Shown: piece after piece, positions 1 through 64,000 of the stretch
How positions within the stretch are numbered: the first letter of the stretch is position 1
Layout: each line of letters opens with the position of its first letter
NCBI RefSeq assembly: GCF_000757845.1
Contig: NZ_CP007753.1
Location: 930,001-994,000, forward strand
Source: Prochlorococcus sp. MIT 0604
GTDB taxonomy: Bacteria > Cyanobacteriota > Cyanobacteriia > PCC-6307 > Cyanobiaceae
Direction of reading: 5' to 3'
Length of the DNA: 64,000 bases
Program-made: the position numbers and the translations under genes
The notes under the pieces: generated by a model
Database searches by the model: none
Told to the model about the DNA's origin: nothing
Seen by the model: the letters and a program-made list of their open reading frames with translations, nothing else

Positions 1-521
1 GTAAATGCAGGCCTTATTATAAGAGGATAGGAACTGATTTCTTTTGATACCTCTCTAGCTTCATCTAGGTTGGAAGCAATCCCAGAAGGGCATACATTTA
101 CATTTATTTTCTCCATCGATTCTTTAAACAATTTTCTATCCTCAGCTTTATTAATAGCTCCTAAATTAGCCCCAATTAATTCAATATTATTTTGTTTCAA
201 AAAATCTGATTCTGATAATTTAACCGCAAGATTTAAAGCTGTTTGACCTCCCATAGTGGGAAGAATCGCATCAGGTTTTTCTCTTAAAATTATCTGAGAA
301 ACAATTTCAGGAGTCAATGGTTCAATATAAGTTTTATTAGCAATATCAGGATCAGTCATTATTGATGCTGGATTTGAATTTATCAAGATAATTTCATAAC
401 CAGCATTTCTTAAAGCTTTGCAAGCTTGAGTGCCAGAGTAATCAAATTCGCATGCTTGTCCAATTACAATCGGTCCAGAACCTAGAATAAGAATTTTTTT
501 TAGATCACCTCTTTGAGGCAT
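1..521 (-). CDS. carB: Carbamoyl-phosphate synthase large subunit, N-terminal part (cut by window edge)
   Basis: The reverse strand from an ATG at 521 reads [17 protein letters not shown], the typical CarB N-terminus, followed by [10 protein letters not shown] and [13 protein letters not shown], hallmarks of the first ATP-grasp half. CarB makes carbamoyl phosphate from glutamine-derived ammonia, bicarbonate and two ATP, feeding pyrimidine and arginine synthesis together with CarA. Only about 173 residues of a protein usually near 1,070-1,100 residues lie here; the rest is beyond position 1. It diverges from the DUF3318 gene across a 107-bp gap that must hold both promoters. Identification is very secure. 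Confidence 0.96.
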
Positions 522-628
522 AATATAAAACTATGTTTATCTCATGCTACTTATAAATCATCAGATGTTAATCAAGTTACTTGAAAAGCAACATTTGTTT
601 CTATAGTATTGAAAGAAATTAATTTTTT

Positions 629-1267
629 ATGAGCGAACTTCAGCGACTTAAAAGTTTGTTGCCTCCAGAGAATGAAAGTTGGGTATTTGTTGAAGCTGCT
701 GCTGCTATAGACCCACCTTTAATAACACTTGAGGAAATTGGTCGTGACGAAGTAGAAATCCAGATAGATTTAGATGAATGGGATAACTTCGCAATTGATC
801 ACAGAAATTTATTATTTTGGCACGAGGTTGGGAAAATTCAAAATGACGCAATTCCCAGAGATGGATGGGAAATGGCGGCTCTTGCGATAGGTCTTGGTGG
901 GGCGATTGGGGAATTGTGGGTACAAGATGGACTTCTTTTATTACTCGCACTTGGTTTGTCAAGTTTTGCAGGATATAGATTATACATAAAAAATAATTCT
1001 GAAAAAAAACTTCAAGATGCTATTTTTGCAGATGAAAGAGCTATAGATCTTGCATGTAGATTTGGATACAGCATTCCAAATGCTTATAAAAGTCTTGGAG
1101 GAGCATTAAAGGAGTTAATAGAAAAAACTCGAAAAAAGAAAAAAAGAAGTTTCTTTGAAGACAGATTAGATGCATTAAGAAAAAGTGCAGAAAAGGCTAG
1201 ATCAGAATTATCTCAGCAAGAAGGTTCAGAAAAATCAGTCTCAAGCGAAAATGTTTATGGACAATAA
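629..1267 (+). CDS. DUF3318 cyanobacterial membrane protein
   Basis: A 212-residue protein of a cyanobacterial family I recognise as DUF3318; its function is unknown. It begins MSELQRLKSLLPPENESW, has an acidic soluble segment, then glycine-rich and hydrophobic stretches at about residues 85-118 that look like two short membrane segments, and ends in a strongly charged Lys/Arg-rich and Ser/Glu-rich tail (about 160-212). Its last codons overlap the start of rsfS by 11 bp, so the two are probably co-transcribed and translationally coupled. The ATG at 629 follows the carB divergent intergenic region directly. Confidence 0.8.
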   Translation: MSELQRLKSLLPPENESWVFVEAAAAIDPPLITLEEIGRDEVEIQIDLDEWDNFAIDHRNLLFWHEVGKIQNDAIPRDGWEMAALAIGLGGAIGELWVQDGLLLLLALGLSSFAGYRLYIKNNSEKKLQDAIFADERAIDLACRFGYSIPNAYKSLGGALKELIEKTRKKKKRSFFEDRLDALRKSAEKARSELSQQEGSEKSVSSENVYGQ

Positions 1268-1601
1268 AAGTTTAGTATTAATGGCAGCTAAAGCATGTGA
1301 TGAAAAAAAGGCAAAAGATATAAAACTTATAAAAATAGACAAAGTATCATTTATAAGTGAATGGATTTTGATAGCTGAGGGATTATCTGATGTACAAGTT
1401 AGATCTATAAGTAATTCAGTAGAAGGAGAGTTGAGAGATAAGGCTAAAATTGAACCGATAAGAAAAGAAGGGGTTAATGAGGCTAAATGGGCTTTACTTG
1501 ATTATGGTGATCTGATTGTCAATATATTTCAACCAGAAATAAGAAAATATTATGACCTTGAATCATTCTGGAGTAATGGAGATAATCTTACATTTCCATA
1601 A
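1257..1601 (+). CDS. rsfS: Ribosomal silencing factor RsfS (Iojap-like)
   Basis: The 114-residue product beginning MDNKSLVLMAAKACDEKKA matches the RsfS/Iojap family, which binds ribosomal protein uL14 and blocks 30S-50S joining in slow-growing cells. The family core is visible: the SFISEWILIAEGLSDVQVRS segment, then EGVNEAKWALLDYGDLIVNIF and a C-terminal YYDLESFW. The open frame extends upstream to 1185 and an ATG also lies at 1251, but the family N-terminus fits the ATG at 1257 best; this start lies inside the end of the DUF3318 gene, suggesting coupling. The next gene begins 10 bp after the stop. Confidence 0.9.
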   Translation: MDNKSLVLMAAKACDEKKAKDIKLIKIDKVSFISEWILIAEGLSDVQVRSISNSVEGELRDKAKIEPIRKEGVNEAKWALLDYGDLIVNIFQPEIRKYYDLESFWSNGDNLTFP

Positions 1602-1611
1602 TTATTATTTT

Positions 1612-2106
1612 ATGAACGAACCTAGATGCCCTGTCCCTAGAGAGCAACAGCCAACTAATGAATTCATGGAACTATCAAAGTCTATATTTTTTTCTTGGCC
1701 AAAAACAAAAAATTCACTAATTCTTATATTGATTAAATTCTGGTTAGGTGCTTTTGTTCTATTTCTTATTATTTCTTCAGGAAGTGTTTATTTCAAATCA
1801 TCTCTTTTAAAATATTTTCTACTAAGTTTTTTTAGCAGTTTATCAATACCTCTCTTGATTACTATACGGTTATATTTAGGATGGAATCATGTATTTAAAA
1901 GATTAATATCAGAAAAAGTTGAATATGAAGAATCCGGTTGGTATGACGGCCAAATATGGCAAAAGCCATTAGTTTTGAAAGAAAAAGAATCACTTATTGC
2001 CTCATTAGAGGTAAAGCCTATTTTAAAGAATTTAATTCAAATTTCTTCTATTATTTTAGTCTTGGCTTTATTAGGCATTTTGCTTTTTCAATATAATAAT
2101 TTCTAA
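1612..2106 (+). CDS. CGLD27/Ycf36-like membrane protein (DUF1230)
   Basis: The product starting MNEPRCPVPREQQPTNEF carries the CPVPxEQxP signature of the DUF1230 family (Ycf36 in algae, CGLD27 in plants), a green-lineage and cyanobacterial protein of unsettled function. Two hydrophobic stretches at about residues 32-50 and 58-80 and another near the C-terminus suggest three or four membrane spans. An ATG at 1552 gives a longer frame, but it overlaps rsfS by 50 bp and lacks family support, so I take 1612. The stop codon directly abuts the asparaginase ATG at 2107, consistent with one operon from 629 onward. Confidence 0.75.
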   Translation: MNEPRCPVPREQQPTNEFMELSKSIFFSWPKTKNSLILILIKFWLGAFVLFLIISSGSVYFKSSLLKYFLLSFFSSLSIPLLITIRLYLGWNHVFKRLISEKVEYEESGWYDGQIWQKPLVLKEKESLIASLEVKPILKNLIQISSIILVLALLGILLFQYNNF

Positions 2107-3072
2107 ATGAGTTCTAATTTCAAAAACCTCTACACATCAAACAATCCGCCTTTACAAGCAACCTTAATGAGAGGTTCAAATATTGAGTCAATTCATAAAA
2201 TTCATGCTGTTATTACTGACAAAAAAGGTAGAGTTTTGATGTGCGCAGGAAATCCAGAATATAAAAGCTTCATAAGGTCAGCATTAAAACCTTTTCAGGC
2301 AATACCTTTTGTTAGTAGTGGAGCAGCATCAAAAATCAATGATGAATCAAAGTCAATTGCATTAGCATGCGGATCACACAGCGGATCAAAACTTCATTCG
2401 AGAGAAGCCTTCAAAATTTTATGGGAATATGACATTGACATTAATAATCTGAAATGCCCAAAAACAAAGACAAGTCCCCTAGAACATAATTGTTCAGGTA
2501 AACATGCTGCCTTTTTAGCTACATGTAAAAAAATGAATTGGCCATTAGATAGTTACTTAAAGGGAGATCATCCCCTGCAAATTGAAATATTCAGAATCGT
2601 ATCTGAATTACTTGAAATCCCGTTATCTGAAATAAAGGCAGAACGTGATGATTGTGGTGCCCCAACTCTTTATTTGAAAATATTAGAAATGTCTAGGTTG
2701 TATTCACTTCTAAGCAGTTCTGAAACGGCTGAATTAGAACAAATCAGTAGAGCTATTACAATTAACCCAATTATGATAAGCGACAACAATAAATTTGATA
2801 CAGAAATAATTAAAGCTTCTCATGGTCAAGTTATAGGGAAGGGTGGTGCAGAGGGAATACAGTGCCTATGTAAAGTAAATGAAGGTATAGGAATTGCCTT
2901 AAAAGTAGAAGATGGTTCAAAAAGAGCCAAGCATGCTGTCAGTCTCCACTTGCTTAAACAGTTAGAGTGGATTTCTGATTTAAGAATTCAAGACATAGAA
3001 GAAAAAGTTTTTAATTTATCTGAAGGGGTTCGTATTGAAGTTAAAGGTAAATTAAAATTCCAAGAATCCTAA
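2107..3072 (+). CDS. Asparaginase (asparaginase II family)
   Basis: A 321-residue protein of the Asparaginase_II family (PF06089 type). Recognisable blocks are PLQATLMRGSNIESIH at the N-terminus, FIRSALKPFQAIPFV, ALACGSHSGS, HNCSGKHAAFLATC and AERDDCGAPT, then GKGGAEGIQC near the end, all of which recur in this family. It is expected to hydrolyse L-asparagine to aspartate and ammonia in the cytoplasm. It starts at the base following the stop of the CGLD27-like gene. The tRNA-fMet gene follows 46 bp after the stop. Confidence 0.85.
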   Translation: MSSNFKNLYTSNNPPLQATLMRGSNIESIHKIHAVITDKKGRVLMCAGNPEYKSFIRSALKPFQAIPFVSSGAASKINDESKSIALACGSHSGSKLHSREAFKILWEYDIDINNLKCPKTKTSPLEHNCSGKHAAFLATCKKMNWPLDSYLKGDHPLQIEIFRIVSELLEIPLSEIKAERDDCGAPTLYLKILEMSRLYSLLSSSETAELEQISRAITINPIMISDNNKFDTEIIKASHGQVIGKGGAEGIQCLCKVNEGIGIALKVEDGSKRAKHAVSLHLLKQLEWISDLRIQDIEEKVFNLSEGVRIEVKGKLKFQES

Positions 3073-3118
3073 ATAATATAGAAAAAATAACCCTTTCAGA
3101 TGTATGCTATGTATATAA

Positions 3119-3195
<77 letters not shown>

Positions 3196-3200
3196 TTTAG

Positions 3201-3224
3201 AAGCAGCTTCACGGCTGCTTTTTT
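3201..3224 (+). terminator. Rho-independent terminator of tRNA-fMet
   Basis: AAGCAGC (3201-3207) and GCTGCTT (3214-3220) form a perfect 7-bp stem with a 6-nt loop followed by a T run, 5 nt after the tRNA CCA end. Confidence 0.85.
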
Positions 3225-3278
3225 AGTCTTTGTGATAATTACATCACTTATAAAATAAAAATATTGAAGTTTATAACA

Positions 3279-3419
3279 ATGTACTTTAAAGAACTTATTA
3301 GATATTATTTGAGATCTTTTTGTATAGAGAATTTGAAGTCAACTCTGACTATTAGACCAATAATGATAAATAATATTCCAATGTATGAGTTCAAAGATAG
3401 ATCCAAAATATTAAAATAA
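3279..3419 (+). CDS. Possible small protein, 46 aa
   Basis: An ATG-initiated frame (MYFKELIRYYLRSFC...) in the gap between the tRNA terminator and the PetP-like gene. It is basic, has no obvious membrane segment and matches no family I recognise. Coding status is uncertain; the composition is plausible but there is no clear ribosome binding site. Confidence 0.25.
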   Translation: MYFKELIRYYLRSFCIENLKSTLTIRPIMINNIPMYEFKDRSKILK

Positions 3420-3565
3420 TTTTCTAACTAAATTTTAACTCAAAAATCATTCCTATTAAATAAGCTAACAAGAATAAATTAAATCAATCTGAATGTTAGC
3501 CATTTTAATCTTAAATAAGTAATTTAATAAAGTAGAGTTATTTTATCTAATTTAGAAAAAATTAT

Positions 3566-3712
3566 ATGCAGAATTTGCTACAACGTGATTTAGGTTCAAG
3601 CTTGTTATCAATAGCTGTCGTTTTAGGTTGGTTAGGACTTTTTTTTGTATTTTTGAGAGTATTAACAATTTCAATGAAAAGAATCCTTGAATTGATTTTC
3701 AAAAAACCATAA
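3566..3712 (+). CDS. Small single-span membrane protein, 48 aa
   Basis: A short ATG frame reading MQNLLQRDLGSSLLSIAVVL followed by a hydrophobic stretch and a basic tail ending FKKP. The middle (about residues 12-34) is a clear membrane helix, with positive charges after it. This architecture resembles the many small thylakoid or plasma membrane proteins of picocyanobacteria. I do not recognise the family. It lies upstream of the PetP-like gene on the same strand with a 71-bp gap. Confidence 0.5.
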   Translation: MQNLLQRDLGSSLLSIAVVLGWLGLFFVFLRVLTISMKRILELIFKKP

Positions 3713-3783
3713 TTATTGAAATAAAACAACAATTCTCAATTAATCGCATAAATCCCATATCAATAGGTATAATAACCTAAAAA

Positions 3784-4173
3784 ATGTCAATTTTAGATAG
3801 GGCAACAATAGGAAATCCTGTTCAAATCAACTTAGAACTTTCAAAGGATAGGCTCGCAAAAGAAGTTGTTGATGCTATAAAAGTTTCTTCAGTGGCTAAG
3901 ATAAGTGATTTCAGAATAACTGACGGAAAAGGTATTGGAGTTATATTGAAATTATCTAATGGAAAAGAGCAATGGTTTTTTGAAGAGGAAATTGAACTCC
4001 TTGACGAAAATGGTAAAGTAATAAAAAAAAATAATGATGAGAAAGAGAATAGAAATTTTATATTTGACTTTTTAAAAGGATTAAATTATGAAAATAAAAA
4101 TAAGGTAAGCGAATTATTTAATCCAATTAACTTTTTTATCTGGATGGTTGTATCGTTTAAAGATATTTTTTAA
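3784..4173 (+). CDS. PetP-like protein (DUF2862), putative cytochrome b6f subunit, with C-terminal extension
   Basis: The first 75 residues match PetP/DUF2862, an SH3-like cyanobacterial subunit bound to the cytoplasmic face of the cytochrome b6f complex: GNPVQINLELSKDRLAKEVV, then ISDFRITDGKGIGVILKLSNG and WFFEEEIELL. PetP proteins are usually about 65-75 residues; this one is 129, adding a charged linker (about 80-100) and a hydrophobic end (about 112-129, INFFIWMVVSF). The extension may anchor it to a membrane. Naming it as a b6f subunit is inference from the family; no other pet gene is nearby. Confidence 0.65.
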   Translation: MSILDRATIGNPVQINLELSKDRLAKEVVDAIKVSSVAKISDFRITDGKGIGVILKLSNGKEQWFFEEEIELLDENGKVIKKNNDEKENRNFIFDFLKGLNYENKNKVSELFNPINFFIWMVVSFKDIF

Positions 4174-4249
4174 TTTATAAAAAATTTTTCTAAAATAGAA
4201 ATAATTTTATAATTTATTAAATATAAAATTTAAGTAATTAAAAATTGAA

Positions 4250-5245
4250 ATGGTACAAAATATTATCGATGTAAGAAATTTATCTAAGTCATTTGATATC
4301 TCATCCAAAGAACCAGGATTAAAAGGAACAATTAAACATTTTTTTAGAAGAAAAACAAAAAGTTTAAAAGTTATAAAGGATATAAGTTTTGAAATTAAAG
4401 AAGGCGAAATGGTAGGTTTTCTGGGAGCTAATGGAGCTGGGAAAACAACGATTTTAAAAATGCTTTGTGGCTTAATTTATCCAAGTGAAGGTTCGATTCT
4501 GGTTTCAGGCTACTTACCTTTCAGGAGAAAAGAAAAATTCCTGAAGAATATCACCTTAATAATGGGACAAAAGCAACAGCTTATTTGGGATCTACCGCCA
4601 ATTGAATCATTTTATTTGAATGCATCAATATATGACTTAGATAAATTCGAAGCTAAAAGGAGAATTAAAAAACTATCAGAAATGCTTGAAATTGATGAAG
4701 AGATATTCATACCTGTTAGAAAACTATCTCTAGGTCAGCGTATGAAGTCAGAATTACTAGCAGCTTTGATACATGAGCCAAATATTCTATTTTTAGATGA
4801 GCCGACACTTGGATTAGATATTAATGCACAGAGAAATTTAAGAAAATTCCTTCAAAAATATAATAAAGAAACCAATGCAACTATATGCCTAACTAGTCAT
4901 TACATGAAAGATATTACATCGCTATGCAAGAGAGTTATATGTGTCCACGAAGGGGCAATATCGTATGATGGAAAACTTGATCTATTATTAAAAAAACTAT
5001 CTCCTGTTAAAGAAATATTAATAGTTTGTCGCTCAGAAGACGATGCAATTGAAATAGAAAATTCCGGTTTTACTGTTAAAAATAAAATAAAGAATGAAAT
5101 CACTATAAAAATTGCAAACAACTCCATTACCTCCTCACTAAAAACTATCCTAAATAATTTTGATATTGAGGACCTTTTTATAAATGAACCACCTATAGAT
5201 GAAATTATTGGGAAGTTATTAATCAAAAAAGATTATGATATCTAA
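4250..5245 (+). CDS. ABC-2 type exporter, ATP-binding protein
   Basis: A 331-residue ATPase with Walker A GANGAGKT at about residues 59-66, signature LSLGQRMKSELLAAL, and Walker B ILFLDEPTLGLD. The insertion between residues 20 and 40 (a basic KHFFRRKTKSLKVIKDI segment before the core) and the roughly 100-residue C-terminal extension are typical of ATPases paired with DUF990 permeases. It energises the two membrane proteins encoded next; the gene overlaps the first permease by 11 bp. Substrate unknown. Lipid, polysaccharide or drug export are possibilities for this family, not shown here. Confidence 0.9.
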   Translation: MVQNIIDVRNLSKSFDISSKEPGLKGTIKHFFRRKTKSLKVIKDISFEIKEGEMVGFLGANGAGKTTILKMLCGLIYPSEGSILVSGYLPFRRKEKFLKNITLIMGQKQQLIWDLPPIESFYLNASIYDLDKFEAKRRIKKLSEMLEIDEEIFIPVRKLSLGQRMKSELLAALIHEPNILFLDEPTLGLDINAQRNLRKFLQKYNKETNATICLTSHYMKDITSLCKRVICVHEGAISYDGKLDLLLKKLSPVKEILIVCRSEDDAIEIENSGFTVKNKIKNEITIKIANNSITSSLKTILNNFDIEDLFINEPPIDEIIGKLLIKKDYDI

Positions 5246-6029
5246 TTTGATTAACCGTAAAATACTCACCTTATTAAAGGTCCAATATTCAAACATGTTG
5301 GAATATAGGGTAGAAATTGCGTTATGGGCAATTTCAGGGATTATTCCTTTTTTCATGTTAAACATTTGGACAAATAATAATCTAAATGAATCCATAAACA
5401 TCAGTGATACTATGCTTTCTAGGTATTTCTTATGTGCATTTTTTGTAAGACAGTTTTCTGTAGTTTGGGTTGTATTTAGTTTTGAAGAGGATTCTCTTAT
5501 GGGGAGAGTATCTCCTTATTTAATCCAACCATTAAATCCATTTTTCAGATATTTTGCACAACATCTTGCAGAACAAATAACAAGATTTCCTTTCGCTTTA
5601 ATAATTGCATTTTTCTTTTTTATTTTTAATCCAGAAAGTATATGGATTCCAAATATAGGTATTTTACTCTTATCGATAATATCTACTTTCTTATCCTTCT
5701 TGATTCAATTTTTAATTCAGTCAATAGTTGCATGTCTATGTTTCTGGACAGAGAAAGCATCTTCGATAGAAAGATTATTATTTATTCCAACTTTATTTCT
5801 CTCAGGTCTTTTAGCCCCAGTAATTTCATTTCCCACATATGTTAAATCTTGGATTTATTTAACTCCTTTTCCATATCTAATTGATTTTCCTGCGAACTTA
5901 CTATCAGGTAATACAACAAATATTAGTGGAGGCTTAGGTATGCAAATTCTATGGATTTTATTACTTTTCCCATTATTTAAGAAAATCTGGTCTGAAGGAA
6001 CGAAAAAATATACTGCTATGGGGTCATGA
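5235..6029 (+). CDS. ABC-2 type exporter, permease subunit 1 (DUF990 family)
   Basis: A 264-residue integral membrane protein with about six hydrophobic spans and the DUF990 hallmarks EYRVEIALWAISGIIPFF near the N-terminus and VSPYLIQPLNPFFRYF in the middle. It begins inside the ATPase gene and ends overlapping the second permease by 4 bp (ATGA), so the three genes form a tightly coupled operon and likely a heterodimeric channel with two ATPases. Confidence 0.87.
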   Translation: MISNLINRKILTLLKVQYSNMLEYRVEIALWAISGIIPFFMLNIWTNNNLNESINISDTMLSRYFLCAFFVRQFSVVWVVFSFEEDSLMGRVSPYLIQPLNPFFRYFAQHLAEQITRFPFALIIAFFFFIFNPESIWIPNIGILLLSIISTFLSFLIQFLIQSIVACLCFWTEKASSIERLLFIPTLFLSGLLAPVISFPTYVKSWIYLTPFPYLIDFPANLLSGNTTNISGGLGMQILWILLLFPLFKKIWSEGTKKYTAMGS

Positions 6030-6820
6030 ATTTAAGAAAATATCTAAAAGTTTATAAAAAATTCTTACATACTTCTTTAGCTTCTGAATTGGAGTATAAG
6101 ACAAATATATTAGTTGATTTAATTACGGCAATTTTAAGTTTAATAGGGAGTATTTTTCTATTATCTATTTTCTTTCAAAATAATGGATATATTGGTGGTT
6201 GGAAATTTGAGCAGGCACTAATAATTCAAGCTATTTATACAATTTTGAATGGAATAACAAATACATGGTTCAATCCTAATCTTACAGAAATAGTTAAACA
6301 TATAAGAGAAGGAACATTAGACTTCGTACTTTTAAAACCTATTGATTCTCAATTTTTTATTTCATTAAAAAAAATAAATCCATCTGGATTTTTAGAAATA
6401 ATGCTTGGATTTTTCTTGTTATTCTTCTGCATAAGAATAAATCAAATAATTTTAAATTTAAGTTTTCTGACCCTATCCTTGATTACGATAAGCTGCTCGA
6501 TTTGTATTTTATATAGCCTATGGTTTTTTATCTCTACTACTACTATTTGGTTTGTTAAAACTTGGAATGCATTAGAAGTATTAAGATCATTCCTTTATAT
6601 TGGAAGATTTCCTCTAAATTCATTTTCATTTTCTTTAAGAATTTTTTTTAGTATTTTCATTCCTATTGCTTTTATAACTACAATTCCTTCTGAAGTTTTT
6701 CTAGGACTTTCTCAATTGTGGAAAATATTGCTTGAAGTTATTGTTGCAGCAGTATTTCTTATAACTTCAAGAAAGTTTTGGTTATTTGCATTAAAATTTT
6801 ATACATCAGCATCTAGCTAA
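6026..6820 (+). CDS. ABC-2 type exporter, permease subunit 2 (DUF990 family)
   Basis: The second 264-residue DUF990-type permease, with ELEYKTNILVDLITAILSL at residues 19-37, a conserved IREGTLDFVLLKPIDSQFF segment (about residues 90-108) corresponding to the MGRVSPYLIQPLNP region of its partner, and about six membrane spans. It closes the exporter operon and is convergent, 3 bp apart, with the unknown gene at 6824. Confidence 0.87.
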   Translation: MNLRKYLKVYKKFLHTSLASELEYKTNILVDLITAILSLIGSIFLLSIFFQNNGYIGGWKFEQALIIQAIYTILNGITNTWFNPNLTEIVKHIREGTLDFVLLKPIDSQFFISLKKINPSGFLEIMLGFFLLFFCIRINQIILNLSFLTLSLITISCSICILYSLWFFISTTTIWFVKTWNALEVLRSFLYIGRFPLNSFSFSLRIFFSIFIPIAFITTIPSEVFLGLSQLWKILLEVIVAAVFLITSRKFWLFALKFYTSASS

Positions 6821-6823
6821 CTA

Positions 6824-7090
6824 TTATTTAATAACCTCCCTACAAAGTTCCCAAATTTGTTGTTTACTTTTCAGATTTGAAAGACTAGATAATTTCTTAA
6901 AAAGAGGTTTAGATTTTTCAACAGATAAAAGCCTACAGTTGTATTCAATTTTATGATTTCTAGATATGATTCCTAATTTCAGTGCAACATTACAAAGGAT
7001 AATTATCAAAGTGAGAAAAAAAACTATACTAAAAAATTGTGAAAATGATTTTGAATAATTTTCTTTTTCAGTTTTTAATTCAAACTTCAT
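6824..7090 (-). CDS. Unknown single-span membrane protein, 88 aa
   Basis: A short Lys-rich N-terminus, one membrane helix at about residues 17-42 (FFSIVFFLTLIIILCNVALK), and a cytoplasmic or lumenal tail containing two cysteines (about 52 and 83) in NCRLLSV and ELCREVIK. The ATG overlaps the stop of the upstream gene at 7404-7090 (TAATG), so these two unknown genes are translationally coupled. No family recognised. Confidence 0.6.
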   Translation of the reverse strand: MKFELKTEKENYSKSFSQFFSIVFFLTLIIILCNVALKLGIISRNHKIEYNCRLLSVEKSKPLFKKLSSLSNLKSKQQIWELCREVIK

Positions 7091-7404
7091 TACTTAACTA
7101 TATGCTGAGGGCACTTAATTGCAGCAATAGCAACAGCTGTAACTTTAAAATTTTCTGACTTCTCAATAACCTTTTTAACCTCTAATGGTCCAAATTTATT
7201 ACTTGCATCACTGTAGGAAAGAAGTAAAGATTTATAGTTATCATGACCAAGATTTCTATACTCACAGAAATTATCCCCAACATAATTCAAAAGAGTAAGT
7301 AAAGTTAATTCAATCATTAAAGCTTCTTTACTAGTAAAGTTCTTACGAATGATACAGTGCATGACATTTTTAACAAGTAAAATCACCAAAACACTTGAAA
7401 TCAT
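7090..7404 (-). CDS. Unknown protein with N-terminal hydrophobic segment, 104 aa
   Basis: Starts MISSVLVILLVKNVMHCIIRK, a signal-anchor-like segment, then a mixed charged region with three further cysteines (in FCEYRNLG and IKCPQHIVK). The arrangement could be a small secreted or membrane-tethered protein. It forms a two-gene unit with the downstream 88-aa gene, sharing one nucleotide. I do not recognise it. Confidence 0.6.
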   Translation of the reverse strand: MISSVLVILLVKNVMHCIIRKNFTSKEALMIELTLLTLLNYVGDNFCEYRNLGHDNYKSLLLSYSDASNKFGPLEVKKVIEKSENFKVTAVAIAAIKCPQHIVK

Positions 7405-7525
7405 GAAATAAGAATTTTATTCATAAACATAAAAACTACAAAATTATTGAAGAATTTATAAATACAAAAACAAGAAAATCATTGAAGCACTATCTGTGGT
7501 GTAGTTAACTTCTTAAGATTGCACT

Positions 7526-7613
7526 ATGGATAGGGGGTTGCATTTTTTGAGAAATTGGTTTAAAAATAAGGTTCCCCATCACCCGGCCACACATATGTGA
7601 GGCCTTTTTTTTT
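7526..7613 (+). ncRNA. Candidate small RNA or microprotein transcript ending in a terminator
   Basis: In the 370-bp gap between two reverse-strand genes, the plus strand carries a hairpin (GGCC at 7585-7588 pairing with GGCC at 7601-7604, with CAC/GTG inside and one A-A mismatch) followed by nine T residues at 7605-7613. No annotated plus-strand gene lies upstream, so something is probably transcribed here. An ATG frame of 24 codons (7526-7600, MDRGLHFLRNWFKNKVPHHP...) ends within the hairpin. The 5' end is not defined by the sequence; a region from about 7480 is plausible. Confidence 0.4.
7585..7613 (+). terminator. Rho-independent terminator of unknown plus-strand RNA
   Basis: An imperfect palindromic stem, GGCCACACATATGTGAGGCC, is followed by an uninterrupted nine-T tract. 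The T run on the plus side only gives the direction. Confidence 0.7.
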
Positions 7614-7710
7614 AATAAGGTTTTCCAAAAAGTATTATTTAATAAAACAAGTTATTCATTAATACCTTTGATAATAAATAAAAATAGAATAAATTTTTCT
7701 TTTTGACCAC

Positions 7711-7740
7711 TATACCTTTTAGTCTTATACCTTTTAGTCT
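7711..7740. repeat. Two tandem copies of a 15-bp sequence
   Basis: TATACCTTTTAGTCT occurs twice head to tail (7711-7725 and 7726-7740), 35 bp beyond the stop of the TauE/SafE gene. It may be a slippage product; no function is evident. Confidence 0.8.
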
Positions 7741-7774
7741 TTTTATGACAAGTGTATTGAAATTATCGATTAAT

Positions 7775-8587
7775 TTATAAAAAACTTTTTATGGATTTAA
7801 TCAATAAGCTTATACCAACCAAAATGCAAACTGTTATAAAAGTTTTTTTAATTAGAATGTTTCCATTTAATTTTGATAGGTGAGCCCCGAAATATCCTCC
7901 GGTAAAAGAACCAATTATTAATGCTACCAATATATTTGATGGAACCGACCCTATTCTTGTCAAGAAAACTGCTCCTATAAAATTCCAAAAAACCCCAACA
8001 GTGAAAAATGTCAAACTTATAGCGCGAAGAAAATCCATTTCAAAAGTTTTTATTAAAAGTATTGTCACAAGCAATCCTGTTCCTGAAGAAATAGAACCAT
8101 TTAATATACCTATAAGAAAAATAAAAATAAAAAATCTAATTTTATGAACTAAATTAAGCTTATTATTACCAGACGATATACCTAAATCTGGTTTGAGTAA
8201 TGAGTAAAAAGCTAATATTATTGAAATTATTCCTAAAATTAAGTACAAATACTTTTCTGATATATATTCAACTGTAGAAGACCCTAAAATTACTCCTGGC
8301 AATCCAAACATCAAAATTTGCCGAGCAATACTTATGTCATTACCTAAAGATTTGTAATTTCTTAACGAACCCCCTATTCCTAATGCTACTGTTGCTAATT
8401 TATGACTAGCCAGAGCCTGATAATAAGGAATACCAGATAAAATCAATGCTGGCAATTGTAATAATCCTGCTCCTCCTCCAGAAATCGCTGAAAAAGTGTT
8501 AGAAAAAAAGGATATCAAAAAAATATAAATACTTTCAAATATAAAATGATCAACACTTCCGAATAATATTGCTGATAGATAAGGCAT
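7775..8587 (-). CDS. TauE/SafE (TSUP) family permease
   Basis: A 270-residue membrane protein with seven or eight hydrophobic spans and the family's N-terminal glycine-rich motif ISGGGAGLLQLPALIL (about residues 36-51) and its echo GSISSGTGLLVTILL in the second half, reflecting the internal duplication of TSUP transporters. Members move sulfite, sulfonates or other small organic anions across the plasma membrane; the substrate here cannot be read from sequence. It stands alone and diverges from the HNH nuclease gene. Confidence 0.85.
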   Translation of the reverse strand: MPYLSAILFGSVDHFIFESIYIFLISFFSNTFSAISGGGAGLLQLPALILSGIPYYQALASHKLATVALGIGGSLRNYKSLGNDISIARQILMFGLPGVILGSSTVEYISEKYLYLILGIISIILAFYSLLKPDLGISSGNNKLNLVHKIRFFIFIFLIGILNGSISSGTGLLVTILLIKTFEMDFLRAISLTFFTVGVFWNFIGAVFLTRIGSVPSNILVALIIGSFTGGYFGAHLSKLNGNILIKKTFITVCILVGISLLIKSIKSFL

Positions 8588-8689
8588 TAACTATAAATCC
8601 TATTTTAATTTTAATAAGCAAAATAATATTCTTTTCATAGGAAACAGTAAGACAAATAAAGTTTTATTTTATCTTTTTCAATCATAGTT

Positions 8690-9073
8690 TTGAAAAAACT
8701 GTTATTATCAAAAAAAATTTTCAAGAATATTATGCATAGACAAGATGCAATTTACCTTGATCAGTTTTGTCCAAAAATAAGTATTAAAAATTGGAGAGAT
8801 TCACTTAATAAACTTACTAAGTATAAATGTATCTATTGCGGTAAACCATCAGAATCACTTGATCACCTTCATCCAATGTCTAAAGGTGGTACGAGCATTA
8901 CAAGTAATTGCGTCCCATGTTGTTTGTCATGTAATGGTAAGAAATCAGATTCAGAAGTTCTTGGTTGGTACAGAAAACAGAATTTTTATGATCCTCGAAG
9001 GGCTATGGCCATTCGCGCATGGATTAATGATGATTTAAAACTAGCGTCAGTTCTTTTGAACTACTTAAATTAA
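8690..9073 (+). CDS. HNH endonuclease domain protein
   Basis: Contains the HNH core: CIYCGKPSESLDHLHPMSKGGT followed by NCVPCCLSCNGKKSD, i.e. a first CxxC, the catalytic DHLHP element, and a second CxxC that would hold a structural zinc. The remainder WYRKQNFYDPRRAMAIRAW is shared by cyanobacterial HNH proteins. The longest frame starts at a TTG (8690); an ATG at 8732 (MHRQDAIYLDQF) is the likelier start. It is an orphan with no methylase or toxin partner nearby. Its role could be repair, defence or a domesticated homing nuclease. Confidence 0.85.
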   Translation: MKKLLLSKKIFKNIMHRQDAIYLDQFCPKISIKNWRDSLNKLTKYKCIYCGKPSESLDHLHPMSKGGTSITSNCVPCCLSCNGKKSDSEVLGWYRKQNFYDPRRAMAIRAWINDDLKLASVLLNYLN

Positions 9074-9152
9074 AAATGAAATGATTATATTCCAGAAATA
9101 TTTTTCTACAAGGTTAAATTTAATCCTTATATTTTAATAAGTAATGATTATT

Positions 9153-9344
9153 TTAAATTATTATTATTCTTTCTGAATTTATTTTTTTACTGAAAATCGC
9201 GATACTAGAATAGTCATCTTTCCACATTATGGGCGAATCTATAACCTTCCTCTCTGGAGATTTTACTGAAAAAATCAATCCAAATACAAAAAGAATAGTA
9301 ATCAAAATTATAGTCAATACTAATTTGTCTGAAATATTGTTCAT
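9153..9344 (-). CDS. Small single-span membrane protein, 63 aa
   Basis: Begins MNNISDKLVLTIILITILFVF, a clear membrane helix with the N-terminus short and polar, followed by a charged 35-residue tail. It lies only 9 bp downstream of the secreted protein at 9354-9755 on the same strand, so the two are likely co-expressed. A similar pairing of a secreted protein with a downstream single-span protein is seen at 27.8-28.9 kb. Function unknown. Confidence 0.55.
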   Translation of the reverse strand: MNNISDKLVLTIILITILFVFGLIFSVKSPERKVIDSPIMWKDDYSSIAIFSKKINSERIIII

Positions 9345-9353
9345 TAAACTAAT

Positions 9354-9755
9354 CTATCTGGAAAAATTTTTGTCAGGAGTAGTTTTTTCATAAATTTCTA
9401 GAAAATATGATTTAAAGTAATCAACTCCCTCCTTTCCAGTTAATCCAAATGACCATCCACAATCATTTACTACTTGCAATGAAATTTGATTTGCCAAGTC
9501 ACTTTTCTCAATCCATTTTTTCTGCGGATTGTAAGAGAAAGATATAATGTTTTCAGTTTTTACAATGGCTGATTTTATTGCTTCATCTTTAGAAAAACCA
9601 TTTTGAATAGCATTACAATATTTCCTAGAGAAATTATTAGAGATCCTATTTTGTAGCAAACTAACACTAGGGTCGGAAGTATCAAAAGCTAAACCTATTG
9701 CAGGTTTTAATTGAAATATTATAAATAAAAGAAACCCAAAAAAGAATTTTAACAA
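9354..9755 (-). CDS. Secreted protein with conserved cysteine pair, 133 aa
   Basis: The N-terminus MLKFFFGFLLFIIFQLKPAI is a signal peptide, probably cleaved near IGLA. The mature part has a pattern shared with the protein at 28533-28925: an RISNNFSRKYCNAIQNGFS segment, then an Ala-rich helix with a K/N-T-x-hydrophobic run, then VVNDCGW. The two cysteines (about residues 47 and 98) could form a disulfide in the periplasm or thylakoid lumen. No described function known to me; the two genes look like paralogues of a picocyanobacterial family. Confidence 0.7.
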   Translation of the reverse strand: MLKFFFGFLLFIIFQLKPAIGLAFDTSDPSVSLLQNRISNNFSRKYCNAIQNGFSKDEAIKSAIVKTENIISFSYNPQKKWIEKSDLANQISLQVVNDCGWSFGLTGKEGVDYFKSYFLEIYEKTTPDKNFSR

Positions 9756-9919
9756 TAGCTATAAATCAATACTTTATGAATAATATAATAGTATTTTAAA
9801 ATATTATTTTCAATTAAATCTGATAATTATTAAAAGCAAATTAAATTTCAATTTATTAAAAATTATAAGTATTGCGATAAGTTCAGTAATAATAGTCAGA
9901 GGTTTATTTGATTACTTAT

Positions 9920-10141
9920 ATGTACGAATCATTGATGACATTGCTATTTTTTCCTGATTGGACAAATGGACTACCTTCAGATTTCTTAATTCTTCATTTT
10001 TTTGTAGGAGCTGTGATTTTTCCATTCAACATGATTCATGCTAAAGCGAGAAAAATTGACAGTCAAAACCCCCAGGAAGCTGCTAATGGGTATAAAGATT
10101 CAGACAATGCTGCATTTTTTGGATACGAAGAAATCAATTAG
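9920..10141 (+). CDS. Small conserved-looking membrane protein, 73 aa
   Basis: The frame opens at a TTG (9908) but an ATG at 9920 gives MYESLMTLLFFPDWTNGLPS. One or two hydrophobic stretches (about residues 4-14 and 18-38, with LILHFFVGAVIFPFNMIHA) precede a polar tail rich in Asn, Asp and Ala. Not recognised. The next gene begins 36 bp later on the same strand. Confidence 0.55.
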   Translation: MYESLMTLLFFPDWTNGLPSDFLILHFFVGAVIFPFNMIHAKARKIDSQNPQEAANGYKDSDNAAFFGYEEIN

Positions 10142-10177
10142 ATTTCAATAAAATTTCTTTAAGGAATTAGTTTATTA

Positions 10178-10408
10178 ATGATAATTGCCCTAAATAAAGC
10201 TTTAGATCTCAAAATTTTCAGTCCCAGTGAACCCATAGGAATATTTATTATTTTTATAGGATTAATATTCTCTGGTATGATTTTCTATATTATTTATGCA
10301 GTAAGCACCAATAAAGAATCTCTAGAAGATAAAAAAATAAGAACTAAAAGAGAGTACTTGCAAAAAGAGAAAATAGGAAAATTATTTCCTAAGAAAAAAG
10401 AAATTTGA
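10178..10408 (+). CDS. Small single-span membrane protein, 76 aa
   Basis: An N-terminal segment of about 20 residues, one membrane helix (IGIFIIFIGLIFSGMIFYII, about residues 20-40), then a strongly basic coiled tail rich in Lys, Glu and Arg (KKIRTKREYLQKEKIG). Likely membrane-anchored with a cytoplasmic tail. Function unknown. Confidence 0.55.
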   Translation: MIIALNKALDLKIFSPSEPIGIFIIFIGLIFSGMIFYIIYAVSTNKESLEDKKIRTKREYLQKEKIGKLFPKKKEI

Positions 10409-10502
10409 TTGCTTTATTACTATAAAGGTATTTATTTATATTATTAACGATCAAATCAGTAGGATCTAAAAACATAAGTTTTAGTTCTCTTAAATCAAAC
10501 AT
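10389..10502 (-). CDS. Possible small protein, 37 aa
   Basis: The reverse strand from an ATG at 10502 reads MFDLRELKLMFLDPTDLIVN and stops inside the 3' end of the preceding plus-strand gene (20-bp convergent overlap). It occupies a 215-bp gap otherwise unexplained. Too short to be certain. Confidence 0.25.
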   Translation of the reverse strand: MFDLRELKLMFLDPTDLIVNNINKYLYSNKAIKFLFS

Positions 10503-10623
10503 TTTCAAAACTTTAATATAGCAACTAAATTTTCTTTACGAGGAGTTAATATTGTAAATTGCAAAGCAAAATTATTTTCATATCAAGCAAAAAATGTTAA
10601 AAATGGAGAAATGATTTCAAATT

Positions 10624-11127
10624 TTGGAGAATTCACCTCAATATCTATTTCTTGCTAGTGGAGTAAATAATGGAGAAGGGTTTTGGATTGTGGGAATAAA
10701 AAATTGTGATGAAAATATACTTGGAGATGAAAATCTTTTAGATTGTCATAGAAAAGAATTAATAGGTAATGATTCAGCAAAAGATATTCTTTTAGCTATT
10801 AATTTAAACATAAATAATTTATTAAATGAACTAAGAAAGAAAAATTATTTAATTGAAAGACCTTCAATGGGAATTTCATTTAATATCCCTTTAGAAATAT
10901 TGGAAAATATTTTTGATTTTTGGTTAGATATTTATAAAAATCAAGAAGCCTGGGAAGCTTGCTTAGGTCTTCTTAAAGTTAGAAAAAGGATTCCCCTAAC
11001 AAACCTAATTGAAAGCGAAAGTTTAAAAGGTAACTCTAAAAAATGGGCTATGAAAATTGAAACTTTACATACTTATGTTCCTTCTTCACATAGAATTGAA
11101 AAATCAAATGATCCTATGTGGGAATAA
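10624..11127 (+). CDS. Unknown protein, 167 aa
   Basis: A soluble acidic protein starting at a TTG (MENSPQYLFLASGVNNGEGF); the frame has a stop just upstream and no ATG near the start. It has no membrane segment or motif I recognise. A helix-rich central part (LNNLLNELRKKNYLI) is followed by FDFWLDIYKNQEAWEACLGL. The 3' end lies 75 bp before the small gene at 11203, so it may head the short cluster leading to the salvage enzymes. Confidence 0.6.
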   Translation: MENSPQYLFLASGVNNGEGFWIVGIKNCDENILGDENLLDCHRKELIGNDSAKDILLAINLNINNLLNELRKKNYLIERPSMGISFNIPLEILENIFDFWLDIYKNQEAWEACLGLLKVRKRIPLTNLIESESLKGNSKKWAMKIETLHTYVPSSHRIEKSNDPMWE

Positions 11128-11202
11128 TTTTATCTTTGAATACTCAAAATATTTACTTCGTGGGATATTTAAGTAAAAATAAAATAACTAAAATATTAAA
11201 AA

Positions 11203-11382
11203 ATGAATAAACCATATTCTTTTAGTATCGAACAAATGAACGGGATTGTCGAGGACACATACGCCAAGATAATAAATGAATGTGATAATTTAAAAAAAAA
11301 TACTAATTGTCCAAATGAGCAAGTTGTAGCACTTTTAAGTGTAATTGCTTCAAATTACGCTACTGCAACAGAAAAAAAATAA
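11203..11382 (+). CDS. Small protein, 59 aa
   Basis: ATG-initiated frame MNKPYSFSIEQMNGIVEDTY..., continuing to NCPNEQVVALLSVIASNYA. It is predicted helical and soluble. The stop lies 2 bp before the phosphoribosyltransferase ATG at 11385, a spacing that supports coding and operon membership. Family not recognised. Confidence 0.6.
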   Translation: MNKPYSFSIEQMNGIVEDTYAKIINECDNLKKNTNCPNEQVVALLSVIASNYATATEKK

Positions 11383-11384
11383 AG

Positions 11385-11780
11385 ATGATAAATTATTTTA
11401 CTTGGAGCGAATTTGATAAAAGCGTGGAACAAATAGCTAATAAATGTAGGTTTAAGGAGTTTACTGGAATATATGGAGTTCCTCGTGGTGGATTATGTCT
11501 CGCTGTAGCACTAAGCCATAAATTAAAAGTTGAATTAATTTCAAAACCAATAAAAAATTCACTAATAGTAGATGATGTTTATGAAACTGGTCTAACATTA
11601 ACGACCTTTAAGGATATTGAAGGAGCAATGTTTTTTGTATTATTTAGTAAAATCAAACCTACATGGTGGAATACAGTTTTTATATCAAAAAAAAGCCAAT
11701 GGATTGTTTTCCCCTGGGAAAACCATTCAAATTCAAAAAGTGACCGCGAAGAGTACATCAAAAAAAGAGGTTTAAGTTGA
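11385..11780 (+). CDS. Phosphoribosyltransferase-like protein
   Basis: Contains the PRPP-binding loop as SLIVDDVYETGLTL (about residues 60-73) and an upstream GIYGVPRGGLCLAVALSH, both typical of type I phosphoribosyltransferases of the Gpt/hypoxanthine type. At 131 residues it is shorter than most (about 150-180). It probably forms nucleotides from a free base and PRPP. It overlaps the following deoxyribosyltransferase gene by 4 bp (TTGA), which suggests a base-salvage module: one enzyme releasing bases and the other re-using them. Base specificity is not deducible. Confidence 0.75.
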   Translation: MINYFTWSEFDKSVEQIANKCRFKEFTGIYGVPRGGLCLAVALSHKLKVELISKPIKNSLIVDDVYETGLTLTTFKDIEGAMFFVLFSKIKPTWWNTVFISKKSQWIVFPWENHSNSKSDREEYIKKRGLS

Positions 11781-12235
11781 GAAAGAAATTATATTTAGCA
11801 AATCCATATGGATTCTCAAAACAAACTAAAACTCTCTTACAAGAATTTGTTGAAATCTTTGATGATTTAAATGTAGAAGTATTTGAACCTTTTGAGAGAG
11901 CAAAACCACTAACACAAAAAGAAAGTGAATGGGCACATGACGTTGCAAGAAGTAATTTCAATGATTTGAAAGAATGTGATTGTATTTTTGCGATTGTTAA
12001 TGGAAATCCACCAGATGAAGGGGTAATGATTGAATTGGGTATAGCAATTGCTTTAAAAAAGGAAATCTTTTTATTCAGGGATGATTTTAGAAATTGTTCA
12101 GATAACAATCAATACCCATTAAATCTAATGTTATTTCTTGGACTGCCTAAAGATAACTGGGAAAAATATTATTTTGAATCATTACAAGATATAAAAAGCA
12201 ATAAAAAAAGATTTGTGGAGTGGGCAAAAAATTAG
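11777..12235 (+). CDS. Nucleoside 2-deoxyribosyltransferase family protein
   Basis: Starts at a TTG overlapping the upstream stop. The sequence KLYLANPYGFS, FEPFERAKPLTQ, ECDCIFAIVNGNPPDEGVMIELGIAIAL and FLFRDDFRNC matches the family, with Asp in NGNPPDEG and Glu in MIELGIA as the binding and catalytic region. Members cleave or transfer the deoxyribose of deoxynucleosides or hydrolyse modified nucleotides. With 152 residues it has the usual length. Together with the PRTase it suggests recycling of purine or pyrimidine bases. Confidence 0.85.
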   Translation: MRKKLYLANPYGFSKQTKTLLQEFVEIFDDLNVEVFEPFERAKPLTQKESEWAHDVARSNFNDLKECDCIFAIVNGNPPDEGVMIELGIAIALKKEIFLFRDDFRNCSDNNQYPLNLMLFLGLPKDNWEKYYFESLQDIKSNKKRFVEWAKN

Positions 12236-12320
12236 CAAAATAAACCCTCAACACATAAGTAGAAGTTTTAAGTGCAAAAATATCTGTTTAAGTGCTAGAA
12301 TAAATTTTATTTGAAAAATT

Positions 12321-12497
12321 TTGACACAAGTTACAGTAGGAGAGAACGAGGGAATTGAGTCTGCCCTTAGAAGATTTAAGAGACAAGTATCTAAGTCCGG
12401 GATCTTTGCAGATTTAAAAAGACTTAGGCATCACGAAACTCCTATTGAAAAATACAAAAGAAAATTGCAGCAGAGAAGAAAAGCAAGAAGAAGATAA
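12321..12497 (+). CDS. rpsU: 30S ribosomal protein S21
   Basis: A 58-residue highly basic protein starting at [23 protein letters not shown], then [16 protein letters not shown] and the C-terminal RRKARRR. This is the full S21 family pattern. S21 sits at the 30S platform near the anti-Shine-Dalgarno and helps initiation. TTG start is supported by the family N-terminus and an in-frame absence of ATG upstream. It is monocistronic, followed by the convergent helix-hairpin-helix gene. Confidence 0.95.
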
Positions 12498-12571
12498 TCT
12501 CTTTCAACTTATAAAGTTTTTGCAAATCACTAATATTAATTTTTAGATAAGTTTAGAAATAGAAATTTTAA

Positions 12572-12910
12572 CTATTTAAGCTTTTTAAGCTTCTTAACAA
12601 GGTTTATTCCAACTCCTGATACAGCCAGAAGATCTTTTTCATCAGCAGCAATAACTGAATCTATTGTTTTAAATCCAGCCTCATACAAAGCTTTTGCGCT
12701 TTTAGCTCCAACACCTGAAAGTGTGGTTAAAGTTTCAATATTTTTCTTAGAGTTAACCGTTTTGGTTTTGGTTTTAGCTTTGGTTTTTGTTTTTGTTTTT
12801 GAGGTTTTTGCAGACTTTACTACTTTTTTTTCTTTCTTTAAAGGAGTTTCAGGGGATACTGCGCTTTTAAATAGAATTGATTTTAGTTTGCCTAGAAATT
12901 TAGAAATCAT
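12572..12910 (-). CDS. Helix-hairpin-helix protein with Lys/Thr-rich linker
   Basis: The C-terminal half (about 57-112) holds helix-hairpin-helix elements: LTTLSGVGAKSAKALYEAGF and LLAVSGVGINLVKKLKK, each with the GVG hairpin that contacts the DNA backbone. The N-terminal part (about 1-20) is amphipathic, then a linker with an almost periodic KTKTKTKAKTKTKT run (about 38-51). This resembles histone-tail-like DNA-binding modules. The linker suggests a non-specific nucleic-acid-binding or DNA-compaction role; function unproven. Confidence 0.75.
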   Translation of the reverse strand: MISKFLGKLKSILFKSAVSPETPLKKEKKVVKSAKTSKTKTKTKAKTKTKTVNSKKNIETLTTLSGVGAKSAKALYEAGFKTIDSVIAADEKDLLAVSGVGINLVKKLKKLK

Positions 12911-13178
12911 TGCAATATATCAATAATAAAATAGCTATTCAATAAAATATATTATCAAATTCCAAGGGGAATTAGTAACAAAAAATAGCTAATTGAATAG
13001 AAATAATTTATTTACAATTATATAAAGACACACATTTTATATTTATGCAAGCTTACGAGCAATTGCAAGGTGTTTAATATTAGTCTAATAACTAAAAAAA
13101 AGAAAAAATGTACTTTCAAAAATTAAAAGTATCTATTACTAGTAAAGCTAAAATCTTAATAAAGACCATATCATAAAA

Positions 13179-13775
13179 ATGAAGCTTATATTTATAGGTG
13201 GACCTTCTGGAAGCGGTAAAACAACTTTATCAAATCAAATAATTAAAAAAAATAAAAATGGTATTGTTTTAAGTACCGACAATTACTATAAGACAGGGTT
13301 AATAAGTAAATTAATATCAAAATTTGTAGAAGGTTTTTTTGATAGAAGTATTAGTTTTAATAACAAACTATTCAAAAAAGATTTTGATTTTATTTATAAG
13401 AATGGAACTTCAATCTATGATCGATATTATAATTTCGAAAAGAAAACAATTCAAAACACCTTAAACGAAAAAAATAATATTAGTTTTTTAATTATTGAAG
13501 GTATTTTTGCCAAAGAATTCTCAAACAGCTTAGATAATAAAGACTATTATTTTTTAGAAATAAAAACTAAAAAAAATGAGTGCATGAAAAGAGTTGTCCA
13601 AAGAGATATAAAAGAAAGGGGGAAAGATAAAAAACAAGCTGAAAACGATTTCTTAAAATCTTGGGCAATCTATTACGAAAAAGTTAATCCTAATAGCATA
13701 AAAAATAATACAAATAAATTCATTATTGAAAAGAACACAGATATAGAGCAAATTCTGAAAAAATTATTTAATTAA
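13179..13775 (+). CDS. Uridine-kinase-like P-loop NTPase
   Basis: Starts MKLIFIGGPSGSGKTTLSNQ with a textbook Walker A (GGPSGSGKTT, residues 7-16), a DNYYKTG segment after about 35 residues, SIYDRYYNF and IIEGIFAKEF, as in the uridine kinase/phosphoribulokinase superfamily. It is 198 residues, the usual size. Substrate is uncertain because the family is broad. Its 3' end overlaps the convergent FAD-enzyme gene by 12 bp. Confidence 0.75.
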   Translation: MKLIFIGGPSGSGKTTLSNQIIKKNKNGIVLSTDNYYKTGLISKLISKFVEGFFDRSISFNNKLFKKDFDFIYKNGTSIYDRYYNFEKKTIQNTLNEKNNISFLIIEGIFAKEFSNSLDNKDYYFLEIKTKKNECMKRVVQRDIKERGKDKKQAENDFLKSWAIYYEKVNPNSIKNNTNKFIIEKNTDIEQILKKLFN

Positions 13776-14930
13776 ATCATTAATTTTTTTCTCTAAGATT
13801 AAAGCACTTAAAATTGATCCTTCAATTCTGCCAAATCCATCTCCCTCAAACCAGTCTCCGCAAAATCCAATTCTACATTTTCTACTAACTTGTAAAGATA
13901 ATGGGACGGCAATGCCTGAAGGTTGTGAAGCTCTCCATTTCATAATAGAGATTTTTTCATCAAAAGTTAATTTATTTACTACAGAATTATCTTCAAACAG
14001 TTTATTGAAATTTGTAATTATTTTTTGTTTAAAAACTTCTTCATCTTTTGAATTTAAATAAGAATTAATGAACTCTATATTTTTTGAATGTATTACAATA
14101 CCTAATTTATTATTATCTTGCAGCTGAAAAATAATTCTTTCAAATCTATATTTTTTCTCTAAACTATTTTTCAAATAAAAATACCTTTGTTTTTTTGGAT
14201 AAAAATCTTTATATCTATAATTTTCATTTGTATAAATTAAAAAAGTTAACCTAGGAATAAATGTTTGTTCTTCTAAAAAGTTTAATAATGAATCTATTTT
14301 TTCATCATAATTTAAAGGAATAGCCTTTCTTAATGGAATTTGATTTATGTTTAAAATTTTCAATGCCCTTTTATGTAACAACAAATTAGTTGAACAAATA
14401 AGATATTTAGACTTGAATTTATCGCCATTTTTTGATGTTAGTACCCATTCCTTATCATTAAACTTCAAATCAACTACTATGGTCTCAAAGTAAAAATCAA
14501 TTTTCCCCTTTAAATGATTAGACTCAATTATCTTTTGCGATAATTGACTCATAGAAACTAAAGAATGATAATTAACACCACAAGAAAATTCTGATTTCTT
14601 TTTGGTTTCTAAATTAGAATCTTCATTTAGAAAAAATATATCTGAGTCATCAATTTTAATAAATTTATTTTCCAATAATTCATCAATATAACTTTTTAAT
14701 AGAAGATTTTTTTTTCTGTTAGAGATATTAAAATTTGGAGAACCATGGTTTAATTGCCATCCTTTAAATCTTTTGCTTATTCTTGTACTTGATCTCCCTC
14801 CAAGTCCTCGACCTATCTCAATTAATGCAATTTTTTTTGTAATATTATTTTTAAGATACTTAGAAGCGAAAACGCACGCAGATATTCCTCCACCAATTAT
14901 TAATAAGTCATATGTATAGTTACTTTTCAT
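13764..14930 (-). CDS. FAD-dependent amine oxidoreductase, renalase-like
   Basis: The N-terminus DLLIIGGGISACVFASKYL is a Rossmann GxGxxG-type FAD motif, followed by RGLGGRSSTRISKRFKGWQLNHGSP, the RGxGGR pattern of renalase/amine-oxidase-like flavoproteins. The C-terminus has GFCGDWFEGDGFGRIEGSILSAL, the second FAD contact. ATG at 14930 is preferred; a TTG at 14939 is upstream in frame. It is preceded 20 bp upstream by the TIM-barrel gene and probably shares its transcript. Substrate unknown; some cyanobacterial relatives are annotated only as NAD(P)-binding proteins. Confidence 0.75.
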   Translation of the reverse strand: MKSNYTYDLLIIGGGISACVFASKYLKNNITKKIALIEIGRGLGGRSSTRISKRFKGWQLNHGSPNFNISNRKKNLLLKSYIDELLENKFIKIDDSDIFFLNEDSNLETKKKSEFSCGVNYHSLVSMSQLSQKIIESNHLKGKIDFYFETIVVDLKFNDKEWVLTSKNGDKFKSKYLICSTNLLLHKRALKILNINQIPLRKAIPLNYDEKIDSLLNFLEEQTFIPRLTFLIYTNENYRYKDFYPKKQRYFYLKNSLEKKYRFERIIFQLQDNNKLGIVIHSKNIEFINSYLNSKDEEVFKQKIITNFNKLFEDNSVVNKLTFDEKISIMKWRASQPSGIAVPLSLQVSRKCRIGFCGDWFEGDGFGRIEGSILSALILEKKINDLIK

Positions 14931-14950
14931 ATGGATCAAATTGAAAGAAA

Positions 14951-15754
14951 TTATCTTACATTTTCTAAAAATCTATTAACAAAATCAAGTTTATATGATG
15001 ATGAAAAATCAGATTCAATTACAGGAGTGATGTTATTTTTTTTATAAAATCTGACTAAATCGCTTGTGAAATCATAAAAATATTCTAAGGAATATAAACA
15101 CTTTTCTGAAATATAAACCTCTTTCCAAGGACGAAATTTAAACCGAGCTATAAATTGTTTAGAAGGAATAAATAAACTTCCAAATAGATTTAATTTTTCA
15201 TCTTTTGCTACTTTCTTAATATAAGTCAATTCATTATGAAGAACCTTAAGATCTGTACCAAATTGAAACCAAATTGAATTTATAAATCCTGTCAAAATTT
15301 TTCTTTCTAACCTTTCTCTTTCTGAAGAAATCTTATAATATTTTTTCAAGTATGGATTGTAAGCTATACCTAATTTAACTTTTAAATTTTTTTCTTTTTT
15401 TAAATAACTTAATACATCAATTGAATCAAAATTTTTTTTCTTATTTGATCCTGACACTAACAGAATTTCATAATTTCTATTAGTGTGAGAATTTTTAATA
15501 AAGTCTAAAAAATCCTGATATGAATTATCTTTATTTTTTGAATATTGATGATAAAGACTGTAATGATAAGTCACATTAAATTCATGGAAGTTCTTAGATA
15601 TAAAATTTATAGTTGAATTAAACAATTCCTTCTTAATAATTCCTTTACAGGGGATATTGATATTTTTTATGTTATTTAATTTGCAGAAATTAAGTTTACT
15701 TTCTAATTGAGAAATATTTTTAAATGAAAGTTCAAATCTTAGATTATTGTTCAT
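14951..15754 (-). CDS. Methylenetetrahydrofolate-reductase-like TIM-barrel protein
   Basis: A 267-residue protein that reads like a diverged MTHFR-type barrel: YEILLVSGSNKKKN, VKLGIAYNPYLKKY, RLERKILTGFINSIWFQFGTD, then LFGSLFIPSKQFIARFKFRPW. The order of these segments follows the MTHFR strands (a G-D/S nucleotide region, a G-x-A-x-N/P strand and an L-x-R-K-x-x-G helix). The level of divergence is high, so this is a fold-level assignment and I do not assign the reaction. It is paired with the FAD-enzyme gene, which itself would need a reduced flavin partner. Start is MNNNLRFELSFKN. Confidence 0.5.
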   Translation of the reverse strand: MNNNLRFELSFKNISQLESKLNFCKLNNIKNINIPCKGIIKKELFNSTINFISKNFHEFNVTYHYSLYHQYSKNKDNSYQDFLDFIKNSHTNRNYEILLVSGSNKKKNFDSIDVLSYLKKEKNLKVKLGIAYNPYLKKYYKISSERERLERKILTGFINSIWFQFGTDLKVLHNELTYIKKVAKDEKLNLFGSLFIPSKQFIARFKFRPWKEVYISEKCLYSLEYFYDFTSDLVRFYKKNNITPVIESDFSSSYKLDFVNRFLENVR

Positions 15755-15786
15755 TATTGAGTACTCATATTACATCCTTCAACATA

Positions 15787-16020
15787 TTAACGAAAACACG
15801 CATCTGCTACGATTCTTATTTTTGAAGCCGTCTTTTTATTCTTACCATTTAGCAAATAACTTGGAGAAATCTGTAATGCAGCTTTTAAAGAAATTTTATC
15901 TTCTACAGATTTTGTGATTATGTCATTAAAACATTTCCAATTTTTTGGTACTACTAAACCAGGCCATGATAAACAAAGACCTGCAAAAATCCCAAAAGAT
16001 AGGAACAAAAAAAACCTCAT
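15787..16020 (-). CDS. Small secreted or membrane protein, 77 aa
   Basis: From the ATG at 16020, MRFFLFLSFGIFAGLCLSWPG reads as a signal peptide or membrane helix, followed by VPKNWKCFNDIITKSVEDKI and a basic tail with two cysteines in the mature part. A longer frame from an ATG at 16137 would add 39 residues including another hydrophobic segment, but the shorter start gives a typical export signal. Unknown function. It lies 32 bp upstream of the TIM-barrel gene on the same strand. Confidence 0.5.
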   Translation of the reverse strand: MRFFLFLSFGIFAGLCLSWPGLVVPKNWKCFNDIITKSVEDKISLKAALQISPSYLLNGKNKKTASKIRIVADACFR

Positions 16021-16178
16021 AACAAATAAATGTTTGATTTTACTAATTAAAACAAAGATCCAATTGTATAAGGAAATAATTAATAAATTATATCCTTTCT
16101 TATTTTGGCAAATGTTTAATCCATGAAAGATTTTCATGAACTCGAGAGGTTAGAATATCAAAAGTATTATTTTAGAAT

Positions 16179-16583
16179 ATGGCAAACCAAAATTATTTAA
16201 TTGCAATAGCTTTAATAGAGCAAAACCTAGTTAGAGCAATGCCTCTTGGTGGTAAAGAAATTAAGGATAATTTAGAGGAATCAGAAAATCTCAAGAAACT
16301 TGGAGAAGAAGTTATTTTAAATCTTTTAATGAGAGTTTTTCAAAGAAGTGATGAAGGTGCTTTAAAAAGGGCTTCTGAAGAAAAAGGTTTACTCCTAGTT
16401 CATATGCATCCTAAAAGAATGCAGAAAGAGCTTCCATTTATTAAATCTGAATGGATAAGAGACGGTGATACACAACAATTTTTAAAATACCTTGGCAATC
16501 TCTCCAAAGAAGTATGGACAGCATCATTTGTTAAGTATAAGGGGATTGAATTTACTTCTATCTCTAAAAATGAAGAAATCTAA
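16179..16583 (+). CDS. Unknown soluble protein, 134 aa
   Basis: MANQNYLIAIALIEQNLVRA opens a helix-rich soluble protein with no membrane segments. Conserved-looking features are VIHLLMRVFQ-like helices and HMHPKRMQKELPFI. The composition and start are normal for a real gene. Not recognised. The next gene (peptidase E) is convergent, 15 bp from its stop. Confidence 0.65.
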   Translation: MANQNYLIAIALIEQNLVRAMPLGGKEIKDNLEESENLKKLGEEVILNLLMRVFQRSDEGALKRASEEKGLLLVHMHPKRMQKELPFIKSEWIRDGDTQQFLKYLGNLSKEVWTASFVKYKGIEFTSISKNEEI

Positions 16584-16598
16584 AATATATTTTCTCTA

Positions 16599-17279
16599 CT
16601 ATAGAATTTCTCTCTTTAAAGTATCATTTTCCTTATAGACTTTAAAACAATTTCTACCATTACCAAAATCGATTGAGTAATATTCACTATCATTTTTGAC
16701 GTGGATGGCACAATTGCCCTCTATACAAATACAAGATTCAATAATTTCCCTATTTATAACATCATTTACATAAGGCTCCCTCTCTTTTTCTTCATCGAAA
16801 TGAGGGCAGGCAATACCCTCAACTATTCCTAAGCAATCAATTATTGCTAATTCTTCAGCATAAGAATCAGTTATACCTTTATCAAACCAACAAATAGCTC
16901 CAGCACTTACACCACTCATCACAATTCCTTTTTCATAGGCATTCCGCAAAATTTCATGTAAATTCCATTCTTTCCAAACAGCTAACATACTTTTTGTATT
17001 TCCGCCTCCAACATAAATAATATCTTGACTTAAAACTTTATCTTCAAGGTTTTCTGTTCTAGAGAAAAAATCAATATGACTTGTTATACAATCAAGTTTA
17101 GAAAATGCTCTATAAAAATTTAGTTTGTACAAACTACTATCCCCAGAGGCAGTTGGAATAAAGCAAATTTTTGGTCTTTTTTTATTAATTAATGAAATTA
17201 TATATTTTTCAATTTGAAGAGAGCCTAAAGATCGTCCAAACCCTCCACCACCTATTGCAACTATATTTTTACTATGCAT
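16599..17279 (-). CDS. Peptidase E family serine peptidase (S51)
   Basis: A 226-residue protein with GGGGFGR at the N-terminus, IPTASGDSS and VGGGNTKSMLAVW, and the nucleophile elbow GVSAGAICW with Ser125 as predicted nucleophile. These are the features of peptidase E, which hydrolyses dipeptides with an N-terminal aspartate, and of the related cyanophycinase. The shorter length favours the peptidase-E side rather than cyanophycinase. It diverges from the acetyltransferase gene at 17306. Confidence 0.85.
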   Translation of the reverse strand: MHSKNIVAIGGGGFGRSLGSLQIEKYIISLINKKRPKICFIPTASGDSSLYKLNFYRAFSKLDCITSHIDFFSRTENLEDKVLSQDIIYVGGGNTKSMLAVWKEWNLHEILRNAYEKGIVMSGVSAGAICWFDKGITDSYAEELAIIDCLGIVEGIACPHFDEEKEREPYVNDVINREIIESCICIEGNCAIHVKNDSEYYSIDFGNGRNCFKVYKENDTLKREIL

Positions 17280-17305
17280 ATTAAATTTAAAAAGAAGATT
17301 TGTTT

Positions 17306-17773
17306 ATGAATTTAAGACAAATTACCACTAAAGATCAACTGGAATTAAAGAAGGTTTATTTTGATTCAATTCAATCATTAGATGAAAAAATTTATAGTCA
17401 AGAACAAAAAAGGGCATGGTCAAGTCAAGCTTGGAATAATTCAAATTTTGATAAGTCAATAACTAAAGGGCAAGGTTGGCTTATAAGTAAACAGGGAGTT
17501 ATTATTGCTTTTGCCACAAGATATCCCACAGATAGAATTGCTTTATTTTACTGTAAAGGGAAATACCAAAGAAAAGGCTTCGGTTCTAAGTTACTACATA
17601 AGTTAGAAGAAGAAGCTAAGAAAGAAGGTCTAGATTCACTTTCAACTGAAGCAAGCTTAATAAGTTATGAGTTATTTCTTAAAAATAAATGGAAAACAAT
17701 ACGTAAAGAAATCGTTATTATAAATAACATTTTTTTTGAAAGATATAAAATGACTAAAAATATAAAAAGTTAA
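17306..17773 (+). CDS. GNAT-family N-acetyltransferase
   Basis: Starts MNLRQITTKDQLELKKVYFD (ATG at 17306; a TTG at 17300 is also in frame). Contains IALFYCKGKYQRKGFGSKLLHKLEEEA, in which QRKGFGSKLL is the acetyl-CoA-binding R/Q-x-x-G-x-G/A loop, then STEASLISYELFLKNKW, the usual C-terminal strand-helix. Acetyl acceptor unknown. Length 155 residues is typical. Confidence 0.85.
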   Translation: MNLRQITTKDQLELKKVYFDSIQSLDEKIYSQEQKRAWSSQAWNNSNFDKSITKGQGWLISKQGVIIAFATRYPTDRIALFYCKGKYQRKGFGSKLLHKLEEEAKKEGLDSLSTEASLISYELFLKNKWKTIRKEIVIINNIFFERYKMTKNIKS

Positions 17774-17779
17774 CTAATA

Positions 17780-18100
17780 ATGTCTGGCAAAAAGGGATTG
17801 ATTCTAATTAAAAGAGTTCTGTTTTGGACGTTTTACTTTTTTTCAGGATTTGTACTTTATTCGAATAAAGGTATATTACCTTCTATGTTAATTACTTTCT
17901 CAAGAATTTTTTATCCATTATCTATTTTTTGGCTACAAATAAGAATTAAAAAAAGAACCAATTTTCTGCCTATTGATTCAAAAATGACAACTTCGCAATT
18001 ATGGTTCAATATATTACCCGTTATTGCATCTCTATTCACGGTAATTTTTTCTTTAACAAATTTATTTTTATATATTCTAGGAAAATTAATTAACTCTTAA
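17780..18100 (+). CDS. Unknown membrane protein, 106 aa
   Basis: Three hydrophobic stretches at about residues 13-35, 36-52 and 78-102 (IKRVLFWTFYFFSGFVLY, SRIFYPLSIFWLQI, NILPVIASLFTVIFSL) predict an integral membrane protein. It begins 6 bp after the GNAT stop and may be in the same transcript. No family recognised. Confidence 0.55.
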   Translation: MSGKKGLILIKRVLFWTFYFFSGFVLYSNKGILPSMLITFSRIFYPLSIFWLQIRIKKRTNFLPIDSKMTTSQLWFNILPVIASLFTVIFSLTNLFLYILGKLINS

Positions 18101-18219
18101 ATTTAATAAATAAATTATTATCTAATCGCAATATAAATTTCTCTGATAAAAAACATAATGTAAAGAAATTTGCCTTTTACTCATAAATGTTTAAATTTTA
18201 AATAGTGATCAATACAATC

Positions 18220-18369
18220 ATGAAAAATATTTCAGTAAAGGGAAATATTAATTTTGATAAAAAAAAAGATATAAATGATTATGAATTATTCTCTTTAAAG
18301 ATCACAGATAGTTTATATAAAAAAGATATTGGAAAATTTCTTGAGACTCTATCTTCTCACTTTATTTAA
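18220..18369 (+). CDS. Possible small soluble protein, 49 aa
   Basis: ATG frame MKNISVKGNINFDKKKDIND... ending ETLSSHFI. It is Lys-rich and soluble with no motif. The composition is coding-like and it fills a gap between two real genes. Confidence 0.4.
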   Translation: MKNISVKGNINFDKKKDINDYELFSLKITDSLYKKDIGKFLETLSSHFI

Positions 18370-18460
18370 GTAAAAAATTTTTTCTGATCTTCAAATTCAA
18401 ACAGTACCATTTATAAAATAAGTATTTAAGGGATAATAACAATAATCTAAAAAAAATAAA

Positions 18461-18778
18461 ATGCAATTATTTCTTGCTGATTGTCAATTCCCAGATATTG
18501 ATAATCAAGTAAAAGCTTATCAATTATTTGTGGAGGCCTGGGAAAACGGTGAAATTGCAAAATCAGATAAAACAGACAAATTTGAGATGTTATTTAGAGT
18601 GCATGCTCCTGGAGAAGGTAGGGTAGTTTGTTTGTGTAAGGCAAATAGTGATAAGGAAATTTTTGAGCATTTTGCTCCATGGAGAGCAAAATTTGGCATT
18701 CATATGGAATTTACACCTGTAATCAGTTGTCAAAATATTGTTGATTACCATAAAGATTTGTTCAAAACTTTAGGTTAA
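18461..18778 (+). CDS. DUF3303-type protein
   Basis: A 105-residue protein beginning MQLFLADCQFPDIDNQVKAY, with FRVHAPGEGRVVCLCKANSD and FAPWRAKFGIHMEFTPVISC. The compact alpha/beta pattern and length are those of the DUF3303 family, found in cyanobacteria and other bacteria. The role of the family is unknown. A clear start codon and clean gaps support the call. Confidence 0.75.
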   Translation: MQLFLADCQFPDIDNQVKAYQLFVEAWENGEIAKSDKTDKFEMLFRVHAPGEGRVVCLCKANSDKEIFEHFAPWRAKFGIHMEFTPVISCQNIVDYHKDLFKTLG

Positions 18779-18801
18779 TTAGCTTAAATATCAAATTAAT
18801 C

Positions 18802-18981
18802 GTGATTAAACCTTTTTCCAATCTTATTAATAAAAAAAAAGAAAGAAATTTTTCTTCTTCAAAAAGTAATGTTAATCGAGAAGAAAAAGTAAAATCTAAA
18901 CCATTAATTATATTTGGTTTTATCATCTCATTGACTTCGATCTTTTTACTTTTATTCACTATTAATGATAAATTTGGATGA
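18802..18981 (+). CDS. Small membrane protein with GTG start, 59 aa
   Basis: A GTG-initiated frame reads MIKPFSNLINKKKERNFSSS, a polar basic segment, then a membrane helix (LIIFGFIISLTSIFLLLF, about 35-52) and a short tail. A reverse-strand frame overlaps it but has no better signature. The single-span arrangement is typical here. Moderate certainty because of the GTG start. Confidence 0.45.
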   Translation: MIKPFSNLINKKKERNFSSSKSNVNREEKVKSKPLIIFGFIISLTSIFLLLFTINDKFG

Positions 18982-19051
18982 TTTATGAGTAATTAAAACT
19001 ATTTCTTGGTAACAAATATGTTCTATTATAAATTTAAAAATAACTAACTAT

Positions 19052-19168
19052 ATGGCATTTAATGAAGGAGGGATGGCATCAGGCCTTCTAATCATTGCAG
19101 TATCAATTATTTTTGCTGCAGGTTTTGGATTTTTAGTATTGCATTTTGTACCAGGTACTCCTTTTTAA
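19052..19168 (+). CDS. Small single-span membrane protein, 38 aa
   Basis: ATG frame MAFNEGGMASGLLIIAVSII, continuing FAAGFGFLVLHFVPGTPF: one Gly/Ala-rich membrane helix with short ends, resembling the small subunits of photosynthetic complexes in composition. No specific subunit recognised. Confidence 0.55.
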   Translation: MAFNEGGMASGLLIIAVSIIFAAGFGFLVLHFVPGTPF

Positions 19169-19201
19169 AAAAAGAAAATTTATTCAAAAATCTTGATTAT
19201 G

Positions 19202-19471
19202 TTATACATTAACAGTTTCTAAATCCTGCATTTGATTATCATCAGGATTAGATTTCTTTTTTAATCTATAAGCATAAAATAAAGATCCTAAAGCTACGGT
19301 ACTAGAGGCTAATATTCCTGATATTAGTATTACGGCAAAAAGGCCTCCTATTAGTCCCCCTTTTAATCTAAGCAAATTTGCTTTTATTAAAAGAATTGAT
19401 AAAAAAACAATGGTGGCTTTAAGTGATGAGATTTTCAAGAAAGTAAATGGATAAAAGGGATTTAATAACAT
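19202..19471 (-). CDS. Unknown membrane protein, 89 aa
   Basis: Two hydrophobic segments (about residues 8-30 and 38-68, with GGLFAVILISGILASS and ALGSLFYAYRL), then a polar tail ending QMQDLETVNV. The N-terminal segment could be an artefact of an early start. Lies between two very small membrane-protein genes; unrecognised. Confidence 0.5.
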   Translation of the reverse strand: MLLNPFYPFTFLKISSLKATIVFLSILLIKANLLRLKGGLIGGLFAVILISGILASSTVALGSLFYAYRLKKKSNPDDNQMQDLETVNV

Positions 19472-19526
19472 TTCTTTAACAGAATAGAATTTATCTGATT
19501 CTAAAAATAAATTTTAAAAAACGCAT

Positions 19527-19552
19527 AAAAAAAAGACCCAAATGAGTCTTTT
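19527..19552 (-). terminator. Rho-independent terminator of the 45-aa gene
   Basis: On the reverse strand AAAAGAC pairs with GTCTTTT around an 8-nt loop and is followed by an eight-T run (plus coordinates 19527-19534). It lies 25 bp after the stop of the gene at 19577-19714. The plus side has a shorter T run. Confidence 0.7.
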
Positions 19553-19576
19553 AAATTCTAAATTAAGGATAATGAT

Positions 19577-19714
19577 TTATGCATCAGGATCAAAATTCTT
19601 AAGGTTTGGTCCTGCAACAAGACCAACAAGGCCAAAAAGGACTAAAGAACCAATTCCGAAGCCTGCTGCCCAAGGATTGAAACCACCTAAAGCAAAAGAA
19701 GCTAATAAATTCAT
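19577..19714 (-). CDS. Small membrane protein, 45 aa
   Basis: An ATG at 19714 starts MNLLASFALGGFNPWAAGFG, a Gly-rich hydrophobic helix (IGSLVLFGLVGLVAGP) and a short tail PNLKNFDPDA. It has its own terminator, so it is probably a separately transcribed gene. The composition resembles small photosystem or light-harvesting-type subunits but I cannot name it. Confidence 0.65.
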   Translation of the reverse strand: MNLLASFALGGFNPWAAGFGIGSLVLFGLVGLVAGPNLKNFDPDA

Positions 19715-19914
19715 GATTTAAAACATAATATCTGGGAGTAAGCATACAGATTATTATGAAAAATATACCTATATTGAGACATTTCTTCGTAATTATTAGA
19801 ATCGTTTAATTGTCCTTTTATAAGAAATCCACAAAATTTTTATTATTTGTTTTATTATCGAGGCAATACTATTCTGTTGGCGTACTTTAAGACCATCAAA
19901 AATGTTTTTTTCTA

Positions 19915-20295
19915 ATGACTTCCAACTATACCTTTATTTATGATGGAGAATGCCCATTCTGCAATCATTTTGCTGAGCTACTTGAGATCAAAAGCAAGAT
20001 AAATAATATTAAAATTCTTGATGGTCGTAAAAATTTAACTCTAATTAAATCCCTCCTAGAGAAAGGTTACGACCTAGATAAAGGAGCTATTCTCCTGAAA
20101 GATGAAGATATCTTTCATGGGGCAGATGCAATTAATACTATTTGCAAAAAAATAAATAATCCCTCAAGTAGTTTACTTTTGTTACTTTCTAGAGTATTTA
20201 AATCAAATAAACGAACAAATTTGATATTTCCTTTACTAATCAGAGCCAGAAGATTCGCATTGATATCAAAAGGTATATCAATATCCCTAGTTTAA
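19915..20295 (+). CDS. DCC-family thiol-disulfide oxidoreductase-like protein (DUF393)
   Basis: Begins MTSNYTFIYDGECPFCNHFA: the YDGECPFC motif with Cys13 and Cys16 is the DCC signature, a thioredoxin-like CxxC. Later HGADAINTICKKI corresponds to the family's G-x-x-A pattern. The 126-residue length is usual. Members are presumed redox proteins; no partner is evident nearby. A 107-bp gap separates it from the next gene. Confidence 0.85.
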   Translation: MTSNYTFIYDGECPFCNHFAELLEIKSKINNIKILDGRKNLTLIKSLLEKGYDLDKGAILLKDEDIFHGADAINTICKKINNPSSSLLLLLSRVFKSNKRTNLIFPLLIRARRFALISKGISISLV

Positions 20296-20402
20296 AAATA
20301 AAAACTTTCTAAATATTTAATAACATATTTATAAGCTTCTGTGTTAATAAATGATAATTAATTATTTCTTAGCTAGAACTAGGTGGTAACAACAAGTATT
20401 AA

Positions 20403-20588
20403 ATGATAGAAAACTTCAATCCCTTTATTTCATTGGGCGGTGATAACCAAAAAGTTAATCATATGGCTGAAGCGGCACTTGAAATGAATTTAACTTGCAA
20501 TGATTTAAAGAAGGATTTAAATTTAACTGATGGTGATGTAGTGGATATGTTGCAACTAGTAATGGACAGGTTTAAAAATAGTAATTAA
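20403..20588 (+). CDS. Unknown small protein, 61 aa
   Basis: MIENFNPFISLGGDNQKVNH opens a helical, acidic protein: MAEAALEMNLTCNDLKKDLN and LTDGDVVDMLQLVMDRF. The arrangement of two helices hints at a small regulator or adaptor. Not recognised. The ATG follows a plausible promoter gap and the next gene starts 45 bp after. Confidence 0.6.
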   Translation: MIENFNPFISLGGDNQKVNHMAEAALEMNLTCNDLKKDLNLTDGDVVDMLQLVMDRFKNSN

Positions 20589-20633
20589 GTAAATATCGTA
20601 ATTAATTAATCACTATATATTTATTATTTTTTA

Positions 20634-20936
20634 ATGAAAACAGTACAAATTGAGTTTTCGAAATATGAATCAGTTAACTTTTTATGGTCTGAATTAATAG
20701 AAGATTACGGATTTGACAAAGCGAGAAAAATTGTTTCTCAAGCTATTGACTTACAAAAAATGAATGGAACAAAAAATACCACAATGCCAATCATATTTTC
20801 AGGAACAGGAGGATTAGCTTTAATCCCAATACAAATGCTAGAAAAAGAAGATTTTAAAATTAGTTGTAAAGATAACCAAGTTTTAATATTTAATCTAAAA
20901 AGAAAGTCATTTCAAATTTTAAATGAAGCAAACTAA
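20634..20936 (+). CDS. Unknown soluble protein, 100 aa
   Basis: MKTVQIEFSKYESVNFLWSE then helical KARKIVSQAIDLQKMN, and a glycine-rich strand region (FSGTGGLALIPIQMLEKED). The ending is FNLKRKSFQILNEAN. Looks like a globular alpha/beta protein. Not recognised. Confidence 0.6.
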   Translation: MKTVQIEFSKYESVNFLWSELIEDYGFDKARKIVSQAIDLQKMNGTKNTTMPIIFSGTGGLALIPIQMLEKEDFKISCKDNQVLIFNLKRKSFQILNEAN

Positions 20937-21002
20937 TCTAAATTAGTAATTTCTCGATAAAGCCAAAATTACTTTATAGTCTATTAAAACAATTTAGTGA
21001 TA

Positions 21003-21719
21003 ATGACTTTCGAAGCGACCTACCTTGGATCAAATGGTTGGCTTATAAAATTTTAAAAAACCAACTTAATTATTGACCCTTGGCTCAAAGGCGATTTAAT
21101 ATTCCCACCAGGTGAATGGTTCTTTAAAGGATCATTAGAAGAAGAAATCTTAATAGATAAAGAAATAGATATTATTTTATTAACTCAAGGTTTGCCTGAT
21201 CACTGTCATGTTCCAACATTAGAAATGTTCAGAAAGGATATTCCTATAATTTGCCCTAAAAGTGCTGTTGAAACATTAGAAAAAATTGGTTTTAGTTCAA
21301 TAAAAATGCTTAAGCCAACTGAAAAGACTAATCAGTTTAATTTAAGTTTTGAAGCCACTGCTGGGGCTCCAGTACCACAAATAGAAAACGGATATATTGT
21401 TAAAGACGATCAAGATAATGGGTTTTATATAGAACCCCATGGATATCTTGATGAAAATTTAAACAAACAAAATCTTGATGCAGTTATTACTCCTACAAAA
21501 AATTTAGAATTACCCTTAGTAGGTGCTTTTGTAAAAGGTGCTGATGTAGTACCTAAATTGATTAACAAATTCAATCCAAGATTTATACTATCAAGTACCG
21601 TTGGCGGAGATGCAAAATATTCAGGTTTTTTAAATAATTTTATTTCAGTACAGGATTTGGAAGAGGAATTAAATTGTAATCTAGTAGATTTAAAGAACAT
21701 GCAATCTATTATGATCTAA
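21003..21719 (+). pseudogene. Metallo-beta-lactamase-fold protein gene interrupted by an in-frame TAA
   Basis: A single frame reads MTFEATYLGSNGWLIKF, then a TAA at 21054-21056, then KTNLIIDPWLKGDLIF and on without interruption to the stop at 21717-21719. The downstream part contains ILLTQGLPDHCHVPTLEMF, a modified version of the MBL metal-binding segment as seen in plant and cyanobacterial relatives. Both sides of the stop are clearly homologous parts of one family, so this is a nonsense mutation or a sequencing error. A shorter product from TTG at 21192 would lack the first 63 codons. If the stop is real the gene is probably inactive. Confidence 0.65.
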
Positions 21720-21789
21720 ATTTCTCTAAAAGATCTCTTATTTAGTCATTTAGCTTGCAAGTAAATCTATTTTAAAAGGAGTACAAAAA

Positions 21790-22155
21790 ATTCATTCATT
21801 TTTAATTAGCTCACTACTTTTATTAGCTTTAAATAGTAGCTATATTTGTGAGAATTCAAAGCTTAACCTTGTGATGAGAAATAATATAAATGGTGACTTT
21901 TCCATAGTAGAAAAGATATCTGAGTTAAAGCCAGGAGCATTTATAATTATTAATTGGAACGAAATAAAGCTTATGCTTCCATACTCTCTAAGAAAAGATT
22001 ATATTTCCTTTACAGATAAAAAATGGGACTGGAGGTACCAATTTAATAAAGACGGATCTGCTGATATTATTAATCCTTCTTTATTCGAACTCCTTCCTTC
22101 TGGAGAAGTTAAAGCACATCTTTGTCAATCACAACATAAAAGTTCTAACTTATAA
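21790..22155 (+). CDS. Secreted protein, probable ATT start, 121 aa
   Basis: The nearest ATG (21871) leaves a 94-residue product, but the same frame upstream encodes HSFLISSLLLLALNSSYIC, a convincing signal peptide. An AAGGAG Shine-Dalgarno (21776-21781) lies 8 nt before an ATT codon (21790), and no ATG, GTG or TTG is available there. I therefore propose an ATT start. The mature part includes PGAFIIINWNEIKLMLPYSL and KWDWRYQFNKDGSADIINPS. Exported to periplasm or lumen; function unknown. Confidence 0.6.
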   Translation: MHSFLISSLLLLALNSSYICENSKLNLVMRNNINGDFSIVEKISELKPGAFIIINWNEIKLMLPYSLRKDYISFTDKKWDWRYQFNKDGSADIINPSLFELLPSGEVKAHLCQSQHKSSNL

Positions 22156-22205
22156 TTTCAAAATAAATATTCTAGATTATTTAACTTCTGTACTTCTTTG
22201 TAAAG

Positions 22206-24812
22206 ATGAACAAACCAAAAAAACAAAAAGGTATTTCAAGATATGTAAAACTTGAAGATTACAAAGTTTTTGATTATGAAATTCCAGAAATCTTTTTGGA
22301 TTTCGTAATAAATAAAAATGCTGTTAATGTTACGACGAAATTAAAATTGGTAAAAAAAAATAAGAATACCAAAAATCTTATCCTTGATGGTACGGATATA
22401 TTAATAAAAAAATTATTTATAGATGACTCACTACTAGAAAAGGAATACTACAAACAGCAAAAAAATAACTTAATAATTGAAAATATAAACAAAGATAATT
22501 TTTTACTAAAAATAGAAGGAATAATTAAACCAAAGGAAAATACATCCCTTTTAGGAATGTATGAGAGCAATGGAATTATAACTACGCAATGTGAGGCAGA
22601 GGGATTTAGAAGAATAAGTTTTCACTCTGATAGGCCTGATATTCTAAGCAAATACACCGTTAGAATTGAGGCAGACAAAAATGATTATCCTGTCTTACTT
22701 TCAAATGGTAACGTCGTAAAAGAAAATAATCTTGCAAATAATCGACATGAAATAATTTGGGAAGACCCATATCCGAAACCCTCATATCTATTTGCATTGG
22801 TAGCTGGAAAACTTAATTGTGTAAAAGACAATTTCATAACAAAATCAAATAAAAAAGTAAAAATAAATATTTATGTTGAGTATGGCGATGAAAAATATGT
22901 TCAACATGCAATAAGTTCATTACAGAAATCTATGAAATGGGACGAGGATAAATATAACCTTGAATACGATTTGTCATTGTTCAATATTGTTGCAGTTAGG
23001 CACTTTAATATGGGAGCAATGGAAAATAAAAGTCTCAATATTTTCAATTCAAAACTAATACTCGCGAATTCTGAAACGACAACTGATGAGGAATTAGAAA
23101 GAATAGAGGGTGTGATCGCCCATGAATATTTCCATAATTGGACGGGTAATAGAGTGACTTGTAGGGATTGGTTTCAATTATCTTTAAAAGAGGGTTTAAC
23201 AGTATTCAGAGATCAACAATTCACTGCAGACGTTCATAATAGTGAAATAAAGAGACTTGATGATGCAAAATTTCTTAGAAGAAATCAATTTAGAGAGGAT
23301 TCTGGGCCAACATCGCATCCTGTAATGCCAGAAAAATATCAAGAAATAGACAATTTCTATACGACCACGATTTATGAAAAAGGATCAGAAATAATTAGAA
23401 TGCTTAACAAGCTTGTAAAAGATGAAAATTTCTATAAAGGATTTAGTAATTACATCTCAACATATGATGGAAAGGCAGCAACAATAGACCAATTTGTCGA
23501 TAAAATTTTAGAGCACAATAAGGAAATCGATCCTAAAAAGTTTAAAATCTGGTACAAGCAAAATGGGACACCAAAAGTTCAATTCAAGAGAATCTGGGAT
23601 CAAACAAATGAAAAACTTACAATTGAAGCCTCTCAAACTAATCCAATAAAGAAGAACCAATATAATGATTTACCTCTAATAATACCTATAAATCTGGCTA
23701 TATTTTGCGGTGAGAATAAAACGATAGAAAAAACAGTTGTTTTAAAAACAAAAAAACAAGAATTTATTTTTAGGAATATAAGATCTCACCTCCAAATTCC
23801 TTTAGTCACTTATTTTCGCGAATTCTCTTCACCTGTTGAGTGGGAATCAGACACTACCTTTGATGAAAAATTTTTAATCTTAAGATATGAAAAAGATTTT
23901 TTTACACTATCTAATACTGTAAAAGTATTTTATAAAAAAATAATTTTATGCAGATTAGATGAAAAACCAGATCATAAAATTGAAAATAAATTAATAAGCG
24001 CCTTAATATCATTTATAAAAAATAAAGATATTAATTTATCCCTTTTATCAGAATTACTTAGTATACCGACATTTGCTGAAATTGAATCAGAAATGGAAAA
24101 TTTAGACCCTTTAAAGATATATAAAACTATTGACGAATTAAATCATTTATTCGGGACTAAATTAAAAGAAGAATTATATTTTAAGCTTAAAGAAATAGAG
24201 AAAAATCTAGATAAAGTTTGGCCAAAAGGTAAAAACGAGAGAAAACTAATCGAAACTATTTGGAAACTACTCTTGCACAGTGATGATGAGGAAATTAAAA
24301 GAAAAATAATTTTTTATGTAGATAGTAATTCGATGACGCTAGCAAAAGCTGCATTGAATTCTTTCAGTAGGATTAATTGTCCAGAAAGAAAAATTATTTC
24401 AAATATATTCTTTAATAAATGGAAAAATAATAGTGTCGTTTTGGATAGTTGGTTCTCATTCAATGCATCTATAGAAATTGATGAAAAAACAAGCAGCATT
24501 GAAAAATTATTTGAAAATAAGTATTTTGATTCAAAATCACCAAACACTCTAAGAGCTATATTAAATACTTTCGTAACAAGAAATAGTACTTTTCATGCAA
24601 TGGATGGTTCTGGTTATAAATATATTGCAAAGAAGATAATTGAATTTGATAAATTAAATCCAATCGTAATTTCCCGTTTTGTGAAAGTATTTAGTAGATA
24701 CGATTATTATTCAGACCCTTATAAAAGTAATATGTTAGAAACAATAAAGCAGATTAAAAAAAAGAAACTATCAACAAATACTAAAGAAGTATTAGATGCA
24801 ATACTAGATTGA
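22206..24812 (+). CDS. pepN: Aminopeptidase N (M1 family)
   Basis: An 868-residue M1 metallopeptidase of bacterial PepN type. GAMEN, the substrate N-terminus-binding motif, is at residues 270-274, and HEYFHNW starting at His306 gives the zinc ligands His306 and His310 with catalytic Glu307; the third ligand lies in the following KEGLTVFRDQQF helix. The C-terminal domain is helical and contains the PepN ending region (RYDYYSDPYKSNML). It removes N-terminal residues from peptides in the cytoplasm. Length matches the family. It stands alone between unknown genes. Confidence 0.95.
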   Translation: MNKPKKQKGISRYVKLEDYKVFDYEIPEIFLDFVINKNAVNVTTKLKLVKKNKNTKNLILDGTDILIKKLFIDDSLLEKEYYKQQKNNLIIENINKDNFLLKIEGIIKPKENTSLLGMYESNGIITTQCEAEGFRRISFHSDRPDILSKYTVRIEADKNDYPVLLSNGNVVKENNLANNRHEIIWEDPYPKPSYLFALVAGKLNCVKDNFITKSNKKVKINIYVEYGDEKYVQHAISSLQKSMKWDEDKYNLEYDLSLFNIVAVRHFNMGAMENKSLNIFNSKLILANSETTTDEELERIEGVIAHEYFHNWTGNRVTCRDWFQLSLKEGLTVFRDQQFTADVHNSEIKRLDDAKFLRRNQFREDSGPTSHPVMPEKYQEIDNFYTTTIYEKGSEIIRMLNKLVKDENFYKGFSNYISTYDGKAATIDQFVDKILEHNKEIDPKKFKIWYKQNGTPKVQFKRIWDQTNEKLTIEASQTNPIKKNQYNDLPLIIPINLAIFCGENKTIEKTVVLKTKKQEFIFRNIRSHLQIPLVTYFREFSSPVEWESDTTFDEKFLILRYEKDFFTLSNTVKVFYKKIILCRLDEKPDHKIENKLISALISFIKNKDINLSLLSELLSIPTFAEIESEMENLDPLKIYKTIDELNHLFGTKLKEELYFKLKEIEKNLDKVWPKGKNERKLIETIWKLLLHSDDEEIKRKIIFYVDSNSMTLAKAALNSFSRINCPERKIISNIFFNKWKNNSVVLDSWFSFNASIEIDEKTSSIEKLFENKYFDSKSPNTLRAILNTFVTRNSTFHAMDGSGYKYIAKKIIEFDKLNPIVISRFVKVFSRYDYYSDPYKSNMLETIKQIKKKKLSTNTKEVLDAILD

Positions 24813-24826
24813 TTTATTGATGTTAT

Positions 24827-25048
24827 TTAACTAAATATAATAACAATAATTATAAATATTAAAAATAAAATAAATACAAGATACTTATTAATAAAAATAT
24901 AATCAAATACATTTTTATTATTATCTTTATTCCACTTTTTATTTACGTATTCCTTAGTTATAAATTTATTAGGTCTGCCACAATATAAACATGTTGGGGA
25001 AGTTTTTAAAATTAAATTCTTACATTGAGGGCACTTTTTTTTTTCCAT
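24827..25048 (-). CDS. Zinc-ribbon protein with C-terminal membrane anchor, 73 aa
   Basis: Two CxxC pairs, KKCPQCKN and TCLYCGRP, form a short zinc ribbon at residues 5-24, followed by a basic linker and a C-terminal helix of about 20 residues (LVFILFLIFIIIVIIF). It is likely tail-anchored with the zinc ribbon in the cytoplasm. It is convergent with pepN, 14 bp from its stop. Function unknown. Confidence 0.7.
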   Translation of the reverse strand: MEKKKCPQCKNLILKTSPTCLYCGRPNKFITKEYVNKKWNKDNNKNVFDYIFINKYLVFILFLIFIIIVIIFS

Positions 25049-25188
25049 AAATTTATTTTACTGAATAAAAAAAGTAATTAAAATTTTATTTACTATATTT
25101 TGAATAATTAAATATCATTGCAAAAAAAAATTTGATTCTAACTATTTAAAAAAATTCAATATAATAAAAAATTAGTATTTGGTTTGAA

Positions 25189-25350
25189 ATGTTTGCTATT
25201 GCACTTGGAATGTCCCCTGTCGAAAAAATCACTGTTGCAATATCTGCTTCAATTTTTATAATCGCCTTTACTTGGGTCTCAATTAAGGGAGATTTAAGAA
25301 AACTTGCTAATGAATTAATTGAAGATAATGAAAATAATCAGGATAATTAA
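25189..25350 (+). CDS. Small single-span membrane protein, 53 aa
   Basis: ATG frame MFAIALGMSPVEKITVAISA, then a membrane helix (FIIAFTWVSI) and an acidic tail ending NENNQDN. The hydrophobic-then-acidic architecture is coherent and repeated in other small proteins of the window. Confidence 0.55.
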   Translation: MFAIALGMSPVEKITVAISASIFIIAFTWVSIKGDLRKLANELIEDNENNQDN

Positions 25351-25364
25351 AAAAATCTTTTAAC

Positions 25365-25565
25365 TTACTTTGCATGCAAACTAGGATAATCAATAATATG
25401 CCTAATTTCTTTTAGAGAAGAACCATAGATTTTTTCACCATTTAAGTGAACACCAATCCATTTTTCTTTTTGATTAAAAAAATTACTTTTAGTAGTATCC
25501 ATCTCGAGATAATCTTTATTATCCCAATTTAAAGTTATATCCCAACCTTTATAATTTTCTATCAT
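25365..25565 (-). CDS. Small soluble protein, 66 aa
   Basis: From ATG 25565: MIENYKGWDITLNWDNKDYL, a compact Trp/Tyr-rich protein with KEKWIGVHLNGEKIYGSS and EIRHIIDYPSL. An upstream ATG at 25607 adds 14 hydrophobic residues and is less likely. The pattern resembles small single-domain proteins of picocyanobacteria and phages. Function unknown. Confidence 0.6.
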   Translation of the reverse strand: MIENYKGWDITLNWDNKDYLEMDTTKSNFFNQKEKWIGVHLNGEKIYGSSLKEIRHIIDYPSLHAK

Positions 25566-25658
25566 TGTTAAAAAGAGAACATACTCAAATAATACCCAGA
25601 GAGACATAGAACAAAAACAAAGGAAATAAGTATTTTTTTCGTTATTTTTATTTAATAT

Positions 25659-26834
25659 TTATATAGTACTGACTATTATCTTACTAGCAGCTTCATCTGC
25701 ATTTTTTCTTGCCAAATTAATGTCAGAATTTGATGAGAGAACAACGCCCATTCTTCTGCCTTTTCTGGAAACTGGTTTGCCAAATATTAGCACTTTAGTT
25801 TTTTCAAATTCTAATGCTTCATTAAGACCCTCATAAATAGGATTTAAATACTCTTGGTTAGAGAGTATAACTCTGGTTGCAGAGGGTTCTATTAGATAAA
25901 TATGCGGTATTGGTAAATTTAAAAAAGCCCTTAAATGTAATTCAAATTCATTAATATTTTGACTAACTAATGTAACCATACCAGTGTCGTGTGGTCTTGG
26001 AGATAATTCTGAAAATATAACCTCACTTCCTTTTATAAAAAACTCTACTCCGTATAATCCAGCTCCATTAAGGTTATTTAATATTCTACTTGTCATTCGC
26101 TCAGCTTCAATAATTAAGGACTCCTTAATCTCTAAAGGTTGCCAACTACATTGATAGTCTCCATTAGATTGAAGATGTCCAATTGGTAAACAAAAAATAT
26201 TTTCACCATTTTCTTTTCTTACAGTTAGAAGAGTAAACTCAAAATCAAAATTAATAAATTCTTCAATAATTACACCTTTAACCTTTCCTCTTGAATTTGC
26301 TTGTGCCTGTTTCCAAGCATTTTGTAAATCATTTTTTGTTTCAACCAAACTCTGCCCTTTTCCTGAAGAGCTCATTAAAGGCTTAAGTAAAAGTGGGAAT
26401 CCAATTTCATCTGCTTTTTTTTCTAAATCATCAAATTCAAAAATATAATCAAATTTTGCAGTTTTAATTTTTAAATCTTTAGAAGCTAAGTCTCTTATTT
26501 TATCTCTATTCATTGTAATTTCTACAGTTCTGGCGTTGGGAACAATATTGAATCCTTCATCCTCGAGTTCTTTTAGGGCTTCAATTGAAAGTGCCTCTAT
26601 TTCTGGGACAACATAGTCAGGCTTAAATTCTTTTATAACATTTTTTAAAATATTTTTATCTCCCATATCAATTACTCTTGAATAATCAGCAACTTGCATT
26701 GCAGGTGCTTTTTCATATCGATCAATTGCAATAACTTCTAATCCTAATCTTTTGGATTCTATTACTAATTCTTTCCCAAGCTCGCCACTACCAAGCAATA
26801 AAATTCTTTTTTTAGAAAAAATTGATTCTTTCAT
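25659..26834 (-). CDS. purT: Formate-dependent phosphoribosylglycinamide formyltransferase
   Basis: A 391-residue ATP-grasp enzyme. N-terminus KRILLLGSGELGKELVIESK, then YEKAPAMQVADYSRVIDMGD, the ATP-grasp core PLMSSSGKGQSLV, and FSELSPRPHDTGMVTLVSQN, all typical of PurT. It makes formyl-GAR from GAR, ATP and formate, step three of purine synthesis, as an alternative to folate-dependent PurN. The gene is followed upstream by a small membrane-protein gene 11 bp away on the same strand, so it may be the second gene of a short operon. Confidence 0.95.
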   Translation of the reverse strand: MKESIFSKKRILLLGSGELGKELVIESKRLGLEVIAIDRYEKAPAMQVADYSRVIDMGDKNILKNVIKEFKPDYVVPEIEALSIEALKELEDEGFNIVPNARTVEITMNRDKIRDLASKDLKIKTAKFDYIFEFDDLEKKADEIGFPLLLKPLMSSSGKGQSLVETKNDLQNAWKQAQANSRGKVKGVIIEEFINFDFEFTLLTVRKENGENIFCLPIGHLQSNGDYQCSWQPLEIKESLIIEAERMTSRILNNLNGAGLYGVEFFIKGSEVIFSELSPRPHDTGMVTLVSQNINEFELHLRAFLNLPIPHIYLIEPSATRVILSNQEYLNPIYEGLNEALEFEKTKVLIFGKPVSRKGRRMGVVLSSNSDINLARKNADEAASKIIVSTI

Positions 26835-26845
26835 GTATATAAAAC

Positions 26846-27088
26846 TTATTCTTCATCACCAGAAGGTTTTGAAGATGTATCGTCTGTAATTTTTTTATCT
26901 TTAGAATAACTAAATAAAAAATTTCTACCAAACGAATTTTGGCTTCGCATGCTATTGGTTATTGATCTTGAAATTGCTCCTAAAAAAAAGATTCCAATCA
27001 TCGCCCAAATAATTCTTTCTAAAGCAATTGCAGGTAAAAAACCTTGACCGGAATTAATAATTTCAGTAAGTGGGTCTAAAGGGTCCAA
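26846..27088 (-). CDS. Unknown single-span protein, 80 aa
   Basis: Begins at TTG (MDPLDPLTEIINSGQGFLPA) with a membrane helix at about 24-44 (ALERIIWAMIGIFFLGAI) and a polar tail rich in Ser, Asp and Lys. The start is uncertain. It is immediately upstream of purT on the same strand. Function unknown. Confidence 0.5.
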   Translation of the reverse strand: MDPLDPLTEIINSGQGFLPAIALERIIWAMIGIFFLGAISRSITNSMRSQNSFGRNFLFSYSKDKKITDDTSSKPSGDEE

Positions 27089-27233
27089 ATTTAAACTTAT
27101 TAATAATATTTATTATAAAGGCTTAAATAAATGAAAAATTAAGACTTATAAAAGAAATAACCAAAACCACTATATAAATTAAACACAATAAAGTCTATAC
27201 AATGCTATCTTCAAAGGGTGATTTTTTTTAGAC

Positions 27234-27713
27234 ATGCAAGTTGACGTACAAAATACTACTGTTCTTTCCGCAGACGGATCTTCCATAAAACTAGGTGAAT
27301 ATTCAGGGGAAGTAATTTTAGTTGTTAATGTAGCTAGTTATTGCGGAAATACTGCTCAGTATGAGGATCTTCAAAAGCTACATGATTTATATTCAACCAA
27401 AGGCCTAAGAATACTTGCATTCCCTTGTAATGATTTCGGAAAACAAGAACCCGACTCTCTTTCAGAAATAAAAGATTTTTGCACAACAAAATATGGAGTT
27501 AAGTTTGAAATCTATGAAAAAGTTCATGCCAAAGGCAACACCACAGAACCATACACAACCCTTAACAAAGTTGATCCTGAAGGAGATGTTGAATGGAATT
27601 TTGAAAAGTTTCTGATAGGAAAAGATAGTAAAGTAATTGCAAGATTCAAACCAGGTGTTAAACCGTTTGACGAAAACTTAATAGCAGCTATCGAGGTAGC
27701 TTTAGATTCATAA
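27234..27713 (+). CDS. Glutathione peroxidase family protein
   Basis: A 159-residue protein with NVASYCGNTAQYEDLQKLHD, where Cys37 is the peroxidatic cysteine, FPCNDFGKQEPDS, the family's FPCNxFxxQEP motif, and a WNFEKFLIGKD segment. The usual sequence near the active Cys is ASKCGFT; here it is ASYCGNT, a mild divergence. In cyanobacteria these are NADPH- or thioredoxin-dependent hydroperoxide reductases of membrane lipids. It is a single gene with its own upstream region. Confidence 0.9.
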   Translation: MQVDVQNTTVLSADGSSIKLGEYSGEVILVVNVASYCGNTAQYEDLQKLHDLYSTKGLRILAFPCNDFGKQEPDSLSEIKDFCTTKYGVKFEIYEKVHAKGNTTEPYTTLNKVDPEGDVEWNFEKFLIGKDSKVIARFKPGVKPFDENLIAAIEVALDS

Positions 27714-27846
27714 AAACCTTCTTATAATTCAAATTAAAATATTAAAAATAGAGACCCTTTATATTGAATTAAAAAAAAATTATTCTAGAAGATATCCTAT
27801 TTTTAAGATTCAATCTTGTCTAGTATTCTTTTATTTATTTTAAATC

Positions 27847-28485
27847 TTATTTATTATCAGAATCAACTTCTACATCTATTATTTCATCTTTAACAGATCT
27901 TTTTTTAGGTTTAATTGATTTTACTTCGGACTCTACTTTTTCTTCTTTAACTTCACTTTCTTCTGGTTCCTCTGATTTTACTTCGGACTCTACTTTTTCT
28001 TCTTTAACTTCACTTTCTTCTGGTTCCTCTGATTTTACTTCGGACTCTACTTTTTCTTCTTTAACTTCACTTTCTTCTGGTTCCTCTGATTTTACTTCGG
28101 ACTCTACTTTTTCTTCTTTAACTTCACTTTCTTCTGGTTCCTCTGATTTCACTTCGGACTCTACTTTTTCTTCTTTAACTTCACTTTCTTCTGGTTCCTC
28201 TGATTTTACTTCGGACTCTACTTTTTCTTCTTTAACTTCACTTTCTTCTGGTTCCTCTGATTTTACTTCGGACTCTACTTTTTCTTCTTTAACTTCACTT
28301 TCTTCTGGTTCCTCTGATTTTACTTTTGAATTTTCTGAGCTTTGATCTTCATCTTTACTTAAGAGGAACTTTAATAGTTTCTTGAATAATAAGAAACCTT
28401 TTTCAACTCTTTTTGGACCTAAAATTGAAAGCAAAATTACTAATATTATGAATATTTCAGGTGAATTTAAACCTAATAGTTTCAT
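27847..28485 (-). CDS. TatA-like membrane protein with seven 19-residue repeats
   Basis: The N-terminal 40 residues, LNSPEIFIILVILLSILGPK then an amphipathic FLLFKKLLKFLL, have the TatA/TatB plan: short helix, GPK hinge, amphipathic helix. The C-terminal 150 residues are seven near-identical copies of a 19-residue unit (EEPEESEVKEEKVESEVKS), a highly acidic, disordered or coiled-coil tail. Its relation to real Tat translocase is inferred from the N-terminus only. Upstream, the secreted protein gene at 28533 lies 47 bp away on the same strand. Confidence 0.7.
   Translation of the reverse strand: MKLLGLNSPEIFIILVILLSILGPKRVEKGFLLFKKLLKFLLSKDEDQSSENSKVKSEEPEESEVKEEKVESEVKSEEPEESEVKEEKVESEVKSEEPEESEVKEEKVESEVKSEEPEESEVKEEKVESEVKSEEPEESEVKEEKVESEVKSEEPEESEVKEEKVESEVKSEEPEESEVKEEKVESEVKSIKPKKRSVKDEIIDVEVDSDNK
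27916..28314 (-). repeat. Seven tandem 57-bp repeats within the TatA-like gene
   Basis: A 57-bp unit occurs seven times head to tail, in frame, with almost no base differences; one C for T near 28150 is visible. This near identity in an AT-rich, third-position-drifting genome suggests recent expansion or gene conversion and a length that may vary between strains. Confidence 0.95.
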
Positions 28486-28532
28486 AAAATTTCATATTCT
28501 ATTTATATTTTAGTACATGCTAAAAATTTAAA

Positions 28533-28925
28533 CTAATTATTCTCAAAAGTTGGTAAATAGAGTTCCCTATTTGATGCAATTAAACCTTCTTCTTTAAAAA
28601 AAATCTCTAGGTCTTTTAGATCATTTATATCTACAAATTCACCACAATTATCTAATATATTATTATGTGTGAAATTCCATAAATCAGCCAAATATTCATC
28701 ATCATCTGGAAATGCAACAAATTTCAAATAAGTATTATTCAAAGCATATTCACTAGCAAAATCAGAATCTAAACCTTCCCTCTTAGCATCACAAAAAACC
28801 TTAGCAAATCTTTTGCCTACAGAAGTTTGAGCACTTGATAAATCTAAATTACCTTGCATAGCATTTACATTTATTGGAGCAATAAAAATAATTATTGGAA
28901 GAAAAATAGATACTAATATAAACAA
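28533..28925 (-). CDS. Secreted protein with conserved cysteine pair, paralogue of the 9.4-kb gene
   Basis: The N-terminus MFILVSIFLPIIIFIAPINV is a signal peptide (cleavage near NVNA). The mature part reads SVGKRFAKVFCDAKREGLDS, then an Ala-rich helix with NNTYLKF and ILDNCGEFVDIND, matching RISNNFSRKYCNAIQNGFS ... VVNDCGW of the 133-residue protein at 9354-9755. Two cysteines are in equivalent places. Both are followed on the same strand by a single-span membrane protein. Probably a lumenal or periplasmic family of picocyanobacteria; function unknown. Confidence 0.7.
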   Translation of the reverse strand: MFILVSIFLPIIIFIAPINVNAMQGNLDLSSAQTSVGKRFAKVFCDAKREGLDSDFASEYALNNTYLKFVAFPDDDEYLADLWNFTHNNILDNCGEFVDINDLKDLEIFFKEEGLIASNRELYLPTFENN

Positions 28926-29095
28926 GAAAAAATTTCCTTTTTGAATTTCAACTCAACATAAACTAGCAAAAAAAGTAATCAATTAGGCCTTTTTAAGTAA
29001 AAGCACTTATTATAAATTAAGAAATAAATAGAAAACATAAAATCAGCTCCATATCTGAATTTATAATAAAGAAAGATTAAATCAATTAAAATTAT

Positions 29096-30103
29096 ATGTC
29101 TTCAAATATAAGGCTAAAAGGAAGGGGAGTTAACAGAATAATTATGAGTAAGGTAATGCTATCGCCATTAGCAGGAGTTACAGATAACATTTTTAGACGA
29201 CTTGTACGTAAATGGGCTCCAAACTCTTTACTTTTTACAGAAATGATAAATGCCACAAGTCTTAAAAAAGGATATGGCACACAAAAAATCAATCAAATAG
29301 ATTTAGAAGAAGGTCCAATTGGAGTACAAATATTTGATAATAGGCCATATGCTGTTTCTGAAGCTGCGAAACAAGCTGAGGACTCTGGAGCTTTCTTAAT
29401 TGATATAAATATGGGATGTCCTGTAAAAAAAATTGCAAAGAAAGGTGGAGGCAGTGCCTTAATTAAAGACCGAAAACTTGCTATAGAATTAGTCAAAAAT
29501 GTTGTAAAAGCTGTTAGTGTTCCAGTAACAGTAAAAACAAGACTCGGATGGGATAGTAAAGAAGAGAATATAGAGGATTTCTTATTTAAACTTCAAGATG
29601 CGGGAGCAACGATGATCACACTTCATGGAAGAACAAGAAAACAGGGTTTTTCAGGCAAGTCAGATTGGGAAATGATCGGGAGACTTAAAAAGTTGTTGGA
29701 AATTCCAGTAATTGCTAATGGAGATATCAAAAATCCAGATGACGCTATTAATTGTTTAAAAAAAACAAATGCTGATGGTGTAATGATTGGACGAGGAATT
29801 TTAGGATCGCCATGGAAAATTGGAGAAATAGATTATGCTCTTAGAGAAAATAAAAATTTTAAAGAACCAAACACAGAAGAAAAACTATATTTAATTATTG
29901 AGCATCTTGATGAATTAATAAAAGAAAAAGGAGATCACGGTTTGCTTATTGCAAGAAAACATATCTCATGGACATGCAAAGACTTTAAAGGAGCATCAAA
30001 TTTGAGAAATAACTTGGTTAGAGCTGTTGATAAAAATGAAGTTAAAAATTTAATAATTAAAATGATTAAAACTTTGAATAATGAAAAAAATAGATTAGCT
30101 TAA
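29096..30103 (+). CDS. dus: tRNA-dihydrouridine synthase
   Basis: A 335-residue FMN-dependent reductase with MLSPLAGVTDNIFRRLVRKW, the PMAG-like flavin site, DINMGCPVKKIAKKGGGSAL with the catalytic Cys108, VTVKTRLGWD, and GADGVMIGRGILGSPW. It reduces specific uridines in the D-loop of tRNAs. The ATG at 29096 gives 16 extra residues; the ATG at 29144 (MSKVMLSPLAG) would also fit the family. Downstream, the DUF2470 gene starts 17 bp later and may be co-transcribed. Confidence 0.92.
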   Translation: MSSNIRLKGRGVNRIIMSKVMLSPLAGVTDNIFRRLVRKWAPNSLLFTEMINATSLKKGYGTQKINQIDLEEGPIGVQIFDNRPYAVSEAAKQAEDSGAFLIDINMGCPVKKIAKKGGGSALIKDRKLAIELVKNVVKAVSVPVTVKTRLGWDSKEENIEDFLFKLQDAGATMITLHGRTRKQGFSGKSDWEMIGRLKKLLEIPVIANGDIKNPDDAINCLKKTNADGVMIGRGILGSPWKIGEIDYALRENKNFKEPNTEEKLYLIIEHLDELIKEKGDHGLLIARKHISWTCKDFKGASNLRNNLVRAVDKNEVKNLIIKMIKTLNNEKNRLA

Positions 30104-30120
30104 AAAAAAATATTCTTTAA

Positions 30121-30378
30121 ATGAAAATTATTAGTAAAGAAACAAGTAAAAGAGTTTGTGATCACATGAACAATGATCACATTGATTCAGTGCACAAATA
30201 TCTTACCCATTATGGAAAGATATCAACATTTGAGAATGCCTTTATGGAAGAAATTAATAATAGTTATATAAAAATCAATTACGATGGCCAATCAGCAATT
30301 ATCAATTTTAAAAATGAAATATCTGAAGAAGAAATTCATTCAACTTTAGTATCAATGATTAAAGACATTAAAGAATAA
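30121..30378 (+). CDS. DUF2470 domain protein
   Basis: An 85-residue protein with RVCDHMNNDHIDSVHKYLTH, the HMNNDHxDS motif of DUF2470, which is found at the C-terminus of haem-related pyridoxamine-oxidase-like proteins and as small stand-alone proteins. The domain has been linked to haem-binding or haem oxygenase-type proteins. It follows dus by 17 bp. Function of the stand-alone form is unclear. Confidence 0.75.
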   Translation: MKIISKETSKRVCDHMNNDHIDSVHKYLTHYGKISTFENAFMEEINNSYIKINYDGQSAIINFKNEISEEEIHSTLVSMIKDIKE

Positions 30379-30396
30379 AATAATTTATAAAAAATT

Positions 30397-30561
30397 CTAA
30401 TTTTTATTTTCATAGTAATCAGTTATCTTTTTACATTCTTCAAATGAAAGCATGCTTAATCTAGATGTGGCTTTTATTTTTAAAATTGCACAAACAGCTA
30501 ATAAATCAGCGCTATCAACAGTAAGTGCTTCAGAAAGTTCCAGGACCCTAAGACCTTTCAT
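30397..30561 (-). CDS. Stand-alone IF2_N-like miniprotein, 54 aa
   Basis: An ATG at 30561 starts MKGLRVLELSEALTVDSADL, followed by LAVCAILKIKATSRLSMLSF. This follows the IF2_N pattern (xxRVxELAxELxVxSxDLLAxCxxLGIxAKSxxSxLxxEE): the helix-turn-helix-like domain at the N-terminus of translation initiation factor IF-2. It would be a separate 54-residue domain, convergent with the DUF2470 gene (18 bp between stops). Role unknown; an RNA- or ribosome-related adaptor is an inference. Confidence 0.65.
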   Translation of the reverse strand: MKGLRVLELSEALTVDSADLLAVCAILKIKATSRLSMLSFEECKKITDYYENKN

Positions 30562-30603
30562 TAGTATTAAAAAATCTTTTCTACATTATCAATAACCTTA
30601 AAA

Positions 30604-30840
30604 TCAATGGGCTGCATTTTTCCCTAAACCTGCAACGAATGGAAAAGTTTGTTCATCACCAAATATATCTTCTACCGAAGAATTAGAAATATTAGTTTTT
30701 TTATTATCAGGCTTAACTTCTTCAATTTCATTAGAAATATTATCTTTAATGTTATTTTCAATTTCTTTTGCTAATAAATTATTCGTATTAGAAAATATTG
30801 AAAAAACTAATACACATAAAAACAAAACAATTCTTTTCAT
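30604..30840 (-). CDS. Secreted protein, 78 aa
   Basis: N-terminus MKRIVLFLCVLVFSIFSNTN with cleavage near LLA, then an acidic, Asn/Ser-rich linker and a short C-terminus TFPFVAGLGKNAAH. The mature protein is small and polar with no cysteines. Exported to the periplasm or lumen. Function unknown. Confidence 0.6.
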   Translation of the reverse strand: MKRIVLFLCVLVFSIFSNTNNLLAKEIENNIKDNISNEIEEVKPDNKKTNISNSSVEDIFGDEQTFPFVAGLGKNAAH

Positions 30841-30941
30841 AAAAAAAATTTATCTAATACTATTTTTATATGCCAATAGTGTTATTTAGAAAAACTAGAT
30901 AATTTTAAAACAAATCTATATAAATCAAAATCAAAAAATAT

Positions 30942-31178
30942 TCATCTTCCCAACTTATTTCTATTTTTAAATCTAATTAAAAAATAAAGACCTAGTAACA
31001 AAAGAATTGCCAAGGAGTACTGATTAAGAAAAACATAAACCATATAGACGAGAAAGGGGAATAAGCACGCCCTCTTGAAATTTAATTTCTGTTCCTTTGA
31101 CATATTTTTCCAATTTAAATATTCTTCCCATTGAAAAATCTTCTTCATTTTTCTACTTTTATTTTTACGATTAAACAT
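30942..31178 (-). CDS. Small basic membrane protein, 78 aa
   Basis: A strongly basic N-terminal region (RKNKSRKMKKIFQWEEYLNW) followed by two hydrophobic stretches (about 40-53 and 55-70; FPFLVYMVYVFLN and LAILLLLGLYFLIRF). No recognised family. Confidence 0.55.
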   Translation of the reverse strand: MFNRKNKSRKMKKIFQWEEYLNWKNMSKEQKLNFKRACLFPFLVYMVYVFLNQYSLAILLLLGLYFLIRFKNRNKLGR

Positions 31179-31281
31179 AACTTTATAAATATAGTTTTGG
31201 TGATTCTTATGTTAATAAATAAAATTAATCTACAATATCAAAATATGTTTTTTTATTGAATTAAAATTTTCTAAATAAAAG

Positions 31282-31701
31282 ATGAACTCAAAACCAGTTT
31301 GGAAAATAGAAAAAATTGTTTTACCTCAACATGCAGATCATGCAGGGGTAATGTGGCACGGTAAATATTTTAATTGGCTTGAAGAAAGCAGAATAAATGC
31401 ACTTTCAGAAGTAGGTATAAGTTATTTCGAACTAACTAAAAATGGCTTAGATTTACCTTTAATCAATACTTCTATAAAATATAAATCTCCTTTATTTCTT
31501 GGTGAAAAAATAACAATCGAGAGCGAATTCAATATTGATAAAAGTCCTAGGATTAATGTAATTTCAAAATTTCATAACAAGAAAAATGAAATCTTAACGA
31601 TTGCTGAAGTCAATTTAGTCTTAATAAATAAACTGAATTTTTCTATAATAAGAAAAAGACCAGATTTCCTATCGGAAGCCTTTTGTAAATTAAATGGTTG
31701 A
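31282..31701 (+). CDS. Hot-dog fold acyl-CoA thioesterase
   Basis: The core LPQHADHAGVMWHGKYFNWLE is that of the 4-hydroxybenzoyl-CoA thioesterase/YbgC group, with Asp18 in the ADHAG motif as the catalytic residue. In cyanobacteria this subgroup includes the DHNA-CoA thioesterase of phylloquinone synthesis (slr0204 in Synechocystis), so that function is a good candidate. It could also be a general acyl-CoA thioesterase. Length 139 residues is usual. Confidence 0.75.
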   Translation: MNSKPVWKIEKIVLPQHADHAGVMWHGKYFNWLEESRINALSEVGISYFELTKNGLDLPLINTSIKYKSPLFLGEKITIESEFNIDKSPRINVISKFHNKKNEILTIAEVNLVLINKLNFSIIRKRPDFLSEAFCKLNG

Positions 31702-31735
31702 AATTATTATCCGCCAATTCAACGATTTATTAATT

Positions 31736-31933
31736 ATGAATATATTTCAAGTTATTGATTCTTATCAATATGAAATGGAATCAAGATATCAAGAAAAATC
31801 AATGCTCACTAATCTTTTTACAGAGCACAAATTTATAGGATGGTTAGGGTTGTTTATAGTATTTTTCTCTATCTTTGCAATTTTTGTTTTTCAATTTCTT
31901 GAGTGGGAAAGTAATGACAATAATAAAAGTTAA
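31736..31933 (+). CDS. Small membrane protein, 65 aa
   Basis: From ATG at 31736: MNIFQVIDSYQYEMESRYQE then a membrane helix (WLGLFIVFFSIFAIFVFQFL) and a polar end. An ATG at 31694 in frame overlaps the thioesterase by 8 bp and would give 79 residues; both remain possible. Probably in the same transcript. Unknown function. Confidence 0.55.
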   Translation: MNIFQVIDSYQYEMESRYQEKSMLTNLFTEHKFIGWLGLFIVFFSIFAIFVFQFLEWESNDNNKS

Positions 31934-31973
31934 GAAGATTTAATGCTTATAATTCAACTGAATGACTTAAAAA

Positions 31974-32225
31974 ATGGCTATCTACTTAAAAATAACTAAC
32001 CCTACAGAGGTTGTAAAAAAAAAGACTTCAAAATGGCTTACAGATATTACACCTGAAAGAATTGATAGAAAATTGGTCGAGGATGAGGTAATAAAAGGCA
32101 TTATCGAGCAATTAACATTAGAAGGCATAAAAGGAGAAATATCAGCAATTAATGGGTTTGAAGTAAATGAATCTTCAGTAATAACAAAAAATAATTTTGT
32201 TATTAGAAAAACAAAAACTTTTTAG
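31974..32225 (+). CDS. Unknown soluble protein, 83 aa
   Basis: MAIYLKITNPTEVVKKKTSK, then LEGIKGEISAINGFEVNESS and a basic end. A mixed alpha/beta small protein without motif. It lies between the small membrane gene and the Mrr-like nuclease, with 20 bp to the latter, so probably co-transcribed with it. Confidence 0.55.
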   Translation: MAIYLKITNPTEVVKKKTSKWLTDITPERIDRKLVEDEVIKGIIEQLTLEGIKGEISAINGFEVNESSVITKNNFVIRKTKTF

Positions 32226-32245
32226 ATAGAAAATAAAAATCTTTA

Positions 32246-33115
32246 ATGAAAAATTTTTTTATTTTAATTATTTTTATCATTTTTTTAATTTTTATAATTG
32301 TAAGAGATTATCAAATTAAGAAGAAAAAGTTAAAATTAAACAATGCCTTAAATTCCAATTTCTTTATTCAAACAATTAATAAATTAATTGACGAGAACAA
32401 ATACAATTTGTTAGAGGAGAGGATCAGATTGAGGGAGATAGATGCTTACGGTAATGAGGATTATAAAAAATGGATTGGCAATCCACCTCTTGATGAAAAA
32501 GCCATTGAAAAAAATATATTTAATGGATCTAAGCGATTTAAAGAGGGTATACCATACTTCTATGAAAAAGTAATTTTAAAAGAATTTGGAAGTACGGAAT
32601 TATTTTTCGAAAAGTGGAGATCCTATTGTCATGAAAATCCTACTATTGATGATGAGATAATTGGATCTATTAGAAAGCTCGAGACTGAAGATTGGTTTGT
32701 TTTCATAGCAAGTCAAATTGAGAAATCATGCTTAAACCTAATAGAAAAAAACTACTCAAGAAAAAAAAAGGGAAACTACCAAAAAGGTATTAGATTTGAA
32801 AATCATTGTATGGAAATTCTCAAACAAAATGGCTGGGAAGTAAAAGAAACCCCTATTACAGGAGATCAAGGGGTTGACTTAATTGCGTCAATAAATGATT
32901 TGAGAATATGTATACAATGCAAAGATCATGAAAAAGCCATTGGAAATAAAGCAGTTCAGGAAATTTCAGCTGGTAAATTATTTTGGAAAGGTACACATGC
33001 AATAATAGTCTCAAAATCTGGCTTTACAAAGTCTGCTCATCAACTAGCAAAATCAAATAAAGTGGAACTAATCAATGAATATCAATTAAAAGATTTAGAA
33101 AAGTTTATTGTTTAA
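32246..33115 (+). CDS. Mrr-like restriction endonuclease with N-terminal membrane anchor
   Basis: The N-terminus is a membrane helix (FFILIIFIIFLIFIIV, about residues 3-18). The C-terminal 100 residues carry the Mrr catalytic fold: FENHCMEILKQNGWEVKETP, GDQGVDLIASIND, CIQCKDHEKAIGNKAVQEIS, so the D-(X)n-Q-x-K motif is complete (Asp in GDQGVD and Lys in QCK). Mrr enzymes cut DNA, often methylated. The middle is rich in charged residues and has no domain I recognise. A membrane-bound nuclease might act on incoming DNA, but that is inference. Confidence 0.8.
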   Translation: MKNFFILIIFIIFLIFIIVRDYQIKKKKLKLNNALNSNFFIQTINKLIDENKYNLLEERIRLREIDAYGNEDYKKWIGNPPLDEKAIEKNIFNGSKRFKEGIPYFYEKVILKEFGSTELFFEKWRSYCHENPTIDDEIIGSIRKLETEDWFVFIASQIEKSCLNLIEKNYSRKKKGNYQKGIRFENHCMEILKQNGWEVKETPITGDQGVDLIASINDLRICIQCKDHEKAIGNKAVQEISAGKLFWKGTHAIIVSKSGFTKSAHQLAKSNKVELINEYQLKDLEKFIV

Positions 33116-33119
33116 ATGT

Positions 33120-33524
33120 TTATATCAATTGAGTTAAGCCCTCTTTGTAAAGCAAAAGTGTTGTAAAAATTCCTGAGGCCCACATTAAACCTCTAGCTGT
33201 GGGGATATTAAATATATATGCACCAATATATAAAAAACGAAAAATAGGATGAATCAATGCTGCAATTATTGCAATATTAGAGTCAGTTAAACTAATCAAA
33301 CAAAGAAGACATGCGGGTGCATGTAGGGAAATACTTTCCCAACAATTTTGATGACACCAAACTGCTCTTTTTCCAAAAGAAGGTAATTCATCGAATAAAG
33401 CCCTTGGAGCAGACATATTTTCAACAGAATATCCCGCTTTAACTCTACCTATAGTTAATGGAATAATTGATAATAAAACAACACCAACTGATAGACAAAG
33501 GCTCCAGGCAAAAGCTACTTGCAT
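33120..33524 (-). CDS. MAPEG-family membrane protein
   Basis: A 134-residue protein with four hydrophobic spans and the MAPEG-type segment RALFDELPSFGKRAVWCHQN, CWESISLHAPACLLC and HPIFRFLYIGAYIFNIPTAR. MAPEG proteins are membrane-bound glutathione-linked transferases or peroxidases; bacterial members are poorly characterised. The GPx at 27.2 kb also belongs to thiol-peroxide metabolism but is not adjacent. Confidence 0.75.
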   Translation of the reverse strand: MQVAFAWSLCLSVGVVLLSIIPLTIGRVKAGYSVENMSAPRALFDELPSFGKRAVWCHQNCWESISLHAPACLLCLISLTDSNIAIIAALIHPIFRFLYIGAYIFNIPTARGLMWASGIFTTLLLYKEGLTQLI

Positions 33525-33641
33525 ATGATTTAAATAATATTATTAGCTTAATAATTGAAGCTCGTTATCGTGATAAATGAAAAATCATTACCATAGATAA
33601 AACTTTGCAAAAAATGCTGTAATTTATAAAAAAAATCATTT

Positions 33642-33767
33642 ATGGATATTTCAAAGATAATTCTAATTTTTGGCATAAGTTTACTAATATATTCTGCTTT
33701 TCTGTTTTTAGGATTTTTTCTTAAGAATAAAAATCTAAAGGCACAGAATCTAAAAAAAGAAGAATAG
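33642..33767 (+). CDS. Small membrane protein, 41 aa
   Basis: ATG frame MDISKIILIFGISLLIYSAF, then LFLGFFLKNKNLKAQNL and a basic end. The reverse-strand frame at 33548-33781 is less convincing. One membrane helix. It is followed by a 23-codon frame and then the gene at 33898. Confidence 0.45.
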   Translation: MDISKIILIFGISLLIYSAFLFLGFFLKNKNLKAQNLKKEE

Positions 33768-33829
33768 ATTATTAATGCCACGAAAATTTCTATTTTCTCA
33801 ATATTTTTATATCTTTTTGAATATATTTA

Positions 33830-33901
33830 ATGGAAATAAATTTTGATCCAAATAATAATAAGGGATATTTGAAATTAAATAAGACAGTTGCTGGTATATG
33901 A
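33830..33901 (+). CDS. Possible 23-aa leader peptide coupled to the next gene
   Basis: A frame reading MEINFDPNNNKGYLKLNKTV ends with TGA overlapping the next ATG (ATGA at 33898-33901). Such an overlap suggests translational coupling, but the peptide is very short. Function unknown. Confidence 0.35.
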   Translation: MEINFDPNNNKGYLKLNKTVAGI

Positions 33902-34191
33902 AAAAATTTTATAAATTTCTTAAAAGTTTTCTATTTATATCACTATGGCTTATTTTATCCTCATTTTTAACCCAATATTGGAATACCTTTCATTGGGAAT
34001 ATGTTTACTTAAACTTCAGAATTATATTTGATAAAGAATTTTGGTTTGTTGTAGAAAAAATTCTTTTAGGATTTGATATTGGTTACTGGTTAGAAGAAGC
34101 ACTTAAATTCTTAAGTTATGAAATACCTAAAGAATCATTTAAATATTTACCAATTTATTTCGTATTAAAGTCTATTTGGATAAAGAATTAA
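33898..34191 (+). CDS. Unknown membrane protein, 97 aa
   Basis: N-terminal helix at about residues 9-28 (SFLFISLWLILSSFLTQYW) and aromatic-rich remainder (FHWEYVYLNF, FWFVVEKILLGFDIGYW). The C-terminus is basic. The start overlaps the preceding short frame. Not recognised. Confidence 0.55.
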   Translation: MKKFYKFLKSFLFISLWLILSSFLTQYWNTFHWEYVYLNFRIIFDKEFWFVVEKILLGFDIGYWLEEALKFLSYEIPKESFKYLPIYFVLKSIWIKN

Positions 34192-34200
34192 TTTCTATTT

Positions 34201-34743
34201 TTAATAGATTTTAATAAATTCCTTGAAATTCTTAAATAAAGTCGGTGAATGTATTTTTCTTAAAACGAATAAAGTTCCTTTATCACCTCTACAGATTCTA
34301 AGCTTATTGCTTAAATAAGTTATCTCTAACCACCCTAATTGTTCATTATTTATTTCTTTCATAGCCTTTATATTTTTTTTCCCAAATTTAGGACCAATAA
34401 CACCCGCATGCGTAAATTTGACCCCAATTTTTTTTTCATTAATGTAATTAAGTCTTATTAAAATACCAGTACCAATAATTGATTTTATTCCTCTAGGTTT
34501 AAGTAAATTAAGACCATTTAAATTTAAGGGGTCGAGAATTTGAAGGTTATCAATAAGAGGAGAATATTTTAAAAAAGGACTATTAGAACTACTCCACCTA
34601 AGCTCCCAAACACCCTGCAAATCATTTCTATCTTTGCTAAAGGAAAAATTATGATCAATTTCAAGTTGTTCGGCAATATTACGTATACCCTCTGAATTTG
34701 GAGATTTAAGAAGTAAATTTAATAAATCATTTTCGGTTTCCAT
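34201..34743 (-). CDS. PAP/fibrillin family protein
   Basis: A 180-residue protein with LQGVWELRWSSSNSPFLKYS, a lipocalin-like strand pattern, GTGILIRLNYINEKKIGVKF and WLEITYLSNKLRICRGDKGT near the end. This is the plastid-lipid-associated (fibrillin) family, proteins of thylakoid-associated lipid bodies in plants and cyanobacteria. A second member is at 37175-37945. Likely thylakoid-associated; ligand unknown. Confidence 0.75.
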   Translation of the reverse strand: METENDLLNLLLKSPNSEGIRNIAEQLEIDHNFSFSKDRNDLQGVWELRWSSSNSPFLKYSPLIDNLQILDPLNLNGLNLLKPRGIKSIIGTGILIRLNYINEKKIGVKFTHAGVIGPKFGKKNIKAMKEINNEQLGWLEITYLSNKLRICRGDKGTLFVLRKIHSPTLFKNFKEFIKIY

Positions 34744-34822
34744 TTAATAAACGCTGGGGTATATAGCTAAGGATAAATACTTACCTCCATGTGCTATATT
34801 CTACCCAGAATATGTTGATTTG

Positions 34823-35107
34823 ATGACAAAGAGCTATTGGCTTAAGAAAATTTCAATTCCAAATGCTGATTTATTTCTGGAATATATAAGGACAGTATTG
34901 CCTTGGATTAAATCTGTGGGAGGAGTAATAGTAAAAAGAGATTTAATACAAGAATCAACCTCAAATGAATGGGATGGAGGGCAGCTTGGATTAGTAATTG
35001 AATTCGAATCAAAATTTGCTGCTAAAAAAGCATTTTATTCTGAAGTATTTCAAAAATATCTGCAGTCTAGAGATTTAATGGAACTAGTTACTATAAGTAC
35101 TCTTTAA
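34823..35107 (+). CDS. DUF1330 family protein
   Basis: ATG at 34823 (a TTG is 3 bp upstream). MTKSYWLKKISIPNADLFLE, GQLGLVIEFESKFAAKKAFY and SEVFQKYLQSRDL match DUF1330, small ferredoxin-like proteins of unknown function. 94 residues, the usual size. Divergent from the fibrillin gene. Confidence 0.75.
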   Translation: MTKSYWLKKISIPNADLFLEYIRTVLPWIKSVGGVIVKRDLIQESTSNEWDGGQLGLVIEFESKFAAKKAFYSEVFQKYLQSRDLMELVTISTL

Positions 35108-35244
35108 AAAAATTAACCAATATCAACCTCATACAAACAACTTATAAGTATTTATTACTATTGAATTATTTATGTAATATTTATAACTTCACCAGCAATA
35201 GCATATTTTGCAAAATTTAATTGTAAAAGTAATTCGTTAATCAA

Positions 35245-35424
35245 ATGAACTATTCAACAGAAAAAGATGATTATTTGATGACAACTCCATATACAAAGAA
35301 AATTCAGCAAAAATTTGAAAAGGTTAAATCATTTTTAGAGCAAAATGGATTTAATCCTTCATCAGAGAGCTTAATGCAAGATATAGTTAGCTCAGAAGAA
35401 TATATTGCTAAAAATGGCTTATAA
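35245..35424 (+). CDS. Small soluble protein, 59 aa
   Basis: ATG frame MNYSTEKDDYLMTTPYTKKI, QQKFEKVKSFLEQNGFNPSS, ending EEYIAKNGL. A helical acidic small protein. Its stop is 5 bp before that of the convergent Psb34 gene. Confidence 0.5.
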   Translation: MNYSTEKDDYLMTTPYTKKIQQKFEKVKSFLEQNGFNPSSESLMQDIVSSEEYIAKNGL

Positions 35425-35428
35425 AATA

Positions 35429-35608
35429 TCAGAATATATTCAGAGTCCTTAAATAGTAAAAACCGCCTATTAGAAAAGGTAATAATATTCCAATAAATAA
35501 AAATATGGATTTCTTTGATTCGCCTTCTGATATGGGGTTAATTTCTGGTTCAATTGCAAAACCATTTTGTCTACCACCACTTTCGGTTGTATAACCTTTT
35601 TTATTCAT
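35429..35608 (-). CDS. psb34: Psb34-like photosystem II assembly protein (ssl1498 family)
   Basis: An ATG at 35608 gives MNKKGYTTESGGRQNGFAIE; the YTTExGGRxNxFAxEP motif is that of Psb34 (Ssl1498 of Synechocystis), a single-span protein that binds PSII assembly intermediates and interacts with Hlip-type proteins. Here the N-terminal motif is at residues 6-22, followed by a membrane helix (FLFIGILLPFLIGGFYY). 59 residues, near the usual length. The residue after GGR is Q instead of L, typical of divergence. Confidence 0.8.
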   Translation of the reverse strand: MNKKGYTTESGGRQNGFAIEPEINPISEGESKKSIFLFIGILLPFLIGGFYYLRTLNIF

Positions 35609-35693
35609 AAGAAAAATAATCTATGCAGATTATCTCATGTAAAAACTTATTTAAAAAAATTTTTTACATTTAGAATTAAACTAATTTTAAAAT

Positions 35694-35828
35694 CTAATAA
35701 TTGATTTCTATCTGAGATTTCAATTTGGCTGCTTTTTTTAAGAGACCTACAACTTCCTTACGGCCATTAGCAAATTCAGCCTTGTTTAGTAATTCGCTAT
35801 ATTTTTTTGTGATTTCTCTATGATTCAT
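35694..35828 (-). CDS. Small basic protein, 44 aa
   Basis: ATG at 35828: MNHREITKKYSELLNKAEFA then NGRKEVVGLLKKAAKLKSQI. Helical, basic and soluble. It follows the Psb34 gene's promoter side and may be a separate transcript. Function unknown. Confidence 0.5.
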   Translation of the reverse strand: MNHREITKKYSELLNKAEFANGRKEVVGLLKKAAKLKSQIEINY

Positions 35829-35914
35829 TTTGGTTATTATCTTCTATAAATTATAAAGTTACTAAAAAAAGTTTTTGTATAAAAGATATCAAAAAAGAGT
35901 TTAAGTACCTTTAC

Positions 35915-36217
35915 CTATTTAAACCAACCTTTTTTCTTTGGTTTAATCTCTTCTTTAATAACTTCTTTTTTTCTCCCAAATAATCCCTTTTTTTGGACTG
36001 TTAAATTCTCTTCAACAGGTTTAGATTTTCTGTTAAATAAGCCTTTTTTAGGTTCTTTTTTAATTGATTCTTTTTTGTCGGAAATCTTTGTTTTTTTAGG
36101 ATTTGATTTTGAATTTTTGGGTTTGCTATCTGCAAATAAAGTTTGATATACAAAAAAACCAAAAACAGCAAAGAAGCCTAATGCCTGTACTAGAGCAGTT
36201 CCAAGATTATCAAACAT
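35915..36217 (-). CDS. Membrane-anchored protein with KKGLF repeats, 100 aa
   Basis: A hydrophobic N-terminal segment (LVQALGFFAVFGFFVYQTLF, residues 9-28) is followed by a Lys/Ser-rich tail with recurring KKGLFxRK motifs (KKGLFNRKSKP, KKGLFGRKKEV and KKGWFK at the end). The repeats suggest binding to acidic partners or membranes. Start codon abuts the stop of the gene at 36218-36403 (1-bp gap). Confidence 0.6.
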   Translation of the reverse strand: MFDNLGTALVQALGFFAVFGFFVYQTLFADSKPKNSKSNPKKTKISDKKESIKKEPKKGLFNRKSKPVEENLTVQKKGLFGRKKEVIKEEIKPKKKGWFK

Positions 36218-36403
36218 TTAGGCCTCAACTTTGTATAGTGATTCTTTTTCTTTCGCTTCAATACATTTTTTATCATCAGACAAGCATTCAATTTCTGCCT
36301 TCTTCTCAGTATGAGAACTGCAGCCACCTGCATTTGCATTAGATGTTGAAAACAAAGTTAGTACCCCTAAAATTAAGGCGCATGAGGTGTTAATCGGTTT
36401 CAT
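36218..36403 (-). CDS. Secreted Cys-containing small protein, 61 aa
   Basis: From ATG 36403 the N-terminus MKPINTSCALILGVLTLFST is a signal peptide with cleavage near SNANA. The mature part is GGCSSHTEKKAEIECLSDDK, with three cysteines. A similar GGCxxH element occurs in the secreted protein at 50082-50315. The frame could start at 36439. Possibly a metal-binding or disulfide-bonded lumenal protein; unproven. Confidence 0.6.
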   Translation of the reverse strand: MKPINTSCALILGVLTLFSTSNANAGGCSSHTEKKAEIECLSDDKKCIEAKEKESLYKVEA

Positions 36404-36488
36404 GAATTTTATTTTTATTATGGAAAAATAATTTCGCAATTGCGAAGATAATCTTCTCTTCTGCTAAAAGTATCCCCTTTTTATATAT

Positions 36489-36668
36489 CTATTTGTAGTA
36501 ATTAACTAAATCGATAATTAATATTGCTAGTAATGAAAAACCTAAAATGAAAGGTAAATAAGGATATTTATTTAAAATTTTGTTTAGTTGATTTTTCGAT
36601 GTTTGTTTTTCCTTTTTCTTTTCTCTAGGTGGTAAGCCTAACTCTTCCCTTCTCTTAGCTTCTCCCAT
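36489..36668 (-). CDS. DUF2839-like small membrane protein, 59 aa
   Basis: The ATG at 36668 gives MGEAKRREELGLPPREKKKE, the MGEAKRR start typical of the DUF2839 family, followed by a membrane helix (LPFILGFSLLAILIIDLV). An ATG at 36701 in frame is less likely. Function unknown. Confidence 0.65.
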   Translation of the reverse strand: MGEAKRREELGLPPREKKKEKQTSKNQLNKILNKYPYLPFILGFSLLAILIIDLVNYYK

Positions 36669-36794
36669 AATTTTTAAACTATTTAAGACTATTTTATACA
36701 CTTAGAAAAAGTAGTGTATTGTTCTTGATTTAAATTATTAACGGTTAATTTAATTTAAATTTTGGATATATTAAAAATATATAAAAATAATTAC

Positions 36795-36902
36795 ATGATA
36801 GAAGTAGTTTGGTCAGTAAATATAATGATTGCAATTCTTATTATTGGTGTTGCCTGGGTTCTTTATTACATATTTACTTATGATCAAAAATTCACTTCCT
36901 AG
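36795..36902 (+). CDS. Small single-span membrane protein, 35 aa
   Basis: ATG frame MIEVVWSVNIMIAILIIGVA then WVLYYIFTYDQKFTS. One membrane helix. It lies 4 bp before the Nif11 gene and may be coupled to it. Confidence 0.5.
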   Translation: MIEVVWSVNIMIAILIIGVAWVLYYIFTYDQKFTS

Positions 36903-36906
36903 ATAA

Positions 36907-37089
36907 ATGTCAGATAAAGATCTAAGTAATTTTCTAAAAAAAATAGAGCAACTTAATCAAATTGCTGAGCTAATAAAAAATAATCCTAGTAAAAAGTTAT
37001 CCCTTTCAAAATGCAAGAATCATGATGAAGTAATTAAATTAACCACTGAATGGGGGTTTGATATTGGTAAAAGGTGGGGAGAATATTAA
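36907..37089 (+). CDS. Nif11-domain protein, 60 aa
   Basis: MSDKDLSNFLKKIEQLNQIA, helical pattern, then ending LSKCKNHDEVIKLTTEWGFDI GKRW, matching Nif11 (LxxFLxKVxxxxxLxxxL ... EVIxLAxExGFxI). Nif11 domains occur as stand-alone proteins and as leader peptides of ribosomally made peptides in cyanobacteria. No lanthipeptide synthetase is in this window, so this is a stand-alone form. Role unknown. Confidence 0.75.
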   Translation: MSDKDLSNFLKKIEQLNQIAELIKNNPSKKLSLSKCKNHDEVIKLTTEWGFDIGKRWGEY

Positions 37090-37174
37090 TTGATTTTATT
37101 ACCAGCATTATTAAAATTGCCATCAACTTCAAATTAAATTCCTAAGATTAATTAGTATTACTTGTATTGGAGTT

Positions 37175-37945
37175 ATGAAAGAAATTGGAGAGATAAAGTC
37201 AAATATATATAAAATAGCTGCTGTTACAGATAGAGGGCAAAGATTAAATAAATTAATTTCTCCTATGTATGAGGAAAAAGCTAATGAAATGGATAAATTG
37301 ATTGATGCTCTTAAGGACTTTAGTTTTGAAATGTCAGAAGAATTATTGTCTGGAGAGTGGGAATTGATTTTTTCTAATGTTGAATTATTTCGAAGTTCTC
37401 CTTTCTTCCTTGCTATTGAAAAGGCATTAAATGATGAATTTAAAAGTAATCTTTTTTTTAAATTACATCAATTGCAAGTAGGATCCTTTGGCATATCAAC
37501 TATTGGGAGAATTGCTCAAAAGATTGATTTTAAAAAAAAAGAATTTATATCTACTTTTGACACTACAATATTTGGACTCACAACAATTCCTATCTTGGGT
37601 TGGTTCAAACTATTGCCTACTTTTGGTGGAAGAGTAATAACCTTAGCAAGTGATTTAGTTTTAAGAAATAATTTACTTGATATGAACTTACAAAAGACAA
37701 AAGTTTCCAAAGTTGATGGACTTAATAAGATTCCATTATTTAGTGAATTACTTATGGATAGATGGTATCCAGTTAAAGAGGTATGGAATAAGTTACCTTG
37801 GAATAAAGAATCGCCAAATTGCCAGGTTTCAATTGTATATTTAGACGATGAAATGAGAATTATGCAGGATATGTATGGGTCTATTTTTATTTATATAAGG
37901 CCTTCAATTTCCTTGTTGAATTCAAATAAAATCTCTTATGATTAA
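37175..37945 (+). CDS. PAP/fibrillin family protein, longer form
   Basis: A 256-residue protein with the fibrillin blocks LLSGEWELIFSNVELFRSSP, then strand-rich regions FGLTTIPILGWFKLLP and a C-terminal VSIVYLDDEMRIMQDMYGSIF. The N-terminal helical part (about residues 1-60) is like that of other cyanobacterial PAP proteins. Together with 34201-34743 it is one of two fibrillins in 4 kb. Thylakoid-associated is the expected location. Confidence 0.7.
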   Translation: MKEIGEIKSNIYKIAAVTDRGQRLNKLISPMYEEKANEMDKLIDALKDFSFEMSEELLSGEWELIFSNVELFRSSPFFLAIEKALNDEFKSNLFFKLHQLQVGSFGISTIGRIAQKIDFKKKEFISTFDTTIFGLTTIPILGWFKLLPTFGGRVITLASDLVLRNNLLDMNLQKTKVSKVDGLNKIPLFSELLMDRWYPVKEVWNKLPWNKESPNCQVSIVYLDDEMRIMQDMYGSIFIYIRPSISLLNSNKISYD

Positions 37946-38050
37946 TTAAAACACTGAATAATATTTTGTAATTTATAGGATAAATCTATTAAAAATTTAT
38001 TTTAAAGATTAATTAATAAAAACATCTCACATCTTAAAATCAAATAGGTT

Positions 38051-38067
38051 ATGTTCATAATGAACAT
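38051..38067. promoter_or_regulatory. Perfect 8-1-8 palindrome before the 38077 gene
   Basis: ATGTTCAT-A-ATGAACAT is a perfect dyad ending 9 bp before the ATG of the TM2-like gene, followed by a T-rich run. The size and position fit an operator or an upstream terminator-like element. No regulator can be named. Confidence 0.45.
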
Positions 38068-38076
38068 TTTTTTATT

Positions 38077-38391
38077 ATGCTTAGAAATCAAGAAAAAAAT
38101 TCAGTTGTTAGAGGAATATTCCTAATAGGAGGTTGGGGCTTAGGTCTTGACAGATTCTACGAAGGAGATAAAAAAGGTGGCTTTTTATCAATCATTGGTT
38201 GGAGTATCACATTTTTAAGCTTTATCTTTCTTAAATGTTCAGGTTATGAATATGTTGAAGGTGTGAAAAATTATTCAGATTATTCCCCTAACCCTTTAAT
38301 AGTATTACCTTTACTGGCAGGAGCATATGGTGGCTTTCTAATAATTAAGAAGGCATTTAGATTAGCAAAGCAATTTGAGAATGCTGAATAA
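38077..38391 (+). CDS. TM2-like membrane protein, 104 aa
   Basis: GIFLIGGWGLGLDRFYEGDK resembles the TM2 domain pattern (Gx-GxDRFYxG), and two hydrophobic spans follow (GGFLSIIGWSITFLSFIF and PLIVLPLLAGAYGGFLII). Small TM2 proteins are of uncertain function. The palindrome above lies immediately upstream. Confidence 0.6.
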   Translation: MLRNQEKNSVVRGIFLIGGWGLGLDRFYEGDKKGGFLSIIGWSITFLSFIFLKCSGYEYVEGVKNYSDYSPNPLIVLPLLAGAYGGFLIIKKAFRLAKQFENAE

Positions 38392-38409
38392 TAATAACAG
38401 CAGGCAAAT

Positions 38410-38571
38410 TCAAGATAATAATCCAGATCCTTTCAAATAAAATTTAAATAAAAGAATTACTAAAAGGTTTACTATTACTAAGGCTACTAAACCATTTCTG
38501 TTCTTTACATCTAATTTCTTGACTAAACTAGAAAGATAAACGACTGGATTTTCTGGCTCTTTATTATCCAA
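38410..38571 (-). CDS. Small membrane protein with TTG start, 53 aa
   Basis: A TTG-initiated frame MDNKEPENPVVYLSSLVKKL then GLVALVIVNLLVILLFKFYL and GSGLLS. The helix and soluble N-terminus echo the C-terminal part of the next gene upstream on the same strand (38668-39042). Moderately supported. Confidence 0.4.
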   Translation of the reverse strand: MDNKEPENPVVYLSSLVKKLDVKNRNGLVALVIVNLLVILLFKFYLKGSGLLS

Positions 38572-38667
38572 ATTTTATTTAAATATTAATTTGACAAGAA
38601 AATATCACAGTTTCATTTGAAGAATCAAAATTGTAAAGATGATTATCCAAAAAGAAATAAATAATTT

Positions 38668-39042
38668 CTAACCCATAATTCCTGCATTTCTTAAAAACGC
38701 TTTACCCATATTGCCAATTACAAAAAACAGAGACAAATTAATTAAAAGGATTATTAATAATGCCAACATTTTATAGTTTGGATTAGTTGAAATGCCATCA
38801 AATCCATTATTAAGAAATCTTTTAAAAAGTGATTTGTCAAGTTTTGATTTTTGTTGCTCAGAATCAAGTTTTACTTTTTCTTCTGAAGAATCTTGACTAC
38901 TTGCTTTCTCTAGAAATTCTGTAAATGCTTTAACATTTTCTTCTTTTTTAATCCCCTCATTAAGATCTTTATTGTCTTCATTCAAATTGGAGGGCGATTC
39001 GATTGAATTATTTTCCTCAGGATTAAGTTTTGAATCTTCCAA
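38668..39042 (-). CDS. Acidic membrane-anchored protein, 124 aa
   Basis: An acidic, Ser/Asn-rich N-terminal 85 residues (EENNSIESPSNLNEDNKDLN) precedes a C-terminal membrane helix (MLALLIILLINLSLFFVIG) and tail. The disordered N-terminus suggests a scaffold or linker protein. Unknown family. The downstream small gene has a similar tail. Confidence 0.55.
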   Translation of the reverse strand: MEDSKLNPEENNSIESPSNLNEDNKDLNEGIKKEENVKAFTEFLEKASSQDSSEEKVKLDSEQQKSKLDKSLFKRFLNNGFDGISTNPNYKMLALLIILLINLSLFFVIGNMGKAFLRNAGIMG

Positions 39043-39075
39043 ATTAGTATTAAATGCTAGGAGTATATTACACCA

Positions 39076-39111
39076 TAAAAAAAACCCACTCGATCAATTG
39101 AAGAGAGGGTT
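39076..39111 (-). terminator. Rho-independent terminator, reverse strand
   Basis: On the reverse strand AACCC-T-CTC pairs with GAG-T-GGGTT (one mismatch) around an 11-nt loop, followed by an eight-T run (39076-39083). No annotated reverse-strand gene ends here; it may terminate a small RNA from about 39090-39220. Confidence 0.6.
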
Positions 39112-39222
39112 AGCTAAGGTTAAAGTTCTTAATTAAATAATAATTTATTTTAATTAAATTTGCGGTTGTGACATAATGTAGTTTTAGTTTAGATTAAATT
39201 CAAGGCGATTTTTTTAGTACAT

Positions 39223-39429
39223 ATGTTGGATGCGAATACTAAAAAGGCATGTAAAGATGATCCCACAATAAGAGAAATTAAAATCAGAAATATAGAACAT
39301 GCTATTGAACAAGCAGAATTGATAATAAAAGAATCAAAAATGAGCCAAGAAGAATTAATCTTCTTAAAAAGAAAAATATCGGACTCAAGACAGGATTTAG
39401 AAATACTTTATTTAATGAAAATTCAATGA
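39223..39429 (+). CDS. Helical soluble protein, 68 aa
   Basis: MLDANTKKACKDDPTIREIK then heptad-like helices IEHAIEQAELIIKESKMSQEE and LKRKISDSRQDLEILYLMK. Predicted coiled coil. Function unknown. Confidence 0.55.
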   Translation: MLDANTKKACKDDPTIREIKIRNIEHAIEQAELIIKESKMSQEELIFLKRKISDSRQDLEILYLMKIQ

Positions 39430-39544
39430 ATATAAAATTTTTTAATCTGTAAAAGAATTGAATTTTGCAAAGAAAATTAATTTGTATATTTGAAGACTTA
39501 TAAAGTTTAAAGAGAATGTAAGAATTTTTATAAAGTTTCTAGTT

Positions 39545-39646
39545 ATGTCTAAAAATAATCTATATATACCTTTAAAGGTTGTTCCATACATCTTCATCTC
39601 AATTACTGCTATAGCAATAACAGCAGCTACATATGTAATTACTTAG
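39545..39646 (+). CDS. Small single-span membrane protein, 33 aa
   Basis: ATG frame MSKNNLYIPLKVVPYIFISI then TAIAITAATYVIT. A single membrane helix at the C-terminal end. Resembles small subunits of thylakoid complexes in size, but not recognisable. Confidence 0.45.
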   Translation: MSKNNLYIPLKVVPYIFISITAIAITAATYVIT

Positions 39647-39710
39647 CTCTATAAGCTATGTAAAGTTTTTAGATATTAAATAAATTAAAATATTTGTAAT
39701 AACTAATTGT

Positions 39711-39953
39711 ATGGATAAATTCAAAATAGCAATTTTTACAATATCAATAATCATATTTTCCCTTATCGGGATTAAAAAATTCATTTATATAAATCAAGTT
39801 AAAGATTTAAAAAATAAAGAAGCATCATTCTTAAATGAATCTATACGTGTTTTAAATGAATGCTTCGATCTAGAAAATAAAAATAAAAGAACTCTTAATA
39901 AATCAATTGAATTAATTGAGTATTGCTTAGAGGAATATGGATATAAAAACTGA
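39711..39953 (+). CDS. Membrane-anchored helical protein, 80 aa
   Basis: N-terminal helix (FKIAIFTISIIIFSLIGIK) then a charged helical domain NKEASFLNESIRVLNECFD with two cysteines. Signal-anchor type protein. Unknown function. Confidence 0.55.
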   Translation: MDKFKIAIFTISIIIFSLIGIKKFIYINQVKDLKNKEASFLNESIRVLNECFDLENKNKRTLNKSIELIEYCLEEYGYKN

Positions 39954-40097
39954 TTTCAAAACTTGAATGATGAATTTCCTTAATACTCCACTAATATGCA
40001 AATAAAAATAATATGCAAATAAAAAATTTCTCATCAATAGTCTTGTTATGTTCCATAATTTTTTATTAATAATATTTTCCTAATTTAATTTTTTAAA

Positions 40098-40505
40098 ATG
40101 ACTAAAGTTAAATGTTCTTATTTAGGAAATTTAAACTGTGAGGCTATTCATCTACAATCTGGAAGTCTTATTAGAACTGATGCACCTTTAGATCACTGCG
40201 GTAAAGGTGAAAGTTTTTCCCCAACTGATTTATTAGCAACATCTCTAGGTACTTGCCTGCTAACCATTATGGCAATCAAAGCTAAGTCGAAAGGATTTGA
40301 TTTGAAAGGTATATATTTAAATATTGAAAAAGTAATGACACAAAATAGCGAGAGGAAGATAAAAGAACTAATAATAGATATTTTTATACCAGAGAGCACT
40401 TCTAATGAAACTATTAATTTTTTGAAAAAAGCTTCCAAAGAATGTCCAGTTACAAGAAATTTATCTCAAGAAATAGATATTAAAATTAGTTGGCATAATG
40501 GATAA
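40098..40505 (+). CDS. OsmC-like peroxiredoxin family protein
   Basis: A 135-residue OsmC-fold protein: GNLNCEAIHLQSGSLIRTDA, GKGESFSPTDLLATSLGTCL with the peroxidatic Cys (about 54), and KECPVTRNLSQ with the second Cys (about 115). OsmC proteins reduce organic hydroperoxides in the cytoplasm. The two-cysteine arrangement is intact. Confidence 0.85.
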   Translation: MTKVKCSYLGNLNCEAIHLQSGSLIRTDAPLDHCGKGESFSPTDLLATSLGTCLLTIMAIKAKSKGFDLKGIYLNIEKVMTQNSERKIKELIIDIFIPESTSNETINFLKKASKECPVTRNLSQEIDIKISWHNG

Positions 40506-40534
40506 ATCTCAAAAATAGTATTACATAAAAAATA

Positions 40535-40651
40535 ATGAAATACTTCATTGGAATAGTCATTCTTTTATTTGGGATTTATATAATGACAAACTTGGCATTA
40601 AAGACTAGGTATACAAGAAAAAGACTTTCAAAAGGAAAAAAAATCTTATAA
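40535..40651 (+). CDS. Small basic membrane protein, 38 aa
   Basis: ATG frame MKYFIGIVILLFGIYIMTNL then a basic tail LKTRYTRKRLSKGKKIL. One membrane helix. Follows the OsmC gene by 30 bp. Confidence 0.45.
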   Translation: MKYFIGIVILLFGIYIMTNLALKTRYTRKRLSKGKKIL

Positions 40652-40717
40652 ATTTTAATATTGCAGATCAAGGAAATAGATTTATTTTTGTACCGACAAT
40701 TAAGGCATATTTTAGTT

Positions 40718-41002
40718 TTATTTTTTCACTATTTTTTGGTCAATCAAACTAATCAAAGGGATCATGAAATTTACATTTATTCCAACAGTGCACCATGTGT
40801 AAATAATAAGAAAAAATATTTTTATAAATAAATTAGGGGGTAAGTTGAAAAATATTTTGAAAAACCCTCCAATGAATAATACCAATATTCCAATTTGAAA
40901 AAGACCTTTGATTATCCATTTAAGTCCATTTTTTTTAATGTTTATATAAAACAAGAAAAAAACAAAACTACATAACACTAAATATATAAAATTTATGATC
41001 AT
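40718..41002 (-). CDS. Unknown membrane protein, 94 aa
   Basis: Three hydrophobic stretches (about residues 2-20, 35-52 and 58-84; with LVLFIGGFFKIFFNLPPNLF). Very basic ends. Function unknown; composition typical of inner-membrane proteins. Confidence 0.55.
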   Translation of the reverse strand: MIINFIYLVLCSFVFFLFYINIKKNGLKWIIKGLFQIGILVLFIGGFFKIFFNLPPNLFIKIFFLIIYTWCTVGINVNFMIPLISLIDQKIVKK

Positions 41003-41141
41003 CTTTTAGAGAAAATCTAATAAACTTGCCATTATCAAGGCATGATGACAATTATCACTTTTTTATCTACTAATTTTTTTTAAAAATGGAAAAGTTATAC
41101 AAAAAACAATAAAAACAATTTATTTTTTTTTTACTTTTAAC

Positions 41142-41525
41142 TTAAAACATTTTCGATTTTAGTAAATCAACTCTTTTTTGATTCACTCCCAAATCACTTT
41201 CTCCAACTCTTGATTCTGATCTTATTGATAAGATGTTTGATTCAGGTAGAAAGGATACTTCTAAGTCGTCTACATACTTCATCCATTTACTGGTTGCCTC
41301 AGCATGAAGATAATCGCCATCTATTTCTACAATCTCAGTTCTTGGAGTGTTTTCGATAAATGTTTTAATCTCTTCAAAAGGTTTTTCAATATTGTTTACC
41401 TCCCATTCCTCTCTTACACAATGAGCAATCTCTACACAAGGTTTTAGTTCTATATGTGAAGCAAATGATGAAGAAGGGAATGAGAAACTTGAACAAATTA
41501 AAATTGCTAAAAAAAGTATTTGCAT
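41142..41525 (-). CDS. DUF1499 family secreted protein
   Basis: Signal peptide MQILFLAILICSSFSFPSSS, cleaved near SFA. The mature part matches DUF1499: PCVEIAHCVREEW with Cys pair, FLPESNILSIRSESRVGESDLGVNQKRV near the C-terminus (quoted in parts: LSIRSESRVG and SDLGVNQKRV). 127 residues. Lumenal or periplasmic. Function unknown. Confidence 0.8.
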   Translation of the reverse strand: MQILFLAILICSSFSFPSSSFASHIELKPCVEIAHCVREEWEVNNIEKPFEEIKTFIENTPRTEIVEIDGDYLHAEATSKWMKYVDDLEVSFLPESNILSIRSESRVGESDLGVNQKRVDLLKSKMF

Positions 41526-41653
41526 TAACAGAAGAATTTAACAACCCATAATCTAGCTAATTAAATTACAAATTTATAATGAAGACCTAATTATTTTGGA
41601 AGAAAGCATATATGTTTTTATATTCAGAATTTAATATGTATTTCTAATAGTAC

Positions 41654-41687
41654 AAAAAAAAGATCCCTTCTTAAGGGATCTTTTTAA
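41654..41687. terminator. Bidirectional Rho-independent terminator
   Basis: AGATCCCTT and AAGGGATCT form a 9-bp stem with a 3-nt loop, flanked by A-rich and T-rich runs on both sides. Works in both directions; the reverse-strand transcript through the 16-aa frame at 41701 probably ends here. Confidence 0.75.
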
Positions 41688-41700
41688 AAATTGATTTACA

Positions 41701-41751
41701 TCAAGTGTTTCCTTGTTTCCACTGAAATAAATCAATTCCTCCTACACACAT
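41701..41751 (-). CDS. Candidate 16-aa peptide upstream of a terminator
   Basis: Reverse-strand ATG at 41751: MCVGGIDLFQWKQGNT then TGA, ending 14 bp before the terminator stem at 41654-41687. A Trp/Gln-rich short peptide with a single Cys. Very short, so coding status is uncertain, but the transcript is plausible because of the terminator. Confidence 0.35.
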   Translation of the reverse strand: MCVGGIDLFQWKQGNT

Positions 41752-41828
41752 ACCTAATATCACACCTATATTCAAAATATGTAATGCTTAATGGACCTCT
41801 ATCTTAACTGTCACATGGGAAAAAATAT

Positions 41829-41931
41829 AAAAAAGTACTCAAACATCTAGGTCGAGTACTTTTAAAGTTATCAGAAAAAAGTGTGTGAGGAGTTTCTGAT
41901 GTATATAATCTACTCCGTAGATAATTTAAAA
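41829..41931 (-). ncRNA. Yfr1-like small RNA candidate
   Basis: The reverse strand contains ACTCCTCACACAC (plus 41881-41893), the CA-rich core of the sRNA Yfr1, in a 17-nt loop closed by ATCAGAA/TTCTGAT (7 bp). Upstream is a stem-loop ATCTAC-GGA-GTAGAT (41908-41922), downstream a terminator AAAAGTACTC/GAGTACTTTT (41831-41863) with a T run. A possible -10 TATACT lies at 41938-41943. As I recall, Yfr1 normally lies between guaB and trxA, and neither is here, so this is Yfr1-like. On the plus strand the same sequence would be complementary to Yfr1 and precede a 17-codon frame (41899-41952). Confidence 0.5.
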
Positions 41932-41974
41932 CGCTACAGTATAAATCACTAATTATTTAAATCTTTGAGAAAAA

Positions 41975-42163
41975 TTGGGCGTTGATGAAAAAAATAATCA
42001 AAAAAATAAAAAATTAATGAAAAGCATTTACAAAAAAATCATTTTTATTATTTCGGCAATTGCTCTTTTTTCAGTAATAGTGTGTGTTGTCAAATATTCG
42101 CTTACTTATATTGAAAGTAATCCGGAAAAATACTTACCTACACAAAAGTTAGACAAAAATTAA
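41975..42163 (+). CDS. Small single-span membrane protein, 62 aa or less
   Basis: TTG at 41975 opens MGVDEKNNQKNKKLMKSIYK; an internal ATG at 42017 would give 48 residues. A membrane helix follows (IIFIISAIALFSVIVCVV), then a polar end. The start is uncertain. Function unknown. Confidence 0.45.
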   Translation: MGVDEKNNQKNKKLMKSIYKKIIFIISAIALFSVIVCVVKYSLTYIESNPEKYLPTQKLDKN

Positions 42164-42228
42164 GTATAAATTCACTTCAAAAAATCTTTAAAGTGTCTTA
42201 AATATGTTATGCATAGACAGCTTGAGTC

Positions 42229-42372
42229 ATGAAAATCAAAAATCCTTCAGTTCTTAATCAGCATTATATTCACTTAAGTCAATTCAAAAATAAGCATAAA
42301 TATCAAATACTTGAGAATTACTGGAAGAAAAGAAAGAAAGAATGTGAAAAAAATCTTTCAAAATTTTGCTAA
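42229..42372 (+). CDS. Small basic protein, 47 aa
   Basis: ATG frame MKIKNPSVLNQHYIHLSQFK then KNKHKYQILENYWKKRKKEC. Very basic and His/Tyr-rich, ending in Cys. Possibly nucleic acid-binding; no family known. The stop is 9 bp before the next ATG. Confidence 0.5.
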   Translation: MKIKNPSVLNQHYIHLSQFKNKHKYQILENYWKKRKKECEKNLSKFC

Positions 42373-42381
42373 CAGATAATT

Positions 42382-42630
42382 ATGAATTTTATTTTTTCTT
42401 TTTTATTAGCATCTGTGATGTGGGTACAAGTTCCACAATGGGAAGCTGACTGGTCAAAATGTGCTGTAGATGTTCCCGATTCATCATGTCACTGGTACGT
42501 AGCTGCTCCCGATAATACGTTTGGGAAAGGATTCAATTGGGAAAACGCTCCTTGGTTTGATGCTAATGGATTACAGGATGTAGCTAAAATTGAGAAAGAA
42601 TCTGTAGTAGAAAAACTTCAAAATAACTAA
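42382..42630 (+). CDS. Secreted Trp-rich protein, 82 aa
   Basis: Hydrophobic N-terminus MNFIFSFLLASVMWVQVPQW then the mature WEADWSKCAVDVPDSSCHWY with two Cys nine residues apart and many tryptophans, FGKGFNWENAPWFDANGLQD and an acidic tail. The Cys pair could be a disulfide. Function unknown. Confidence 0.6.
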   Translation: MNFIFSFLLASVMWVQVPQWEADWSKCAVDVPDSSCHWYVAAPDNTFGKGFNWENAPWFDANGLQDVAKIEKESVVEKLQNN

Positions 42631-42712
42631 AGTTTCTATTTCATCAATTAACTTTTAAAAGTATTTAAATCTAGTTGCTTAGTGGTTAACTTTTGATTAA
42701 TTAAAAATTTTT

Positions 42713-42859
42713 ATGCGTTTCAAAGTAAGTCTCCTAAAAAATGGAAAGGAATTTGATGAAGTTGTTATAGCTAATAATAAAAAAGAGGCTATAGAAGTAG
42801 CTTTAAAAAACAATCCAGAAGCTCAAGCATTAAACTCTGATTGGACATTTAAGATTTAA
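42713..42859 (+). CDS. Small soluble protein, 48 aa
   Basis: ATG frame MRFKVSLLKNGKEFDEVVIA, NNKKEAIEVALKNNPEAQAL, ending SDWTFKI. A beta-strand then helix pattern, resembling small conserved proteins of marine cyanobacteria and their phages. Stop abuts that of znuB. Confidence 0.6.
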   Translation: MRFKVSLLKNGKEFDEVVIANNKKEAIEVALKNNPEAQALNSDWTFKI

Positions 42860-43645
42860 TTATTTACGAAGCTTAGGAATCAAAAGAGATGCGACACAAA
42901 TAACACTAATTGCAGGTCCAGGCGACAAATTAAAGACTATAGAGAGAATAAAGCCCAGAAGTGAGATGCATAATCCAAAAAATGAAGACCTCATCATTGC
43001 AATTCTTAAGCTATGAGCGTTATTTAGCCCTAACAGAGTTGGGGTAGAAAGAAGAGCAATAACAAGAATTACTCCCACTGCTGACATTGAACTAACAATT
43101 ACTAATGCCGTCGTAAAACTCAAAGCAAGATTTAATAAAGAAACATTTATACCACTCGCGGATGCACCTTCTGGATCCAATCCCACATAAACAACCTTTT
43201 CATATCCAAAAGTCATTAAAAGTATAAATACTAAAAAAGCAATTATTGTTCTAAGTAAATCTCCAAAATTTGCTGTCAATAAATCGCCAAATAATACTGC
43301 CTCCAAATCAATCCTTATTCCGAGCAAAGGGATTATAAGGACCCCAAACCCAAGCATTCCAGCGAGAATAGTATTCATAACTGCTTCATAATTTTCACTT
43401 TTTCTATTAGTTAAACTTTCCGCAATTACTGAGCCCAGAAGACCACTTATAACACCACCAATTGAGGGGTGAATTCCAAGAGCTAATGCAAGAGCAAGTC
43501 CAGGCAACACACAATGAGAGATTAAATTAACTTGTAATAATCTCTTATGAGTTATTAATACAGTTCCCATAGCTGGACATAAAATCCCGGAGAATATAGT
43601 TATTATTAATGGAACCAGCCACCAGTTGTTATTAATAAAAGACAT
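42860..43645 (-). CDS. znuB: Zinc ABC transporter permease
   Basis: A 261-residue ABC-3 family permease with about eight spans. GILCPAMGTVLITHKRLLQV, the SHCVLPGLALALALG region and LLSTPTLLGLNNAHSLRIAM are typical of ZnuB/MntB. It imports zinc (assigned from the neighbouring zur and znuA) across the plasma membrane. It is separated from znuC by the opposite-strand zur gene, so the usual znuCB operon is interrupted. The start lies 17 bp from the zur start on the other strand. Confidence 0.88.
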   Translation of the reverse strand: MSFINNNWWLVPLIITIFSGILCPAMGTVLITHKRLLQVNLISHCVLPGLALALALGIHPSIGGVISGLLGSVIAESLTNRKSENYEAVMNTILAGMLGFGVLIIPLLGIRIDLEAVLFGDLLTANFGDLLRTIIAFLVFILLMTFGYEKVVYVGLDPEGASASGINVSLLNLALSFTTALVIVSSMSAVGVILVIALLSTPTLLGLNNAHSLRIAMMRSSFFGLCISLLGFILSIVFNLSPGPAISVICVASLLIPKLRK

Positions 43646-43662
43646 TATTCGAATGATTCGGT

Positions 43663-44097
43663 ATGATCAAAAATACGGGACAAAAAAAGATTTTGGAAAC
43701 AATGGTAACTAAGTCTGACATTACCAAAAGACAAGAACAACTTCTTGAAGAACTTAATAAATGCGAGGATGAATTGACTGGTCAAGAGTTGCATAGAAAA
43801 TTGATAGAAAGAGGAAAGTCTATGGGACTGACGACTGTTTACAGGAATCTTCAAGTTCTGATAAAGCATGGCTTAATACGTTCTAGACATCTCCCAACTG
43901 GAGAGGTTTTGTACACTCCCGTAGATAGAGATATTCATCATTTGACCTGTGTTCAATGTGGTGAGACATCAAAAATGGAAGGATGCCCAGTAAAAGATAT
44001 TCATACACCCAAAACAAATCCAAAGAAATTCCAATTGTTGTTTCATACCCTCGAGTATTTCGGGCTTTGCCAAAACTGTTATCAAGCTCAGAATTAA
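43663..44097 (+). CDS. zur: Zinc uptake regulator, Fur family
   Basis: A 144-residue Fur-family protein: winged-helix region LTGQELHRKLIERGKSMGLTT and VYRNLQVLIKHGLIR, then HHLTCVQCGETSKMEGCPV and YFGLCQNCYQAQN, two CxxC pairs for structural zinc. Zur in cyanobacteria represses zinc-uptake genes when zinc is sufficient. Assignment as Zur comes from its position among znu genes. ATG at 43663; a second ATG at 43702 is possible. It lies antisense between znuB and znuC, 13 bp from the znuC stop. Confidence 0.85.
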   Translation: MIKNTGQKKILETMVTKSDITKRQEQLLEELNKCEDELTGQELHRKLIERGKSMGLTTVYRNLQVLIKHGLIRSRHLPTGEVLYTPVDRDIHHLTCVQCGETSKMEGCPVKDIHTPKTNPKKFQLLFHTLEYFGLCQNCYQAQN

Positions 44098-44110
44098 AAA
44101 GGAACATTCT

Positions 44111-44881
44111 CTAATCACAGAAATTATTTTCGTTTATAGAGCTAATGTTTATTGCCTCTAATTTATCTTTTATTTGACCAGGACTACCAACTGCCAAAAC
44201 ACTTTTATCAAGAACGATTACTTGATCATAGTTATTTAAAGAATCGCCCCAATCATGGCTACTTACGAGCAAAGAAAGTCCAGCATCCGCAAGTTGTCGA
44301 ACAATTTTAAGAAAATCCTCCTTTGCAGGTGGGTCCAAAGCTGCACAAGGTTCATCTAAAAGAAATATTTTTGCTGGAGACATAAGAGTTTTTGCTAATA
44401 GAGCTCTTTGCTGCTGTCCTCCTGAAAGAGAATCGAGTCTTCTATTAGCCAAACTTGCAATGCCTACTCTCTGCATTGTCGCCTCTAATTCACAACATTT
44501 ATTAATCCAAGAATTAGGATATGCTAGAAGAGTCTTAATTTGAAATGGGTTATTACTTCTTGATTTTGAATACTTTATTTGACCAAGAGATACCAATTTT
44601 TCAACTGTAATGGGGAACTTCCAATTCATAGAACTTCTTTGAGGCATAAGTGCCACAAGAGCTCTAGATCTATATAAATTTTCACCGTCAATTTTTATTT
44701 CGCCTTTATCTGGAGTATTTTGTCCTTGCAAAATTCTCAAAAGAGTTGATTTACCTGCGCCGTTTGGGCCAACTAACGCTGTTAGAGTTCCAGGTTTAAT
44801 CTCAATAGATACCTTATTCAAAACTGGCTTACTTTTTTTTGCGTATGCAAAGGTTAAATTTTCAGCGACTAAAGTAGCCAT
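44111..44881 (-). CDS. znuC: Zinc ABC transporter ATP-binding protein
   Basis: A 256-residue ABC ATPase with Walker A GPNGAGKST, signature LSGGQQQRALLAKTL, Walker B FLLDEPCAALDP and a switch His in SSHDWGD. It pairs with znuB and znuA. It is divergent from znuA over a 136-bp region that holds a Zur-type palindrome and a second inverted repeat. If transcription runs through, its RNA is antisense to zur. Confidence 0.9.
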   Translation of the reverse strand: MATLVAENLTFAYAKKSKPVLNKVSIEIKPGTLTALVGPNGAGKSTLLRILQGQNTPDKGEIKIDGENLYRSRALVALMPQRSSMNWKFPITVEKLVSLGQIKYSKSRSNNPFQIKTLLAYPNSWINKCCELEATMQRVGIASLANRRLDSLSGGQQQRALLAKTLMSPAKIFLLDEPCAALDPPAKEDFLKIVRQLADAGLSLLVSSHDWGDSLNNYDQVIVLDKSVLAVGSPGQIKDKLEAINISSINENNFCD

Positions 44882-44919
44882 TAATTAATTGTTTAAAATA
44901 GTCACTTTACAAGCTTACC

Positions 44920-44942
44920 AATAATACAAGTTGCGTATTATT
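44920..44942. promoter_or_regulatory. Inverted repeat upstream of znuC
   Basis: AATAATAC (44920-44927) and GTATTATT (44935-44942) are perfect inverted repeats with a 7-nt spacer, 39 bp before the znuC start. A possible second operator for the znuC side; not a classic Zur box. Confidence 0.4.
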
Positions 44943-44952
44943 TTCATAACAT

Positions 44953-44997
44953 TTGATACCTTCACTTGTCAGGTATAATGAAAATGATTATCATTTT
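44953..44997 (+). promoter_or_regulatory. znuA promoter with Zur/Fur-type operator
   Basis: TTGATA (44953-44958), a 15-nt spacer and TATAAT (44974-44979) form a good promoter toward znuA. The perfect palindrome AAAATGAT-T-ATCATTTT (44981-44997) lies right after the -10 box, over the expected start of transcription, where a repressor would block it. It matches the Fur/Zur box style (AATGATAATCATT core). Confidence 0.75.
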
Positions 44998-45017
44998 TAG
45001 GTATTTAATTATTTTTC

Positions 45018-46559
45018 ATGTCAATTTTTAAAAGACTCCTAACAAATAAAAAAGGTTCGAGTAAGTCATTTATTAAAAATTCCGTAATCGCTGGAACGAT
45101 TATATTTTCTGGTTTTGGGCAGGATGTTATGGCTAAAGGAAAGTCATATATAGCAGTAGAGCCACTAGTTTGTGATTTAGTTAAATCAATTGCATTACCA
45201 TCTGACGAAGTTACATGCTTAGTAGATAGAAAACAAGATGTTCATGACTTGAAGATCAATCCAAGGCAAGCTCAATTACTAAATAGAGCAGATAAAGTAT
45301 TTACTCTTGGTAAAGAAATGACTCCAAGTATGAGAAATTGGGAAAATAAAAAGAATACTGTTGTTGTAGGTGTTAGTGCAATAGACGTAGATGATCATTC
45401 TGATCATGGAGGTCATGATGATCATTCAGACCATGGAGGACATGACGATCATTCTGAACATTCAGCTAAAGTAGATGATCATTCTGATCATGCAGGTCAT
45501 GATGATCATTCAGACCATGGAGGACATGATGATCATGCTGAAGGTGCTTTCGAATGGGCAGGAAAATTTCAACTTTCTAAGGGTTCTTACAAATGGTCAT
45601 TTGAAAAAGTCGATGGCGAATATGCAGATCCTGCAATGAAGATGGTAATTCTCAAATCTAATGACATAGAAGGGTCTGAAGATTTAGCCAAAGAATTATT
45701 AGGATCTAAAGACTCAATAAGCAGAAAAAATGATGGTATTTTGATAGCAAGTAATAAAGCTTTTGTTCTTAACTTTGATCAAAGAAAAGAAAGTACTGTT
45801 TTTAACGTGGATATCAAAGAGGATGGTCAATATATATTTTTTACTGAACACATGCCTTTTGAGTTTGAAGCAACTCAACACTTTTTTAAAGACGTTTCAA
45901 ATAGTGATGTAGAACCAATAGCACAAGTTCCAGACGAAGGAGAGGGGCATCATCATCATGATCATGGAGGTCTAGATCCACATGTATGGCATGATCCGCA
46001 TAACATCATAAAAATGGGAGATCTTATAAGCAAAAGTTTAAAGAAAGATATTTCAGTTTTTAATAGAGGTGACAGAAAACTAATTAATGAAAGATTCGAA
46101 AAAGCTGATTCTCTCTTAGAAGGCTTAGATAGTTGGATAGTCGAACAAGTAAGCTCTATTCCTGAGGAAAACAGAGTAATTGTCTCTAAACACAAAGCAA
46201 TGGAATACTACGGGGATGCATTTGGTTTTGAGACCATTAGTTTACTTGACTTTCTTGGAGACTCCTCAAGCTTAAGGCCAGACAACATAAGTTCTACTTT
46301 AAAAATGTTAGATGAAGAGAAAGTTCAGGCAATATTTCCTGAACAAATTCCAGCATCTAAGTTATTAAGGAACTTAAGTAGACAAAGTTCGGTTCCTTTA
46401 GCTTCTAATCAAATATTCGTTGATGGATTGATGATGGATGGTAATACGGTTTCAGTAGCTGTTCACAATACTTGTACAATTGTTGATTCATTAGGTGGAA
46501 GCTGTGATAAAGAATCTGGCTCCAATCTTGAGTCTGAATGGTACAAACTTTCAGATTAA
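45018..46559 (+). CDS. znuA: Zinc-binding periplasmic protein with His-rich loop and inserted domain
   Basis: A 513-residue ZnuA-type binding protein (usual length near 300). N-terminal export segment (about residues 20-40), then the first lobe with His76 in DVHDLKINPRQ, a His/Asp-rich loop at 125-176 (DHSDHGGHDDHS repeated), an inserted domain at about 178-305 starting FEWAG, a HHHHDHGG stretch (311-318), LDPHVWHDPHN and the second lobe with SKHKAMEYYGDAFGF. The inserted domain resembles that of the adjacent GTPase. Zinc import is inferred from neighbours. Confidence 0.9.
   Translation: MSIFKRLLTNKKGSSKSFIKNSVIAGTIIFSGFGQDVMAKGKSYIAVEPLVCDLVKSIALPSDEVTCLVDRKQDVHDLKINPRQAQLLNRADKVFTLGKEMTPSMRNWENKKNTVVVGVSAIDVDDHSDHGGHDDHSDHGGHDDHSEHSAKVDDHSDHAGHDDHSDHGGHDDHAEGAFEWAGKFQLSKGSYKWSFEKVDGEYADPAMKMVILKSNDIEGSEDLAKELLGSKDSISRKNDGILIASNKAFVLNFDQRKESTVFNVDIKEDGQYIFFTEHMPFEFEATQHFFKDVSNSDVEPIAQVPDEGEGHHHHDHGGLDPHVWHDPHNIIKMGDLISKSLKKDISVFNRGDRKLINERFEKADSLLEGLDSWIVEQVSSIPEENRVIVSKHKAMEYYGDAFGFETISLLDFLGDSSSLRPDNISSTLKMLDEEKVQAIFPEQIPASKLLRNLSRQSSVPLASNQIFVDGLMMDGNTVSVAVHNTCTIVDSLGGSCDKESGSNLESEWYKLSD
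45394..45543 (+). repeat. Imperfect tandem repeats encoding the His/Asp-rich loop
   Basis: Units of about 24 bp (GATCATTCTGATCATGGAGG and variants) recur several times and encode DDHSDHGGH-type repeats. Such loops bind zinc in ZnuA proteins. The DNA-level similarity suggests slippage-prone expansion. Confidence 0.85.
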
Positions 46560-46636
46560 ATTTTTCTAATAAAAACGGTTTTCATTTCTTATTATTACTA
46601 TTATTAAACTATTGTTTATTTAGCAAAAATCAGTAA

Positions 46637-47986
46637 ATGAGCATCAAAGATAAAGTTCCCGTAACCATCCTCACTGGATTCTTAGGTTCAGGGAAGACTA
46701 CTTTGCTTAATAGAATTTTAAGTGAAGAGCACGGAAAAAGAATAGCCGTAATTGAGAATGAATACGGTGAAGTAGGTATAGATCAAGGGCTCGTAATTAA
46801 TGCCGATGAAGAAGTGTTTGAGATGTCAAACGGGTGCATTTGTTGTACTGTTCGCGGTGATTTAATAAGAGTCCTTGGCAACCTAATGAAAAGAAGAGAT
46901 AAGTTTGACTATGTTTTAGTAGAAACGACAGGATTAGCAGATCCGGGACCAGTTGCTCAGACATTTTTCATGGATGAGGAGATAAGTTCTGAATTCACTC
47001 TTGATGGAATTGTAACTTTAGTTGATGCTGCCCACATTGATCAGCAGCTAGGCAGGAGTGATGAAAGTTCAGAACAAGTGGCATTTGCAGATGTTCTAGT
47101 CCTTAATAAAACTGATTTGGTCTCTGATGATGCACTAGATACTCTTGAATCGAGATTGAGAGATATGAACCGAATGACCCGAATTATTAGAGCCGAGAAT
47201 GCCAAAGTACCAATTGAAACAGTCTTAAATCTAAGTGCATTTGATCTTGATCAGATCCTTAAACGCAGGCCAACATTCCTTGAACCAGAATATCCTTTTG
47301 AATGGACAGGTATTTATGATCTTGATGCAGGTAAATATGAATTAATGCTAGAAGAAGGACCCGATCCAGAAATGTCATTAGTAGCCCTCGCTAACCAAGG
47401 AGAGAGTGAAGACGAACTTAAAGATGGTGCTGAATTCTCAGTGAGACTTTATGCAGAAAAAGCTAATAGTTTAGATCCTGGAAATACCATCCCATATGGA
47501 GAACATATAAATCTCAAATTGGAGGATAAAGGAAATAAATCCTTCATCCTTAACATAGAAAAACCAACAAAAATAGGTTTGTTTACACAGCACACCGCTG
47601 AAGAATTCAATATGAAAGTCATTAAAAGTGACGAAAATAAAGAGATTCCATTCAATACTGAAAGATTCTGGCAAGCAGAGCACGAACATGATGATGAAGT
47701 AGGCTCAATTGCTATTGAGCGTTTTGGAGATGTTGACCCAGAAAAACTAAATACTTGGATGGGTAGACTCCTATCAGAAAAAGGAGTGGATATATTCAGA
47801 ACTAAAGGTTTCATAAGTTACTCAGGTAACCCAAGGAGAATAGTTTTCCAAGGAGTTCACATGTTATTTACTGCACAACCTGATAAAGAATGGGGTAACG
47901 AACCTCGTAGAAATCAACTTGTTTTTATCGGTAGAAATTTAAATGAGAAAGAGATGCAAGAAGGCTTTGATAAATGCCTGATATAG
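46637..47986 (+). CDS. COG0523 (CobW-family) zinc-associated GTPase with inserted domain
   Basis: A 449-residue G3E GTPase: Walker A GFLGSGKTT (14-22), the metal-binding CICC at 67-70, NKTD (157-160), and a C-terminal CobW_C-type region (about 357-449) with RTKGFISYSGNPRRIVFQGV. Between them (221-352) sits an inserted domain starting FEWTG and ending near HEHDDE (349-354). Typical COG0523 proteins are about 320-400 residues and lack this insert. Such GTPases deliver metals to client proteins; zinc is inferred from the operon. Gap from znuA is 77 bp. Confidence 0.85.
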   Translation: MSIKDKVPVTILTGFLGSGKTTLLNRILSEEHGKRIAVIENEYGEVGIDQGLVINADEEVFEMSNGCICCTVRGDLIRVLGNLMKRRDKFDYVLVETTGLADPGPVAQTFFMDEEISSEFTLDGIVTLVDAAHIDQQLGRSDESSEQVAFADVLVLNKTDLVSDDALDTLESRLRDMNRMTRIIRAENAKVPIETVLNLSAFDLDQILKRRPTFLEPEYPFEWTGIYDLDAGKYELMLEEGPDPEMSLVALANQGESEDELKDGAEFSVRLYAEKANSLDPGNTIPYGEHINLKLEDKGNKSFILNIEKPTKIGLFTQHTAEEFNMKVIKSDENKEIPFNTERFWQAEHEHDDEVGSIAIERFGDVDPEKLNTWMGRLLSEKGVDIFRTKGFISYSGNPRRIVFQGVHMLFTAQPDKEWGNEPRRNQLVFIGRNLNEKEMQEGFDKCLI

Positions 47987-49047
47987 AACCATTTAGCCCA
48001 AGAGGCATGTTCCATGAAGGATGGACTGCTGAAGTTAACGATTACGCCATAGCATGTGGCTGGGCTCTTAAAGGAAAACAATTTATTGTTGGCGACGTGG
48101 CAGGAGGTATTTTTGCGTTCGAAGGAGATACTGGAAAAATCATTTGGAAAAAAGAAAATACACACTCCGGTGGTCTACTAGCTATGGCAATTCATCCAGA
48201 GGGTGAAATTTTTGCAACATCAGGTCAGGATGGGAATGTTCAAATTTGCAATTGCTACGAAGGTAAAGTAATTAAAACGCTTGATCTTGGCAAGGGTTGG
48301 GTAGAACACCTCAAGTTTTCTAATGATGGTTTATTTCTAGCGATAGCTTCCTCAAAAAAAGTATACGTTTTTAATGAAATTGGAGAAGAGAAATGGATCT
48401 CAGAAGACCATCCAAGCACAGTAAGTGCAATAACATGGTCAAATAAAAATGAGCTGGCAACTGCATGCTACGGCAGAGTGACATTCTTTGACATAGTTAA
48501 TAATAAAACGAATCAAAAACTCGAGTGGCAAGGATCATTGGTCTCTATGGAATTAAGCCCAGATGGAGATATAGTTGCCTGTGGGAGTCAAGACAATTCA
48601 GTTCATTTTTGGAGAAGATCATCAGGAATGGATGCTGAAATGACAGGATACCCTGGAAAACCAAGTCACCTTTCTTTTGATGAAAGCGGAAAATTATTAG
48701 CGACAAGTGGCAGTGAAAGAATCACAGTATGGAGCTTTATAGGGAATGGTCCAGAGGGCACTATGCCAGGAGAGCTATGTCACCATACTGAACCTATTTC
48801 CAGCCTTGCGTTTTCAAATAAAGGTATGCTTGTAGCCTCAGGATCTAGGGATGGTTCCGTTGTCGCAAGTTTCCTCAAAAATGACGGCAATGGTGATCCC
48901 GTTGGGGCTGCATTCGCAGGAGATTTAGTAGGGGCAATATCATGGAGACCTGATGATTGTGCACTTGCAGCAGTCAATGCAAAAGGTGTTGTAAATGTAT
49001 GGAAATTTAAAGTTCGTACTAACCTTTTTTCAAAGGGATTTAAGTAA
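47974..49047 (+). CDS. WD40-repeat protein of the zinc locus
   Basis: A 357-residue beta-propeller with repeated G-x-x-x-ATSGQDGNVQI, VACGSQDNSVHFW and VASGSRDGSVV motifs, about seven blades. The ATG at 47974 overlaps the CobW stop by 13 bp, so it is coupled to the GTPase. No zinc-binding motif is evident; a scaffold for the metal-delivery complex is a reasonable inference. The ending is VNVWKFKVRTN. Confidence 0.8.
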   Translation: MPDIEPFSPRGMFHEGWTAEVNDYAIACGWALKGKQFIVGDVAGGIFAFEGDTGKIIWKKENTHSGGLLAMAIHPEGEIFATSGQDGNVQICNCYEGKVIKTLDLGKGWVEHLKFSNDGLFLAIASSKKVYVFNEIGEEKWISEDHPSTVSAITWSNKNELATACYGRVTFFDIVNNKTNQKLEWQGSLVSMELSPDGDIVACGSQDNSVHFWRRSSGMDAEMTGYPGKPSHLSFDESGKLLATSGSERITVWSFIGNGPEGTMPGELCHHTEPISSLAFSNKGMLVASGSRDGSVVASFLKNDGNGDPVGAAFAGDLVGAISWRPDDCALAAVNAKGVVNVWKFKVRTNLFSKGFK

Positions 49048-49065
49048 AAAGTAGAAATTTATTAA

Positions 49066-49221
49066 TTACCAATAGTTAGCTTTTAAATGTCTTTCCATAC
49101 AAATGACCTCACAGTCATTATCTATCCCTTTTGGGTGAATATCGCAATATGAGAGACATTGAAAATATTCGTCTATGGGATTTGATTTATCAGTTTTACA
49201 AACTTCTTTCGAATGATTCAT
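49066..49221 (-). CDS. Small twin-CX3C protein, 51 aa
   Basis: Reverse-strand ATG at 49221: MNHSKEVCKTDKSNPIDEYF, then QCLSYCDIHPKGIDNDCEVI and CMERHLKANYW. Cys8 plus two CX3C pairs (22/26 and 37/41) separated by 10 residues. The arrangement resembles disulfide-bonded helical hairpins or metal-binding proteins. It converges on the WD40 gene (18 bp between stops). Function unknown. Confidence 0.6.
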   Translation of the reverse strand: MNHSKEVCKTDKSNPIDEYFQCLSYCDIHPKGIDNDCEVICMERHLKANYW

Positions 49222-49376
49222 AAAAGATTTCCTCAATTATTTAAAATTAAGATAGACGAATTAAATATCAAAAGAAATAAGCAAAACTTACTAAAAATAT
49301 CTCAAAAAAATTAGCTCAATTGATTCCTACTCTCGGACATTTTTAATTAAAAAGCAATGCGTATAAAAACGGATTG

Positions 49377-49725
49377 TCTTTAGAGAAATATTTTCCTAAT
49401 TTTATATTGTTGAGTTCTAGGAGGTCTTTCAAAATGATCGATAGCCTGCCTGAAATTTCGGAATAAACCGAACTAATTTAATTAACTGCTCCAATTATTT
49501 TTTATTAATGTCTAAGCTTCCTTCTTCTGCATCGTTTAGGTGCCCTTTGAGAAACAAGCTTAATTCTTGAGTTTTTGCCCCAGTTAAAGACAATTAGTTA
49601 ATTTTGGTAAGCATTAGCTTAATAGAAGTTAGCAACAAGGATCCATGATTTAGGTGCGTTATTAACTTCAGTAAAAAATATAAGTAAGAGATAAAAGAGG
49701 GCTTAAATAAGCCCTCTTTTTTGTT
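49377..49725 (+). ncRNA. Candidate long non-coding RNA between the zinc locus and 49.8 kb
   Basis: A 560-bp gap without a recognisable gene has a possible -10 (TATAAA at about 49363) and ends in a strong terminator (49693-49725). Inside are a Shine-Dalgarno AGGAGG with a 10-codon frame (49434-49466, MIDSLPEISE), a small hairpin (TTCGG/CCGAA, 49456-49471) and a 20-codon frame near 49511 (MSKLPSSASFRCPLRNKLNS). I cannot match it to 6S RNA, RNase P RNA or tmRNA. The 5' end is a guess. Confidence 0.35.
49693..49725 (+). terminator. Strong Rho-independent terminator
   Basis: AAAAGAGGGCTT (49693-49704) and AAGCCCTCTTTT (49709-49720) pair perfectly over 12 bp with a 4-nt loop, followed by a T run. 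No protein gene ends just upstream on this strand. Confidence 0.85.
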
Positions 49726-49781
49726 ATTAGATGACTTTCTTCTAATTTTATAGATAATGATTAAAGCAATAAAATTTTAAA

Positions 49782-50057
49782 ATGGTTCAATATTATTGCC
49801 CATATTGTAATCCTAAATATCAATTTCAAAAAAAATCCTCAAATGGTACTTTGATTTGTGGCTTGTGCGGAGAGGATCTTGTAAAAAAACCATTTATTAG
49901 GTTGAACCAGATAATTGCTCTTTTTGCAGCGTCATCATTACTTCTACCGTTAATATATACTTTTATTTTTTTAATTAAAAATCAAATAAATCCTCCTAAA
50001 AAAAATTATCAAGCAAATGGTAATTTAATGATAATTATCAAAGAAACACTTTCATAA
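49782..50057 (+). CDS. Zinc-ribbon membrane protein, 91 aa
   Basis: Two CxxC pairs, YYCPYCNP and LICGLCGED, form a zinc ribbon at about residues 4-32, then a membrane helix (LIYTFIFLIK region; about 45-68). Similar plan to the tail-anchored protein at 24827-25048. Function unknown. Confidence 0.65.
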   Translation: MVQYYCPYCNPKYQFQKKSSNGTLICGLCGEDLVKKPFIRLNQIIALFAASSLLLPLIYTFIFLIKNQINPPKKNYQANGNLMIIIKETLS

Positions 50058-50081
50058 AACAATTTAAAAAATCTCGAGAGG

Positions 50082-50315
50082 TTAACCTCTACATAGTGAT
50101 TTATTTAAACAAGAATTTTCACTATCAATATTTATTTGAGCATCAATATTTTTTAATTTGTTTTTATTACTTATTACTTTAACTTTTTGGCCGCAATGTT
50201 CATTACAACCACCATTAAATAAATTATGTGCATACAAATTAGAAATATTCGTAAGTGATAAAAGAAAAATTATTTTATAAATTAGATAAAAATAAGACTT
50301 AATCCTTAATATCAT
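50082..50315 (-). CDS. Secreted Cys-rich protein, 77 aa
   Basis: Hydrophobic N-terminus (YLIYKIIFLLSLTNISNLYA) then NGGCNEHCGQKVKVISNKNK and a tail with two more Cys (SCLNKSLCRG). GGCxxHC may bind metal or form a disulfide. Shares the GGCxxH element with the protein at 36218-36403. Unknown function. Confidence 0.6.
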   Translation of the reverse strand: MILRIKSYFYLIYKIIFLLSLTNISNLYAHNLFNGGCNEHCGQKVKVISNKNKLKNIDAQINIDSENSCLNKSLCRG

Positions 50316-50346
50316 TTTCTCAGAATTAGTAAATAAATAATATCAG

Positions 50347-50583
50347 TTAATTCCAAGGAGTGTTTATAAGTCCCCAGATATCAAAAAAGAAAAATAAAAC
50401 TGCAATAACAACAAGATCCCATGCTCTTTCCCTAAAAGCCCAAGGCGCAATAAAAACTTCCCCAAGTCCGTGAAGTGCCGCCCCTACTGGTAGATGATCA
50501 AGAACCAGCAAACTGTGAGAGAGGATAAAAAGAAAGCTTGCGAAATATCTAAAAAATACATATTGCCAATTACTAGAACCCAT
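50347..50583 (-). CDS. Picocyanobacterial membrane protein, 78 aa
   Basis: MGSSNWQYVFFRYFASFLFI, then LLVLDHLPVGAALHGLGEVF, AFRERAWDLVVIAVLFFFFD and a Trp-rich end. Three membrane segments. No known function. Confidence 0.6.
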   Translation of the reverse strand: MGSSNWQYVFFRYFASFLFILSHSLLVLDHLPVGAALHGLGEVFIAPWAFRERAWDLVVIAVLFFFFDIWGLINTPWN

Positions 50584-50707
50584 ACCTTTAGATTTTTAAA
50601 AAATATACTTCAATGATCAAAATAATGGTATAGATCGAGTCAAGAGATATTATTTTTGGTAGCCATAAATACGAATAAAGATATAAAGCTAAAGTAAAAG
50701 TTACTAA

Positions 50708-52153
50708 ATGATGAAATATATGTTTTCAAGTTATCAGCCTAAAAATAGTTTTGATGAATACTTTAAGGACAATGTTAACTCTGCTAGAGAAATATTGATT
50801 CCGCTTCTTGCATCTTTAGATAATATGGGACTTGAAGAATTAAACAGGAATCACTCTGCCGCAAAAAAATTATTACTAAGACATGGTGCGACTTTTAGAT
50901 TAAACGATACTGGTCTAAAAGGTACTGAGAGAATATTACCTTTTGATCCACTTCCCAGAATAATTAGTAAAGATGATTGGGTAACGTTAGAAAATGGCCT
51001 AAAACAAAGACTTGAGGCAATAGATTTATTCCTAGATGATATTTATAATTCTCAAAAAATAATAAATGATGGAATAATTCCAAGAGAATTAATAGAGAGT
51101 TCAGAAGGTTGGAGGCCTCAGATGATGGGTTTCAAACCTCCACTAAATAAATGGTGTCAAATTTCAGGACTTGATTTAATAAGGGATAGAAAAGGAGATT
51201 GGCATGTTTTAGAAGATAATTTAAGATGCCCTTCTGGGGTTGCTTATTTTTTAGAAAATAGATTAGTTATGAAGAATATTTTTCCTAATCTTTTCTCTGG
51301 CAGAATAGTAAAACCAATTGATGAATATCCATCATATCTTTTAAAAACGCTTCAAGACCTTGCTGTTTGGACAGATACTCCCAAGATAGTTCTACTAACT
51401 CCAGGAATTTTTAATAGTGCTTATTTTGAACATAGTTATTTAGCTCAAGAAATGGGCATCCAACTAGTTCAGGGTCATGACTTAGTTTGTAATGATGATT
51501 ATGTGTATTTAAAAACCACCTCTGGATTAAAAAGAGTAGATGTCATTTACAGACGAATTGATGATGATTTCTTAGATCCTCTCAATTTCAGAAAAGATTC
51601 CTGCCTTGGTGTTAGCGGATTACTTGATGTTTTCAAGGCAGGTCATGTTGCTTTAGCAAATGCACCTGGGACTGGAATAGCAGATGACAAAATGATTTAT
51701 TCTTTTGTCCCAAAAATGATTAAATATTATCTTGATGAAGAAATTATTATTAAAAATGTAGAAACGTATATTTGTCATTACCAAAAGGATCGAGAATATG
51801 TTCTAGGAAATTTATCAAAACTTGTTGTTAAGTCTGTATCTGAAGCAGGGGGTTATGGAATGTTAATTGGACCTCACTCAACAACCAGTGAAATAGAAGA
51901 ATTCGCTAATAAAATTAAAAAAAATCCTAGAAATTTCATAGCACAACCAACGTTAGAATTATCTACTGTGCCATCGTTATGTGATGGAGAACTATATCCA
52001 TGTCACGTTGATTTAAGACCATATATCTTGAGAGGGAAAGATTCATGGGTTAGCCCAGGTGGGCTTACGAGGGTAGCATTAAAAAAAGGATCATTAGTCG
52101 TCAATTCTTCTCAAGGTGGTGGATGCAAAGATACATGGGTTGTAGGTAAATAA
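50708..52153 (+). CDS. Circularly permuted ATP-grasp protein
   Basis: A 481-residue member of the DUF404/DUF407 circularly permuted ATP-grasp family: FDPLPRIISKDDWVTLENGL, GWRPQMMGFKPP, LEDNLRCPSGVAYFLENR, DVIYRRIDDDFLDPLNFR and NAPGTGIADDKMIYSFVP. It is expected to form amide bonds using ATP. The next two genes, an alpha-E domain protein (1-bp gap) and a transglutaminase (11-bp gap), form a known conserved trio. Substrate unknown; starts at ATG 50708 or 50711. Confidence 0.88.
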   Translation: MMKYMFSSYQPKNSFDEYFKDNVNSAREILIPLLASLDNMGLEELNRNHSAAKKLLLRHGATFRLNDTGLKGTERILPFDPLPRIISKDDWVTLENGLKQRLEAIDLFLDDIYNSQKIINDGIIPRELIESSEGWRPQMMGFKPPLNKWCQISGLDLIRDRKGDWHVLEDNLRCPSGVAYFLENRLVMKNIFPNLFSGRIVKPIDEYPSYLLKTLQDLAVWTDTPKIVLLTPGIFNSAYFEHSYLAQEMGIQLVQGHDLVCNDDYVYLKTTSGLKRVDVIYRRIDDDFLDPLNFRKDSCLGVSGLLDVFKAGHVALANAPGTGIADDKMIYSFVPKMIKYYLDEEIIIKNVETYICHYQKDREYVLGNLSKLVVKSVSEAGGYGMLIGPHSTTSEIEEFANKIKKNPRNFIAQPTLELSTVPSLCDGELYPCHVDLRPYILRGKDSWVSPGGLTRVALKKGSLVVNSSQGGGCKDTWVVGK

Positions 52154-52154
52154 T

Positions 52155-53096
52155 ATGCTTTTAAGTCGTGTAGCAGAATCTCTTTATTGGATAAATCGTT
52201 ATTTAGAACGCGCGGAAAATATATCTCGTTTCGTGGAAGTAAGTGAAGCAATGTCATTAGATTGTCCTCCAGGAAGTGCAGAACCTTGGCTCCCATTAAT
52301 TGAAGCATCAAGTGACAGAGAATCTTTTGATAAAAGATTCCCTGAGAAAAAACCTGATGACGTTATTAATTTTTTAATAAGAGATCGTTTAAACCCAAAC
52401 AGTATAATTTCTTGCATTCAAATGGCAAGAGAAAATGCACGACAAATCAGAGATGTCATGACCACAGAAATGTGGGAACAAATTAATATTTTATATTGGA
52501 ATATGCAAGAAGGAGAAGCAATATGGAATAAACCAAGACAAGAACAATTAAGCGAAATAAGGAGAGAATGTCAGCTTTTTTATGGAATTACAGATGCGAC
52601 TCTGAGCAAAGATCTTGCGTGGAGATTTAGCATTCTTGGAAGATTAATCGAAAGAGCTGACAAAACATCAAGAATTTTAGATGTTAAATATTATTTACTA
52701 TTGCCCAGCTTAGATGAACTTGGAGGAGTTCTTGATGAGCTGCAATGGATCGCACTTTTACGTTCAGCTGGAGCTTATCAAATGTTTAGGAAAGCAGTGC
52801 AAAATTCTATAAAGCCTAATTCAGTTGCGAGATTTCTTTTACTTGATCCAATCTTTCCGAGATCAGTTAGATACTGTCTTGATGGAATAAGCAATACTCT
52901 TAAAACGATAGATAACTCTCCATCTCCTGAAAATCCTTCAGAATTAGAATGCATGAGAGGTTTGCTTAAAGCAAAGTGGAGTTATATCAGAATTGAAGAT
53001 ATAATAAATGATGGTTTACATGAGGCAATCGATTCATTGCAAATGGATTTAAATAAATTAAATGATCTCATTCAAGAAAAATATTTTATTAATTAA
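52155..53096 (+). CDS. Alpha-E domain protein (DUF403)
   Basis: A 313-residue helical protein with the family start MLLSRVAESLYWINRYLERA, then ENISRFVEVS and ENARQIRDVMTTEMWEQIN. Alpha-E domains accompany circularly permuted ATP-grasps and transglutaminases in predicted peptide-synthesis operons. It may position a substrate. Separated from the upstream gene by 1 bp. Confidence 0.9.
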   Translation: MLLSRVAESLYWINRYLERAENISRFVEVSEAMSLDCPPGSAEPWLPLIEASSDRESFDKRFPEKKPDDVINFLIRDRLNPNSIISCIQMARENARQIRDVMTTEMWEQINILYWNMQEGEAIWNKPRQEQLSEIRRECQLFYGITDATLSKDLAWRFSILGRLIERADKTSRILDVKYYLLLPSLDELGGVLDELQWIALLRSAGAYQMFRKAVQNSIKPNSVARFLLLDPIFPRSVRYCLDGISNTLKTIDNSPSPENPSELECMRGLLKAKWSYIRIEDIINDGLHEAIDSLQMDLNKLNDLIQEKYFIN

Positions 53097-53107
53097 TAAG
53101 TTTATTA

Positions 53108-53965
53108 ATGAGGATTAAATACATTCACAAACTTGAATATAAATACGAAGACCCTGTTCAATTAGGCGAGCATAGATTATGTATAAAGCCAAGGTCAAAT
53201 GGCTTCCAAAAACTAAAGAATTTTGAATTAAATATAACCCCAGATCCAGAAATTATTTATCCATTACTTGCTGCCAGCGGAGAAGAGATTAATAGAATCA
53301 GATTCAATGGATTAACAGATAATTTAATTATTGAATCAATCAGCGAAGTTGAAACTATTAAACATCCAAACATTATTGATGGAGTTAAAAATAGAGATTT
53401 AACATTACCTTTTTGTAGAAGCATTATTAACAGAGATTTACAGGGTGCATTAGAGGGATGGATGCCAAATGGACAACACGATCCCTCTGCCGTAGAACTG
53501 GCCCAAGAAGCCTTAGCAGGAAGCATTAATAACGCATTATCATTTACCTACCAACTAATAGAGATTATTCAAGATCGGGTTAAATATACCAAAAGACATA
53601 CAGGTCCAGCATGGCCGGCTAGCAGAACACTTAGAGAACGTATAGGTTCATGCAGAGATTTAGCAATGCTAATGGTTGAAGCTTGCAGGTCTATAGGTAT
53701 CCCAAGTAGGTTTGTAAGTGGTTACCATTTTGAAGATCCTTTACCATCTGAGATGGATTTACACGCTTGGGCTGAATTATATATTCCAGGTGCTGGTTGG
53801 AGAGGTTTTGATCCCAGCGGAAAAGGATTGATTGATGATAGATATTTAACATTGGTATCCTCTTCAAAAGCTAATTTAACCTCCGTAATTACAGGAAACT
53901 TTATAGGAAAAAATAATCTAGAAAATACTTTATCTTGGGAAATCAAACCTCTTGAAATTAAATAA
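53108..53965 (+). CDS. Transglutaminase-like cysteine protease family protein
   Basis: A 285-residue protein of the bacterial transglutaminase family with the catalytic triad Cys182 in GSCRDLAMLM, His219 in DLHAWAEL and Asp235 in FDPSGKG. The N-terminal 80 residues match the Bact_transglu_N domain (YKYEDPVQLGEHRLCIKPR). With the ATP-grasp and alpha-E proteins, it probably makes or cuts peptide bonds. A complete triad suggests activity. Confidence 0.9.
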   Translation: MRIKYIHKLEYKYEDPVQLGEHRLCIKPRSNGFQKLKNFELNITPDPEIIYPLLAASGEEINRIRFNGLTDNLIIESISEVETIKHPNIIDGVKNRDLTLPFCRSIINRDLQGALEGWMPNGQHDPSAVELAQEALAGSINNALSFTYQLIEIIQDRVKYTKRHTGPAWPASRTLRERIGSCRDLAMLMVEACRSIGIPSRFVSGYHFEDPLPSEMDLHAWAELYIPGAGWRGFDPSGKGLIDDRYLTLVSSSKANLTSVITGNFIGKNNLENTLSWEIKPLEIK

Positions 53966-54090
53966 ACATTAAATTTTTAATCTTTTAAAATAACAAAAAA
54001 TATAAAAAATAATATGTTTCTTTTTTAGTGTTAATTGATACGTTCTTAGATATATATATCTGTTTTCATTTGTTTAATCTTTAAAGAAAA

Positions 54091-54612
54091 TTGAACTCAA
54101 GTTTAGAAATTCCAGTTATCAAATCAAATAAATCAAAAATGTTTGAATTGATAAGTTATGAAAAATTTCGCGATACAAAAGATGTCAGATTTTTTGATAT
54201 TAGTGTTAATGAATCAAACTACAGAGATCTAGTTATTCACAGTGGTCCTGCGGTTAGTCCTCCAAATGATGAAGATTTTAATAATTGGCAATTTTACATA
54301 CATCACAATCAAGAAGATAATCTATTAGCTATCTCCGGGGGTAGAACATTTTTCCTTGTCAATTTTGGTTGGGAATATCCTTTTTATAAAGTTAGATTAG
54401 AATCTTGCGGATATATTTTAAGGATACCTAGAGGAACTTTTCATAGATCCGTATCTGACGAAAACGGTTCCATAGTTTTAAATCAAGCCATTAGAGATGA
54501 AGGCGGTACAGTGGAATCTGAATTCAAGGTAACGAATAGCAAAGATAATAAAAAACTTCTAGATTGTATAACTAATCTAGAACCTAGATTTAAAATTTAT
54601 AGTGTTAAATAA
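54091..54612 (+). CDS. Cupin-like protein
   Basis: A 173-residue protein beginning at TTG (MNSSLEIPVIKSNKSKMFEL) or at ATG 54139. Strands WQFYIHHNQEDNLLAISGGR, TFFLVNFGWEYPFYKVRLES and GYILRIPRGTFHRSVS are cupin-like, including the conserved P-R-G-x-F-H pattern. No metal-binding triad is certain. Function unknown. Confidence 0.6.
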   Translation: MNSSLEIPVIKSNKSKMFELISYEKFRDTKDVRFFDISVNESNYRDLVIHSGPAVSPPNDEDFNNWQFYIHHNQEDNLLAISGGRTFFLVNFGWEYPFYKVRLESCGYILRIPRGTFHRSVSDENGSIVLNQAIRDEGGTVESEFKVTNSKDNKKLLDCITNLEPRFKIYSVK

Positions 54613-54677
54613 TCTTAAAAAGGTTTTCCAAATCTATACATCAATTTTAAAAATTATCTAATTGTTATAAAATAACA

Positions 54678-55214
54678 ATGTTTGAATTATTTAGTATGAA
54701 ATCTTTTAAGTTCTTAAAATATTTTTTATGCATAACTTTTTCTTTTCTAGTTTTATCCTCTCCAGTTTTTGCTGGAGCAAATGTAGCTGTTAAGGGTGAG
54801 GGAGATGAAGTCCCAAGTTATGTAAGATCTAATATTACAGGATTTGATTTTCATGGAGAGGATCTTCATTTGTCTTCTATAGCTGGAGCAGTTGCAAGAG
54901 ACGCAGATTTTAGTGACGTTGATTTACATGGGACAACTTTAACCCTTTCTGATTTAAAAGGTTCTAATTTAAATGGAATCGACCTGACCGATACGCTTTC
55001 TGATCGAGTTAATTTCCAAAAAACAGATCTTAGAAATGCAGTTTTAATAAATATGATCGCATCAGGTAGCAGTTTTGCAGGAGCTCAAATAGAAGGAGCA
55101 GATTTTTCTTTTGCTATTCTTGACAGCGAAGATCAAAGGAATCTTTGTGAAATTGCGGATGGGATCAATCCAACAACAGGCGTTTCAACTAGAGAAAGTC
55201 TTGAGTGTAGTTAG
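54678..55214 (+). CDS. Secreted pentapeptide-repeat protein
   Basis: An N-terminal export signal ([20 protein letters not shown]), then a right-handed beta-helix with repeats such as [28 protein letters not shown] and [15 protein letters not shown], and [15 protein letters not shown]. Similar to thylakoid lumenal pentapeptide proteins. ATG at 54678 or 54696. The C-terminal tail has two Cys. Confidence 0.85.
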
Positions 55215-55222
55215 CATTAAAA

Positions 55223-55576
55223 TTATAAGTAAACTTTCTTACCATTATTAAATTTATAAATCCTTTGTTCTTCGTCTTGAAATATCATCTCACCATTTAA
55301 TTTGGATTTCTTAAATTTTGAAAGCCTAGCTCTGTGAATATTAGATTTTCTGTTTATACTTTCTTCTTTATCATAACTTCCAATATAGATATTTATATTA
55401 GGGTTTGAAAAGGTTTTTTCTTCCTCTCTTAAAAAAATCCTGTCAATATTTGTTTGCGTACTCTGTAGTTTATTTTTAAATTTATCTAATTTTAAGTTCT
55501 TTGTTTTTTTAGAATTAATTTTTTTGTAGCCCAAAAAAACAACTCCTAAAATTAGAAAAACTAAAAATATATTCAT
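55223..55576 (-). CDS. Unknown membrane-anchored protein, 117 aa
   Basis: MNIFLVFLILGVVFLGYKKI then a basic extended region and beta-strand-rich end (GEMIFQDEEQRIYKFNNGKK). It shares its start nucleotide with the stop of the upstream gene (TAATG at 55576), so coupled. Function unknown. Confidence 0.6.
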   Translation of the reverse strand: MNIFLVFLILGVVFLGYKKINSKKTKNLKLDKFKNKLQSTQTNIDRIFLREEEKTFSNPNINIYIGSYDKEESINRKSNIHRARLSKFKKSKLNGEMIFQDEEQRIYKFNNGKKVYL

Positions 55577-55767
55577 TACTTAATTTTTATTTTTATATCT
55601 ACGCCTAAGTTACTTTTAGTAGTTAATATTTCTTTTTTTATGATTCCATAGGTAAAAATTTTAGATAAAGTTTTTAAAGAATTAAAAACTAAAAAAACAG
55701 TAAATAAAAAGAAAACAATAATGTTTTCAACAAGTAGATTTTTATTTTTATTATCTAGATTGCTCAT
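55576..55767 (-). CDS. Small membrane protein, 63 aa
   Basis: Polar N-terminus (MSNLDNKNKNLLVEN), a membrane helix (IIVFFLFTVFLVFNSLK) and basic C-terminal end. Coupled to the next gene. Function unknown. Confidence 0.5.
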   Translation of the reverse strand: MSNLDNKNKNLLVENIIVFFLFTVFLVFNSLKTLSKIFTYGIIKKEILTTKSNLGVDIKIKIK

Positions 55768-55791
55768 ATAAGTCTTAATTCAATTATTTTT

Positions 55792-56655
55792 TTAATCACT
55801 ATTTGCATATGGGCCGAAAAATTCACTGGCGTCTCTTCCCATTACTTTAGCAAGATTTAAACTTTTATCTATATCCCATTTAGATGCCATTCCATAAAGA
55901 ATCCCAGCAGCAAAAGAATCGCCACATCCATAAGAATCAACCTTTAATTTTTTGTTTTTAAGAGCCTTATATCTTCCTCCTGGGAATATTATGCCTCCCT
56001 TCTCTCCCTCGGTTTTAATAGTATATTTGGGTTTTAACGATAATTCAGAAAAAGAAAAAACTTCTCCGGGATCAAGATTACTGCCTATTAATCCATCTAA
56101 AAGAACATTTGAATTATTAATTGTATTTAATCCTACCCTTGGTGTTGTACACAGTATTGAAGCTGATCTAGCCATTTTAAAAATCTCTGAATCAGATGCA
56201 GTAATAAAAATTCCGTCCATTTTTTTTAAAATGTTCCATTCTAAATTGTCTTTATGAGTTGGAGCTAACCTTTCTCCAATAACTGTTATTGCTCTTTCAC
56301 CTTGAGAGTCAATTAAACTAAATCCTCTTCTAGTTGGTTTATCACGCCAAGCCACATGCAACTTAATTCCCATATTTGAGAGAATCTTGAAACACTTATC
56401 TCCATAATCATCATTACCTAATGACGTAAAAAAATGAATTTGGTTTAAGGTTAAATCAGAAAGTATTTTCGCGATAATAGATCCACCACCAGCTGGATAC
56501 TCAAGGGACTTTTCAGAATGAGAAATGACTCCTGGTTTTGGTAATTGATCAACCTTTAAAAAATTTATCCACTCAACATGACCAACAACGGCAAAATTTA
56601 AATTTCCTTTTTTAAATTTATAGTCTTCAACTTTATTATTCTTTTCAACAACCAT
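55792..56655 (-). CDS. PfkB-family sugar kinase
   Basis: A 287-residue carbohydrate/nucleoside kinase: EYPAGGGSIIAKILSDL, HFFTSLGNDDYGDK and the ATP-binding GCGDSFAAGILYG with catalytic Asp246. Phosphorylates a sugar or nucleoside; specificity is not deducible. Divergent from the DUF2834 gene by 41 bp. Confidence 0.88.
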   Translation of the reverse strand: MVVEKNNKVEDYKFKKGNLNFAVVGHVEWINFLKVDQLPKPGVISHSEKSLEYPAGGGSIIAKILSDLTLNQIHFFTSLGNDDYGDKCFKILSNMGIKLHVAWRDKPTRRGFSLIDSQGERAITVIGERLAPTHKDNLEWNILKKMDGIFITASDSEIFKMARSASILCTTPRVGLNTINNSNVLLDGLIGSNLDPGEVFSFSELSLKPKYTIKTEGEKGGIIFPGGRYKALKNKKLKVDSYGCGDSFAAGILYGMASKWDIDKSLNLAKVMGRDASEFFGPYANSD

Positions 56656-56696
56656 AAGCTTTTAAATACTATTATTAAAAGAAATATTTTTGACAA

Positions 56697-57068
56697 GTGA
56701 ATTCATTTAACATTTTAAAAGATAATAAACAGATACTATCTTTTCTTTACCTTTTTCTATCAATTTTGGGGGCGGTCCTACCAATGTTGGCAAATTTTGA
56801 ATTTGCTAGGGAATATGGAAACAGCTTTGATATAAATAACTTCATTTCGTTAGCGAATGCAAACCCTGCAGCTCAGTCAATTTCTAGAGACCTATTAGTA
56901 GGTGCAAGCGCTATTTTTATATGGATAGTAAATGAATCAAAAAAACTAAACATGAAGAATATGTGGGTTGTATACATTGGAACTTTTCTTATAGCCTTCG
57001 CATTCTCTGCACCTTTTTTCTTATTTCTAAGAGAGAGAAGAATTATTGAATTAGAAAAGATTAATTAA
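56697..57068 (+). CDS. DUF2834 membrane protein
   Basis: A 123-residue protein with GTG start (MNSFNILKDNKQILSFLYLF), three hydrophobic spans and LANANPAAQSISRDLLVGAS, typical of DUF2834. Overlaps the end of the MFS gene by 4 bp, convergent. Function unknown. Confidence 0.75.
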   Translation: MNSFNILKDNKQILSFLYLFLSILGAVLPMLANFEFAREYGNSFDINNFISLANANPAAQSISRDLLVGASAIFIWIVNESKKLNMKNMWVVYIGTFLIAFAFSAPFFLFLRERRIIELEKIN

Positions 57069-58294
57069 AATAATCTCTTAAATAGAATTGTAAATACAAT
57101 AAAGCAACAACAAGAAATTGAAAGCCAGATTATTGAAGCATAACCAAATAGATCTAATATGCGTCCTGAAATAAATGGTCCAAAAAAATAACCCATAGCG
57201 AAACATTGTGATAGTAGAGCAAGTGCAAAACCTTTTTTATTTGAAGGAGCTATTCTGAAAACTACATCTGTTGATGTTGGAAGAAATGAAGCGGTACCTA
57301 AACTTACTAATATCAATGAAAAAGAAATTAAATAAAAAGCTGGGATATTTAGATAACTAGAAATAAATAATAAAAATGAAGCGAGAGAGAAATTTATTAA
57401 ACTAAATTTCAAGCCATATAATCTTCCTTTCTTAGATATCCAAGAACCGACAGGCCATTGTAAAAACAACAATAAAATTAACTGAATAGAAATTATAAGA
57501 CTAATAATTTCTTTGCTTAATGCATTCCGATATATCCCACCTTTAACAAGATCCAGAGGCAAAGTTACTTGAATCAGAGCTAAAGAGGTAGTTATCAATA
57601 AAATAGATAAAATTATTATTATTGAATTTTTATTCCATTTCAATTGTCCCTGATTAATTGGATCTACTAATTTTTTTTGGAAATTTTCTAAGTTACTTTT
57701 AATAGAAGAACTATTTCTAGATATTAAATACATGATAACTATCATGCAAAATATATCATTAATAAAAATTGATTTAGAATACAAAAAATTCGTCATATAA
57801 CCCCCTAAGAATACCCCCAGAAATATTCCTAAAGCCTCCGAACTTCTAACAAGAGAGTACGCTTTGCGTGTTTCGATAGGATGGCAAAAATAGGGGACCC
57901 CAAACTCGGCAGCAGGCCAATATATTCCTGCAGCAGCCCCAACGAGTGATTGTCCAATTATGTAAAAAAAAGTATCTCTAGAAAAAATAAGGCATAAGCT
58001 AGCGGCAATACTTAGCATTGAAGAAGAAATTATGGGAAATTGTATTTTCCCTGTTTTATTAAGATAATTACCTGTAAAGAGTCTTGTTAGAGTTCCAATT
58101 ATTGCTGAAATGGTAAACCCCAAGCCAATATCTGTTGCCGATAATCCTAGGTTATTAAATATAAGTGATGTTAAATAAATAACACCTCCTGCTCCAAATG
58201 CAGCGTAAAATCTTATCTTGGTTATTAACCTCAAATGATATGGAAATTGAATCCACCAATTTTTGCTAATTTCTAAACTATTTGGACTAATCAC
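57065..58294 (-). CDS. Major facilitator superfamily transporter
   Basis: A 409-residue 12-span transporter; IIGTLTRLFTGNYLNKTGKI is the loop between spans 2 and 3 and RKAYSLVRSSEALGIFLGVF is a conserved segment. GTG start at 58294. Substrate unknown. Divergent from the hydrolase gene with the two GTG starts only 2 bp apart. Confidence 0.85.
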   Translation of the reverse strand: MISPNSLEISKNWWIQFPYHLRLITKIRFYAAFGAGGVIYLTSLIFNNLGLSATDIGLGFTISAIIGTLTRLFTGNYLNKTGKIQFPIISSSMLSIAASLCLIFSRDTFFYIIGQSLVGAAAGIYWPAAEFGVPYFCHPIETRKAYSLVRSSEALGIFLGVFLGGYMTNFLYSKSIFINDIFCMIVIMYLISRNSSSIKSNLENFQKKLVDPINQGQLKWNKNSIIIILSILLITTSLALIQVTLPLDLVKGGIYRNALSKEIISLIISIQLILLLFLQWPVGSWISKKGRLYGLKFSLINFSLASFLLFISSYLNIPAFYLISFSLILVSLGTASFLPTSTDVVFRIAPSNKKGFALALLSQCFAMGYFFGPFISGRILDLFGYASIIWLSISCCCFIVFTILFKRLF

Positions 58295-58296
58295 AA

Positions 58297-59847
58297 GTGA
58301 AATACATTTTTATAATTTTTTTTAGTTTTTATGGTTTATTTTTTAATAATGGTTTAGAGGCTGCTGAAAAGATAAATATTAAATTTGAAGAGATGGAAAT
58401 CCCTCTTACTATAGAACAATTATCAAAATTAGAAAAATACAAAGATGATTCAACAGAATTAATAGATTGGTTTAAAAGAAATGGATTAATAAGAGTTTTT
58501 GAATTATCAAAATTTTTAGAATTTCCAGTTTTCAAAGAAGAGGGATTAAATAGAGAAATATTAAGAAGTTGGATAGGGCGTAAAATTCTTACAGAATTAA
58601 GCAAAAGCATTAAAGTTCCAAATGACAATAATGGAACAGAAATATATAACACTATAGAAAATTTATTAGATCAAAAAAAAGAAGTTTCAACTTTAGACAT
58701 CATCAAGGCATTACCATCAGAAGAAATTTCACTAGATATTGACAATTTAATTTTAATAATTTCATCTTGGAAAAATGAATTATCAATGCATCAAGAACTT
58801 TTATCCAAATTAAATAAACTTGAAAGAACGAACCAAAATTCCTTTAAAAATACTGAAAACAAATCAACTCAAGATCCAATAAAAATTGCTAAAAAAATTT
58901 ATACTCCTCATCGAGTAAAACCTCTTGAAATTGAAATATGGAAAAGCAATAAAAGAAATGATGATAAAGAACTGATAATTTTTATGCCAGGACTTGGAGG
59001 CGAAATTAATAATTTCAAATGGATTGGCAATGAATTGGCTAGAAGAGGTTGGCCAATATTATTCATAGATCATAGAGGGAGTAATTTAGAATCATTCAAA
59101 GAAGTACTCGAAGGTAAGGAAACAATACCTGGAGGTGCAGACTTTTTCTTATATAGAATTAAAGATTTAGATGCTGTATTGAAAGCTCATGAAAATGGCA
59201 AATTTGGTTTACCTAATAATTCTTATATTTTAATGGGGCATTCACTTGGTGCTTTAATAGCACTTTTATATGAAGGAAATAAACCAACTGATCAACTAGA
59301 GGGCAAATGTGATTCAGCATTAGAAGACTTTGCGGTAACAAATTTATCTAAATTACTTCAATGTCAGTTGAGCGAAATACCATTCCCTAAGAAAAATAAC
59401 TCTAATAAGGCCAGTGCGATTATAGGTTTTAATTCATTTGGCAGTTTAGTATGGCCAAAAGAAAATAGTACTGGCATTAAAACACCAACTCTTCTAATAG
59501 GTGGAACGTATGACCTTATTACACCATTAATGAATGAACAATTTAGAGTTTTTTCTGCTTTAAATAATCCATCAAATAGATTTCTAATTATTGAGGGAGC
59601 AAGTCATTTCTCTCCAATAAGAATTAATAAAAGCTATGAAGAAAATAATGACCTCTTCAAAATAAGTGAATCTTTTATTGGTTCAGAACCAAAATTAGTA
59701 CAAGATTTATCTACGAAATTTATAGTTGAATTTTTAAAAAATATTAAAGACCAAAAGATCCCTACAGTAGTTAAAAACCAAAGAAATTTGGGACTTGATT
59801 TCCATCTTTTAGATCTTGAAACAATAAAAGAAATTTCCGAGAATTAG
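58297..59847 (+). CDS. Secreted alpha/beta hydrolase with DUF1400 domain
   Basis: A 516-residue protein: export signal (FIIFFSFYGLFFNNGLEAAE), the DUF1400 helical domain (about 25-180), and an alpha/beta hydrolase domain with IFMPGLGGEINNFKWIGNEL, GHSLG (Ser316) and the GASHFSP catalytic His437. In cyanobacteria this type is annotated as a lipase or esterase-like protein of the periplasm. GTG start. Overlaps the permease gene end by 4 bp. Confidence 0.85.
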   Translation: MKYIFIIFFSFYGLFFNNGLEAAEKINIKFEEMEIPLTIEQLSKLEKYKDDSTELIDWFKRNGLIRVFELSKFLEFPVFKEEGLNREILRSWIGRKILTELSKSIKVPNDNNGTEIYNTIENLLDQKKEVSTLDIIKALPSEEISLDIDNLILIISSWKNELSMHQELLSKLNKLERTNQNSFKNTENKSTQDPIKIAKKIYTPHRVKPLEIEIWKSNKRNDDKELIIFMPGLGGEINNFKWIGNELARRGWPILFIDHRGSNLESFKEVLEGKETIPGGADFFLYRIKDLDAVLKAHENGKFGLPNNSYILMGHSLGALIALLYEGNKPTDQLEGKCDSALEDFAVTNLSKLLQCQLSEIPFPKKNNSNKASAIIGFNSFGSLVWPKENSTGIKTPTLLIGGTYDLITPLMNEQFRVFSALNNPSNRFLIIEGASHFSPIRINKSYEENNDLFKISESFIGSEPKLVQDLSTKFIVEFLKNIKDQKIPTVVKNQRNLGLDFHLLDLETIKEISEN

Positions 59848-60869
59848 TACTCTATTCGTGGATCTAAATATGCGATTAAAATATCTACGAAGAGATTTAA
59901 AGAGACTATGAGCATAGAGGTAAAAATTACAATTCCTTGAACCAAGGTATAGTCTCTTTGAGAAATAGCTTCATGTAATCTTAAAGCTATACCAGGCCAT
60001 GAAAAAGTTACCTCGAACAATAGTGCACCTCCAGCTAATGAGGCCATAGTCAAGCCAGAAATAGTGACAATTGGCAATAGAGCATTAGGCAATGCATGGT
60101 TTAAAAAGATTTTTTTCCTTGATATTCCTCTACATATAGCGGCATTTACATAATCACTTTTTAATGTCTTATCCAAATTTACTCTTAATGAGCGGCTGAA
60201 TATACCACTTAATAAAAAGCCCAGGGTAATCGAAGGAAGTGCGAGATGATAAAGACTATCTTTCAAAGCAATAATATTATTGGAAAGAATACTATCTAAA
60301 ATTAGAAAACCTGTAATTTGAGGTCGTTGCTGAAATATTGGAAATCTACCTCCAATTGGGGAAATATTAAAAAATACAGAAAATAATAATTGAGCTAACA
60401 TTGCACCCCAAAAAGGAGGGATAGCATATGTGGCAATTCCTAAAATTCTCGCAATATAATCTGTTTTTTTACCTCTATTTCTCAAGCCAAGTAATCCCAA
60501 TAGGAAGCCAATTAGTGTGGCACTTAATATTGAAAAGAACCCAAGCTCAAGACTTGCAGGCAATGACCTAAGAATAATATTTAGAACTGGCTCTTGGGTA
60601 CTAAGAGATTGGCCAAAATCCAAGTGCAATATATTTTTAATATATGAAAAATATTGACTTATTAAAGGTTCATTTAGCCCCAATTTATTTCTTAGAAATT
60701 CCCTTGAAACCTCATCGGCACCAGATCCAAGTATGGCATCGACAGGATCGCCTGGAGCAACTCTCAATAAAATAAATACTAATGAAGAAATTATCCATAA
60801 CATTATTGGTATTAATGAAATTTTTAATAAGGAATAATTTAGTAGTTTATTGAAATTTCTACTCATCAA
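59844..60869 (-). CDS. Peptide/nickel-type ABC transporter permease (DppB family)
   Basis: A 341-residue permease with RVAPGDPVDAILGSGADE and the EAA-like loop CRGISRKKIFLNHALPNALLP. About six spans. It overlaps the binding-protein gene by 11 bp. No second permease (DppC) or ATPase is found in the window; these may lie elsewhere. Substrate may be peptides, nickel or other compounds. Confidence 0.88.
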   Translation of the reverse strand: MMSRNFNKLLNYSLLKISLIPIMLWIISSLVFILLRVAPGDPVDAILGSGADEVSREFLRNKLGLNEPLISQYFSYIKNILHLDFGQSLSTQEPVLNIILRSLPASLELGFFSILSATLIGFLLGLLGLRNRGKKTDYIARILGIATYAIPPFWGAMLAQLLFSVFFNISPIGGRFPIFQQRPQITGFLILDSILSNNIIALKDSLYHLALPSITLGFLLSGIFSRSLRVNLDKTLKSDYVNAAICRGISRKKIFLNHALPNALLPIVTISGLTMASLAGGALLFEVTFSWPGIALRLHEAISQRDYTLVQGIVIFTSMLIVSLNLFVDILIAYLDPRIEY

Positions 60870-62430
60870 TTAACTTAAGATCACTCAATGAAATTATTCC
60901 TGCACCATTAAAAATTGGTTTTGATATTTTATTTTGAGACCATGCTTTTTGAGAGGATATCCAAATAGGAATATAAGGGATTGAATTTGCTGCTATTTTT
61001 TCAATTTCAACAAGTTTTTCTAATCTGTTAATTCCACTTATTTTTTCACTCTCAAGAAATAAACTTTCCACTTTATTAGATCCCCAAAAACTACCGCTGT
61101 AAACTGATTCTCCTTTTTTACATATACCATCAACTATTTCATTGCAACTTAAAAGAGGAGTGAGATAGGCTTCTGGATCTGAATAAGCTCCAGTCCAGTC
61201 GAGAATAACTGCTGTATAAATTCCTAAACTTAGATTCTTATAAATTGTTGTAGATTCAACCCCATTGAGTTGAATATCAATACAATCTTTCAAAGAATTT
61301 TTAATTTCTTCCTGCCATGTCAGAGCAATAAGCTTGTCAGCTGGTACATTGGATCTATAAGTAAGAGGTATTTTAAGAATATTTCCATTACAATAATTTT
61401 CCTTTTCTAATAACCTTCTCGCTTCTAAATAATTATATTTAGGCCAAAGTGCTTGATTATCTTTTTTTAATATCGGTGGAATAATTGATCTAGATGGCTT
61501 CCTTAATCCATAACTTACTTTCTCACTAATTAATTTTCGATTAAGACTTTTTGCCAAAGCCAATCTTAAATTAAGATTACTTAAGGGATAAGAACTAGTT
61601 TTAAGGCTTATATAACTTAATTCAGTGAAAGGACTATTACCTTCTTTAAACTGTTTATTTTTGCTTAAATCATTTAAACTTTTTCTCTGACTATCATCAA
61701 TTGAATTTGATAAAAGTACGTCAATTTGTTTACTTTTTAAAGCCCCAAAAAGAGATGATGAATTTGAATATCCCGCAAAATTAACGCCGTTATTTAAGGG
61801 CTTTTCACCCCAATAATCCAAATATGGATCAATTGATTGAACTTCATTAGAAAAACTGGTCAGCACATACTTGCCGGTACCAACAAATTTTTCATTTAGA
61901 AACTTATCAGAATATTGTTTGTAAAATGTAGGAGATATTGGAGTTAAATTTACTGATGTGAGTAAACCATTTAAAGAACTTGATGGTTTATTCAAATTTA
62001 TTATGACTGAATATTCGCTTGGCGTTTCTATTGATTTAATCTTATTTCCTAAAATATAGTTCATCGTTCCAATTCTTTTGAATCTATCAAAGGTAAACTT
62101 CATAGCATTTGAGTTAAATTCAGTTCCATCATGAAAAAAAACATTCTTTCTTAAATTGATTGTTATTTGAAGTTTATCCTTTGAAATAACTGGCATCCCC
62201 GAGGCCAATTCAGGTATTAATTCTCCGTTAGAATTTAATTCATATAATGTGTCTCCAAGAGAACTGATTAATTGAATTGCTTTAAGAGTATTTGCTCTAG
62301 CTGGATCTAAAGATTCAATTTTTCCAGAACTTGCTACTATAATTTTTTTAGATATTCTTTTTGAGCCGCAAGAATTCTGTAAAAAATAAATTAAAATTAT
62401 GAATATTGATGCAACAATTTTTTTTTTCAT
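60859..62430 (-). CDS. ABC transporter substrate-binding protein (family 5)
   Basis: A 523-residue SBP_bac_5-type binding protein with an N-terminal signal (IVASIFIILIYFLQNSCGSK, Cys21 possibly lipidated though the lipobox is weak), RKNVFFHDGTEFNSNAMKFT, FVGTGKYVLTSF and SLNRKLISEKVSYG. It binds peptides or other substrates for the adjacent permease. Length is normal. Confidence 0.9.
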   Translation of the reverse strand: MKKKIVASIFIILIYFLQNSCGSKRISKKIIVASSGKIESLDPARANTLKAIQLISSLGDTLYELNSNGELIPELASGMPVISKDKLQITINLRKNVFFHDGTEFNSNAMKFTFDRFKRIGTMNYILGNKIKSIETPSEYSVIINLNKPSSSLNGLLTSVNLTPISPTFYKQYSDKFLNEKFVGTGKYVLTSFSNEVQSIDPYLDYWGEKPLNNGVNFAGYSNSSSLFGALKSKQIDVLLSNSIDDSQRKSLNDLSKNKQFKEGNSPFTELSYISLKTSSYPLSNLNLRLALAKSLNRKLISEKVSYGLRKPSRSIIPPILKKDNQALWPKYNYLEARRLLEKENYCNGNILKIPLTYRSNVPADKLIALTWQEEIKNSLKDCIDIQLNGVESTTIYKNLSLGIYTAVILDWTGAYSDPEAYLTPLLSCNEIVDGICKKGESVYSGSFWGSNKVESLFLESEKISGINRLEKLVEIEKIAANSIPYIPIWISSQKAWSQNKISKPIFNGAGIISLSDLKLIDE

Positions 62431-62447
62431 ATTTCCTTAGTTCTTTA

Positions 62448-62699
62448 TTATTCTAAAGAATTATTTGAGCAGAGAATTTGTAAGGTTATTTGACTAATTT
62501 CTAAAGCAAATGTTTTTTTAGAATTACAAGCAAAAGGCCACTCTCTCACCCAACAAATTTCTTTACCTCTATTTAAACCAATTACTTGAAAAGTCTTATT
62601 GCTATTTTTAATTTTTACACAGGCACCTTTATAAAGATTTTCAGAAAAAATTAAATTATTATTTTCATTATTATTATCTAATAGTTTTGAAAGAATCAT
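62448..62699 (-). CDS. Conserved cyanobacterial small protein, 83 aa
   Basis: MILSKLLDNNNENNNLIFSE then YKGACVKIKNSNKTFQVIGL and GKEICWVREWPFACNSKKTF with an SH3-like strand pattern. The CWVREWP motif recurs in cyanobacterial hypotheticals. Function unknown. It lies 17 bp upstream of the binding-protein gene. Confidence 0.65.
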   Translation of the reverse strand: MILSKLLDNNNENNNLIFSENLYKGACVKIKNSNKTFQVIGLNRGKEICWVREWPFACNSKKTFALEISQITLQILCSNNSLE

Positions 62700-62769
62700 T
62701 AAGGTGCTAAAACCAAACAGTTACTTTCTTCGGTTTACCAAGCTATGAAGAAATTTGCAAACTATTTTT

Positions 62770-64000
62770 TTAAATACAACTTAATTGACTTGCAATAATT
62801 TTGACTTCATTTAGCGAATTTATTTCATCTTTCGATCTCTCAAAATCTCCATTATTCACCTCATGAGTAATAACGACAATTTCAGCTTTGTCCTCACTAG
62901 CATCAAGTTGAACAATTGATTCGATTGATACATTATTCTTTCCAAAAATATCTCCAATCTTTCCTATGACACCTGGACTATCAAGACAAACAATTCTAAG
63001 GTAATTTTTTTTATTTATTTGTGAAGGACTTATTATATGGCAGTTTCTCCAGAAATCAAAAGATAATAATGGATCGATTGAATTATTATTTTTTACTGAG
63101 GCAGCATGCAGATTTAATATATCTGATACTACTGATGCTGCAGTTGGGCCACTCCCTGCCCCTGGACCATATAACATTATTTCTCCAAGAGGATCAGCCT
63201 CAATCAATAAGGCATTATTAACTCCCTTAACTGTTGACAATGGATGAGATTTTGGAATCAAAGAAGGTCCTACCCAAATATTTAAAGCGAGTGAATCATT
63301 ACTATTAAGTTGTCCCCTTTCGGAGAGCGCTAAAAGTTTTATTTCAAACCCTAATTTATTGGCATATTCGATATCCTTTAGATTAATTTTACTAATGCCC
63401 TCAGAATGAATCTGCTCTCTTTTAATTTTCCCTCCAAATGCAAGTTCACTAAGAATTGAAATCTTATCAGCTGCATCATGTCCCTCAACATCTGCAGTTG
63501 GATCAAATTCTGCATACCCAAGGCTTTGGGCCAATTTTAAGGTCTCCTTGTAATCAGCTTTTTCATTTGTCATCTTTGAAAGAATAAAATTTGTTGTGCC
63601 ATTTATTATCCCAACCATTTTTTTTATGCTGTTACTTTTTAATGATCTTTTTAAGGGTTCAATTATAGGAATCCCCCCGCAAACTGCCGCCTCTGACAAT
63701 ACATAAAGTCCTTCTTTAGATGCAGTTTTATATATTTCTTCTCCATATCTTGCAATGACTGCTTTATTTGCTGTAACAACAGATTTACCTAATTTTAATG
63801 ATTGCAGAATAATATCTTTCGCCAAATCAACCCCACCCATTACTTCAACAATTACATCTATAGAGGGGTCATTAATTAATTTAAATGGATCATCTGTTAA
63901 TAAATTTTTATCTAGCTCAATATCCCTTTTTTTATTAAGATCTCTTACAGCTATTTTTGCAATTTCTATTTCTTTTAGAATTGGATGAGAATCAACTTCA
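62770..64000 (-). CDS. hom: Homoserine dehydrogenase (runs off the right edge)
   Basis: The frame continues to the window end; visible are VVEVMGG-like substrate region, VVTANKAVIARYGEEIY, GIINGTTNFILSKM, SLGYAEFDPTADVEGHDAAD, and a C-terminal ACT-like region (about last 80 residues; RIVCLDSPGVIGKIGDIFGK). It reduces aspartate semialdehyde to homoserine for threonine and methionine. The N-terminal NAD(P)-binding part is mostly beyond 64000. Confidence 0.95.
   Translation of the reverse strand, partial: EVDSHPILKEIEIAKIAVRDLNKKRDIELDKNLLTDDPFKLINDPSIDVIVEVMGGVDLAKDIILQSLKLGKSVVTANKAVIARYGEEIYKTASKEGLYVLSEAAVCGGIPIIEPLKRSLKSNSIKKMVGIINGTTNFILSKMTNEKADYKETLKLAQSLGYAEFDPTADVEGHDAADKISILSELAFGGKIKREQIHSEGISKINLKDIEYANKLGFEIKLLALSERGQLNSNDSLALNIWVGPSLIPKSHPLSTVKGVNNALLIEADPLGEIMLYGPGAGSGPTAASVVSDILNLHAASVKNNNSIDPLLSFDFWRNCHIISPSQINKKNYLRIVCLDSPGVIGKIGDIFGKNNVSIESIVQLDASEDKAEIVVITHEVNNGDFERSKDEINSLNEVKIIASQLSCI

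Follow-up and report, generated by a model that had tools for sequence, protein, structure and literature searches.

The minus strand of the window (the whole stretch of 64,000 nucleotides analysed here, G000:C1:930001-994000) almost certainly carries yfr18, a Prochlorococcus gene for an sRNA of the Yfr10 family, arranged in tandem with yfr5, a gene of the Yfr2 family. The identity, the structure and the conservation of Yfr18 were established in the present analysis. The Yfr18/Yfr5 site is real and functional, but it has already been described, as both RNAs are known members of known families. The features of Yfr18 and of its upstream region are as follows:

41829..41900 (model match 41819-41900), minus strand: Yfr18 sRNA (Yfr10 family, RF02362), aligning with the MED4 Yfr18 locus
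41881..41893, minus strand: Yfr1/Yfr10 core ACTCCTCACACAC, in a hairpin loop
41870..41900, minus strand: hairpin I, 7-bp stem ATCAGAA/TTCTGAT with a 17-nt loop
41829..41863, minus strand: intrinsic terminator of Yfr18
41907..41912, minus strand: -10 box TAGATT at -12 to -7, 6 nt ahead of the RNA start
41934..41952, minus strand: conserved upstream box TTAGTGATTTATACTGTAG, candidate control site

Identification of the minus-strand RNA as Yfr18

In covariance searches with Rfam models (Infernal), the Yfr10 model (RF02362) matched the minus strand from 41900 to 41819 with 59.7 bits, compared to a gathering threshold of 43, and an E-value of 1.2e-6. No match to the Yfr1 model (RF01116) was obtained at this locus. 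The original prediction of a regulatory RNA displaying the Yfr1 core on the reverse strand is thus upheld except for its name, and the Infernal search that it proposed as a check lends covariance support to a Yfr10-type RNA instead of Yfr1. The only match to the Yfr1 model above threshold lies about 28 kb away and outside the window, at G000:C1:999775-999828 on the minus strand. The open reading frames surrounding it (L044 858-1181 and 1412-2575) correspond to thioredoxin (107 aa) and IMP dehydrogenase, the trxA and guaB names being read from the sequences alone without a family search; Yfr1 was therefore found where it had been expected, between guaB and trxA. The 13-nt core ACTCCTCACACAC has only two copies in the genome of 1.78 Mb, each on the minus strand, the second being that of Yfr1. 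As a control, the same pattern read backwards had no occurrence in this genome.

The locus aligns with that of Yfr18 in strain MED4, reported in 2008 together with Northern and 5'RACE results (PMC2518516), and the two share the hairpin, the terminator, the strand and the Yfr5 neighbour; the window locus is therefore the ortholog of Yfr18. The resemblance extends to the core, to the terminator stem AGTACTCG/TGAGTACT and to the position of Yfr5 directly downstream, whereas bases differ in the upstream region and in the linker, as the MED4 gene is the ortholog of another strain. Transcription of the MED4 gene has been demonstrated, bands of 29 and 76 nt being detected, and the gene was annotated as complement(972284..972388) (PMC2518516). 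The annotated 5' end lies 67 nt further upstream than the hairpin, and the 3' end falls before the terminator, so that a longer Yfr18 transcript is possible. Regarding Yfr10 itself, an RNA of about 78 nt located in MED4 at 346661-346738 exactly as published, the family resemblance consists of a score above the gathering threshold, a core placed in a loop, a position upstream of a Yfr2-family gene and a common upstream box. By contrast, the MED4 Yfr10 copy of genomic island 1 differs in its terminator and 3' part.

Structure and conservation of Yfr18

Read from 41900 to 41870, the minus strand consists of ATCAGAA-ACTCCTCACACACTTTT-TTCTGAT, exactly the 17-nt loop closed by a 7-bp stem that had been described, and the core is present within it at 41881-41893. 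The terminator that had been proposed after this hairpin is found as GTACTC/GAGTAC followed by a T run, ending near 41829. Folding of the 82-nt Yfr18 RNA gave -18.3 kcal/mol (z = -5.07), and none of 200 shuffled sequences was as stable. Among 70 related loci, a stem of at least 6 bp with the motif unpaired was found in 65, and a terminator hairpin in 67, built from 33 different stem sequences. The core is unchanged in 30/30 aligned orthologs, a figure partly conditioned by the choice of these loci from model hits. A blastn survey, which relies on plain DNA similarity independently of the motif, recovered most of the 311-bp locus in 64 of the 71 near-complete congeners searched. No DNA similar to the window locus was detected in 50,697 phage records, and a phage origin was rejected.

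Yfr10 was detected in 167 of 200 congeners. When 121 genomes were drawn from the family, nine had Yfr10 above threshold, eight of them in the genus, this genome included. One Yfr10 match and one Cyano-1 (RF01701) match exceed the thresholds in this genome, compared to three and four, respectively, in MED4. Outside the high-light genus, the Yfr10-Yfr2 tandem is also present in genomes of genus g35 (L236-L239), where the complement of the core is mostly perfect instead of bulged. Secondary Yfr10-type copies with altered cores (L034, L035, L038, L187, L191, L192 and L197-L199) all adjoin Yfr2 genes with GTGTGAAGGAG and look like decaying or diverging duplicates.

Yfr5 and its predicted pairing with Yfr18

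Three features were identified downstream of Yfr18:

41656..41751, minus strand: Yfr5, an sRNA of the Yfr2 family (Cyano-1, RF01701), terminator included; Rfam score of 78.8 bits (41684-41751), z = -5.60 for the fold (41656-41751)
41739..41749, minus strand: anti-Yfr1 motif GTGTGTAGGAG, located at the Yfr5 5' end
41804..41814, minus strand: GTGACAGTTAA box, ahead of the Yfr2-family gene and conserved in orthologs

The gene at 41684-41751 is a member of the family comprising Yfr2 to Yfr5, whose RNAs, unlike Yfr18, have the complement of the core instead of the core. In 68 of 70 Yfr10-family loci, a Yfr2 core lies 167-198 nt past the RNA start and on the same strand, and the literature places Yfr10 upstream of a Yfr2-family gene in high-light Prochlorococcus (PMC6778093). 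The GTGACAGTTAA box may be the published CGRE1 site, the yfr2 genes being under CGRE1/GntR control (PMC6778093).

Yfr5 starts with AUGUGUGUAGGAGG, and GUGUGUAGGAG at its 5' end is complementary to CUCCU-C-ACACAC of the Yfr18 loop with one C bulged, a pairing of the Yfr2-family 5' end with the core that was noted in 2008. The predicted duplex between the Yfr18 loop and the Yfr5 tail has a co-folding energy of -10.0 kcal/mol (ddG), equalled by 1 of 500 tail shuffles; that between Yfr1 and Yfr5 reaches -15.4 kcal/mol, equalled by 4 of 500. These statistics were obtained by co-folding with a shuffled tail in place of comparing full-length duplex energies with shuffles, as the latter ignore the self-folding of AT-rich RNA and are uninformative. 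Since a single Cyano-1 match and a single Yfr10 match lie above threshold here, Yfr1 and Yfr18 share one antagonist.

The 13-nt core is displayed single-stranded in the Yfr18 hairpin loop, and its UCCU-containing sequence would base-pair with mRNA stretches; Yfr2-family RNAs would pair with the same core through their complementary 5' tail and titrate Yfr18. The close spacing of yfr18 and yfr5 may favour the encounter of the two RNAs. In MED4, the pairing with Yfr2 and the antagonism of Yfr2 towards Yfr1 and Yfr10 were demonstrated in 2019 by pull-down, RNase E and reporter experiments: Yfr1 and Yfr10 are recovered in pull-downs with Yfr2, which blocks the binding of either to ppa mRNA as well as the repression of PMM1121 by Yfr1, and which is itself protected from RNase E by Yfr1 and Yfr10 (PMC6778093). 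MED4 Yfr10 is more abundant in darkness and less abundant in high light and under nitrogen starvation (PMC6778093). The targets and the regulation of this Yfr18 copy would, by homology, follow those of its MED4 relatives.

The tandem arrangement in 68 of the 70 loci, together with the predicted Yfr18-Yfr5 pairing, would also suit an RNA acting as a decoy only for the neighbouring Yfr2-family RNA, without mRNA targets of its own. We regard this as unlikely, as peaks from 253 mRNAs were recovered in a pull-down with the Yfr10 paralog of MED4, which also leaves a footprint on ppa mRNA (PMC6778093). Still less probable is that Yfr18 is a duplicated Yfr1 performing the same function as Yfr1. The two RNAs have an identical 13-nt core, and MED4 Yfr1 and Yfr10 share targets (PMC6778093), but the Yfr1 model has no match here, the fold places the core of Yfr18 in a hairpin loop and not between two hairpins as in Yfr1, and about half of the Yfr1 targets and two thirds of the Yfr10 targets are specific in MED4 (PMC6778093).

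Promoter region and upstream box

The retained reading, a Yfr10-family gene on the minus strand, is accompanied by a -10 box found as TAGATT, TAAATT, TACATT or TAAGTT in 30/30 orthologs. A 5' stem-loop of the RNA had also been proposed. The corresponding sequence, CTAC-GGA-GTAG at about 41910-41920, overlaps this conserved box and its stem is broken in 18/30 orthologs, so that it more likely belongs to the promoter than to the RNA.

Further upstream, TTAGTRATTWATACTSTAG is found at about -52 to -34 before the Yfr18 orthologs and, at the same distance, before most Yfr10 paralogs. This upstream box has a single perfect match in the genome, the runner-up having 3 mismatches; in MED4, one additional site with 2 mismatches was found. 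As a regulon motif it was rejected, since no second site in this genome has fewer than 3 mismatches and the total number of sites is near background (18 versus 12 in the control). Shared descent alone could explain the box, because the genes are paralogs. Its equal spacing and its conservation across diverged flanks nevertheless argue for a control site. The upstream box is the only new detail at the window locus.

The end of the plus-strand frame of 17 codons coincides with this upstream box, which also precedes Yfr10 paralogs lacking the frame. It had been suggested that GTGTGTGAGGAGT, read on the plus strand, acts as a Yfr1 target site and overlaps the ribosome site of this frame. AGGAG does lie 6-7 nt before the ATG, which overlaps the hairpin stem, and the ATG and the 17 codons are kept together in 20/30 orthologs. 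A real gene with such a target site is nevertheless scarcely credible, as the ATG is gone in 7/30, including the most distant ones (L041, L193, L196), and the frame is cut in 3 more, while the minus-strand loop remains exact in 30/30 despite these losses and the plus-strand AGGAG is just the complement of the core.

Candidate phage-borne RNAs with the same core

A scan of IMG/VR for AACTCCTCACACAC yielded 119 stretches, most of which are likely due to chance because the collection is large. Six marine phage contigs nevertheless carry an unannotated, Yfr1-like predicted RNA (L104, L075, L147/L264, L265/L269, L266/L276 and L273/L438; L265/L269, L266/L276 and L273 were recovered later by protein similarity). 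That of L104 is given as an example:

8195-8310 of L104, minus strand: candidate RNA with a 5' hairpin, unpaired CUCCUCACAC and a terminator (sequence layout)

Relative to the terminase gene, the candidate RNA is located some 0.9-1.1 kb upstream, on the opposite strand. A TGATCTCTATACTG block comes first, followed by a hairpin of the GTAGG type, then by an unpaired stretch containing CTCCTCACAC and finally by a terminator and its T run. The L273 terminator has a different sequence, and the L265/L269 contig ends before the terminator position. Folding of two of these RNAs left the core unpaired and gave z = -4.87 and -4.33, and the core is kept while the flanks diverge. A scan blind to the core, relying on the promoter-plus-hairpin pattern, returned exactly the six contigs, with the core in 6/6. 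The RNA is missing at this place in the low-GC relatives L272, L274 and L275 and in the high-GC relatives examined. Rfam gave no match above threshold for the phage RNA, one copy scoring 27.3 bits with Yfr10 compared to the gathering threshold of 43, and a literature search with incomplete journal coverage returned no publication on such a phage RNA.

The six contigs belong to integrase-bearing Autographiviridae, probably of Prochlorococcus. The phage terminase shares 80.6% identity with its counterpart in Synechococcus phage S-SRP02, and the tRNA-Leu(UAA) of the phage abuts its integrase. A 103-bp stretch at this tRNA matches genome G281 with 95% identity at the G281 tRNA-Leu(UAA), which lies beside an integrase remnant (G281:C1:556902-557131, L436). 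This site is the apparent attachment site of the phage group, and G281 is its likely host. Near its 5' end, the G281 Yfr2 has UGUGAGGAGUU, which forms a perfect 11-bp duplex with the L104 RNA (-17.6 kcal/mol; as good in 0 of 500 shuffles). We tentatively propose, with slightly more doubt than confidence, that these phages exploit the Yfr1-core/Yfr2 network, a Yfr1-type RNA encoded by Autographiviridae either titrating the host Yfr2 or imitating Yfr1 on host mRNAs. This proposal concerns the related loci and not the window.

Cyanopodovirus contigs related to P-SCSP1 (L069, L072, L086 and L256-L259) carry ACTCC(T/A)CACAC upstream of the small terminase gene, immediately preceding a TATAAT box, and this sequence is probably a promoter element. 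The matches of L069, L072 and L086 were set aside as chance occurrences near a promoter, because relatives do not retain the motif and it abuts the TATAAT box.

Significance of the locus

Taken together, the locus confirms known biology: it holds one of the best-conserved RNA-RNA regulatory pairs in marine picocyanobacteria, reduced here to one Yfr10-type and one Yfr2-type gene. The upstream box is a candidate site for the regulator of the Yfr10-type RNAs, a regulator stated to be unknown in PMC6778093. If the proposal for the phages is true, an RNA with the same core would tie the Yfr1-core/Yfr2 network to infection.
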